From Actinoallomurus sp. (GTDB lineage Bacteria > Actinomycetota > Actinomycetes > Streptosporangiales > Streptosporangiaceae), in the NCBI GenBank assembly GCA_025964685.1, contig JAOPYG010000446.1, positions 1-36,870 of the forward strand: a stretch of 36,870 bases of DNA, written 5' to 3'. The notes beneath the pieces were generated by a model, which saw only the letters and a list, made by a program, of their open reading frames with translations, made no database searches and was not told where the DNA came from. A program made the position numbers and the translations under genes. Shown here piece after piece: positions 1 to 36,870 of the stretch (position 1 is its first letter; each line of letters begins with the position of its first letter).

Positions 1-588
1 GACGGAGCTGCGGCTGCCGACCTCGTAGGAGTAGCCGCTCGTACGGGCGTCCTCGATGTCCTCACCGTCGACCGTCGCGGCGAGGTCGATGGAGGCGAAG
101 TCGCCCTCCTCGGCCGGGCGCTCGGCGTTGGTCAGCGTCGCGAAACGCTCGCGGAGATTGGAGAGGGTCTCCTCGATCTCCTCGTCGGTCACCTCGACCG
201 TGTCGACGGTGACCTCAAGGCCGTCGTAGTTCGGCACCTCGAACTTCGGCCGGATGTCGACCTCGGCGGTGAAGGCGAACTGCTCGTTGTCCTCGAGCTC
301 GGTGATCTCGACGTCGGGCTGGCCGAGCGCGAACACCTCGGTCTCCTCGACGGCGCGGCCGTACAGGCCGGGGAGCGCGTCGTTGACCGCCTCCTGCAGG
401 ACCGTGCCCCGGCCGACGTACTGGTCGATCAGGCGAGCAGGCACCTTGCCGGGGCGGAACCCCTTGAGGCGCACCTGCTGCGAGAGCTCCTTGTACGCCT
501 TGTCGAGGTTGGGCTTCAGCTCGTCGAAAGGAACCTCGACGGTGAGCTTGACCCGGGTCGGGCTCAGCTCCTCCACATCGGTCTTCAC
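1..588 (-). CDS. tig: Trigger factor, N-terminal part (truncated by window edge)
   Basis: Ribosome-associated chaperone and peptidyl-prolyl isomerase that meets nascent chains at the tunnel exit. The 196 visible codons cover the ribosome-binding domain, with the signature GFRPGKVP in the loop that docks on protein L23, and then the start of the PPIase (FKBP-like) domain, ending at ...YEVGSRSSV. The C-terminal part lies beyond the left edge. I chose the GTG at 588 because the protein begins [15 protein letters not shown], typical of the family, and an AAGGAGA ribosome binding site lies about 9 bases upstream. In many actinobacteria tig precedes clpP/clpX, which would lie off the left edge. Family identity is very secure. 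Confidence 0.96.
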
Positions 589-784
589 TTGGGCGGTCTC
601 CTTGATCCGGCCGCGGCACGGATTTCACGTTGGATGTCGTGGGCGGCTGCGTTTTTCAGCCGGGACGCGGGCACGTCAAAGTGCGTCACCGCGCCTTCGC
701 GCGCCAAGTCTATGGTGTTCCGGGCCGGCCGCGGACAGTCGGGGCGGCAATGCGTCACCAAGATTGCGAAAGGGCGTCGCGTCG

Positions 785-812
785 GAGGCCGGCCGGGCTC
801 TCCACCGGCCTC
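785..812 (-). terminator. Hairpin after the aldolase gene
   Basis: Perfect 8-bp inverted repeat GAGGCCGG / CCGGCCTC with a 12-base loop, just downstream of the aldolase stop on the - strand. There is no U-run, as is common for actinobacterial terminators. The rest of 589-829 holds only the 5' region of tig; a weak -10-like TAGACT on the - strand is the only other thing I see. Confidence 0.5.
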
Positions 813-829
813 GATCGGCGCTCCCTGCC

Positions 830-1483
830 TCACCCGTCGCCGGGCGTCCGGCCAGGGCCGTACGCGGTGAGCTTCTCGCGGACCTTCTCGATCTCCTCGG
901 GCGGCAGCAGCCGCGGGGTCCCGGCACTGGCGCGCAGGTAGACATCGCAGATCCACTCCAGATAGACGGCTTGCGAGTAGGCGCCGGCGAGCGTGGGAGC
1001 GTACGTGATCGCGCCGTGGTTGGCCAGGAGACAGGCCGTACGGCCCTCCAGCGCCGTGATCATCGAGGCGGCCAGCTCCGGCGTTCCGTACGTCGCGTAG
1101 GAGGCCACGCGGACGGGGCCGCCGAACATCGCGATCAGATAGTGGATCGGCGGGACCTCGTCCATGAGGGTCGAGAGGACGGTGGCGGACGTCGAGTGGG
1201 TGTGCACGATCGCGCGTGCGTCCGTACGTGCGTAGACGGCCAGGTGCATCGGCATCTCGGTCGTGGGCCGCAGGGGCGCGTCGACGGGTGAGCCGTCGAG
1301 GCGGTGCACGCCGACCAGGTCGGGTGTCATCTCGTCGTAGTCGAGACCGCTGGGGCTGACCGCGACGAGGTCGCCGTCGCCGCCGCGTACGGAGATGTTT
1401 CCGGAGGTTCCGACGACGAGCCCTTCGGCGCGCATCCTGCGGCAGTGGTCGACCACCTGACGCCGCTCTTCCAGGAGTTCCAC
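830..1483 (-). CDS. Class II aldolase/adducin family protein (L-fuculose-phosphate aldolase-like)
   Basis: Zinc-dependent aldolase of the FucA/AraD/adducin fold, 217 residues, close to E. coli FucA (215). Visible family motifs are the phosphate-binding GTSGNIS near the N-terminus, TTEMPMH with the catalytic Glu, VHTHS with two zinc-ligand His, and LLANHG with the third. These residues support an active metal aldolase; the sugar-phosphate substrate cannot be read from sequence. The start is uncertain. The frame stays open to a GTG at 1570, but that extra stretch is unlike the family and has no ribosome binding site. Starting at GTG 1483 gives MELLEERRQVVDHC, which lines up with FucA. It is divergent from the PPOX gene and its neighbours hold no sugar kinase or isomerase. 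Confidence 0.88.
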   Translation of the reverse strand: MELLEERRQVVDHCRRMRAEGLVVGTSGNISVRGGDGDLVAVSPSGLDYDEMTPDLVGVHRLDGSPVDAPLRPTTEMPMHLAVYARTDARAIVHTHSTSATVLSTLMDEVPPIHYLIAMFGGPVRVASYATYGTPELAASMITALEGRTACLLANHGAITYAPTLAGAYSQAVYLEWICDVYLRASAGTPRLLPPEEIEKVREKLTAYGPGRTPGDG

Positions 1484-1681
1484 CCGGGCGAGTATCGCCG
1501 AGGCGCGGGCGCACGGCCAGCAACGCGGGACCTTCGTCCCCTCAACCGGGGAGGTTCGGACCACCGGCACCTGGGGGGATCGTCATTAGCGTCGTACCAA
1601 GGCGGCCGACGTCCCGCCGTCCTGCTCTACCTGGGCCGCCGCCGTGACACCGCGCTAGAGACAGGTTGAAGGCGTGACCCT

Positions 1682-2125
1682 TTGTATGACTCGGAAGGCC
1701 TGAAAATACTGACCGAACAGGAATGCCGTGACCTGCTCGGCACCGTCCGCCACGGCCGCATCGTCTTCACCGACCGAGCCCTGCCCGCGATCCAGCCGGT
1801 CAACTTCGTCATGGCCGACGGCGACGTGGTCATCTCAACGACGGCGAGTTCGAAACTCGCCGCGGCCGCCCGCAACGCGGTGGTGGCCTTTGAGATAGAT
1901 GAGTTCGACCACGCGATGTCCACAGGCTGGTCGGTAGTCGTCATCGGCCACGCCCACGTGGTAGCGGAAGACGGCGAACTGTCCCATCTGAGGGACCTCC
2001 CCCTGAAGCCCTGGACCCCCCGCGAACCGGTCCACTACATCGCCATAACCCCAGAACTGATCTCCGGCCGCCGCCTCCCAGCCCCTGAACCCCACAAACT
2101 CCCCAGCCAGCCCACGCCTCGGTAA
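1682..2125 (+). CDS. PPOX-class FMN-binding flavoprotein (NimA-like)
   Basis: Small split-barrel protein of the pyridoxamine 5'-phosphate oxidase superfamily, 147 residues. The pattern LTEQECRDLLGTVRHGRIVFTD (split here as LTEQECRDLL + GTVRHGRIVFTD), then AIQPVNFVMADGDVVISTT, SSKLAAAARNAVVAFEID and GWSVVVIGHAHVV, is typical of the group annotated as nitroimidazole-reductase-like or general flavin/F420 proteins. The substrate is unknown and the cofactor is inferred from the family. The start is a TTG at 1682 with GAAGG at 1668-1672 about 9 bases upstream. The Pro-rich tail after about residue 130 is probably disordered. It is divergent from the aldolase and is followed by the repeat block. Confidence 0.85.
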   Translation: MYDSEGLKILTEQECRDLLGTVRHGRIVFTDRALPAIQPVNFVMADGDVVISTTASSKLAAAARNAVVAFEIDEFDHAMSTGWSVVVIGHAHVVAEDGELSHLRDLPLKPWTPREPVHYIAITPELISGRRLPAPEPHKLPSQPTPR

Positions 2126-2126
2126 T

Positions 2127-2610
2127 AGGCGGCCCGACAAAGCCGACCACCCCCCGCGAAGCCAAAGGCAAGCGGGGCCGAGAGGGGGCCGGGGCCGAGA
2201 CGCGGGCGGAGCCGAAACGGGAACGGCCGGCCGGCCGCACCGGGCGGCCGGGTGCGACGCCGCAGGCGTGTGGGGCCAGACGGTGACCAGACAGAAGCCG
2301 AGACCATACGGAAGCGAGTGCCGCACAGGAACCGACAGCCGGACGGAAACCGCAACGCCGCAGGCGCGCGGAGAACCAGCGAAGGCCAACCGCGACCAAG
2401 CCGAGAGGAAAGCGAGTTCCGGGCGGGCACGAACGGCCGGGCGGAGACCGCAACGCCGAAGGCAAGCGAAGGGCCGGGCGGACACGGCAACGCCGCAGGC
2501 ACACGGAAGGCGGGAGGGCAACCACGAGGCCGAAGGCGAGCAGAAGGCAAGCGGAAGGCGAGCAGAAGGAAGGCGAGACGGAGCCCGCAAAGCCGAAGGC
2601 GAGCAAGAGG
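2127..2610 (+). other. Extreme T-depleted block (non-coding)
   Basis: By hand count only eight T occur on the + strand in these 484 bases (2253, 2269, 2271, 2284, 2307, 2319, 2417, 2418), while A stays common. Three stretches have none at all: 2127-2252, 2320-2416 and 2419-2610 (192 bases). All stop codons contain T and, read from the other strand, all contain A. A T-free stretch therefore has no stops in any of six frames, which explains the pile of overlapping open frames here. Those frames encode low-complexity Arg/Gly/Ala/Pro-rich strings without ribosome binding sites. I see no gene in 2126-2723. Confidence 0.9.
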
Positions 2611-2684
2611 TGAACGAAGCCGAAGGCCAGCGAACACCGGGGGGCTCCGGGGGGGCGTCCCCCCGGGCAAAATCGCGGACCACG
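2156..2684 (+). repeat. Degenerate repeat with 98-base period
   Basis: A short motif, roughly GCRAMGCCRMAGGCRMG, recurs at 2156, 2254, 2352 and 2450 (exactly 98 apart). It recurs again at 2487 and 2587, with a weak match at 2685, 98 after 2587. The 2450 copy is cut short: after 37 bases the motif restarts at 2487. Between anchors similarity is partial; the units at 2254 and 2352 also share AAGCCGAGA, an AAGCGAGT-CCG stretch and a final GGACGGAAACC / GGGCGGAGACC. Each anchor holds GCC-NNN-GGC, with cores AAA, GCA, GCA, GAA, GCA and GAA. A period of 98 is not a multiple of three, so this is not a protein repeat. Confidence 0.7.
2647..2666 (-). terminator. GC-rich hairpin downstream of tRNA-Pro
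   Basis: Stem CCGGGGGG / CCCCCCGG with a GCGT loop, about 57 bases past the 3' end of tRNA-Pro on the - strand. It is the likely terminator of the tRNA transcript and separates it from the T-depleted block. It has no U-run. Confidence 0.55.
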
Positions 2685-2723
2685 GCGAAGCCGCCCCAGC
2701 GGCGAGCATGGTTAGCCGTCTCG

Positions 2724-2797
2724 TCGGGCTGGCCGGATTTGAACCGGCGGCCCCCGCGACCCAAACGCGGTGCGCTACCAAACTGCGCTACAGCCCG
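2724..2797 (-). tRNA. tRNA-Pro(UGG)
   Basis: Complete 74-base cloverleaf on the - strand: acceptor CGGGCTG pairs with CAGCCCG, D arm GCGC...GCGC, anticodon stem CCGCG/CGCGG with loop TTTGGGT (anticodon TGG), T arm GCCGG-TTCAAAT-CCGGC, discriminator A. CCA is not encoded. A -10-like TACACT lies about 10 bases upstream. It is divergent from tRNA-Gly. Confidence 0.97.
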
Positions 2798-2990
2798 TGA
2801 ACGAGTTGAGTGTAGCCCGGCTCAGGCCGGGCGGGGTCACATTAAAGCGGTGATCGCGATCGGGTGGCGGTGGCCGTTGCGCACGCGGATGCGACTGGAT
2901 CGGCGTGGTGCGCGCCTGTACCCGGGAACCGGTACGCTACGCGGTGACGTCCTGAGGCGACGGCCGGTCGGCCGAGTGCCTCGGCGGCGC

Positions 2991-3061
2991 GCGGGCGTAG
3001 CTCAATGGTAGAGCCCCAGTCTTCCAAACTGGCTACGCGGGTTCGATTCCCGTCGCCCGCT
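2991..3061 (+). tRNA. tRNA-Gly(UCC)
   Basis: Complete 71-base cloverleaf: acceptor GCGGGCG/CGCCCGC, D arm GCTC...GAGC, anticodon stem CCAGT/ACTGG with loop CTTCCAA (anticodon TCC), T arm GCGGG-TTCGATT-CCCGT, discriminator T. CCA is not encoded. A -10-like TACGCT lies about 55 bases upstream. Confidence 0.97.
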
Positions 3062-3089
3062 CCCCACAAAAAGGCCCAGGCCAATCGGC

Positions 3090-3764
3090 ATGTCAGGGAC
3101 CCTGGCGTTCGATCATGGTGAGAGCGTTTCGCTTCGCCGTGCCACACATGCCACAACGGCTACCTCGGTCGCACCGACCGAAGGCTTCGCCGAGCGCCTA
3201 CACGACCACGCGCCCGCCACTGAGCGCCCGGTCTACGGGGCGCTCAACTTCCGGCGTAAGCCCGTCGGCGCAGCGCCGCGATTCGGGTCCGCCCACTTCA
3301 GGCTGACGGCCGGGACTCTTCTGCGCGCCACGTTCTGCTACCCGGACAGCTTCTTCGAGCCTTCGGCGTTCGGGGTCGCGTCCCGCATGGCGCTCATCGA
3401 GCTGGCCGAGGCCGGCGGCCAGGACGCCCTGGACGACTACGTCGAGGCCCAGGTACACGGGCCGGTCAGGCTCGACCGTGACGTAGAGGCCCTGGTCCTG
3501 GATCCGAGCCATCGCGGCACAGCCGTGGAGACCGCGGCTCACCGGCTTCCGTGCCCGATCGAATGGCACCCCGGTTTTCGGCTCACCGTTGAGCAGCTGC
3601 GATGCCACCCGGACCACCGGGGACCGGAGTACGTGAAGGTCGGCACCGAGATCGCGGTCGATGGCCTGCTTGATCCTCGGATCGTCGGAGACGCCGTCGA
3701 CGCGGGCCGCCACGACCCGCAGGCACTCAAGAAGGTCTGGCACTGTCTGGCGCGTTTCGGCTGA
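3090..3764 (+). pseudogene. DUF3626 family protein, N-terminally truncated
   Basis: From about residue 46 on, the frame closely follows the uncharacterised DUF3626 family: PVYGALNFRRKPVGAAPRFG, SAHFRLTAGTLLRATFCYPD, a DDYVEAQVHGPV segment, DVEALVLDPSHRGT, PIEWHPGF, and a C-terminal LKKVWHCLARFG. As I recall the family, members run to roughly 300 residues or more and begin with a VTLNFHPDR-like segment and a SQFETGTSNGG-like segment. Neither is present. The first 45 or so residues (from ATG 3090) do not resemble the family and there is no ribosome binding site. I infer that the 5' third was lost next to tRNA-Gly, leaving a remnant, although 224 codons remain open. Function of the family is unknown. 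Confidence 0.72.
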
Positions 3765-3839
3765 GCCACCCACGGTTGCTGGACGGCACGACCCTTATCG
3801 TCCTGAGCCGCGGGTAGGGGTCTCAGGGGGGAGATTCCA

Positions 3840-4283
3840 GTGGACTCGAGCGATCGTTCCGTGATCAGCGCACTGACACGCGATCACCGTCAGATAGAGG
3901 CAATGCTGGCGCGGCTGCAGACGGCCACCGAGCCTGAGGAACGCCGCAAGCTCCTGGACGAGGTGACCACCGAGATCGTTCACCATGCGGATGCGGAGGA
4001 TAAGTACCTGTATCGCGTGGTTCGGGGAGCGATCCCGCGCGAAGCCATCGATATCGACAAGCAGATCGCGGCTCACGTCAAGATCAAGACGATGCTCGAG
4101 GAGCTGAACGAATGCAGCGATGCGGCCAACCGCGAGTTCGCGCCGTTGGTGAGCGAGCTCATCGCCGAGGTCCACCAGAACATCGTCAATGAGGAGCACG
4201 GCGTGTTCGCCTGGTTGGTCCAGTGGGTCGACGAGAGCACGCTGGCCGAGATCGGTGATCAGGTAGAGGCGCTCAGGAAGTAG
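3840..4283 (+). CDS. Hemerythrin-domain (HHE) protein
   Basis: Small cytosolic four-helix protein of 147 residues, expected to hold a non-haem di-iron site. Candidate ligands appear in family order: LTRDHRQIEAML (helix 1), VHHADAEDKYLY (helix 2), AAHVKIKTML (helix 3) and IVNEEHGVFAW (helix 4). Such proteins bind oxygen or nitric oxide or sense iron and redox state; which applies is not visible. The GTG start at 3840 has a strong GGGGGGAG site about 7 bases upstream. A short inverted repeat CCTGAG/CTCAGG (3802-3807, 3822-3827) runs into that site and could partly mask it. The gene is intact although both neighbours are broken. Confidence 0.9.
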   Translation: MDSSDRSVISALTRDHRQIEAMLARLQTATEPEERRKLLDEVTTEIVHHADAEDKYLYRVVRGAIPREAIDIDKQIAAHVKIKTMLEELNECSDAANREFAPLVSELIAEVHQNIVNEEHGVFAWLVQWVDESTLAEIGDQVEALRK

Positions 4284-4335
4284 GGCACCACCGGCAGGCG
4301 GGGACTCGCCTCTCCGACCAGGAAAGCTCAGATCG

Positions 4336-4398
4336 CGCCGCCGCCCGGCCGCAGCCGGCGCCGGTGATGATCGCTATGCGCTGCGGCGTGCGGGTCAT
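4336..4398 (-). pseudogene. Remnant of a short-chain dehydrogenase/reductase (N-terminus only)
   Basis: Reading left from ATG 4398, with GGGAGA about 5 bases upstream, the frame gives MTRTPQRIAIITGAG, a clear SDR start with the first part of the TGxxxGxG nucleotide-binding motif. The glycine motif is damaged (TGAGCGRAAA where TGAGSGIGRAAA would be expected) and homology ends after about 21 codons. The rest of the enzyme is gone, apparently deleted up to the end of the hemerythrin gene. It was divergent from the AraC remnant. Confidence 0.65.
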
Positions 4399-4453
4399 GC
4401 TGATCTCCCTGGAACGCTGGAGTCGGGTTCCAGCCTGCCCGTCGTTCCCGGCG

Positions 4454-4769
4454 GGATGGCTACGGACCCTCGCCGACAAACGTCTCGCTCCGGCGCTCCG
4501 TCTCATGCATGCGGACCCGGCCCGGCCCTGGCAGCTTGAGGAGCTCGCCCGGACGGCGACGATGTCGCGCACCACCTTCGCGTCACGGTTCAAGGCGATG
4601 GCCGGGGTGCCGCCGCTGACCTAGCTGCACCACTGGCGCATGCGCATCGCCGAGCGCCCTGCGCGAGGACGACACCCCGATCGCAGAAAGCGCGTTCAGC
4701 AACGCGTTCAAGCGCACGATCGGGACCGCGCCGCGACGTTACCGCGATGCCGGCCGTGCCAGGGGCTGA
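4454..4769 (+). pseudogene. Broken AraC-family regulator (C-terminal DNA-binding part)
   Basis: The first frame reads GWLRTLADKRLAPALRLMHA and then WQLEELARTATMSRTTFASR and FKAMAGVPPLT, the first helix-turn-helix of an AraC domain. A TAG follows at 4622-4624 where the family continues YL.RWRM. The same frame resumes with LHHWRMRIAE, and around 4660 the homology jumps frame to ALREDDTPIAESAFSNAFKR and APRRYRD. Part of the second helix-turn-helix (usually LGYGSE) is missing. The effector domain is absent. This is a decayed regulator, most likely of the neighbouring SDR, because AraC/SDR divergent pairs are common. Confidence 0.75.
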
Positions 4770-4776
4770 CGAGGGC

Positions 4777-5274
4777 TCAGCGGCCGATGCCGTGTTCGAT
4801 CGAGTCGCCGACGCGGAGGGTGGCGTGGATGGCGCCCGACTCGGTGTCCTCCCACAGTTTCGCGCCCAGGGTGCGCAGGGCGCCGACCGCGGCGGGATTG
4901 CCGGCGTGCGTCTCCGCGATCAGGGCGGTCGTACCCTTCGAACGGGCCTCTTCGATGAGCAGGTGCAGCGCCTCGACGCTGTGGCCGCTGCCGCGGGCGG
5001 AACGGGCGAGCCAGATGTCGAGCTCGGCGGCGCCGGGGGCTTCGACCGGGGTGAGGCGGGTCGCGCCGATGATCTCGTCGTCGGCGGTGATGGCGTAGGA
5101 GGATCCGACCATGGAGCGGTAGTAGTCCGTGAAGGCGGCGCGGCGTTCGGGGGTCCACCCGGGCGGGCCGGGGACGGGTGGCATGACTTCGGCGGGGTCC
5201 GCGCCGGCCACGGCTACGTCGAGTAGCCGCGGCAACAGTTGCTCGTCGATCGGCCGCAACTTGACAGTGCTCAT
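4777..5274 (-). CDS. GNAT family N-acetyltransferase
   Basis: Probable acetyl-CoA-dependent acetyltransferase of 165 residues. The core GNAT strand-helix element reads AAELDIWLARSARGSGHSVE followed by ALHLLIEEARSKG, with ARGSGHS in place of the usual R/QxxGxG/A acetyl-CoA loop. A later ETHAGNPAAVGALRTLGAKL is the typical helix near the cofactor. The acceptor substrate is unknown. Start taken as ATG 5274 (MSTVKLRPIDEQ), which lines up with the family; the upstream extension to 5331 looks untranslated. It lies 53 bases downstream of the SpoIIE-type phosphatase and may be co-transcribed with it. Confidence 0.82.
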   Translation of the reverse strand: MSTVKLRPIDEQLLPRLLDVAVAGADPAEVMPPVPGPPGWTPERRAAFTDYYRSMVGSSYAITADDEIIGATRLTPVEAPGAAELDIWLARSARGSGHSVEALHLLIEEARSKGTTALIAETHAGNPAAVGALRTLGAKLWEDTESGAIHATLRVGDSIEHGIGR

Positions 5275-5327
5275 GACATCAGCCTGCCAGGTATGCGGGC
5301 CGGGCGCCCGCCGACACGGCCGATGGA

Positions 5328-6446
5328 TCACTTACGCCAGATCAGGACCAGCGCGCAGTCGTCGTCGCGGCTCGCGGCCATCTCGGCCACGAGCTCTTCG
5401 GCGCCCTCGCTGAAGCCTTTGGGGACCAGGCGTTCGGCCTCGCCGACCAGGCGGTCGATGCCCGCGTCCAGGTCGCGGCCGGGGGCCTCGACCAGGCCGT
5501 CGGTGTAGAGCAGGAGGGCGTCGCCCCGGCGGAGGGTGCCGCGTTCGGGCTCGGCGGTCATCTGGGGTACGACGCCGAGGACGATGCCCTTGGCGGAGCT
5601 GACCCGCCAGGTGCCGCTGCCTCCGTCGAACTGCACGGCCGGCGGGTGGCCGGCCGACTCGACGATGTACTCGCCGGTGGTGAGGTCGATGACCAGGTGA
5701 ACCGCGGTGACGAAGCCCTCGTCCCAGCGCTGCCGGTGGAGGTAGTCGTTGCACGCCGGCAGGAAGCGGTCGGGCTCGACCGAGCCGAGCAGACCGCCGA
5801 AGGCCCCGGACAGCATCAGCGCCCGCGTGCCGGCGTCGACTCCCTTTCCGGACACGTCGACCAGCGCCACCTCGAGCGTCTTGCCGTCGCACACCGACAC
5901 GACGAAGTCGCCGCCGAACGACGAGCCGCCCGCCTGCAGGAGCACGACCTTGGTGTCCCAGCCCTTGGGCAGCTCGGGCATCTCGCCGTGCCGGCGCAGC
6001 CGGTCGCGCAGCTCCAGCAGCATCTGCTCACCGCGCAGTCCTTTGACGCCGAGCCGCTGACGGCTGCGCGCCAGCACGATCGCCAGGATCGCGGTGATGA
6101 CGATCGTCGCGATCACCCCGGGGCCGACCTTGCGGAAGCCGACGGCGATCGCGTCGTAGACGAGGGCCGCCGCGACGACGCCGAGCAGGACGCCCAGGCT
6201 GCGAAGGCGGAGTATGAGGCCGCCGGCGAGGACGGTGAGGACGACCGCGCTCGGGGAGAACCACGTCTGGGACGCCGGTGCGGAGATCGCGAGCGCCGCC
6301 GTGATGATGATCAGACCGACCAGGGCGTTTCGGTCACGGGTGAGATGGCCCCGCCGGGCCCACCGGTAGAACCACACCAGGACGGGAATCCGGCGCAGGA
6401 AAACGCGGACTCTCGGCGGCAGGAGGTGCACCAGGCGGGTAAGCAT
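5328..6446 (-). CDS. Membrane-anchored PP2C/SpoIIE-type serine phosphatase
   Basis: 372 residues. The N-terminal third holds hydrophobic segments (ALVGLIIITAALAISAPA, AVVLTVLAGGLIL, GVLLGVVAAALVYDAIAV, GVIATIVITAILAIVLA), so the protein is membrane-bound with a cytosolic C-terminal domain. That domain shows the PP2C metal motifs GGDFVVSVCDG, VALVDVSGKGVDAGTRA, VESAGHPPA, LLLYTDGLVEAPGRD and the terminal DDDCALVLIW. Such enzymes dephosphorylate anti-sigma-factor antagonists in partner-switching pathways. No anti-sigma kinase or STAS gene is nearby, so its partner is unknown. Start at ATG 6446 (MLTRLVHLL); the frame is open further upstream, but that part looks like shadow coding. Confidence 0.9.
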   Translation of the reverse strand: MLTRLVHLLPPRVRVFLRRIPVLVWFYRWARRGHLTRDRNALVGLIIITAALAISAPASQTWFSPSAVVLTVLAGGLILRLRSLGVLLGVVAAALVYDAIAVGFRKVGPGVIATIVITAILAIVLARSRQRLGVKGLRGEQMLLELRDRLRRHGEMPELPKGWDTKVVLLQAGGSSFGGDFVVSVCDGKTLEVALVDVSGKGVDAGTRALMLSGAFGGLLGSVEPDRFLPACNDYLHRQRWDEGFVTAVHLVIDLTTGEYIVESAGHPPAVQFDGGSGTWRVSSAKGIVLGVVPQMTAEPERGTLRRGDALLLYTDGLVEAPGRDLDAGIDRLVGEAERLVPKGFSEGAEELVAEMAASRDDDCALVLIWRK

Positions 6447-6663
6447 GATGCGGGCACTGTACCGAGCATCGCGCCGTCCGCGCTGGAAGGCGGCACACCC
6501 TACCCAAATCAAGACCGGCCGAAATCTACTGGCCGAATCCGGCCGAACCCTCGCATGGCTCCGGCATCCGGCCGGAACCTCGGGCGCAACACCCCTAATG
6601 CCCGGGTTTGACTTGAGCCTCCCCGGGGAGATCACAAGCACGCCGCGAACCGGGAGGCACACG

Positions 6664-6867
6664 ATGGGGCAGGGGATGCGCGTCACGGTCGACGCGGCGA
6701 TGCGGGCCCGCGACGTGTCCCGGATCCGTCCGCGGGACGAGGCACCGCTTCCCCCGGAGGACGCTCCGGCGCCCGCGAAGGCCGACCCGCAGCCGGCGTC
6801 CCAGCCGACCCGACTCCGCCGGGCCGAAAAGCGCCGGCTCGCCAAACGCCGCGCCGCGCAGACCTGA
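6664..6867 (+). CDS. Small basic hypothetical protein
   Basis: 67 residues from ATG 6664 with a good GGGAGG ribosome binding site (about 6650-6655). No recognised domain. The middle is rich in Pro, Ala, Asp and Glu (DEAPLPPEDAPAPAKADPQP) and the end is strongly basic (RLRRAEKRRLAKRRAAQ), which would suit binding to nucleic acid or an acidic partner. It is divergent from the phosphatase and convergent with rpiB. Upstream, GGCCGAA occurs three times within about 30 bases around 6518-6545. The ribosome binding site and codon pattern favour a real gene; function unknown. Confidence 0.6.
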   Translation: MGQGMRVTVDAAMRARDVSRIRPRDEAPLPPEDAPAPAKADPQPASQPTRLRRAEKRRLAKRRAAQT

Positions 6868-6877
6868 CCGCCGCCCG

Positions 6878-7348
6878 TCAGCCGCGCGGCTCGGGCAGCT
6901 CGCCGGTCTCCTCGTACGCCCTCAGCATCGCGATGCGCCGCGCGTGCCGTTCGAGCCCCGAGAACGGGGTGCGGAGGAACAGCTCCACGAAGCGCGTGGC
7001 CTCCTCGGCCGTGTGCATGCGGGCGCCGAGGCTGATCACGTTGGCGTCGTTGTGCTCACGCGCGAGGCGGGCGGTCTCATCGCTCCAGGCCAGTGCCGCG
7101 CGCACCCCCACGACCTTGTTCGCCGCGATGGCCTCGCCGTTGCCCGAGCCGCCGATGACGATGCCCAGCGAGCCCGGGTCGGCGACCGTCTTGGCCGCGG
7201 CGAGCATGACGTACGGCGGGTAGTCGTCCTCAGCGTCGTAGGTCTCCGGGCCACAGTCGAGCGCCTCGTGGCCCTGCGTGGTGAGCCATTCGACGAGGTG
7301 CTGCTTCAGGTCGTACCCCGCGTGGTCGGAACCGAGATAGACGTGCAT
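6878..7348 (-). CDS. rpiB: Ribose-5-phosphate isomerase B
   Basis: Interconverts ribose 5-phosphate and ribulose 5-phosphate in the pentose phosphate pathway; cytosolic. 156 residues, standard length. The N-terminus MHVYLGSDHAGYDLKQHL is diagnostic (Asp and His of SDHAG bind substrate). The central loop reads IGGSGNGEAIAANKV: Glu72 stands where the E. coli enzyme has its catalytic Cys, which is the mycobacterial/actinobacterial form. ARxHNDANVISLGARM follows. Start ATG 7348. With the DsbA-like gene and pepN it forms part of a conserved actinobacterial order. Confidence 0.95.
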   Translation of the reverse strand: MHVYLGSDHAGYDLKQHLVEWLTTQGHEALDCGPETYDAEDDYPPYVMLAAAKTVADPGSLGIVIGGSGNGEAIAANKVVGVRAALAWSDETARLAREHNDANVISLGARMHTAEEATRFVELFLRTPFSGLERHARRIAMLRAYEETGELPEPRG

Positions 7349-7411
7349 GGCGCAAAGTCTGTCAGGTGTGGCTCCGGCGACACGCCGTGAGGTGGCGTGG
7401 GAGCCCCTACG

Positions 7412-8821
<1,410 letters not shown>

Positions 8822-8906
8822 GCGCTCATCCTTCCCCCCGCGTGCCGGTCCGGACCACCCGCGCCGGTGAATGAAGCTCACGTTCCGCATGGCGGTCAGG
8901 TAGCTG

Positions 8907-8923
8907 TTGCGAAGTGTTTGCAA
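8907..8923 (+). promoter_or_regulatory. Nur-type nickel operator upstream of the permease
   Basis: TTGCGA-AGTGT-TTGCAA fits the Streptomyces Nur consensus tTGCaa-N5-ttGCAA, a 6-5-6 inverted repeat. It ends 45 bases before the permease ATG and is followed at once by AATAAGGAT, which could hold the -10. Nur is the nickel-responsive Fur-family repressor, so I infer repression by nickel. Consensus recalled from literature on Streptomyces coelicolor Nur. Confidence 0.7.
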
Positions 8924-8968
8924 TAAGGATTGAATGGCAACGTACATCCCCCGACCCAGGAGCGACCC

Positions 8969-10072
8969 ATGGCGATGGCGCGGTCCACGACACGAACCCC
9001 GCTCGGCAGGGCGGAATGGGGCCGGCTGGCCGGCATGACCGGTTTCGTGGCGTTGCTGCACACCGTCGGGTGGGGCCTGCTGTTCCTGATCGTGCTGCCC
9101 GGCCACTACCACCTCGGCGACGGAAAGCTCTTCGGTGTCGGGATCGGGCTGACCGCGTACGCCCTCGGCATGCGGCACGCGTTCGACGCCGACCATCTCG
9201 CCGCGATCGACAACACCACCCGCAAGCTCATGTCCGACGGCCAGCGTCCGCTCTCGGTCGGGTTCTGGTTCTCCCTCGGGCACTCCTCGGTGGTCTTCGC
9301 GGCATGCGTGCTGCTGGGCTTCGGCATCAAGGCGCTGTCGAACGGCATCGCCGACGAACACTCCGGCCTGCACACGGTGACCGGCACGATCGGCCCGACC
9401 GTCTCCGGGACGTTCCTCGGCGTCATCGCGGTGATCAACCTGGTGATCCTGCTCGGGATCCTCAAGGTCTTCCGCGACATGCGCCGCGGGATCTACGACG
9501 AGGCCGCGCTGGAGGAGCAGCTGAACAACCGCGGCTTCATGAACCGCATCCTCGGCCGTTTCACCAGGGCGATCACCAAGCCGTGGCAGATGTACCCGCT
9601 TGGCTTCCTGTTCGGCCTCGGCTTCGACACGGCGACCGAGGTCGGCCTGCTGGCACTGGCGGGTTCGGCGGCCGCCTCCGGCTCCCTGCCCTGGTACGCC
9701 GTGCTGTGCCTGCCGATCATCTTCGCCGCGGGCATGTCGCTATGGGACACCGCCGACGGCACGTTCATGAACTTCGCGTACGGCTGGGCGTTCTCCAACC
9801 CCGTCCGCAAGATCTTCTACAACATCGTGCTGACCGGCGTCTCGGTGGCGTTCGCCTTCGTCATCGGCGGCACCGAGCTCCTACAGGTGGCCCAGGACCG
9901 CTTCGGCCTGCATGGGACGTTCTGGGACGGGGTGGCCGGACTGGACCTGAACACCGCCGGATTCGTCATCACCGGGGTCCTGCTCGTGATGTGGCTGGCC
10001 GCGCTGGCGGTCTGGAAGTTCGGCCGCATCGAACAGCGCTGGTCCGCCGCGCTGTCGGACTCCGAAGGCTGA
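8969..10072 (+). CDS. HoxN/HupN/NixA (NiCoT) family nickel/cobalt permease
   Basis: Integral membrane importer of nickel and/or cobalt, 367 residues, about eight membrane segments. The NiCoT signatures are all present: [18 protein letters not shown] (metal-binding HxxxxDH), [27 protein letters not shown] and [20 protein letters not shown]. Start ATG 8969 ([11 protein letters not shown]) with AGGAG about 5 bases upstream; a TTG at 8930 in the same frame is less likely. A Nur-type operator lies just upstream, which favours nickel as the physiological substrate. No nickel enzyme (urease, hydrogenase, Ni-SOD) is in the window. A strong bidirectional terminator follows. Confidence 0.93.
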
Positions 10073-10077
10073 ACGCG

Positions 10078-10109
10078 CCGGCCGGGTGAGGCCGTCCTCA
10101 CCCGGCCGG
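10078..10109. terminator. Bidirectional terminator between permease and DsbA-like gene
   Basis: Perfect 14-bp stem CCGGCCGGGTGAGG / CCTCACCCGGCCGG with a CCGT loop, starting 6 bases after the permease stop and ending 6 bases before the DsbA-like stop. The convergent arrangement suggests it serves both. Confidence 0.8.
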
Positions 10110-10115
10110 TCCTGC

Positions 10116-10730
10116 TCAGTCGAAGATCGGGTCGCGCGTCCGGCTGCGCTTGAGCTCGAAGAAGCCGTCCGTCCCGGCGACCAGCCGCACGCCGTCCCAG
10201 AGCTTCGCGGCCGCCTCGCCGCGCGGGATCGGTGACACGACCGGGCCGAAGAACGACGCGCCCTCCACCGAGATCACCGGAGTGCCGACCTCGTAACCGA
10301 CCCGGTCCATGCCGTCGGTGTGCGAGGCGCGCAACGCGGTGTCGCGCTCGTCGGTGTCGGCGGCGTCGGCCAGCGCCCGGTCCAGGCCGGCCGCTTCCAG
10401 GGCGTCCTCGATGAGCTCACGGCTGTGCGGGACCTTGTCGTTGTGAAAGCGCGTGCCGAGCTCGGTGTAGAGCTTGCCGAGCACCTCGGGACCGTACTTC
10501 TCCTCGGCCGCGATGCACACGCGTACCGGACCCCACGCCTCCTTCATGAACGCCTGGTACTGCTCTGGGAGATCCCGTCCCTCGTTGAGCACCGCCAGGC
10601 TCATGACGTGCCAGCGCACGTCGATCGGGCGGAGCTTCTCCACCTCGACGATCCATCGCGAGGTGATCCAGGCCCAGGGGCACCTGGGGTCGAACCAGAA
10701 GTCCACCGGTGTTCTCTCGGCGTCCGCCAC
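10116..10730 (-). CDS. DsbA-fold thiol oxidoreductase, Rv2466c-like (mycothiol-linked)
   Basis: 204 residues, cytosolic, no signal peptide. Very close in pattern to M. tuberculosis Rv2466c, a mycothiol-dependent DsbA-fold reductase: DFWFDPRCPWAWITSRW at the active site, RWHVMSLAVLNEGRDLPEQY, WGPVRVCIAAEEKYG, GTPVISVEGASFFGPVVS (cis-Pro region) and GFFELKRSRTRDPIFD at the end. The active site is CPWA, where Rv2466c has CPWC, so the resolving Cys is missing and chemistry would be monothiol with mycothiol as partner. I chose GTG 10730 because GGAGG lies 5 bases upstream. It sits between rpiB and pepN, as in mycobacteria, and is divergent from pepN. Confidence 0.88.
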   Translation of the reverse strand: MADAERTPVDFWFDPRCPWAWITSRWIVEVEKLRPIDVRWHVMSLAVLNEGRDLPEQYQAFMKEAWGPVRVCIAAEEKYGPEVLGKLYTELGTRFHNDKVPHSRELIEDALEAAGLDRALADAADTDERDTALRASHTDGMDRVGYEVGTPVISVEGASFFGPVVSPIPRGEAAAKLWDGVRLVAGTDGFFELKRSRTRDPIFD

Positions 10731-10949
10731 CGCAACCTCCAAAGCATTCGGTCAGGTATCTGTATGCGCCCAAACCGGCGTACGCTCCGGAGCATTCCAA
10801 CCTTAGGGTTTGCTGAGAGTTTGAACCAAGATCCTCATCCTGCGGGTTAGATGGTGTGGCAGCGTGCCGTTCCGTGCGCCCGTCACTGGGCCGTACGGTG
10901 GGATGGACAATGACGTCGCATATATGCACTTGAGGCGAGGAGTTCTCAC

Positions 10950-13481
10950 TTGGCTGGCAACCTGACGCGCGATGAGGCGCGCGACCGCGCCCGGATGCTG
11001 ACCGTCGAGTCGTACAACGTCGATCTCGACGTGACGACGGGAGAGGAGACGTTCGTCTCCGACACCACGATCAGGTTCACCTGCGCGGAGCCCGGTGGCG
11101 CGACGTTCGTCGACCTGCACGGCGCGAAGGTCCGTGAGATCACGCTCAACGGCCAGAGCCTCGACCCTGCCTCCTACGACCCGGACAGGGGCCGCGTCCC
11201 GCTCCCCCGGCTGGCCGCCTCCAACGAGCTGCGCGTGGTCGCCGACGCCGCCTACTCCCGCACCGGCGAGGGGCTGCACCGGTTCGTCGACCCGGTCGAC
11301 CAGCAGGTCTACCTCTACACGCAGTTCGAGACCTGCGACGCGCACCGGATGTACACCTGCTTCGACCAGCCCGACCTCAAGGCGCGGTTCGAGCTGAGCG
11401 TGACGACCCCCGCCGACTGGCAGGTCATCACCAACAACATGCCCGACCGGTCCGAGAACGGCCGCTGGCACTTCCCGGCCACGCCGGGCATCTCGACCTA
11501 CATCACGGCGCTGGTGGCCGGGCCGTACCACGTGGTCCGCGACGAGTACCGCCAGGACGACCAGGTCATCCCGCTGGGTGCCTACTGCCGCGCCAGCCTC
11601 GCCGAGTACTTCGACGCGGACGCGATCTTCGCGGTCACCAAGCAGGGCTTCGACTTCTTCACCAGGACCTTCGCCCGGCCGTACCCGTTCGAGAAGTACG
11701 ACCAGCTCTTCGTGCCGGAGTTCAACGCGGGCGCGATGGAGAACGCCGGCTGCGTGACGTTCCTGGAGGACTACGTCTTCCGGTCCCGCGTCACCGACGC
11801 CGCGTACGAGCGCCGCGCCGAGACGATCCTGCACGAGATGGCGCACATGTGGTTCGGCGACCTCGTCACCATGCGCTGGTGGGACGACCTGTGGCTGAAC
11901 GAGTCGTTCGCCACCTACATGAGCGTGCTGTGCGAGGCCGAGGCCACTCAGTGGACCGGCGCGTGGACGACGTTCGCGAACCTGTGGAAGACCTGGGCGT
12001 ACCGGCAGGACCAGCTCCCGTCGACGCACCCGATCTCCGCCGACATCCCCGACATCCGCGCGGTCGAGGTCAACTTCGACGGCATCACCTACGCCAAGGG
12101 CGCGAGCGTGCTGAAGCAGCTCGTCGCCTATGTCGGGCGCGACAACTTCATCAGCGGTGTCCGCAGCTACTTCGATCGGCACGCGTGGGGGAACACCTCG
12201 CTGTCGGACCTGCTCGACGCGCTCGAGGAGACCTCCGGCCGCGACCTGACGTCCTGGTCGAAGGAGTGGCTGGAGACGGCCGGCGTCAACACCCTGCGCC
12301 CCTCGTACGAGGTCGGCGACGACGGGGCGTTCACGTCCTTCGCCGTGCTCCAGGAGGCGCCACAGGAGTACCCGACGCTGCGCTCGCACCGCGTCGCGGT
12401 CGGCCTGTACGACCGCACCGATGAGGGCATCGTACGGCGCAAGCGCGTCGAGCTCGACGTGGTGGGCGCCCGCACCGACGTGCCGGAGCTCATCGGCGAG
12501 GCCCGCGCCGACCTGGTGCTGGTCAACGACGACGACCTCACGTACGCCAAGATCCGGCTCGACGACCACTCGCTGCGCACGCTCATCGACGGCATCGGCG
12601 ACATCGCGGACGGGCTGCCGCGCGCGCTGTGCTGGTCGGCCGCGTGGGACATGTGCCGCGACGCCGAGCTCGCCGCCCGCGACTACGTACGGCTGGTGCT
12701 GTCCGGCATCCGCGGCGTCAGCGACGTCTCGGTGGCCCAGTCGCTGCTGCGGCAGGCCCGGCTGGCCACCCGCCAGTACGCCGACCCGACATGGCGCGCC
12801 ACGGGCTTCCAGCTGATCGCCGACGCGCTGCACGGGCTGATGACCGAGGCCGAGGCCGGCTCGGACTGGCAGCTCACCTACGCCCAGGCCTTCGTGGCAT
12901 CGGCGACCTCGCCCGAGCACATCGACTATGTCCGCGGACTCCTCGACGGCTCGGTCTCGCTCGACGGGCTGGTCATCGACACCGACCTGCGCTGGGGCCT
13001 GCTGCGCCGCCTCGTCGTACGCGGAGCCGCCGGCGAGGCCGAGATCGACGCCGAGCTGCGGCGCGACCCCACCGCCGCCGGTGAGCGCCACGCCGCGGGC
13101 GACCGCGCCGCGGTGCCGACGGCGGAGGCCAAGGCCGCCGCCTGGGACCGCATCATCGCCGGTGACCTGCCGAACGCCGTCTTCCGTGCCACGCTCGGCG
13201 GCGTGTTCGACGTGGACGACTCCACCCTGGTGGAGCCGTACGTCGAGAAGTACTTCGGTGAGGTCGGCCGCGTGTGGTCGGCGTGGTCCAGCGACATGTC
13301 CAGCACGTTCGCCGAGAACGCCTATCCGTTCCTGGTGACCGAGCAGAGCACCGTCGACCGCACCACCGCCTACCTCGACGAGCAGAACCCCCCGTCCGCG
13401 CTGCGCAGGCTGCTCATCGAGGGCCGTGACGGCATCTCGCGGGCCATGCGGGCGCAGGCGAAGGACCGTTCTGCGACCTGA
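10950..13481 (+). CDS. pepN: Aminopeptidase N (M1 zinc metallopeptidase)
   Basis: Removes N-terminal residues from peptides in the cytosol. 843 residues, the usual length for actinobacterial PepN. An N-terminal beta-barrel domain is followed by the thermolysin-like domain: FNAGAMENAGCVTF carries the exopeptidase motif GAMEN, and HEMAHMWFGDLVTMRWW is the HExxH zinc motif with the third ligand Glu in LWLNESFATY. VNFDGITYAKGASVLKQL and a C-terminal helical domain follow. The start is a TTG at 10950 (MAGNLTRDEARDRAR), with GAGGAG about 9 bases upstream. A 988-codon open frame on the opposite strand is its shadow. Confidence 0.96.
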   Translation: MAGNLTRDEARDRARMLTVESYNVDLDVTTGEETFVSDTTIRFTCAEPGGATFVDLHGAKVREITLNGQSLDPASYDPDRGRVPLPRLAASNELRVVADAAYSRTGEGLHRFVDPVDQQVYLYTQFETCDAHRMYTCFDQPDLKARFELSVTTPADWQVITNNMPDRSENGRWHFPATPGISTYITALVAGPYHVVRDEYRQDDQVIPLGAYCRASLAEYFDADAIFAVTKQGFDFFTRTFARPYPFEKYDQLFVPEFNAGAMENAGCVTFLEDYVFRSRVTDAAYERRAETILHEMAHMWFGDLVTMRWWDDLWLNESFATYMSVLCEAEATQWTGAWTTFANLWKTWAYRQDQLPSTHPISADIPDIRAVEVNFDGITYAKGASVLKQLVAYVGRDNFISGVRSYFDRHAWGNTSLSDLLDALEETSGRDLTSWSKEWLETAGVNTLRPSYEVGDDGAFTSFAVLQEAPQEYPTLRSHRVAVGLYDRTDEGIVRRKRVELDVVGARTDVPELIGEARADLVLVNDDDLTYAKIRLDDHSLRTLIDGIGDIADGLPRALCWSAAWDMCRDAELAARDYVRLVLSGIRGVSDVSVAQSLLRQARLATRQYADPTWRATGFQLIADALHGLMTEAEAGSDWQLTYAQAFVASATSPEHIDYVRGLLDGSVSLDGLVIDTDLRWGLLRRLVVRGAAGEAEIDAELRRDPTAAGERHAAGDRAAVPTAEAKAAAWDRIIAGDLPNAVFRATLGGVFDVDDSTLVEPYVEKYFGEVGRVWSAWSSDMSSTFAENAYPFLVTEQSTVDRTTAYLDEQNPPSALRRLLIEGRDGISRAMRAQAKDRSAT

Positions 13482-13531
13482 TAACCGAATTGGAACGGCT
13501 CTGGCGAGCTTCGTCGTGACAGAGTGAACGG

Positions 13532-14554
13532 GTGGAGACCGCCCGCGAGGTTCTGACGACACTCGCGCGGCGGTACGCCTTCGGCGATCTGGCCGCGCTG
13601 TGCGAGGCCGGGGCGGCGAGGCTGCCGTCGCGTGTGGCGGCCGAGGTGCGCCTGCTGTGCTCGTTCGGGCAGCGGCTGATCGACCTCGACGCCGAGGACT
13701 TCGGTATGCCCGAGCGCACCGGCGACCCGCTCGTCGACGCCTACGAGGTGCCGGAGCACCTGCTGGCACGTGCCCGGGCCAGCCGGATGCCGCAGTCCGC
13801 GAAGGAACGTTCGCGCGGGGCGCTGCACACGCTGCTCCCCGCGTACGGCCTCCTGCTCGAGGTGATCCGCGCGCGCTGGCTGCGGCGTGAGATGGCGGCG
13901 CTGGTCGCCGCGGTGCACATCGCCGCGGAGTATCTTCCGCTGCTCGCGTGGGAGCCGGTCCTCGGTCACGCCGGCGATCCCGTCCTGCTGCCCGCGGCCG
14001 TGACCGGCCCGGACAGCCGGTTCGGCGTGCCCGGTGGTGCCAGCCGCCCCCGCGACTGCTCCCTCACCCGCCCCGAGCAGTCCGCCGCCGAGCGCGCGCT
14101 CCGCGTCGCGCGCGAGCCCGGGCCGGGCTGGCGCAACAACCTCGACCGCCAGCACAGCACGGTCGCCTCGGCGCTGTGCACCTGCGCGGCGTCCTGCCGC
14201 ACGCCGTGCGACGTCATCACACGCCTGGACGCCGGTGTGCAGACCGCCCTGGCCGAGCGGTGCCGGCTCGCGCGGGAGTTCGCCGAGGGTGCCCTCGTAC
14301 GCCTGCGGCACGCGGCGCCGGTCGGCCATGGCTTCGGCGTGCCGAACCCCGAAGAGGTGTCGGACGCCTGGGCCCGCAGCCGCAGGTCACTGGGCCGCCT
14401 GCCGCTGGGCCGGCGCGCGGCCGGCGAGGTCGCCGACTATCCCCTGCCCGGCCTTCCTGAGATCTTCTCCGCCGCGGCCGGCCACGAGATCACTCCCGAC
14501 ACCCTCCTGGACAAGGTCGCGGACCACATCGTGGCCATCCTGGAGACCGGTTGA
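13532..14554 (+). CDS. Uncharacterised protein with a CxCxxxCxxxC cluster
   Basis: 340 residues that I do not recognise. It begins 50 bases after pepN on the same strand. Mostly helical in composition, with no signal peptide or membrane segment. The notable feature is CTCAASCRTPC, with Cys at about residues 216, 218, 222 and 226, in the segment SALCTCAASCRTPCDVITRL; other Cys occur near 24, 43 and 176. Such spacing could hold zinc or an iron-sulphur cluster, but no known motif matches. The start is GTG 13532 without a clear ribosome binding site; the hexamer CAGAGT lies six bases upstream, the spacing seen at leaderless genes here. Codon use supports real coding. Confidence 0.72.
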   Translation: METAREVLTTLARRYAFGDLAALCEAGAARLPSRVAAEVRLLCSFGQRLIDLDAEDFGMPERTGDPLVDAYEVPEHLLARARASRMPQSAKERSRGALHTLLPAYGLLLEVIRARWLRREMAALVAAVHIAAEYLPLLAWEPVLGHAGDPVLLPAAVTGPDSRFGVPGGASRPRDCSLTRPEQSAAERALRVAREPGPGWRNNLDRQHSTVASALCTCAASCRTPCDVITRLDAGVQTALAERCRLAREFAEGALVRLRHAAPVGHGFGVPNPEEVSDAWARSRRSLGRLPLGRRAAGEVADYPLPGLPEIFSAAAGHEITPDTLLDKVADHIVAILETG

Positions 14555-14579
14555 TCAAGGTGGCCCGGGGTCCGGAAAC

Positions 14580-15134
14580 TCATCGCACCGGTCGGTAGGT
14601 CGCCATCACCACGCCACTGCTCGTCGGCTGGGCGCTCACCAGTTCGAGCTTCTTCAGCGGGATGTCGTCGGCGAACAGCTTCTTGCGGCCCCCACCGGCG
14701 ATCACCGGGTGGATCACCAGCATCAGCTCGTCGAGCAGGTCCTGCTCCACCAGGGACCCGACCAGACCGGGGCTGCCGGTGACCGCGATGCCCTTGCCCT
14801 CGCCGGCCTTGAGCTCCTTGACCGCAGTGGCCAGGTCGCCGTTGATCAGCGTGCTGTTCGCCCAGTCGTCGACGTTGTCCAGCGTGGTCGAGGCGACGTA
14901 CTTGGGCGAGTTGTTGATCCAGTTCGCGAACTCCCCGTCCTCGCCGCTGGTCACGGTCGGCCAGTACGCGGCCCACTCGGTGTAGGTCACCCGGCCGAGG
15001 AGCACCGTGTCGGTGGTCTCCAGCGTCGTGGTCAACGCCGCGCCCATCTCCTCGTCGAACTCGAACTGCCACTCGTTCGGCGACTCGACGACGCCGTCGA
15101 GCGAGATGAAAAGACCCGAAACAACCTTGCGCAT
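14580..15134 (-). CDS. Dihydrofolate reductase-like (RibD C-terminal domain) family protein
   Basis: 184 residues of the RibD-C/YwjB-YyaP type: MRKVVSGLFISLDGVVESPN at the start, TVLLGRVTYTEWAAYWP, KYVASTTLD, KGIAVTGSPGLVGSLVEQD, and LDELMLVIHPVIAGGGRKKL with the NADPH-fold glycine turn. Members resemble DHFR but their substrates are mostly unknown. Start ATG 15134 with AGGAGGA about 5 bases upstream. It lies 84 bases downstream of an AraC-type regulator on the same strand, which may control it. It is convergent with the uncharacterised gene ending at 14554. Confidence 0.9.
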   Translation of the reverse strand: MRKVVSGLFISLDGVVESPNEWQFEFDEEMGAALTTTLETTDTVLLGRVTYTEWAAYWPTVTSGEDGEFANWINNSPKYVASTTLDNVDDWANSTLINGDLATAVKELKAGEGKGIAVTGSPGLVGSLVEQDLLDELMLVIHPVIAGGGRKKLFADDIPLKKLELVSAQPTSSGVVMATYRPVR

Positions 15135-15218
15135 GTCTTCCTCCTTGGTCAGCCGGTTACCCGTGGGTCGAGCCTTGCCTCGATGGCTGCGACTGGGAGG
15201 TTAGGTGGGCAGGAGAGG

Positions 15219-15920
15219 TCAGGTCTTGTACAGAAGCGACAGCGGCTCCGACGGATCCCGGGCGCTCAGCTGCGTGGCCGTCCGCCCGACATAACGGGTC
15301 AACGACCGCGCCAGGTGCGGCTGGTCGAAGTATCCGAGCCGGTGGATCACGTCGTGGACCGGCACGCCCTCCTGAATCAGGACCGCCGCCTGCCTGACCC
15401 GATCGATCTGCCGGATGGCACCGCGGGTGAGCCCGGTCGCCGCCACGAAGCGCCGCTGAATGGTGCGTTCGGACACGTCCGGCGAAGCTCCACCGAGCAC
15501 CGCGGCAACGATCGGGTCACAGACCAGAACACCCTCGCGCACCATCCGCCGTACGAACATCTCGGCGTTGTCGTAGCCGGGGAGGTGCCAGGCCGAGCCT
15601 TTCAGCCAGAACGATCTGCGCGTCGCGTCGGGAATCTCGGCGAAACCGTCGACGAGCCGGTTGATCGCGAGATGCGGCATCGAAGTGCCGAGCGAGAAGC
15701 TGATCCCGAAGAACGTGGCGTCTTCGGGGACCGGGGCCGGACTCGCCGTCGACTCCGGCCCTTGAACGACCACGTTGACCTGACCGCATTGCTCCCAGAA
15801 AACCAGATCCCAATGCGCCGTCGCGATCGACGTCATCCGGTCGACGTCATGGCTGCGGCTCCGCCACACCCGCTCGATGTACGGCGAGTCGGACGGTCGG
15901 CTCTCGACTTCCAGGCCCAT
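15219..15920 (-). CDS. AraC-family transcriptional regulator
   Basis: 233 residues. An N-terminal ligand or dimer region (about 1-135) precedes a C-terminal AraC DNA-binding domain with two helix-turn-helix units: SERTIQRRFVAATGLTRGA and then VPVHDVIHRLGYFDQPHLAR followed by SLTRYVGRTATQLS. The LGYFDQPHLARSL segment is the conserved second helix-turn-helix. Two ATG codons are possible (15929 and 15920). I prefer 15920 because GAGAGGGA stands about 9 bases before it and would touch the first. The gene is followed on the same strand by the DHFR-like gene, a likely target. Confidence 0.88.
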   Translation of the reverse strand: MGLEVESRPSDSPYIERVWRSRSHDVDRMTSIATAHWDLVFWEQCGQVNVVVQGPESTASPAPVPEDATFFGISFSLGTSMPHLAINRLVDGFAEIPDATRRSFWLKGSAWHLPGYDNAEMFVRRMVREGVLVCDPIVAAVLGGASPDVSERTIQRRFVAATGLTRGAIRQIDRVRQAAVLIQEGVPVHDVIHRLGYFDQPHLARSLTRYVGRTATQLSARDPSEPLSLLYKT

Positions 15921-16038
15921 CCGAGTCATTCCCTCTCGCTCCTGAGCGGACAGTGTGGCACGAGACCCGCTACCGCAGCTCAGACACACGTTTCCGGGCG
16001 GTGCCCCCGGCGGACAGTAGAACGCACCATGCCCCCGT

Positions 16039-16072
16039 GACGCCCCTGGCGACTCGCGCCGCCAGGGGCGTC
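16039..16072 (-). terminator. Terminator of malQ
   Basis: Perfect 13-bp stem GACGCCCCTGGCG / CGCCAGGGGCGTC with an 8-base loop, six bases beyond the malQ stop on the - strand. No U-run. The rest of 15930-16077 shows no gene. Confidence 0.75.
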
Positions 16073-16077
16073 CAGCC

Positions 16078-18123
16078 TCAGCCCGGCGACCTTCGCCGTA
16101 CGGGCTCGACGGCGGCCAGCAGCCGGCGGTGCGACGGGAGGTCGTCGAGCAGCACGGCCCGGCCGGCGGCGTCCGCGAGCGGCACCCGCCAGTTCGGATA
16201 CTCATCCGTCGTGCCCGGCTGGTTCTGCGTGCGCCGCTCCCCCACCGCGTCGGCCAGCGACACGCCCACGAGCCGCGACGGCGTACGGGCGAGGAACGCA
16301 TGCAGCGCGGCCGTCAGGTCCTTGGTGTCCAGGCCGAGGGAGGCCAGCAGGTCGCGCCACTCCCGCAACCAGGGCTCCAGCTCCGCGAACTCCTCCTCTG
16401 CGGGACGGGTCAGTAGGCCCAGGCGTTCGCGCAGCGTGATGTGGTCGCCGTGCAGGTAGCCCTCGATGGGCGGCATGTCGTGGGTGCCGACGGTGGCCAG
16501 GCAGAGTTCGCGCCACTTCGGCGGGGGCAGCGGCGCGCCGCCGGAGTCGCGCTCGAACCACGCCATGGACGTGCCGAAGACGCCACGCTCGGCGAACACC
16601 TCGCGCATGTAGGGCTCGACCGTGCCGAGGTCCTCACCGACGACGACCGCGCCGGCCCGGTGCGCCTCGTGCAGGAGCACGCCGAGCATCTCGTCGTGCG
16701 GGTAGGAGACGTAGGTGCCCTCGGCGGCCGACGCGCCCTCCGGCACCCACCAGAGCCGGAACACCTGCATGGCGTGGTCGAGGCGCAGGCCTCCCGCGTG
16801 CCGCAGGACGTGGCGCAACATGTCGCGGTACGGCGCGTAGCCGGACGCGGCGAGCCGCTGCGGATGCCACGGCGGCTGGCCCCAGCCCTGACCGCGCTGG
16901 TTGAACTCATCCGCTGGCGCGCCGACGGTGATGCCCTGGGCGAACAGGTCCTGGTACGCCCACGCGTCCGCGCCGCCCGGGTCGACGCCCACGGCGAGGT
17001 CGTGGATCACGCCGATCGGCATGCCCGCGTCGCGGGCCGCCGCCTGCACCCCGGCGAGCTGTTCGTCGAGCAGCCATTGCAGCCACGAGTGGAAGTCGAC
17101 GCGACGGGCGAGACGTCCGCGTTCGGCGGCCACCTGGACCGAGGCCGGATCGCGCAGACCGGCGGGCCAGGACCGCCAGTCGGCGCCGTGGGGCTCGGCC
17201 AGCGCGCACCAGGTCGCGTACGCGGTGAGCGCGTCGCCCTCCCGCTCGCGGTAGGCGGCGTACACGGCCTCGCGGCCGGGCGCGCGCGGGAGACCGTGCA
17301 GGAGTTCGAGTGCCGTCCCCTTGGCGGCCCAGACCGCGTCACGGTCGAGGTCGTCGGTCGTGCGGTTGCGTTCCCTGACCGGTCCGGCGAGCTCGTCGAC
17401 GCGGCGGCGTACGCCGGGGTCGGCCGAGGCGTACTCGGGCACGTCCTCGGGGCGCAGGTACAGCGGGCTGGTGAAGCGGCGGCTCATCGGCAGGTACGGC
17501 GACGGGCGGATCGGCGGGGCGGACTCGCCCGCGTGCAGCGGGTTGACCAGCACGAAGCCCGCGCCGAGGTCACGTCCGCTCCAGCTCGCCAGCTCGCGGA
17601 GGTCGGCGAGGTCGCCGAACCCCCACGAGCCGCTCGACCGCACGGAGTACAGCTGCGCCATGAACCCCCACGCCCGCGCGCCCGGGTCAGGTGCGCGCGG
17701 CGGCGCGACGAGCAACGGCGCGCTCGCCGTACGGTCACCGAGGCGTGCGTGCAGCGTGTGGGCGCCGAGCGGGAGGTCCGGCGGCAGCCGGTAGGCCGCG
17801 CGTGAGCCGTCCGCCGACCGGCCGGCCGGCGTGAGGGCGACCTCGCCGCCGCCCTCGATCGCGGCCCACAGCTCGGCGCCCGCCGCCGCGGAGACGTCCT
17901 GCCCCGCGTACCCCACCAGTGTCGGCGGCAGCAGCCGGGTCTCCCGCTCGTGCGCGAGCCGCTCCAGTTCGGCACGTACGGCGGCCGGGGAGGAGACGTC
18001 CGCACCCAGCGCGGTCAGCACCGCCCTGATCGTGTCGGGTGTGACGTCGGCCGGTCGTCTCCGCCAGTCGGTGTAGAAGGTCTCGACGCCGTACGCGGCG
18101 GCCAGTTCGTTGAGATCGTTCAC
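16078..18123 (-). CDS. malQ: 4-alpha-glucanotransferase (GH77, amylomaltase)
   Basis: Transfers alpha-1,4-glucan segments between maltodextrins, releasing glucose; cytosolic glycogen and maltodextrin metabolism. 681 residues, with the N-terminal extension typical of actinobacterial and E. coli-type MalQ. GH77 signatures: SSGSWGFGDLADLRELASW, LRLDHAMQVFRLWWVPEGAS with the nucleophile Asp, VVVGEDLGTVEPYMREVF with the acid/base Glu, and LATVGTHDMPPIEGYLHGDH with the stabilising Asp. Start GTG 18123 (MNDLNELAAAYGVETFYTDW) matches the family; there is no clear ribosome binding site. It begins 22 bases after the amidase stop and may be read through from it. Confidence 0.94.
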   Translation of the reverse strand: MNDLNELAAAYGVETFYTDWRRRPADVTPDTIRAVLTALGADVSSPAAVRAELERLAHERETRLLPPTLVGYAGQDVSAAAGAELWAAIEGGGEVALTPAGRSADGSRAAYRLPPDLPLGAHTLHARLGDRTASAPLLVAPPRAPDPGARAWGFMAQLYSVRSSGSWGFGDLADLRELASWSGRDLGAGFVLVNPLHAGESAPPIRPSPYLPMSRRFTSPLYLRPEDVPEYASADPGVRRRVDELAGPVRERNRTTDDLDRDAVWAAKGTALELLHGLPRAPGREAVYAAYREREGDALTAYATWCALAEPHGADWRSWPAGLRDPASVQVAAERGRLARRVDFHSWLQWLLDEQLAGVQAAARDAGMPIGVIHDLAVGVDPGGADAWAYQDLFAQGITVGAPADEFNQRGQGWGQPPWHPQRLAASGYAPYRDMLRHVLRHAGGLRLDHAMQVFRLWWVPEGASAAEGTYVSYPHDEMLGVLLHEAHRAGAVVVGEDLGTVEPYMREVFAERGVFGTSMAWFERDSGGAPLPPPKWRELCLATVGTHDMPPIEGYLHGDHITLRERLGLLTRPAEEEFAELEPWLREWRDLLASLGLDTKDLTAALHAFLARTPSRLVGVSLADAVGERRTQNQPGTTDEYPNWRVPLADAAGRAVLLDDLPSHRRLLAAVEPVRRRSPG

Positions 18124-18145
18124 GGTGTCAACGATGCCCGTATGT

Positions 18146-19555
18146 TCACCCCCAAATCGGCGGATGCCGGTCTGCCCACGGCCGGGCCGCCTCGAGTTGG
18201 GCGGACAGGGAGATGAGCGTCGCCTCGTCGCTCATCCGACCGACGAGCATCACGCCGATGGGCAGGTCACCGTCGGTCCAGTGCAGGGGAACGCTCACGG
18301 CCGGCTGGCCGGTCACGTTGTAGATGGAGGTGTACGGGGTGAAGCGCTTCTGGCGCTCGAAGTTCTCCGCGGGATCGACGTCGTCGAAGTAGCCGATGGG
18401 CACCGGCGGCTGCGCCAGGGTCGGGTGCAGGATGACGTCGTACTGTCCGGCCACCGGCAGCGCGAGGCGCACGGCGAGCTGCAGTGCCGCCTGCGCCATG
18501 AAAAGCTCCGGCGCGGTCACGGCGTTGCCGCGCTCGCGCAGGTAGCGGGTGAGGGGACGCAGGCGTTCCTCACGCTCCGGCGCCACCGGCGTGAGCGTGG
18601 CCATGGCCGCCCAGAGTGTCTCGAAGTGCGGCACCAGGTCGGCGTCGAAGGGCATGTCGAGCTCTTCGACCTCGTGGCCCAGCTCGGTGAGGAGTTCGGT
18701 GGCCGCGTCGTAGGCCGCCATGCAGTCGGGGTGGACCTCGGCGCCGGGCACCGTCGGCACGGCGCTCCGCCCGATGCGCAGCCGTCCCGGCGCACGGTCG
18801 GCGGCGGCGAGGAACGTGCCGTCGTGCGGTGCGGCGTGATACATGTCACCCGGCATGTTCTTGGCGATGACGTCGAGCATCAGCGCGGCGTCGCGCACGG
18901 TCCGGGCGATGGGGCCGTTGGTGGACAGGCCGGTCAGGTCGGGCACGATCGGGCCGTGGCTGACGCGACCGCGCGTCGGCTTGATGCCGAACAGGCCACA
19001 GACGCTCGCCGGAATCCGGATCGACCCGCCACCGTCACTGCCCTGGGCGATCGGCGCGAGGCCGGCGGCCACCGCGGCGGCGGCGCCACCGCTCGATCCC
19101 CCGGCGGACCGGGACAGATCCCACGGGGTCCGCGCGGGAGGGGCGACGGAATTCTCCGTATAACAGGGCAGCCCGAATTCCGGTGTATTGGTCTTGCCGA
19201 GAAGAATCGTGCCCGCCTCGCGGAGCAAGGTGACGACATGGTCGTCGGCGAATCCCTCGAAATCGTCGAAGGCGGCCGAGCCGAGTGTCATCGGCACGTC
19301 CTTCACCATGTTCAAATCCTTGATGGGGACGGGCACGCCCAGCAGGGGCGCCGTATCGCCCTGCGCGACCGCCTTCTCGGCCGCTTTCGCCTGCTCACGG
19401 GCGATTTCGGCGGTCACCGTGACGAAGGCGCCGACCTGCTCGCCCAGTCGGTCGATGCGGTTCAGGTAGTGTTCGGTGATGTCGACGGGCGAAAGCTCGC
19501 GATCGCGGATCGCGGCGGCCTGCTCTCGGGCGCTGAGGTCATGAATTTGCGTCAC
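18146..19555 (-). CDS. Amidase signature family enzyme
   Basis: 469 residues. Hydrolyses a carboxamide. The Ser-cisSer-Lys triad is visible: Lys in LLGVPVPIKDLNMVKDV, and the serines in SAGGSSGGAAAAVAAG and IAQGSDGGGSIRIPAS. GLFGIKPTRGRVSHG completes the signature. Not GatA by context, since no gatB/gatC is adjacent; the substrate is unknown. Start is uncertain. GTG 19555 gives MTQIHDLSAREQAAAIRDRE, a typical N-terminus, without a ribosome binding site; TACCGT stands eight bases upstream. The frame is open to 19675, but that extension looks unlike the family. A good -35 hexamer TTGACA lies at 19624-19629 on this strand, with no convincing -10. Confidence 0.9.
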   Translation of the reverse strand: MTQIHDLSAREQAAAIRDRELSPVDITEHYLNRIDRLGEQVGAFVTVTAEIAREQAKAAEKAVAQGDTAPLLGVPVPIKDLNMVKDVPMTLGSAAFDDFEGFADDHVVTLLREAGTILLGKTNTPEFGLPCYTENSVAPPARTPWDLSRSAGGSSGGAAAAVAAGLAPIAQGSDGGGSIRIPASVCGLFGIKPTRGRVSHGPIVPDLTGLSTNGPIARTVRDAALMLDVIAKNMPGDMYHAAPHDGTFLAAADRAPGRLRIGRSAVPTVPGAEVHPDCMAAYDAATELLTELGHEVEELDMPFDADLVPHFETLWAAMATLTPVAPEREERLRPLTRYLRERGNAVTAPELFMAQAALQLAVRLALPVAGQYDVILHPTLAQPPVPIGYFDDVDPAENFERQKRFTPYTSIYNVTGQPAVSVPLHWTDGDLPIGVMLVGRMSDEATLISLSAQLEAARPWADRHPPIWG

Positions 19556-19757
19556 AAGTGAAGACGGTACGCCCACCGAAAGTTGCACGGCGACCTTGGG
19601 GGATGATGCGGAATCTACCCCGGTGTCAACGTCGTGAATCCACGAGTAGGGGAGACAAAACTGTCGACACGCCACGACTAGGCACTCGGCGCGCGCGCTC
19701 GTTACCCTTCGCTAGGAAGATCATGTGCTGCCGTCGATCGAGCACGGAGTGTCGATA

Positions 19758-20570
19758 ATGGCCCCTGTGGAGCGTGATACATCCACGCAGACCTCCACAC
19801 GCGAGAGTGACGACGAGACCCGGCGAGCGGGCGAGGAGAGCCCGTTCGAGCGCCCCAAGGAAGAAACCTACGGCGACCTGGTCGGCGACCCTGAGGTCCA
19901 GAGATGGATCCGGCGGTCCGTCGCCGGCCTGGCTCTGGGCCTGCTGTTCGCGGTTCTGATCAGCATCCCCGTCGGCCTCATCGTCGCCATCCTGGTCGTG
20001 GTCGTCGATGTCGTGCTGAAGAACCGCAAGCAGTCGAGCGTCGAGGCGTGGCGCAAGCCGTCCGTCGCCGAGCGCAAGACCGAGCGGCAGCTTCGTGGCA
20101 TGGAGAAGGCCGGCTACCGCGCCCTGCACGCCCGCGCCGTCCCCCGTGACGACGAAGGCGTCAGCGACGGTCAGATCGACCACCTGGTGATCGGCCCGAC
20201 CGGGGTGTACGCCGTCGACTCCGAGAAGTGGGACAAGCGCCTGCCCCTACGCGCGATGTCACACCGCAAGCTCTTCCTCGGCCCCTTCAACAAGAAGGAG
20301 CGCCTCGACGAGGCCCGCTGGGAGTCCGACCAGGCCAGCATGCTGATCAGCGAGCAGATCGGGTACGAGGTGCCGGTCCAGCCGTCGCTGGCGGTCTACG
20401 GACCGGCCATCTCCTGGAAGGTCCTGATGGTCCGCGACGTCGACGTGTACGCCGGCGGCCGCGCCCGCAACTACCTGCGCCGCCGCCCGAAGATCCTGAC
20501 GTCGGTGGACGTCGACCGGATCTACGACGCGGCCGCCAACGTGCTCCCTCCGAAGTATCCGGAGGGCTGA
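19758..20570 (+). CDS. NERD (nuclease-related) domain membrane protein
   Basis: 270 residues. An acidic N-terminal tail (about 1-55) is followed by a long hydrophobic stretch, VAGLALGLLFAVLISIPVG and LIVAILVVVVDVVL, that would form one membrane hairpin or two helices. A NERD domain follows: AERKTERQLRGMEKAGYRAL, then GQIDHLVIGPTGVYAVDSEK W, where the Asp of QIDH and the Glu/Lys pair match the restriction-endonuclease-like core. NERD proteins are suspected nucleases, activity mostly unproven. Start ATG 19758 has GGAG eight bases upstream. No defence genes are adjacent, so a role in DNA processing is inference only. Confidence 0.85.
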   Translation: MAPVERDTSTQTSTRESDDETRRAGEESPFERPKEETYGDLVGDPEVQRWIRRSVAGLALGLLFAVLISIPVGLIVAILVVVVDVVLKNRKQSSVEAWRKPSVAERKTERQLRGMEKAGYRALHARAVPRDDEGVSDGQIDHLVIGPTGVYAVDSEKWDKRLPLRAMSHRKLFLGPFNKKERLDEARWESDQASMLISEQIGYEVPVQPSLAVYGPAISWKVLMVRDVDVYAGGRARNYLRRRPKILTSVDVDRIYDAAANVLPPKYPEG

Positions 20571-20602
20571 GCCCCCGCGCCGGCCGGCATCGGCCTGCGC
20601 CG

Positions 20603-20643
20603 GGAGAGCACCCCGCCACGCGGCCACACGCGGGGTGCTCTCC
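20603..20643. terminator. Strong bidirectional terminator
   Basis: Perfect 14-bp stem GGAGAGCACCCCGC / GCGGGGTGCTCTCC with a 13-base loop, between the convergent NERD and VOC genes. Confidence 0.82.
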
Positions 20644-20666
20644 GACCTTCGTGGTCTCTAGCTCAG

Positions 20667-21260
20667 CTAGCTCAGCGTCGTGGAGCCGCCCAGCACCGCG
20701 ACCAGCCCCTGCCGCCCCTCACGTACCTCGAGTTCGACACCGAGGGCGGCCAGGCGGGTCCGGACGTCCGCCGGCTCGGGATGGGTGCCGGTGAAGGCCG
20801 TCAGCGGCACGACCGGCAGGCGGCGGGCGGGATGCGGCGTCCTCCCCCAGTCGATGAGGAACGGCACCACCGGCTCGTAGGGGAAGGTCAGCCGCCAGCG
20901 GAGCACCTCCCCCTCCGGCGTACGGCGGGACAGCGGCTCGATCAGGCCAGGGTCGTATCCCAGCGTGCGGGACCGGGCGACGCGCGCCTCGATGTCCGCC
21001 GCGCGCACCGCCCAGGCGGCCAGACGCGGCTCGGTGAGCTCGTCGATGCCGAACGGCCGCGGCCGTTCGGGCGGCGGCTGCTCCGGGTCCGGTCCGATGA
21101 TCTCCAGGTAGCGCAGCTCCCCGAGGCCGAGCAGATGGTTGCGGGTGCCGAGGCCGGGATGCGGGCCGCCCTCGACCGGGCGTACGCCGGTGAGCTTGGC
21201 GAGCTGCCGGACGCTCTCCTCCAGATCCGGTGTCGCGTAGACGAGATGGTCGAGTGTCAT
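20667..21260 (-). CDS. VOC superfamily (glyoxalase-like) protein
   Basis: 197 residues, one vicinal-oxygen-chelate unit plus a C-terminal extension. The start MTLDHLVYATPDLEESVRQL has the first metal-ligand His of the fold. GTRNHLLGLGELRYLEIIGP carries the second strand with His and Glu. PFLIDWGRTPHPA is typical of the glyoxalase-like domain family (PF13468). Enzyme activity is unknown. Start ATG 21260; no strong ribosome binding site. It is divergent from ilvD, with which it shares a 98-base promoter region. Confidence 0.82.
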   Translation of the reverse strand: MTLDHLVYATPDLEESVRQLAKLTGVRPVEGGPHPGLGTRNHLLGLGELRYLEIIGPDPEQPPPERPRPFGIDELTEPRLAAWAVRAADIEARVARSRTLGYDPGLIEPLSRRTPEGEVLRWRLTFPYEPVVPFLIDWGRTPHPARRLPVVPLTAFTGTHPEPADVRTRLAALGVELEVREGRQGLVAVLGGSTTLS

Positions 21261-21322
21261 GGCATTCCCCGGTTGTGCCCGCGATGTAAGACGGCGTGTC
21301 TCAGTCCTGTGCTCCTACCCCG

Positions 21323-21328
21323 TACGAT
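21323..21328 (+). promoter_or_regulatory. Possible -10 element of ilvD
   Basis: TACGAT, 30 bases before the ilvD ATG. No clear -35. An inverted repeat GTGCTC (21309-21314) / GAGCAC (21337-21342) brackets it and could be an operator. I see no leader peptide or attenuator. Confidence 0.35.
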
Positions 21329-21358
21329 CGAAGTCTGAGCACAAGGGATGGAGAGGTC

Positions 21359-23212
21359 ATGCCGCCGCTGAGGTCACGCACGGTAACGCACGGCAGGAAC
21401 ATGGCAGGAGCGCGAGCCCTGCTCCGGGCCACCGGTGTGGCCCGTGAGGACTTCGGCAAACCGATCATCGCCGTCGCCAACAGCTTCACCGAGTTCGTCC
21501 CCGGCCACGTGCACCTGCGTGAGGTCGGCCAGGTCGTCGCCGCCGCCGTCAAGGAGGCGGGCGGGATACCGCGGGAGTTCAACACGATCGCGGTCGACGA
21601 CGGCATCGCCATGGGCCACGGAGGCATGCTCTACTCCCTGCCGTCGCGCGAGCTGATCGCCGACTCCGTGGAGTACATGGTCAACGCGCACTGCGCGGAC
21701 GCGATGATCTGCGTCTCCAACTGCGACAAGATCACGCCGGGCATGCTCATCGCGGCCATGCGGCTCAACATCCCCACGGTCTTCGTCTCCGGCGGGCCGA
21801 TGGAGGCGGGCAAGCCGATCGACGGCGTCACCAAGCTCGACCTGATCGACCCCATGATCGCCGCCGCCGACGAGTCGGTCTCCGATGACACGCTCGCGGA
21901 GATGGAGGAGAACGCCTGCCCGACCTGCGGATCCTGCTCGGGCATGTTCACCGCCAACTCGATGAACTGCCTGGCCGAGGCGATCGGCCTGGCGCTGCCC
22001 GGCAACGGCACGATCCTCGCCACGCACGCGGCGCGCAAGACGCTGTTCGAGGACGCCGGCCGCCGGATCGTGGACATCGCTCAGCGCTACTACGCCGATG
22101 ACGACGACTCGGTGCTGCCGCTGAACATCGCCACCCGCGACGCCTTCGAGAACGCCATGGCGCTCGACGTCGCGATGGGCGGCTCGACCAACACGATCCT
22201 GCACCTGCTGGCCGCCGCCCGCGAGGCCGGTGTCGACTTCGGCCTCAAGGAGATCGACGAGCTGTCCCGCCGCGTGCCCTGCGTCTGCAAGGTCGCGCCG
22301 GCCACCGCGAAGTACCACGTCGAGGACGTCCACCGGGCCGGCGGCATCCCCGCGATCCTCGGCGAGCTGGACCGCGCCGGGCTGCTCAACCGCACGGTGC
22401 ACACGATCCACGGCAACTCACTGGGCGCCTTCCTGGACTCCTGGGACGTCCGCTCCGAGAGCGTCCTGCCGGAGGCGGTCGAGCTGTTCCACGCCGCGCC
22501 CGGCGGGATCCGCACCACCAAGCCGTACAGCCAGGCCTCCCGATGGGACTCCCTCGACCTCGACCGCGAGGAGGGCTGCATCCGCGAGGCGGAGCACGCC
22601 TACACCAAGGACGGCGGGCTGGCGGTGCTCTACGGCAACCTGTCCGTCGAGGGCGCGGTCGTGAAGACCGCCGGGGTCGAGGAGGCCCTGTGGCGGTTCG
22701 AGGGTCCGGCCGTGGTCTTCGAGAGCCAGGAGGACGCCGTCGAGGGGATCCTCGGCGACCGGGTCAAGCCCGGTGACGTCGTCGTCATCCGCTACGAGGG
22801 CCCCAAGGGCGGTCCGGGCATGCAGGAGATGCTTTACCCGACGTCGTTCCTCAAGGGCCGCGGCCTGGGCAAGGCGTGCGCGCTCGTCACCGACGGCCGC
22901 TTCTCCGGCGGCACCAGCGGACTGTCGATCGGCCACGCCTCACCTGAGGCCGCCGCCGGCGGCGACATGGCCCTGGTCGAGGACGGCGACCGCGTCGTCA
23001 TCGACATCCCGGGCCGCGAGCTGCGCCTCGACGTGCCGGCCGACGTCCTGCGCGACCGCCGCGAGCGGCTGCTGAAGGACCTGGGCTCCTACCGCCCGCG
23101 CGACCGGCGCCGCTCGGTCAGCGTGGCCCTGCAGGCGTACGCCGCGATGGCCACCTCGGCCTCCACCGGCGCCTCCCGTGACATCTCCCAGCTGGGCGGC
23201 GGCGGCCACTAG
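21359..23212 (+). CDS. ilvD: Dihydroxy-acid dehydratase
   Basis: Dehydrates dihydroxyisovalerate and dihydroxymethylvalerate to the keto acids that precede valine, leucine and isoleucine. 617 residues, near-identical in plan to E. coli IlvD (616). Motifs: [45 protein letters not shown] (cluster Cys), [20 protein letters not shown] (further cluster Cys), [16 protein letters not shown], and [20 protein letters not shown]. Start ATG 21359 with GGAGAGG about 4 bases upstream. No other ilv gene is nearby. Its stop shares CTAG with the stop of the convergent methyltransferase. Confidence 0.97.
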
Positions 23213-23982
23213 GCCAGGGTGGCGCCGGCGAACTGCATGAGGCCGTACGAGCGCCGGCGGACGGCCGTGAAGCCGGCCGCGGCCAGGGCCTCGGTGAGCT
23301 CCGCGGGGCCGAACATCCGGATGCCGGCGAGGTGGCTGAGCGTCTCCATACCCCGGCCGACGAGCGGCAGGCGCGGCCGCCGGGTGGTGAGCACGACGAT
23401 GTGGCCGCCCGGCTTCAGCACCCTCGCCATGCCGGCGATCGCGGCCCACGGGTCCTCGAACAGGTACAGGGCGCCGAAGCAGCACACGGCGTCGAAGGCG
23501 TCCTCGCGGAACGGCAGGTCGACCGCATCGCACCGGACGTAGGTCACGTCGGCCTGATCCGGGCGTACGGCCGTGTCCTCCACGGCGCGGTCGAGCATGG
23601 TCGCCGAGGCGTCCACACCGAGCACGAGGCCGCCCCTGGTGACGCCGGAGGCCAGCGCGCGGGTCACGTTGCCGGGCCCGCAGGCCACGTCCAGCACGGT
23701 CGCGCCCGGTGTCTCGGCGAGGCCCAGCCAGTAGCGCGCCAGCGCGTACTCCTCGGCGGTGCTCGGCCCCAGCGGGCCGCCCTTCGACAGCCCGAACAGC
23801 ACCGGCCGCCACACCTGCTCATAGATCCGCGGCAGCGCGACGGAGCGCATCAGCCGCTGCGCGACCGTGTCGTGCGGCTCTTCCACCTCGCCCAGCAGGT
23901 CGAGGTGGCCGCGGGTGACGTCCGGGCGGGCCGGCGCGGACTCCAGCAGCTCCAGGACGCGGTTGAGAGCGTTAATCGTCAA
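23209..23982 (-). CDS. Class I SAM-dependent methyltransferase
   Basis: 257 residues. Motif I is [18 protein letters not shown] (SAM-binding), followed by [19 protein letters not shown] (acidic loop), [20 protein letters not shown] and the post-motif [18 protein letters not shown]. The type (UbiE/COQ5-like) methylates small molecules or lipids; substrate unknown. Start is a TTG at 23982 that overlaps the last 11 bases of the prolyl oligopeptidase gene, so translation is probably coupled; there is no separate ribosome binding site. The first 70 residues do not look like the methyltransferase core. Confidence 0.87.
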
Positions 23983-26074
23983 TGGTGAGCCCGGTGTGGG
24001 CGGCCGTGAACGACAGCGTGTCCACGGTCAGGTCGACCGAGCGGCTGATCGCGCGGGAGCCGTGCCCCACATCGGCCTCGTTGCGCAGCAGGATCGGGCG
24101 TTCGGCGTCGGAGGTCGCGTGCTGCAGCGCCGCGCACATCTTCCGCGCGTGCAGCGGGTCGACACGCGTGTCGCTCTCGAACACCGTGAACAGTGTGGCG
24201 GGATAGGCGACACCCTCGCGTACGTGGTGGTACGGCGAGTAGGCGTGGAGCCACGCGAACTGCTCGGGATCGGCCACCGAGCCGTACTCGACGTTCCACG
24301 TCTGGCCGAGCCCGAACTTCTCGTACCGCACCATGTCCAGCAGCGGCGCCGAGCACACGGCCGCGGCGTACAGGTCCGGCCGCTGGGTGATCGCGGCCCC
24401 GACCAGCAGGCCGCCGTTGGAGCCACCGGCGATGCCGAGCCGGTCGGCGGTGGTCCACCCGTCGGCGATGAGCTTCTCGGCGGCGGCGTGGAAGTCGTCG
24501 AAGACGTTCTGCTTCTTGTCGAGCATGCCGGCCCGGTGCCAGCCCTCGCCCTCCTCCGAGCCACCGCGCAGGTTGGCCACGACGTACACGCCGCCTGCCT
24601 CCACCCAGGCGAGGGTCGTGGCGGAGTAGGCCGGCGTCAGCGGGATGTTGAAGCCGCCGTAGCCGTACAGGATCGCCGGGCGGGGACCGTCGCCTCCGGG
24701 CCGGGCGATGACGATCATCCGTACCTCGGTGCCGTCATAGGAGTCGTAGGTGATCTGTGTCGCCTCGACGTCGGGCACCTCGACGGCGCCCGGCGCCGAT
24801 GCCCACAGGCCGACCTCGCCGGTTCGCGCGTCGAAACGGTGCACCGACACGGGCGTGGTGTAGTCGGAGTAGACGAACCACGCCTCGTGGCCGCCCTCCG
24901 GGCGCTCGCCGATGCCGCCGATCGAGCCGAGCCCGGGCACGGGCACCTCGCCGACGCGTTCGCCGGTCTCCAGGTCATGGATGGTGATCTCGCTCAGCGC
25001 GTGCCGGGTCCACGCGGCGAGCAGGACCGGCCGGTCGAGATCGTCGAGGACGGCGAAGTCCGACAGCACCGCCTCGGGGTCCTCGGGGATGAGGTCGCGC
25101 CACGTCTCGTACGACGGGTCGGCGGGGTCGGTGACGCACAGGCGGCTGCGGGGCGCCTCACGGTCGGTGAAGACGTACGCCCGGCCGTCTCGGCCGATCT
25201 GCAGGCCCGTCTCGGCGTCGACGCCCTCCTGGACGACGTTGAGCGCCGGGGCCTCGTGCGGCGACGTACGCAGGTCGGCGATCCACAGGTCGTTGCGCGG
25301 CGCGGTGCCCTGCGAGGCCGACAGCGTGAGCCAGTTGCCGTCACGGCTGACGCCGACACCGTAGTAGTTGGTCTTCTCCAGGCCCTCACCGAAGATCATC
25401 ACATCGTCGGTCTCCGGGTCGGCGCCGACGCGGTGAAGGTAGACGCGGCGGTGGTACTGGTCCTCGCCGGCCGGGACCTGGTCGGCGGCCAGGCGCCGGA
25501 CGTAGTAGTACGCCTCGCCGCCGGGCAGCCAGGCCACCGGGGTGTAGCGGCACCGGTCGATGGGGCCTTCCACCATCTCGCCGGTGGCGACGTCCATGAC
25601 GTACAGCTTGGACTCCTCATCGCCGCCGTGCGAGAGCTGGTACGCGAGGAGCCGGCCCTCCTTGTCGGGCTGCCAGGAGTCGAGCGTGGTGGTGTGCGAG
25701 GGGTCGAGCTCCATCGGGTCGATCAGAGCCCGCTCGGTCTCCTCCGCACCGTCGCGTGCCGGAGGATCGACGGTGTAGAGCACGGCGTGCTCCTGCTCGG
25801 CCGTGCGGCGCATGAAGAAGCGCCGCTCACCCCGCCAGACGGGCGCGCCCACGGTGCCGGAGCCGAGGAGTTCCCTGATGCGGGCGCGCAGCCGGTCACG
25901 GCCGGGCAGCCCGTCCACCTCCGAATGGAACAGCTCGTCCTGCTCCGTCAGCCAGGTCTTGGTCTCCTCGCCGTTCGGATCCTCGAGCCAACGGTACGGG
26001 TCGGGCACGGGGTGGCCGTGGATGTCCTCGACGAGATCCTCACGGCGGGCGGAAGGGTAGGGCGCTCGGCTCAT
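23972..26074 (-). CDS. Prolyl oligopeptidase (S9A serine peptidase)
   Basis: Cleaves short peptides after proline; cytosolic, no signal peptide. 700 residues, the family length. An N-terminal segment VEDIHGHPVPDPYRWLEDPN precedes the seven-bladed propeller, and then the alpha/beta hydrolase domain: ILYGYGGFNIPLTPAYSA, VVANLRGGSEEGEGWH, and the nucleophile in GIAGGSNGGLLVGAAITQRP. The catalytic Asp is in ESDTRVDPLHARKM and the His in ADVGHGSRA. Start ATG 26074 has no ribosome binding site; a TAGAGT hexamer ends six bases before it, so the mRNA is probably leaderless. It overlaps the methyltransferase start by 11 bases. Confidence 0.95.
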   Translation of the reverse strand: MSRAPYPSARREDLVEDIHGHPVPDPYRWLEDPNGEETKTWLTEQDELFHSEVDGLPGRDRLRARIRELLGSGTVGAPVWRGERRFFMRRTAEQEHAVLYTVDPPARDGAEETERALIDPMELDPSHTTTLDSWQPDKEGRLLAYQLSHGGDEESKLYVMDVATGEMVEGPIDRCRYTPVAWLPGGEAYYYVRRLAADQVPAGEDQYHRRVYLHRVGADPETDDVMIFGEGLEKTNYYGVGVSRDGNWLTLSASQGTAPRNDLWIADLRTSPHEAPALNVVQEGVDAETGLQIGRDGRAYVFTDREAPRSRLCVTDPADPSYETWRDLIPEDPEAVLSDFAVLDDLDRPVLLAAWTRHALSEITIHDLETGERVGEVPVPGLGSIGGIGERPEGGHEAWFVYSDYTTPVSVHRFDARTGEVGLWASAPGAVEVPDVEATQITYDSYDGTEVRMIVIARPGGDGPRPAILYGYGGFNIPLTPAYSATTLAWVEAGGVYVVANLRGGSEEGEGWHRAGMLDKKQNVFDDFHAAAEKLIADGWTTADRLGIAGGSNGGLLVGAAITQRPDLYAAAVCSAPLLDMVRYEKFGLGQTWNVEYGSVADPEQFAWLHAYSPYHHVREGVAYPATLFTVFESDTRVDPLHARKMCAALQHATSDAERPILLRNEADVGHGSRAISRSVDLTVDTLSFTAAHTGLTIDD

Positions 26075-26080
26075 GTGCGC

Positions 26081-26086
26081 ACTCTA
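26081..26086 (-). promoter_or_regulatory. -10 element of a leaderless prolyl oligopeptidase transcript
   Basis: TAGAGT on the - strand, six bases (gcgcac) before the ATG at 26074, with no ribosome binding site between. This places the start of transcription at or next to the start codon. Confidence 0.5.
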
Positions 26087-26215
26087 CGAGGTCACCGGAC
26101 CGCCCCGGCTCCGACATGGTGGTTTAGCGCCAAATGCGCGACAGCGACCGTTTTACTGGTGGGAGCGGTTGTACCGCCGGCACTGAAGGGGTGCCTGTGT
26201 CATGAGCTCCATCGT

Positions 26216-26383
26216 CCGTTCGGCCTGGACGCCGCGATCCACGCGGACCTGCGGCGCGCCGACGGCACCGGCTGGGCCGTGATGACCGACCCCGAGGGCA
26301 ATGAGTTCTGCGTGGAGCCGACGCGGAGCGCTGACCGGTTTGCCGCCGGCCGCCCCGGAGGCGGGCCCTCCATGACCGAATGA
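26216..26383 (+). pseudogene. Remnant of a VOC/glyoxalase-like gene (C-terminus only)
   Basis: The frame reads ...DAAIHADLRRADGTGWAVMT and DPEGNEFCVEPTRSADRF, the final strand of a VOC domain, where DPEGNEFCV is a common ending with the metal-ligand Glu. No upstream VOC half or start is found between 26087 and 26215. Stop TGA at 26381. It is a 3' fragment left by deletion. The rest of 26087-26215 shows nothing I can name. Confidence 0.6.
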
Positions 26384-26470
26384 TGACGAACACAGAGGCC
26401 ATCAGTTGGCCGGGGGCGCCCGGGGCCCCGTAGCCTGGCCGAGTGTCGCATGTCGATCGGGGGGTTGGAC

Positions 26471-26998
26471 ATGAGAGGCAAGATCGCGCTGCTCGCGCTG
26501 GCCACGACGCCGGCACTCCTGCCGGTGGGGGCGTACGCGGCGCCACCGCCGGCCGCGGACCTGCGGATGGCCTACGAGCATCCGCAGATCGCCAAGGACA
26601 ACTCGGGCGTCACCTGGCACTGGGTCCTGACGAACAGAGGTGCCGGGGAAGCCGAGACCGTCGTCGCGACGCATCAGGTCTCCGCCGACCAGAAGATCGT
26701 CGGCATCTCCCAGCCGTGCACCGGCCAGACCAATGACGTCGTGTGCCGGTTCGACGCGATCAAGCCCGGAGAGAAGCGCACCGGGTGGATCAAGACCGCG
26801 GTGGCCAGGACGGGCGGCATGCTCCGCATCAACGCCCAGGTGACCTGGCGGGAGAACCCCAGCATCCTGCCCGGCATCGGCGACCCGTCCACAGTGGACG
26901 CCTCAGGCCCGTCGGGCACGGAGTCCTGGGGGGTCTCGGGGACCGACACCATGGCCGAGATGCCCGAGGTCGGACACCCTGCGACCTCTCCCGGATGA
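26471..26998 (+). CDS. Small secreted hypothetical protein
   Basis: 175 residues. The N-terminus MRGKIALLALATTPALLPVG and then AYAAPPPAADL is a clear Sec signal peptide with an AYA-like cleavage site. The mature part, with WHWVLTNRGAGEAETVVATH and FDAIKPGEKRTGWIKTAV, looks like a beta-sandwich of the kind found in extracellular DUF11-like repeats. Two Cys (QPC and VVC) about 11 residues apart could form a disulphide. The tail is Ser/Gly/Thr-rich. Start ATG 26471 has GGGGGG about 6 bases upstream; the in-frame ATG 26450 lacks one. No function assigned. Confidence 0.75.
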   Translation: MRGKIALLALATTPALLPVGAYAAPPPAADLRMAYEHPQIAKDNSGVTWHWVLTNRGAGEAETVVATHQVSADQKIVGISQPCTGQTNDVVCRFDAIKPGEKRTGWIKTAVARTGGMLRINAQVTWRENPSILPGIGDPSTVDASGPSGTESWGVSGTDTMAEMPEVGHPATSPG

Positions 26999-27097
26999 AG
27001 ACGCCTTTACAGCGATTGCCGTCTTATGGGGTAGCGAAATCCGCACCTCAGCGGCCACACTGATTTCAGTTCGGGTATCACCCGTGAGGAGGTCCTC

Positions 27098-27199
27098 GTG
27101 GCGGGTGCGCTGGTGCTGAAGATCGTCAAGCCTCGTCTCGAGGCGCGCTGGAGCGTGCCCCGCGGGGCCACCGGCGCTTGCGTCCCGGAGGCCGTCTGA
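27098..27199 (+). CDS. Putative 33-residue protein coupled to the HNH gene
   Basis: GTG 27098 is preceded by an excellent GAGGAGG with a 5-base gap. The frame encodes a short basic peptide (MAGALVLKIVKPRLEARWSV, then PRGATGACVPEAV) and ends in TGA at 27197-27199, overlapping the HNH ATG as TGATG. This layout is typical of translational coupling. I do not recognise the peptide. It could be a real microprotein or a leader that sets HNH translation. The -10/-35 in 26999-27090 is unclear. Confidence 0.45.
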   Translation: MAGALVLKIVKPRLEARWSVPRGATGACVPEAV

Positions 27200-27708
27200 T
27201 GAGACAGGTACTGCTCCTTAACGCGACATACGAGCCACTCACCACACTGCCCCTGCGGCGCGCCGTCTGCCTGGTCCTCCGGGAGAAGGCCGAGATCGTC
27301 CACCACGACATCTCAGGCGCCTGCCTGCACTCGGCGACCGTCGTGGTGGAGCTGCCGTCGGTGATCCGGCTCTTGCGTTACGTACGAATCCCCTACCGAC
27401 AACGCGTGCCGCTCACCCGGGCGGCTCTTATGAGGCGCGACAACTTTCGCTGCGCCTACTGCGGCCGACGCGCGGAGACGATCGACCACGTGATCCCCCG
27501 CAGCCGTGGTGGCAAGCATCTATGGGAGAACTGCGTCGCCTCCTGCATGCCCTGCAATCACCGCAAGGCAGACAAGCTGTTGGACGAGCTGGGCTGGAAG
27601 CTCCCGATAGCACCCGCCGTGCCACGAGGCGCCCACTGGCGCCTCATCGGCATCGTCCACGACGGCGACCCCCAGTGGGCACCGTACGTCTCCCAGCCGG
27701 CGGCCTGA
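27199..27708 (+). CDS. HNH endonuclease family protein
   Basis: 169 residues. An N-terminal domain (VLLLNATYEPLTTLPLRRAV) is followed by a zinc-supported HNH fold: RCAYCGRRAETIDHVIPRSR and then GGKHLWENCVASCMPCNHRK. CxxC pairs bind structural zinc, IDHVIPRSRGG carries the catalytic His, and N and H follow. The family is near-universal in actinobacteria, and chromosomal position next to the pepN-glbO stretch matches Rv2469c of M. tuberculosis as I remember it. Target unknown. Start ATG 27199 has GGAGG about 7 bases upstream; the in-frame TTG 27178 is inside the preceding mini-ORF. Confidence 0.92.
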   Translation: MRQVLLLNATYEPLTTLPLRRAVCLVLREKAEIVHHDISGACLHSATVVVELPSVIRLLRYVRIPYRQRVPLTRAALMRRDNFRCAYCGRRAETIDHVIPRSRGGKHLWENCVASCMPCNHRKADKLLDELGWKLPIAPAVPRGAHWRLIGIVHDGDPQWAPYVSQPAA

Positions 27709-27844
27709 CGACACCGGCCGATCCAGGGTCACGCTCGACGGTCGAGAAGCCCACTCAACGGCCGTAGAAGACCTCTCACAAGCGGCCGCCGCCCCACCGA
27801 CGGATTCTCGCTCGCCCGGGCCTGGCGTGTTGCTCGCAGAGACG

Positions 27845-27850
27845 TATCCT
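27845..27850 (+). promoter_or_regulatory. -10 element of a leaderless fmdB-type gene
   Basis: TATCCT, six bases (gggcgg) before the GTG at 27857, with no ribosome binding site between. Confidence 0.5.
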
Positions 27851-27856
27851 GGGCGG

Positions 27857-28057
27857 GTGCCACGTTATGACTATCGCTGCCGTGCCTGCGGGTCGACGTT
27901 CGAGGTGAGCCGGCCGATGATCGAGTCGTCCGCGCCCGCCACCTGTCCCGGTGGGCACGACGACACGGTGAAGCTCCTGTCCACCGTCGCCGTGACCGGT
28001 GCCGCCGCCAGTCCACCGAAGGGCGGTGGTTGCTGCGGCGGCGGCTGCTGCGGCTGA
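27857..28057 (+). CDS. FmdB-family zinc ribbon protein with Cys/Gly tail
   Basis: 66 residues. The start MPRYDYRCRACGSTFEVSRP is the FmdB/Zn-ribbon pattern: the first CxxC is followed by a degenerate second site (ATCPGGHDD) with Cys and His. The end is GGGCCGGGCCG, four Cys in a Gly context, a common ending in actinobacterial members that could bind metal. Role unknown; the family is often called a putative regulatory protein without proof. The GTG start at 27857 lacks a ribosome binding site and is probably leaderless. It is convergent with the GNAT gene, 6 bases apart. Confidence 0.88.
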   Translation: MPRYDYRCRACGSTFEVSRPMIESSAPATCPGGHDDTVKLLSTVAVTGAAASPPKGGGCCGGGCCG

Positions 28058-28063
28058 CCGCCG

Positions 28064-28603
28064 TCAGGTGGCCAGAGGTCGTCGGAAGTAGACGGTGACG
28101 GTCGCGCCGGTGACCTTGCGATTGGTCTCCTGCCAGCCCGACGAGCGGTACAGCTCCATGGCCACGGGCTGTTTGACCGTCGTGTCGGCGTGCAGGACGC
28201 GATAGCCGAGCTCCACGGCACGTTCTTCCAGGACCGTCACGATGGCGGCGCCGTACCCCCGGCCCTGCTGGTCGGGGCGGACCCGTAGCCGCACCATCTC
28301 CGCGGCCGTCTCATCGACGCGCCGCAGGCCGCCGATCGCGGTTATCTCGCCGGCCACCTCGCCGACCAGGAACTCCCCGCCCGAACGGAGGTAGGTGTCT
28401 TCGACGTGGGCGAAGTCGTCGTCGTAGTAGACGCCGTCGCCCTGCCGCAGACCCACCTGGGCCAGGCATTCCTGGTGGAGCGCGAACACCGTCGCGTTGT
28501 CGTCGGGGGTGTATCTCCGGATATGGAGTGCGGAGAAGGTCCAGACAGGGGGGTTGTGGCACTGCCGCTGGGGTGCGGCGGCGGTGCCGAGCACGCGTGC
28601 CAC
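28064..28603 (-). CDS. GNAT family N-acetyltransferase
   Basis: 179 residues. The acetyl-CoA-binding motif A is plain: AAEMVRLRVRPDQQGRGYGA followed by AIVTVLEERAVELGY; later VAMELYRSSGWQETNR is motif B. YTPDDNATVFALHQECLAQV begins the domain. Acceptor unknown. The start is doubtful: GTG 28603 lies 3 bases after the stop of the XRE-TPR gene on the same strand, and the first 20 or so residues look unlike a GNAT N-terminus. The two genes are very probably one operon. Confidence 0.84.
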   Translation of the reverse strand: MARVLGTAAAPQRQCHNPPVWTFSALHIRRYTPDDNATVFALHQECLAQVGLRQGDGVYYDDDFAHVEDTYLRSGGEFLVGEVAGEITAIGGLRRVDETAAEMVRLRVRPDQQGRGYGAAIVTVLEERAVELGYRVLHADTTVKQPVAMELYRSSGWQETNRKVTGATVTVYFRRPLAT

Positions 28604-28606
28604 CGG

Positions 28607-30235
28607 TCAGGTCTGCTTCGCGTCGGGGGCGGCCACGGCCGGTGTGGTCAGGACCTCACGGAACTCCTTCGCCGCGCTGATCTCGCCGTACTGCGCGACG
28701 GCGGCGCCCACCAGCTGGCGCGCACGCTGGACGATGATGTCGGTGAGCTGGCCCGGTGACAGGGCGAGCACGGTGTCCTGGGCGGTGCGCAGCGCCGCGT
28801 CGGGGTCGCCCTTTTGCAGCCGGCACGAGGCGCGGTTCAGCCAGATCAGCGTGCGGTCGAGTTCGGCGGTGGACGGATAGAGCGAGAGGGCGCGGCGCAG
28901 CGACTCGTCGGCGTTGGTGTGGTCGCCCATGTTCGTGTAAGCGTCCCCGATGTGGAAGGCGAGCTGCCGTTCGGTGTAGCCGAACGCCGTGTCGGTCACG
29001 TGTTCCTTGCCGAGCTGCCCGAAGACCGCCTGTCCGCGGGCGATGGCGCGTTTGGCGCTGCCGGCCGCGTCGGTGCGGCCACGCTTGACGAGCATGCTGA
29101 GCGCGCGGGCCTCCACGATCGGGGCCATGGCGGCGGCGGCGCTGGGGGTGCGGCCGGCGAGGTCCTGCGCGCGACGGGCCAGGTGCAGTGACTCACGCGG
29201 ATCGCCGTAGTACATCGGCACGAGCGCCTCGCGGACGCTCACCCACGACCGCAGGCCACGGTCGCCGGTCTCGTCGGCGGCGGTGCGTGCCGTACGGAAG
29301 AACGAGCGGGAGAGCCGGTGGTCACCGAGGTTGATCATGAGGGCGCCGGCGAGACCGGAGAGCTGTGCGGCGAGTCGGCACAGCCGCTCCTGGAGCTCGA
29401 TCGGCTGGCGCTGCTCGCACATGCGGCGGACTTCGCTGAAGTCGAGCAGCACGTCGCACAGCAGGCGCAGTGGCGGTGTCGAGGTGTACTGCTTGCCATA
29501 GCCGAGCGCGGTCTCCTCCCATTGGTCGAGCATGGTGGGTGAGACGGACGCGTTGACCAGCGTGTCGTCCATCTTGCGGCGGACACCGTCCACCGCGCCC
29601 AGGATCTGGCCATCGAGCGCCACGCCCGCCCCGGCCAGAATCTGCAGAAGGGTTCGCCGAAGCACTGTCTCCTCCTCCTCTCCGCCACCGCCACGGGGGT
29701 CCTCGGCGCGGTACTGGACCCCGGAGATGGGCGGGACGGAGAACGGTTGTCGTGATGTCCTCAGGTCGTTGTTGATCATCAATGTGCCGGGTCTGAGCAC
29801 GAGGTCGGGCTCCCGGGCGGTGCTCGGCGCACCGCCCTCCGGCAAGGAATGCGAGCGGCCGCAGACGCAGGGCCCCGGTAACCCGAGGTCCGTCGGCTCG
29901 ACGTGGTACACCCGGCAAAGATCATGGAGGTAGGCCGGGCCGGGACGCTTGTGGCCGCTTTCGTAGGCGGACAGCAGCGTCTCGCCGAGCTTGGGCAGCG
30001 TCCTGCCCTCCAGCTCATAGAGAGCCCTGACCTGTGCCACGACGTCGGACAGCGCGATGCCGTGGGCGAGGCGCTGTGCCTTGATCCGGCTGGTGCCGTG
30101 GATCGGGGCGCAGGCGGCGTGGATGTCACGGGCGATCTGCGGTGGTGCGTGACCGAGGGCGAGTCCGCGGGCACGGATGGAGCGGGCGAGTTCCGCTTCT
30201 TTCCTCGGAGGCTCGTCCTGCGCGGGGGATGTCAC
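28607..30235 (-). CDS. XRE-type helix-turn-helix regulator with C-terminal TPR-like repeats
   Basis: 542 residues, cytosolic. About residues 45-120 form a Cro/CI-like domain: IALSDVVAQVRALYELEG, then LGETLLSAYESGHKRPGPAY and LHDLCRVYHVEPTDLGL. A linker with GPCVCGRSH follows. From about residue 260 the protein is helical with TPR-like repeats, for example AFHIGDAYTNMGDHTNADES, LRRALSLYPSTAELDRTLIW and NRASCRLQKGDPDAALRTAQ. This architecture is common in actinobacteria; signal and targets are unknown. GTG 30235 is the start because AGGAGG stands 6 bases before it. It is followed by a GNAT gene and faces a small Trp-rich protein across a 299-base gap. Confidence 0.88.
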   Translation of the reverse strand: MTSPAQDEPPRKEAELARSIRARGLALGHAPPQIARDIHAACAPIHGTSRIKAQRLAHGIALSDVVAQVRALYELEGRTLPKLGETLLSAYESGHKRPGPAYLHDLCRVYHVEPTDLGLPGPCVCGRSHSLPEGGAPSTAREPDLVLRPGTLMINNDLRTSRQPFSVPPISGVQYRAEDPRGGGGEEEETVLRRTLLQILAGAGVALDGQILGAVDGVRRKMDDTLVNASVSPTMLDQWEETALGYGKQYTSTPPLRLLCDVLLDFSEVRRMCEQRQPIELQERLCRLAAQLSGLAGALMINLGDHRLSRSFFRTARTAADETGDRGLRSWVSVREALVPMYYGDPRESLHLARRAQDLAGRTPSAAAAMAPIVEARALSMLVKRGRTDAAGSAKRAIARGQAVFGQLGKEHVTDTAFGYTERQLAFHIGDAYTNMGDHTNADESLRRALSLYPSTAELDRTLIWLNRASCRLQKGDPDAALRTAQDTVLALSPGQLTDIIVQRARQLVGAAVAQYGEISAAKEFREVLTTPAVAAPDAKQT

Positions 30236-30293
30236 TTCCGGCCTCCTCAGGGGGAAGGAGCCGACCGGCAATCGTTGCTCAGGGGAGATAACT

Positions 30294-30331
30294 TGCGTAC
30301 GCAGCGTAACCCTGGTGTTGCCGTACGCCAA
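30294..30331. promoter_or_regulatory. Two CGTACG-centred palindromes between the XRE gene and the small divergent gene
   Basis: TGCGTACGCA (30294-30303, perfect) and TTGCCGTACGCCAA (30318-30331, one mismatched pair) have centres 26 bases apart, about 2.5 helical turns. They lie 59-96 bases upstream of the XRE start and could be its own operators. Apart from these I see only weak promoter-like sequence in 30236-30534. CGTACG is common in this genome, so the case is modest. Confidence 0.35.
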
Positions 30332-30534
30332 CCAGAACCGCGGGAATCTCCTGGAGATGAGGCTTCCGCGCCGTTTGGAGCAGAGGTTCCTCATGCGACG
30401 GTTGAGGATTCTTCTGCCGAGCCGGAGGAATACGCCCCCGTCCCGCCGGGGCGCCTTGACCCCACCACGCCGCCTTGCGATTCTCGCAGCGCGTAGCCGA
30501 CCGCGTCCGCAGCGTGAGCGAGGGAGTTTCGGTA

Positions 30535-30825
30535 ATGCCGGATGAACGCCGGGTGGGATATCTCGAAGGTCTCGTGCATGAGTTAGCCGACCGCGGTCTG
30601 GTCGCCCGAGTGATCCGTTCGCGGTCCGGGCCGGCCTTCTGCAGGGTGGTCAACCCGGAGGCGGCGAGCCTGTCGGAGAACGTCATGTGCGCGCCCGCCC
30701 CCGGCACCGCCGATCAGCTTCCCTGGTTCTTCTGGTGGTCGTGGGGCGAGCCGCTGCACGGCGTCGACGATCCCCACGGCGCGGCCGTCAAGGTGGCGCG
30801 GGTGTTAGAGGCGCATCGCGACTAG
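30535..30825 (+). CDS. Small protein with a WFFWWSWGEP motif, divergent from the XRE-TPR regulator
   Basis: 96 residues, no signal peptide. It reads MPDERRVGYLEGLVHELADR, RGLVARVIRSRSGPAFCRVV, NPEAASLSENVMCAPAPG, then LPWFFWWSWGEPLHG and a final helix HGAAVKVARVLEAHRD. Proteins with this plan (short alpha/beta, Trp-rich core, WSWGE) are common beside XRE regulators in actinobacteria in my experience; no function is known to me. Start ATG 30535 with AGGGAG about 9 bases upstream. It may act as a partner of the regulator, as DUF397 proteins do with their XRE neighbours, but it is not DUF397. Confidence 0.72.
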   Translation: MPDERRVGYLEGLVHELADRGLVARVIRSRSGPAFCRVVNPEAASLSENVMCAPAPGTADQLPWFFWWSWGEPLHGVDDPHGAAVKVARVLEAHRD

Positions 30826-30886
30826 TGGGTGTCCGGCGATCCCGTTCGTAGCGAGCGGCGGATTCGTCAGACAGGGGGGAACGCGT

Positions 30887-30931
30887 CCCGCGGGACCGCG
30901 ACCGGTGGCGCGGATCGACCGGTCCCGCGGG
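30887..30931 (+). terminator. Terminator after the small Trp-rich gene
   Basis: Perfect 12-bp inverted repeat CCCGCGGGACCG / CGGTCCCGCGGG with a 21-base loop, 62 bases past the stop. No U-run. Confidence 0.55.
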
Positions 30932-31029
30932 GCCGTCACAGGCTCCCGCAGTACGACGAGTACGGCGCGCGAGCCGGCACCATGACGCGGCACACACCCG
31001 TCCCGGGCACCGGCGTCCTCGCGTTCGCC

Positions 31030-31074
31030 TACGATCGGAGGGGTTCGCAGGCTAGGCGGCCCCTCGGAGGGGCC
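31030..31074 (+). promoter_or_regulatory. Possible promoter and 5' hairpin of the MscS gene
   Basis: TACGAT (31030-31035) is a plausible -10. Downstream, GGCCCCT-CGG-AGGGGCC (31058-31064, 31068-31074) would form a tight 5'UTR hairpin that ends just before the ribosome binding site. No -35 is evident. No known riboswitch matches. Confidence 0.35.
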
Positions 31075-31093
31075 GACGGGGAGGGTTCTTTCT

Positions 31094-32107
31094 GTGCTCG
31101 GGTTTTCCAGTGTCCCCACGCTCCTGCCCTTCGCGGACCCGGGCACCGCCAAGGACTACTGCCGGACACCGATCAGCACGGCCTGCCGGCTGACGTGGAA
31201 CATCAGCCACAACGGCGGTGTCACCCGTACGTACAGCGAGTGGCTCGACGGCCCCCTCAGCCTGGCCCTGAAGATCCTGGTGACCGTGGCGATCGCGCTG
31301 CTGCTGCGCCGCGTCGTGAACCGCACGATCACCCGGATCACGCTGCGGATGGCCGAGGGCACGATGTCCGAGCGCATCCGCGAGCGCACCCGCACGATCT
31401 TCGACGGCAGCCCGGTGCTGGTCAGCGAGCGGCGGCGGCAGCGCGCGGAGACGATGGGCTCGGTGCTGCGCAGCATCGCCTCGATCATCATCCTCGGCAC
31501 GGCCGCCGTCACCGTGTTCGGCTATATCGGCCTGGACCTCACGCCGTTCCTCGCCAGCGCGAGCATCATCGGTGTCGCCGTCGCGTTCGGCGCGCAGAAC
31601 CTCGTCAAGGACTTCCTCACCGGAATCTTCATGCTGCTGGAGGACCAGTACGGCGTGGGCGACGTGATCGACGTCGGCGCCGCCAAGGGCACGGTCGAGG
31701 CGGTGACCCTGCGCACCACGCGCCTGCGCGACGTCAACGGCGTCGTCTGGTACGTCCCGAACGGTGAGATCAAGCGGGTGGGCAACGAATCGCAGAACTG
31801 GGCCCGCGTGGTGCTCGACGTACCGGTGGAGTACGACGCGGACCTCGACAAGGTGCGCGCGCTCCTGACCGAGACCGCCGCCGCGCTGGCCGTCGAACCG
31901 CCCTGGGACGAGATCATCATCGAAGATCCCACGGTGTGGGGCGTACAGGCGCTGTCGGGTGAGGCCATCGTCGTACGGGTCGTCTGCAAGACGGCTCCGG
32001 GCCAGCAGTCCGATGTCGCGCGCGAGCTGCGCGAACGCGTCAAGAAGGCCTTCGACAACGCGGGCGTGAACGTGGCGACGTTCAAGCAGGACACCTCCGC
32101 CGCATAG
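31094..32107 (+). CDS. MscS-family mechanosensitive ion channel
   Basis: 337 residues, inner-membrane channel that opens under turgor stress. Membrane segments: [40 protein letters not shown], and the pore helix region [20 protein letters not shown] followed by [19 protein letters not shown]. The pore helix [14 protein letters not shown] is diagnostic. A C-terminal beta and alpha/beta vestibule follows ([20 protein letters not shown]). With three membrane helices it is the small MscS type. The N-terminus contains two Cys (YC, AC), unusual but not remarkable. Start GTG 31094 with GGAGGG 8 bases upstream. It is followed 13 bases later by glbO and is probably co-transcribed with it. Confidence 0.93.
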
Positions 32108-32120
32108 GCTTGGGGACGCC

Positions 32121-32504
32121 ATGGCACAAGAAGTCACATTCTTCGAGGCGGTCGGCGGCGAGAAGACCTTCCGCCGGCTCGTCCACCGGTTCTATGAGGG
32201 CGTCGCGGCGGATCCGATCCTGCGACCGCTGTACCCGGAAAAGGATCTGGAGCCCGCGGAGGAGCGGCTGCGGCTCTTCCTGATCCAGTACTGGGGCGGC
32301 CCCCGCACGTACAGCGAGCAGCGCGGCCACCCGCGGCTGCGGATGCGGCACGCGCCGTTCGTGATCGGCGAACCCGAGCGTGAGGCGTGGCTGACGCACA
32401 TGCGCGAGGCGGTCGACGACCTGGAGCTCCCGGAACAGCTGCAGAAGATGCTGTGGGACTACCTCGTCATGGCCGCCAACAGCATGATCAACAAGATGGG
32501 CTGA
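32121..32504 (+). CDS. glbO: Group II truncated haemoglobin (2-on-2 globin)
   Basis: 127 residues, cytosolic haem protein that binds oxygen and handles reactive species, possibly at the membrane. Group II marks are visible: B10 Tyr in [15 protein letters not shown]1 in [34 protein letters not shown] with the family glycines, proximal His in MRHAPFVI, and the G8 Trp in [15 protein letters not shown]. Length equals M. tuberculosis GlbO (128). The ATG at 32121 is 13 bases after the MscS stop; GGGGAC upstream is a fair ribosome binding site. It is convergent with the MFS gene. Confidence 0.95.
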
Positions 32505-32510
32505 CGCGGG

Positions 32511-32530
32511 GCCCGTACGTCACGACGGGC
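32511..32530. terminator. Small hairpin between glbO and the MFS gene
   Basis: GCCCGT / ACGGGC, 6-bp stem with an 8-base loop, 6 bases after the glbO stop; its right arm falls in the last MFS codons. Weak. Confidence 0.35.
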
Positions 32531-33722
32531 TGAGGTCGGAGGCGTCCTGCGCGTCCTCAGCGGCGGGCTGCCCGGTGCCGAGACCGGCCGGGACCAACAA
32601 TGCCGCCGCCAGCGGGAACACCACGACGGCGCCGAACGCCGTACCGTACGCCGCCCCGGTGACGAGCGCGCCGAGCACCGGCGGGGTCGCGGCGGCGAGC
32701 AGGTTCTGGCCGGTGTTCTGGATGCCGAGCGCGCGGCCCGCCCATGAGCGCCCGGCGTACTCCGCCACCGCGGTGAAGGCGAGCCCGTTCGTGGTCACGG
32801 TGACGACCGCGGCGGCGAGCAGGGCGACCGTGGCGATCTCCCGCCCGGAGATCACACCGGCGGCCAGCACGAGCATGATGACGCCGATGGCCACGGCGAG
32901 CGTGCGCATGGGGCGTACGCGGCTGCCCGTCCGGTCCGACCAGTGGCCGACGACGAGCCGCGCCACGGCGCCGCCGACCTGGGCGACGGCCAGCGTCCGG
33001 CCCGCGGTCGCACCGTCCCAGCCGCGGGCGTCGACGAGGTAGACGAGAGCGAAGGCGGAGACCGCGAACTGCGGTACGACCAGCAGTGCGCTCGCCGCGT
33101 GGATCCGCCACAGCACCGGCGTACGGTACGGGGAACCGCCGCGATGCTCCTCGCCGGTCTCGGGCCGGGCGGGATCGCGGACGAGCACGGCCACGAGCAG
33201 CGCGGCGCCCAGGCAGCAGCCCGCCAGCAGGTACAGACCGCCGGCGAGCCCGGCGCGCGCGGCGAGCGGCGGCAGGGTCAGCGCGGCGAGTCCGACGCCG
33301 AGCGGTTGCCCGGTCTGGCGTACGCCCATCGCCAGCCCGCGTTCGTGCGCCGCGAACCAGCCGAGGATCAGCCGGCCGCTGGCGGCGTGGATGGACGCGC
33401 CCCCGGCTCCGGCGACGAAGAAGCAGGCGCCCAGCGCAGGCGTACCTGACGCGGTCGTGGCGGCCAGGAGCGCGAGCCCGGCGATGGTGAGGCCGGTGCT
33501 GAGGATGACGCGTTCGCCCCAGCGGTCCGCGGCGATGCCCCACAGGGCCAAGGCGACCAGCAGGCCGGCGACCGGGCAGGAGATGACGATCGCCGCCTGG
33601 CGCAGGGTCAGTCCATTGTCCGCCCGTAGTGCCGGGATCAGGTACGGAAGGCCGTACTGGTAGGCACACCCAGCGATCATCGCGAAGAGGCCGACAATGA
33701 GGATCGACCAACGCCTGTTCAT
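32520..33722 (-). CDS. MFS transporter
   Basis: 400 residues with about twelve hydrophobic helices. MFS motif A-like loop: LWGIAADRWGERVILSTGLT between helices 2 and 3, and VVGHWSDRTGSRVRPMRTLA in the second half. RGLAMGVRQTGQPLGVGLAA and ALGIQNTGQNLLAAATPP are typical of the oxalate/formate and nitrate-like group of MFS permeases. Substrate unknown; an efflux role is possible. Start ATG 33722 has no ribosome binding site; TAGTAT sits six bases upstream, so it is probably leaderless and controlled at a palindromic site there. Confidence 0.9.
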   Translation of the reverse strand: MNRRWSILIVGLFAMIAGCAYQYGLPYLIPALRADNGLTLRQAAIVISCPVAGLLVALALWGIAADRWGERVILSTGLTIAGLALLAATTASGTPALGACFFVAGAGGASIHAASGRLILGWFAAHERGLAMGVRQTGQPLGVGLAALTLPPLAARAGLAGGLYLLAGCCLGAALLVAVLVRDPARPETGEEHRGGSPYRTPVLWRIHAASALLVVPQFAVSAFALVYLVDARGWDGATAGRTLAVAQVGGAVARLVVGHWSDRTGSRVRPMRTLAVAIGVIMLVLAAGVISGREIATVALLAAAVVTVTTNGLAFTAVAEYAGRSWAGRALGIQNTGQNLLAAATPPVLGALVTGAAYGTAFGAVVVFPLAAALLVPAGLGTGQPAAEDAQDASDLSPS

Positions 33723-33728
33723 AGTGTG

Positions 33729-33760
33729 ATACTAGTGTCTCAAAGAATGAGATCGATCTC
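33729..33760 (-). promoter_or_regulatory. Leaderless promoter and candidate operators of the MFS gene
   Basis: -10 TAGTAT (33734-33729 on the - strand) ends six bases before the ATG. It is inside the imperfect palindrome GATACTAGTGTC. Upstream, GAGATCGATCTC (33749-33760) is a perfect 12-bp palindrome, suited to a dimeric repressor near the -35. The regulator is not in the window. Confidence 0.45.
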
Positions 33761-33769
33761 GGGTACGAG

Positions 33770-33801
33770 AAAGCCCCCGCCGACGGTCCGGCGGGGGCTT
33801 T
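33770..33801 (-). terminator. Terminator of the S37 peptidase gene
   Basis: Perfect 13-bp stem AAAGCCCCCGCCG / CGGCGGGGGCTTT with a 6-base loop, 8 bases past the stop on the - strand. It ends in TTTCTCG, a classical Rho-independent form. Confidence 0.9.
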
Positions 33802-33809
33802 GCCCGCGA

Positions 33810-35216
33810 TCAGAGACGCGGGTGCTGCGCGAGGATCGGGTCCTCGGCCACCTGCGGGCTGAGCAGGGACTTCGCCTGCTGCTGCGGCGTCGAGACGCCG
33901 GCCCAGCGCAGCAGGTCGGCGGTCGCCTCGGCCTTCTGCGCGGCCGGCAGCGTCGCGATGAGCCTGCCGCTGTGGTTCCTGCCCGGCGACACGAACACCT
34001 TCGAGTCACGGCTGCCCGGACCGAGGCGGAACGGCTCGGCGCCCCACGGGTCGTTCTGTCCGTAGAGGAACAGCATGTGCGAGGCCTTTGTCCGCACCCA
34101 GTGGTCGATGTCGTCCATCGCCTTCGGCTCGAACTTCATCGGGATGTCCCGCGGGACGTACGTGCGGGGCTGGTAGGTGCTCTCCCAGCGGAGCAGCGGG
34201 TGCAGGTACTTGAAGCTCGGTGACGGCCAGCCGAGCTGGGTGCCCGCCTGGTAGTAGTACGGGATGAAGGGCTCCAGGCCCTGGTCCGTGTAGGTCAGCG
34301 CACCGGAGACCAGGTCGAAGTAGTTGTAGATCTCATCCGTCGAGGCGGTGGTGGCCGGGACGTCGGCGCACTCCGACTGCAGGTGGTACTGCCAGAACGC
34401 CCACTCGAAGTCCATGACGGAGTTCTCGAAGGCGCGGTCGACGGACTTGATGATGTTCCAGGTGTAGCCGGCGTCCTGGGCGGCGGCGGTCATCCGCGCC
34501 TCCATCTCCGGCCGGCGCTTGAGCATCTCGCGCTGGAGGTTCTCCAGGTCGACGCGGCACTTGGGGTCGGTGCCGACCGTCTTGAAGAACTTGTCGTACG
34601 CGCTGTCTTCCTTGTTGTTCACGTCGTTGGGCGCGACGTAGGCCACCGTGCCGTCGACGTCGTTCGGGTAGAAGCGCTTGTGGTACGTGGCGGTCATGCC
34701 GCCCTTGCTCGCGCCCGTGGAGATCCACTTGCCGTGATAGATCTTCTTGAGCGCCGCGATGAGGTCGTGCTCGTCGGTGGCGGCCTGCCAGATCGTGTCC
34801 TTGGACCACTGCGTGGGCTGCGGGATGGACGGGGAGAAGAACCGGTACTCCACCGAGATCTGGTTACCGTCCACGAGGCCGGTCGGCTCGGACAAGAACA
34901 TGGTCTCGGGAGTGTTGTAGCCGCTGGTGTAGAGGACCATGGGCCGGTCGTCGGCCTTGTGCTCGAGCATGATGCGCTGCTCGAACCAGCCCTTTTTCGG
35001 ATTCCGGTGGTCGACCGGCTGGCGGTAGTCCAGCCAGAACCACCGGTAGCCCGTGAGGCTGGAGGTCTTCTCCTGCACCGTCATGCCGGGAATCGCCTTG
35101 AGCCTGGCCAGAATGTCGGCGTCGGCCTTGGCCGGCGCTGCGTGCGCGGTACCCGAGACGCCGCTGAGACCGGCCGCGAGCACGACGGCCAGCAGTCCCC
35201 GTGAGACCTTACGCAT
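33810..35216 (-). CDS. Secreted prolyl tri/tetrapeptidyl aminopeptidase-like peptidase (S37)
   Basis: 468 residues. The N-terminus MRKVSRGLLAVVLAAGLSGV and then SGTAHAAPAKA is a Sec signal peptide with an AHA-type cleavage site. The mature enzyme is an alpha/beta hydrolase of the PS-10/S37 type: MVLYTSGYNTPETMFLSEPT, WISTGASKGGMTATYHKRFY with the nucleophile Ser, LFLYGQNDPWGAEPFRLGPG with the Asp, and VSPGRNHSGRLIATLP with the His. S37 enzymes release tripeptides from extracellular proteins. Start: ATG 35216, with AAGGGG 5 bases upstream; the in-frame GTG 35222 would abut that site. It has its own strong terminator. Confidence 0.92.
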   Translation of the reverse strand: MRKVSRGLLAVVLAAGLSGVSGTAHAAPAKADADILARLKAIPGMTVQEKTSSLTGYRWFWLDYRQPVDHRNPKKGWFEQRIMLEHKADDRPMVLYTSGYNTPETMFLSEPTGLVDGNQISVEYRFFSPSIPQPTQWSKDTIWQAATDEHDLIAALKKIYHGKWISTGASKGGMTATYHKRFYPNDVDGTVAYVAPNDVNNKEDSAYDKFFKTVGTDPKCRVDLENLQREMLKRRPEMEARMTAAAQDAGYTWNIIKSVDRAFENSVMDFEWAFWQYHLQSECADVPATTASTDEIYNYFDLVSGALTYTDQGLEPFIPYYYQAGTQLGWPSPSFKYLHPLLRWESTYQPRTYVPRDIPMKFEPKAMDDIDHWVRTKASHMLFLYGQNDPWGAEPFRLGPGSRDSKVFVSPGRNHSGRLIATLPAAQKAEATADLLRWAGVSTPQQQAKSLLSPQVAEDPILAQHPRL

Positions 35217-35310
35217 TCTCACCCCTTTGTGTCGGTCAATAGCAGGCGCGACAATACGGGCGAGAAGGCGTAAAAGGGATCCCCTATTTTGGTTCGTTAC
35301 AGAACTGTCG

Positions 35311-35330
35311 CCGGTCCTTATGACGACCGG
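35311..35330 (-). terminator. Hairpin downstream of the thioesterase gene
   Basis: CCGGTC / GACCGG, 6-bp stem with an 8-base loop, 14 bases past the thioesterase stop. Modest stability. Confidence 0.45.
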
Positions 35331-35343
35331 TCAGGTGCTCGCC

Positions 35344-35763
35344 TTACTGGTACGTCTTGAGGAAGGCGATTTCGTCCTCGCTGAGACGGCGGGCGCCGGC
35401 CTTGTCGAGGTCGTACGCGACGATGACCGACGAAGCCCTGGCGTAGACGCGCTCGTCGTCACGCACCTCGTACGCCAGCGCGAACGACCCCGCACGCACC
35501 TCGGTCACCCAGGTCTCCACCCGGACGGGGTCGGGACCGAACAGCAGCGGGCGCTTGTAGTCGATCTCGTGGCGGGCGACGACGAGACCTTTCAGCGGCT
35601 CGCGCCCCTCGCGTATCAGGTCCAGCCGGAACATCGAGATCCGCGCGTCTTCCAGGTACGTCAGGTAGCGGCAGTTGTTGACGTGACCGAGCACGTCGAT
35701 GTCGCCGAAACGTACGTGGAACTCATGGACGTGCCGACGGTTCGTCTCGAGCCGGTCTGGCAT
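35344..35763 (-). CDS. Acyl-CoA thioesterase (hotdog fold, 4HBT)
   Basis: 139 residues. Hydrolyses acyl-CoA thioesters in the cytosol. The hotdog signature is VRFGDIDVLGHVNNCRYLTY, with the catalytic Asp of the FGDxDxxGHVNN motif, then LVVARHEIDYKRPLLFGPD and VETWVTEVRAGSFALAYEVR. This is the 4-hydroxybenzoyl-CoA thioesterase type. Start ATG 35763, with GAGGTGA about 8 bases upstream; longer in-frame starts exist (GTG 35775, and to 35808) but lack support. It lies 78 bases downstream of ettA on the same strand, a pairing also seen, as I recall, in M. tuberculosis (Rv2475c/Rv2477c). Confidence 0.9.
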   Translation of the reverse strand: MPDRLETNRRHVHEFHVRFGDIDVLGHVNNCRYLTYLEDARISMFRLDLIREGREPLKGLVVARHEIDYKRPLLFGPDPVRVETWVTEVRAGSFALAYEVRDDERVYARASSVIVAYDLDKAGARRLSEDEIAFLKTYQ

Positions 35764-35806
35764 TGGGTCATTCACCTCGGGGGGCCGTCGTCGCTGCGTT
35801 TTCGCC

Positions 35807-35825
35807 ACGGGGCCACCGGCCCCGT
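35807..35825 (-). terminator. Hairpin downstream of ettA
   Basis: Perfect 8-bp stem ACGGGGCC / GGCCCCGT with a 3-base loop, 16 bases past the ettA stop on the - strand. No U-run, so read-through into the thioesterase gene is possible. Confidence 0.55.
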
Positions 35826-35841
35826 CGCGGGTACGCGGTGC

Positions 35842-36870
35842 TCAGCGGGTGAGTTTGCGGTACGTGACGCGGTGCGGGCGTGCTGCCTCGGCACCGAGCC
35901 GCTCGACCTTGTTCTTCTCGTAGTCGGCGAAGTTGCCCTCGTACCAGAACCAGTTCGAGCCCTCTTCCCACGCCAGAATGTGCGTGGCGATGCGGTCGAG
36001 GAACCACCGGTCGTGCGAGGTGATCACGGCGCAGCCCGGGAACTCCAGCAGGGCGTTCTCCAGCGATCCGAGCGTCTCGACGTCGAGGTCGTTGGTGGGC
36101 TCGTCCAGCAGCAGGACGTTGCCGCCCTGCTTGAGGGTGAGCGCGAGGTTGAGCCGGTTGCGCTCACCGCCGGACAGCACGCCCGCGGGCTTTTGCTGGT
36201 CGGGGCCCTTGAACCCGAACGCGGCGACGTACGCGCGGCTCGGCATCTCCACCTGGCCGACCTTGATGTGGTCGAGGCCGTCGGAGACGACCTGCCAGAC
36301 GTTCTTCTTCGGGTCGATGCCGCCGCGGCCCTGGTCGACGTAGGAGAGCTGGACCGTCTCGCCGACCTTGAGCACGCCGTCGTCCGGCTTCTCGCCGTCG
36401 TTCGCCGCCCCGGGAGGCGCACCCGCGCCGGCCTGCCCGACGATCATCCGGAACAGGGTCGTCTTGCCGACGCCGTTGGGCCCGATGACGCCGACGATGC
36501 CGTTCGGCGGGAGGGTGAACGAGAGGTTCTCCATCAGCAGCCGGTCGTCGAAGCCCTTCGTGAGGTGGTCCGCGACGATCACCGTGGTGCCCAGACGGGG
36601 CCCCGGCGGGATCTGGATCTCCTCGAAGTCGAGCTTGCGGTACTTGGCCGCCTCGGCCGCCATCTCCTCGTACCGCTGCAGACGGGCCCGGCTCTTGGTC
36701 TGGCGCGCCTTGGGGTTGGAGCGGACCCACTCCAGCTCGTCTTCCAGGCGCTTCTTCTTCTTGATGTCCTTCTGACCCTCGACCTTGAGCCGCTCGGCCT
36801 TCTTCTCCAGGTAGCTGGAGTAGTTGCCCTCGTACGGGTAGCAGCGGCCGCGGTCGAGCTCGAGGATCCA
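35842..36870 (-). CDS. ettA: Energy-dependent translational throttle protein EttA (ABC-F), C-terminal part
   Basis: ABC-F ATPase that binds the ribosomal E site and gates the first steps of elongation by ATP level. 342 codons are visible; the N-terminal ATPase domain lies beyond the right edge. The visible part begins in the WILELDRGRCYPYEGNYSSY end of domain 1, then the charged P-site tRNA-interacting linker (EKKAERL through ARLQRYEEM), then domain 2: Walker A IGPNGVGKTTLFRM, ABC signature GVLSGGERNRLNLAL, Walker B NVLLLDEPTNDLD, and switch His in ITSHDRWFLDR. An insertion GQAGAGAPPGAANDGEKPDD after Walker A is longer than in E. coli. The tail ends AARPHRVTYRKLTR. Confidence 0.95.
   Translation of the reverse strand, partial: WILELDRGRCYPYEGNYSSYLEKKAERLKVEGQKDIKKKKRLEDELEWVRSNPKARQTKSRARLQRYEEMAAEAAKYRKLDFEEIQIPPGPRLGTTVIVADHLTKGFDDRLLMENLSFTLPPNGIVGVIGPNGVGKTTLFRMIVGQAGAGAPPGAANDGEKPDDGVLKVGETVQLSYVDQGRGGIDPKKNVWQVVSDGLDHIKVGQVEMPSRAYVAAFGFKGPDQQKPAGVLSGGERNRLNLALTLKQGGNVLLLDEPTNDLDVETLGSLENALLEFPGCAVITSHDRWFLDRIATHILAWEEGSNWFWYEGNFADYEKNKVERLGAEAARPHRVTYRKLTR

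Follow-up and report, generated by a model that had tools for sequence, protein, structure and literature searches.

The T-Depleted Block and Its Setting

The window analysed in this work is a stretch of 36,870 nucleotides from Actinoallomurus sp. (contig JAOPYG010000446.1), and its source genome is a draft of 7.6 Mb in 502 contigs, 88% complete. It harbors a PPOX-like gene (PF12900) at positions 1691-2125 of the + strand, with a tentative 5' end, and, convergent with it, a tRNA-Pro gene (anticodon TGG; 2723-2797, - strand), which is divergent from a tRNA-Gly gene (anticodon TCC; 2991-3063, + strand). Flanked by the stop codon of the PPOX-like gene on one side and on the other by tRNA-Pro, which points at it, lies a block (2127-2610) that is nearly devoid of T on the + strand. 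Our recount yielded 127 A, 149 C, 200 G and 8 T over its 484 bases, and T-free runs of 192 (2419-2610), 126 (2127-2252) and 97 bases (2320-2416); the run lengths and the number of T are identical to those counted by eye in a preceding sequence-only reading of the same DNA. The + strand of the block is 67.5% purine, and the RNA produced by run-on transcription from tRNA-Pro would be 67.5% pyrimidine.

The claim of that reading that chance cannot give such T-free runs is upheld. Assuming independent bases, 1.5e-10 T-free runs of at least 192 bases are expected in 36.9 kb, and in 60 simulations under an order-4 Markov model, trained on the window minus the block, the longest run was 72; the observed lengths exceed both expectations and are therefore not due to chance. 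Elsewhere in the window, T-free runs do not exceed 56 bases and A-free runs do not exceed 50. Nor did the sampled part of the same genome contain another run of such length: across 267 kb, comprising the window and 20 further stretches, the three runs of the block outrank every other T- or A-free run, the next one (70 bases) falling inside a predicted gene. The intergenic gaps of at least 40 bases were inspected in the same 267 kb (genome G000), in 674 kb of the genus mate G001 and in 400 kb of genome G091, and an |AT skew| above 0.6 was found in 0 of 124, 1 of 379 and 6 of 230 gaps, respectively; a general intergenic skew was discarded as an explanation, being absent around protein genes in these samples, single loci excepted. 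One further stretch of the window (33161-33290; 3 T in 130 bases) is T-poor to a milder degree and lies inside a predicted gene of the - strand.

A Diverged Tandem-Repeat Array

The T-free block is a worn (diverged) tandem-repeat array lying where run-on transcription from tRNA-Pro would pass. It includes four copies of 98 bp in tandem on the + strand (2126-2517; starts at 2126, 2224, 2322 and 2420), which have diverged to pairwise identities of 0.38-0.59, and the unit GCC[GA][AC]AGGC occurs at 2161, 2259, 2357 and 2455, at a spacing of exactly 98 bases. Further copies of the unit lie in the block region at 2492, 2529, 2592 and 2619, those anchored at 2455, 2492 and 2529 forming 37-bp repeats (2455-2547, + strand); outside the array it is found at two + strand and four - strand positions of the window. 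The identity at lag 98 over positions 2140-2480 is 0.547, the highest among lags 5-199 (mean 0.328, sd 0.038), and the permutation maxima were 0.458 (n = 150, lags 20-149) and 0.428 (n = 1850, lag 98 alone). Tandem Repeats Finder reports just the 37-, 17-, 11- and 4-bp parts of the array. The number of distinct 10-mers in the block is 17.6 sd below that of dinucleotide shuffles (17.9 sd below in 2419-2610 and 5.5 sd below in 2127-2418), and seven other stretches of the window range from -1.9 to +0.8 sd. The last unit (2611-2638, + strand; anchor 2619) is directly followed by a G-run hairpin element (2639-2664), and the units of the array resemble the conserved sequence adjoining this element. 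The sequence-only reading had seen the T depletion but overlooked both the diverged array and the multicopy, tRNA-linked element beside it.

The Same Interval in Related Genomes

Seven genus mates were compared, six of which are readable at the interval between the PPOX-like gene and tRNA-Pro (in G005 it is split over contigs). Recurrence of the depletion at orthologous intervals, which the sequence-only reading had named as a check, is seen in three of them: the interval is a T- or A-poor, low-complexity array in G001, G002 and G006, but has ordinary composition (T 13-14%), other sequence and a longer gap in G003, G004 and G007. The units differ from one array to another, consisting of 31 copies of 13 bp plus GCCGAAGGC units in G001, 7.9 copies of 14 bp in G002 and 10.3 copies of 7 bp in G006, and show no conservation across species; the last unit and the element adjoining tRNA-Pro are conserved in G000, G001, G002 and G006. 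On the window's strand T accounts for 3.0% in G000, 3.5% in G002 and 5.5% in G006, and the array of G001 consists of two halves, the one on the side of tRNA-Pro being T-poor and the one on the PPOX side A-poor and G-rich. The PPOX-like proteins of the array-bearing G001, G002 and G006 share 72-81% identity with that of the window, versus 65-67% for the others.

The possibility that GCGAAGCCGAAGGCGAGC is a genus-wide repeat was considered and rejected, since its 15 matches are confined to 6 of the 200 genomes of the family, three of them lying at the present locus in G001, and the window's own genome lacks it. The matches in G044, G091 and G191 lie in apparently extragenic stretches (L160-L162, L164, L165, L167-L171), several of them between palindromic arms, and perhaps represent a REP-like family of that genus. 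Two other arrays were observed outside the predicted genes of G001: an 835-bp array of 104 copies of an 8-bp unit (L066, 14101-14935; 99% matches), A-free on its + strand, and an array of 24.5 copies of a 16-bp unit (L182, 6910-7301; 100% matches).

The G-Run Hairpin Element and Its Linkage to tRNA Genes

The G-run hairpin element (2639-2664, - strand; a match antisense to tRNA-Pro) has the form GGGGGG..CCCCCC in the run-on RNA, and a small GC inverted repeat lies just past tRNA-Pro (2690-2703, - strand), its form being conserved in the alignment of four species. The element is multicopy in the genus: allowing up to 3 mismatches, 33 sites were found in seven of eight genus genomes, and the reversed pattern gave no site in the same eight-genome search; an Rfam scan of the window gave no match at the element. 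Thirty sites were fetched, 21 of which adjoin a tRNA gene (Pro, Leu, Ala, Ser, Thr, Val or Ile) with a gap of 10 to 142 bases, the orientation of element to tRNA being identical in 21 of 21; at the remaining nine no tRNA was called within the scanned stretch. Over the next 300 bases past the element, 27 of the 30 sites have more A than T (one opposite, two ties), a count based on rounded percentages and including orthologues, so that the sites are not independent. At tRNA-Leu, A and T make up 22% and 2% in G004 (anticodon CAG), 26% and 6% in G007, and 21% and 5% in G003, and TTCG and CGAA stand at 74:4 on the sense strand over the element loci. Given that the tRNA-Leu sites are similarly skewed, it is at several loci that the T-poor strand is antisense to RNA running on from a tRNA gene. 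The T-free strand is thus the counterpart of a tRNA run-on RNA that is poor in A and bears UUCG. The tRNA-Leu (CAG) locus of G004 (L356 and L242), whose run-on strand contains 8 A and 81 T in 370 bases and is tandemly repeated, is an independent case of the same skew.

Reading of the sequences also revealed terminator modules that look tandemly duplicated at Ser-CGA of G004, Asn and Ser-TGA of G001 and Ile of G003 (loci L346, L143, L335 and L248). At two loci of G002 (L252 and L260) the element lies beside what appears by eye to be the 3' part of a tRNA-Thr, where ARAGORN calls none; these pieces are possible tRNA fragments.

Composition of tRNA Flanks at Large

The link with tRNA genes was also examined over the noncoding sequence 31-400 nt past terminal tRNA genes, anticodon TGG being left out. 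On the sense strand of G001, flanks with T above A outnumber the opposite ones 29 to 9 (2 ties; p = 0.0017), versus 13 to 18 at protein 3' ends (n = 34, 3 ties; Mann-Whitney against tRNA flanks, p = 2.6e-4). The corresponding ratio in G004 is 21:11 (2 ties; p = 0.11, not significant), with controls at 18:14 (Mann-Whitney, 0.19). The TTCG:CGAA ratio of the sense strand is 99:43 in G001 and 91:49 in G004, against 226:230 (p = 3e-5 vs tRNA) and 45:45 (p = 0.028) in the respective protein 3' flanks. Over 31-200 nt, T exceeds A by 30 to 5 among 35 loci from other genera of the family (TTCG:CGAA 32:24) and by 20 to 7 among 28 from a sample of the class (26:15). The T peak 31-60 nt past tRNA genes is as expected from ordinary U-tracts.

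Three extensions of this picture were tried, of which the first two were discarded. It is not the case that every tRNA flank is extreme: among 30 tRNA loci of G001, T- or A-free runs longer than 100 occur only at L135 and L147, which are this locus, and the longest elsewhere is 89. Nor are tRNA flanks hot spots of repeats, a 10-mer redundancy above 0.03 being found at 3 of 34 tRNA vs 23 of 188 protein flanks in G001, and at 4 of 32 vs 2 of 26 in G004; over the tRNA loci, skew and redundancy are correlated with rho 0.38 (p = 0.026) in G001 and rho 0.16 (p = 0.40) in G004. The presence of a G-run hairpin within 200 nt is weakly associated with the skew (p = 0.029 in G001, n = 9 v 32, tRNA-Pro included; p = 0.030 in G004, n = 4 v 30). 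Redundancy not being raised, the arrays are local and the mild strand bias is wider. The tRNA link suggested by the sequence-only reading stands in part, in that the skew follows tRNA orientation and recurs at tRNA-Leu, but as a general rule it is weak, being significant in G001 and not in G004. Our literature searches found no paper on T-free tRNA flanks.

Maintenance of the Composition and Possible Role of the Array

The four 98-bp copies share a mean identity of about 48% when compared without gaps, a procedure by which unit shuffling could inflate their apparent age, and just 9 of their 392 bases are T. Had a T-free ancestor diverged to 48% identity under strand-symmetric mutation, about 32 T would be expected (31.5 to 36.5, depending on the transition bias), and a count of 9 or below was reached in none of the 300 simulations run for each matching setting; were the copies 70% identical, this would occur in 6-10% of simulations. 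The observation of 9 T versus about 32 expected implies that the composition was maintained. The T-poverty might have been kept by selection on the termination of run-on transcription, made by asymmetric mutation, or carried along by the shuffling of T-free units; we prefer selection, which is an inferred cause.

Our proposal, which we advance tentatively, is that the array quite possibly acts as an extended termination and insulation zone for run-on transcription from tRNA-Pro. With the array interposed between the G-run hairpin element of tRNA-Pro and the convergent PPOX-like gene, a polymerase passing the first hairpins would produce a long C/U-rich, UUCG-bearing RNA in which small GC hairpins abound, and might be halted by clusters of hairpins and/or by Rho before its antisense entry into the PPOX-like gene. 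Such arrays may grow and turn over by slippage, and strand-specific selection may exclude A from the run-on RNA; an A-poor, C/U-rich run-on strand with UUCG entails a complementary + strand without T. In favor of the proposal are the two repeat periods, the arrays of other units that fill the interval in G001, G002 and G006, the uniform orientation of the element and the excess of A beyond it, the excess of T and of TTCG past tRNA genes, and the deficit of T relative to symmetric mutation. GC hairpins past the gene are present (2639-2664 and 2690-2703, in four species), and no U-tract follows, since GGAGCCCCCC continues the run-on strand after the G-run hairpin. Mycobacterial polymerase is said, in the title of one paper, to require a U-tract. 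The terminator regions of tRNA-Pro fold weakly better than shuffles (z -0.79, -1.23 and -1.60), one tRNA-Leu terminator (L356/L242 of G004) has a better fold than any of its 200 shuffles (z -3.4), and for the block itself neither strand has an advantage over shuffles (z 0.05 and 0.07). The run-on strand has C above G and is YC-rich in all five segments of the four species at the Pro locus, including the half of G001 with reversed T/A skew (0.246-0.354; intergenic reference of G001: mean 0.171, 95th percentile 0.223). At the tRNA-Leu sites the run-on strand has G above C and is not YC-rich, which counts against a common Rho signal. Further observations speak against a termination zone: the run-on strand of G001 near the PPOX-like gene is T-poor rather than A-poor, G003, G004 and G007 do without an array, the skew of tRNA flanks is not significant in G004, and TTCG outnumbers CGAA by just 32:24 in other genera.

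According to a different, somewhat unlikely explanation, the block might be a neutral minisatellite without function, its T-free units having multiplied through slippage that the gap between the convergent genes tolerates; its copies would differ mainly by shuffled, inserted or deleted short T-free pieces rather than by point mutation. The low complexity of the block, the poor alignment of the copies without gaps, the occurrence in each species of its own units at the same place, and the existence of several other intergenic arrays of G001 that are A-free or T-poor are all in line with this idea, but the exact 98-bp spacing of four anchors points to substitution, not reshuffling, at least there, and neither the scarcity of T despite 48% identity nor the single orientation at tRNA-linked sites is easily accommodated. 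We regard as rather improbable that the skew was produced by strand-asymmetric mutation, that is, by damage during tRNA-Pro run-on to the displaced (-) strand, through which the + strand would gain A and not T. The mismatches do have the corresponding bias: repeat families D1, D3 and D5 show A/G 61, A/C 26, C/G 24, C/T 2 and G/T 2, the 98-bp copies A/G 111, C/G 94, A/C 75, C/T 10, G/T 8 and A/T 7, and the columns that vary among four species close to tRNA-Pro A/G 12 and A/C 6 against C/T 3 and G/T 2; the general excess of T over A past the tRNA genes of G001 goes in the same direction. However, mismatch classes also reflect composition itself, and the unit-anchored count is less one-sided (A/G 200 and C/T 21 in the window; A/G 567 and C/T 44 in G001). 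Moreover, the locus is the sole extreme one among the 30 tRNA loci of G001, three genus mates are unskewed after the same tRNA-Pro, the far half of the G001 array is skewed oppositely, and C is undepleted on the displaced strand.

The remaining explanations are far less probable. By the usual rule for the stability of R-loop hybrids, the purine-rich + strand would favor hybrids with RNA arriving from the PPOX side; the earlier suggestion of R-loop formation is nevertheless not supported, and R-loops made by tRNA-Pro run-on look unlikely because that RNA would be pyrimidine-rich. A structured RNA, suggested on the same occasion, is at odds with the fold z-scores of the block, with the absence of any Rfam family over it and with units that are unconserved between species, so that an R-loop region or structured non-coding RNA appears very improbable. 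Still more remote is a cryptic gene or what is left of a mobile element that had inserted itself at tRNA-Pro, tRNA genes being common integration sites. Long open frames do span the block, and two of them on the + strand run into tRNA-Pro, but a T-free block contains no stop codon on either strand and all six frames are trivially open; the three long ORFs tested gave no Pfam match. No second copy of tRNA-Pro sequence of at least 14 bases, as expected of an att site, was found in the window, and searches for plasmid and phage sequences, filtered for low complexity, gave no match at E 1e-5.

The block is a real outlier whose anatomy is explained and whose composition may be owed to selection, mutation or shuffling. 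If the exclusion of a base persists through deep repeat divergence, then either the composition of run-on RNA is selected or transcription leaves a one-sided mutational mark beside tRNA genes; in the former case, the locus would offer a handle on how GC-rich actinomycetes terminate tRNA transcription without U-tracts. We can speculate, with considerable doubt, that in this genus a multicopy terminator element stands past the tRNA genes and leads into run-on zones that are expandable and strand-polarised and whose RNA is kept free of adenine, and that unrelated units converge on strand composition, so that selection or tRNA-driven mutation would act on the letters and not on the sequence of the run-on transcript.

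Comparison with Known Systems

Transcription-associated mutagenesis at tRNA genes is a known process, and the strand bias described here likewise begins past a tRNA gene; unlike in that process, one base is almost totally lost, and at one locus only. The array shares with the intergenic minisatellites (VNTRs) of bacteria its tandem, head-to-tail units (as seen from the 98-bp lag identity and the 37-bp copies), its low complexity, and the presence of different arrays at one place in the relatives (the unit varies in G001, G002 and G006), but it is strongly worn, has kept its one-sided composition and has an orientation tied to the tRNA. Clusters of hairpins without U-trails have been described as terminators (PMC8355165), and several small GC hairpins past the gene, with no U-tract after the G-run hairpin, are found here too; that work centers on protein genes and short distances, 98% lying within 80 bases of the stop codon, whereas the present locus has about 500 bases of array and a putative terminator known from its sequence. 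As to rut regions, the Rho of E. coli has a preference for C-rich RNA, and that of actinobacteria is thought able to cope with GC-rich RNA (PMC4167861). The run-on strand at tRNA-Pro resembles such a region in having C above G and being YC-rich in four species; it differs in that the RNA is GC-rich and folds strongly (-221.9 kcal/mol over 524 nt, like GC-rich shuffles) instead of having little structure, and in that the signal is absent at tRNA-Leu, the role of Rho being putative.
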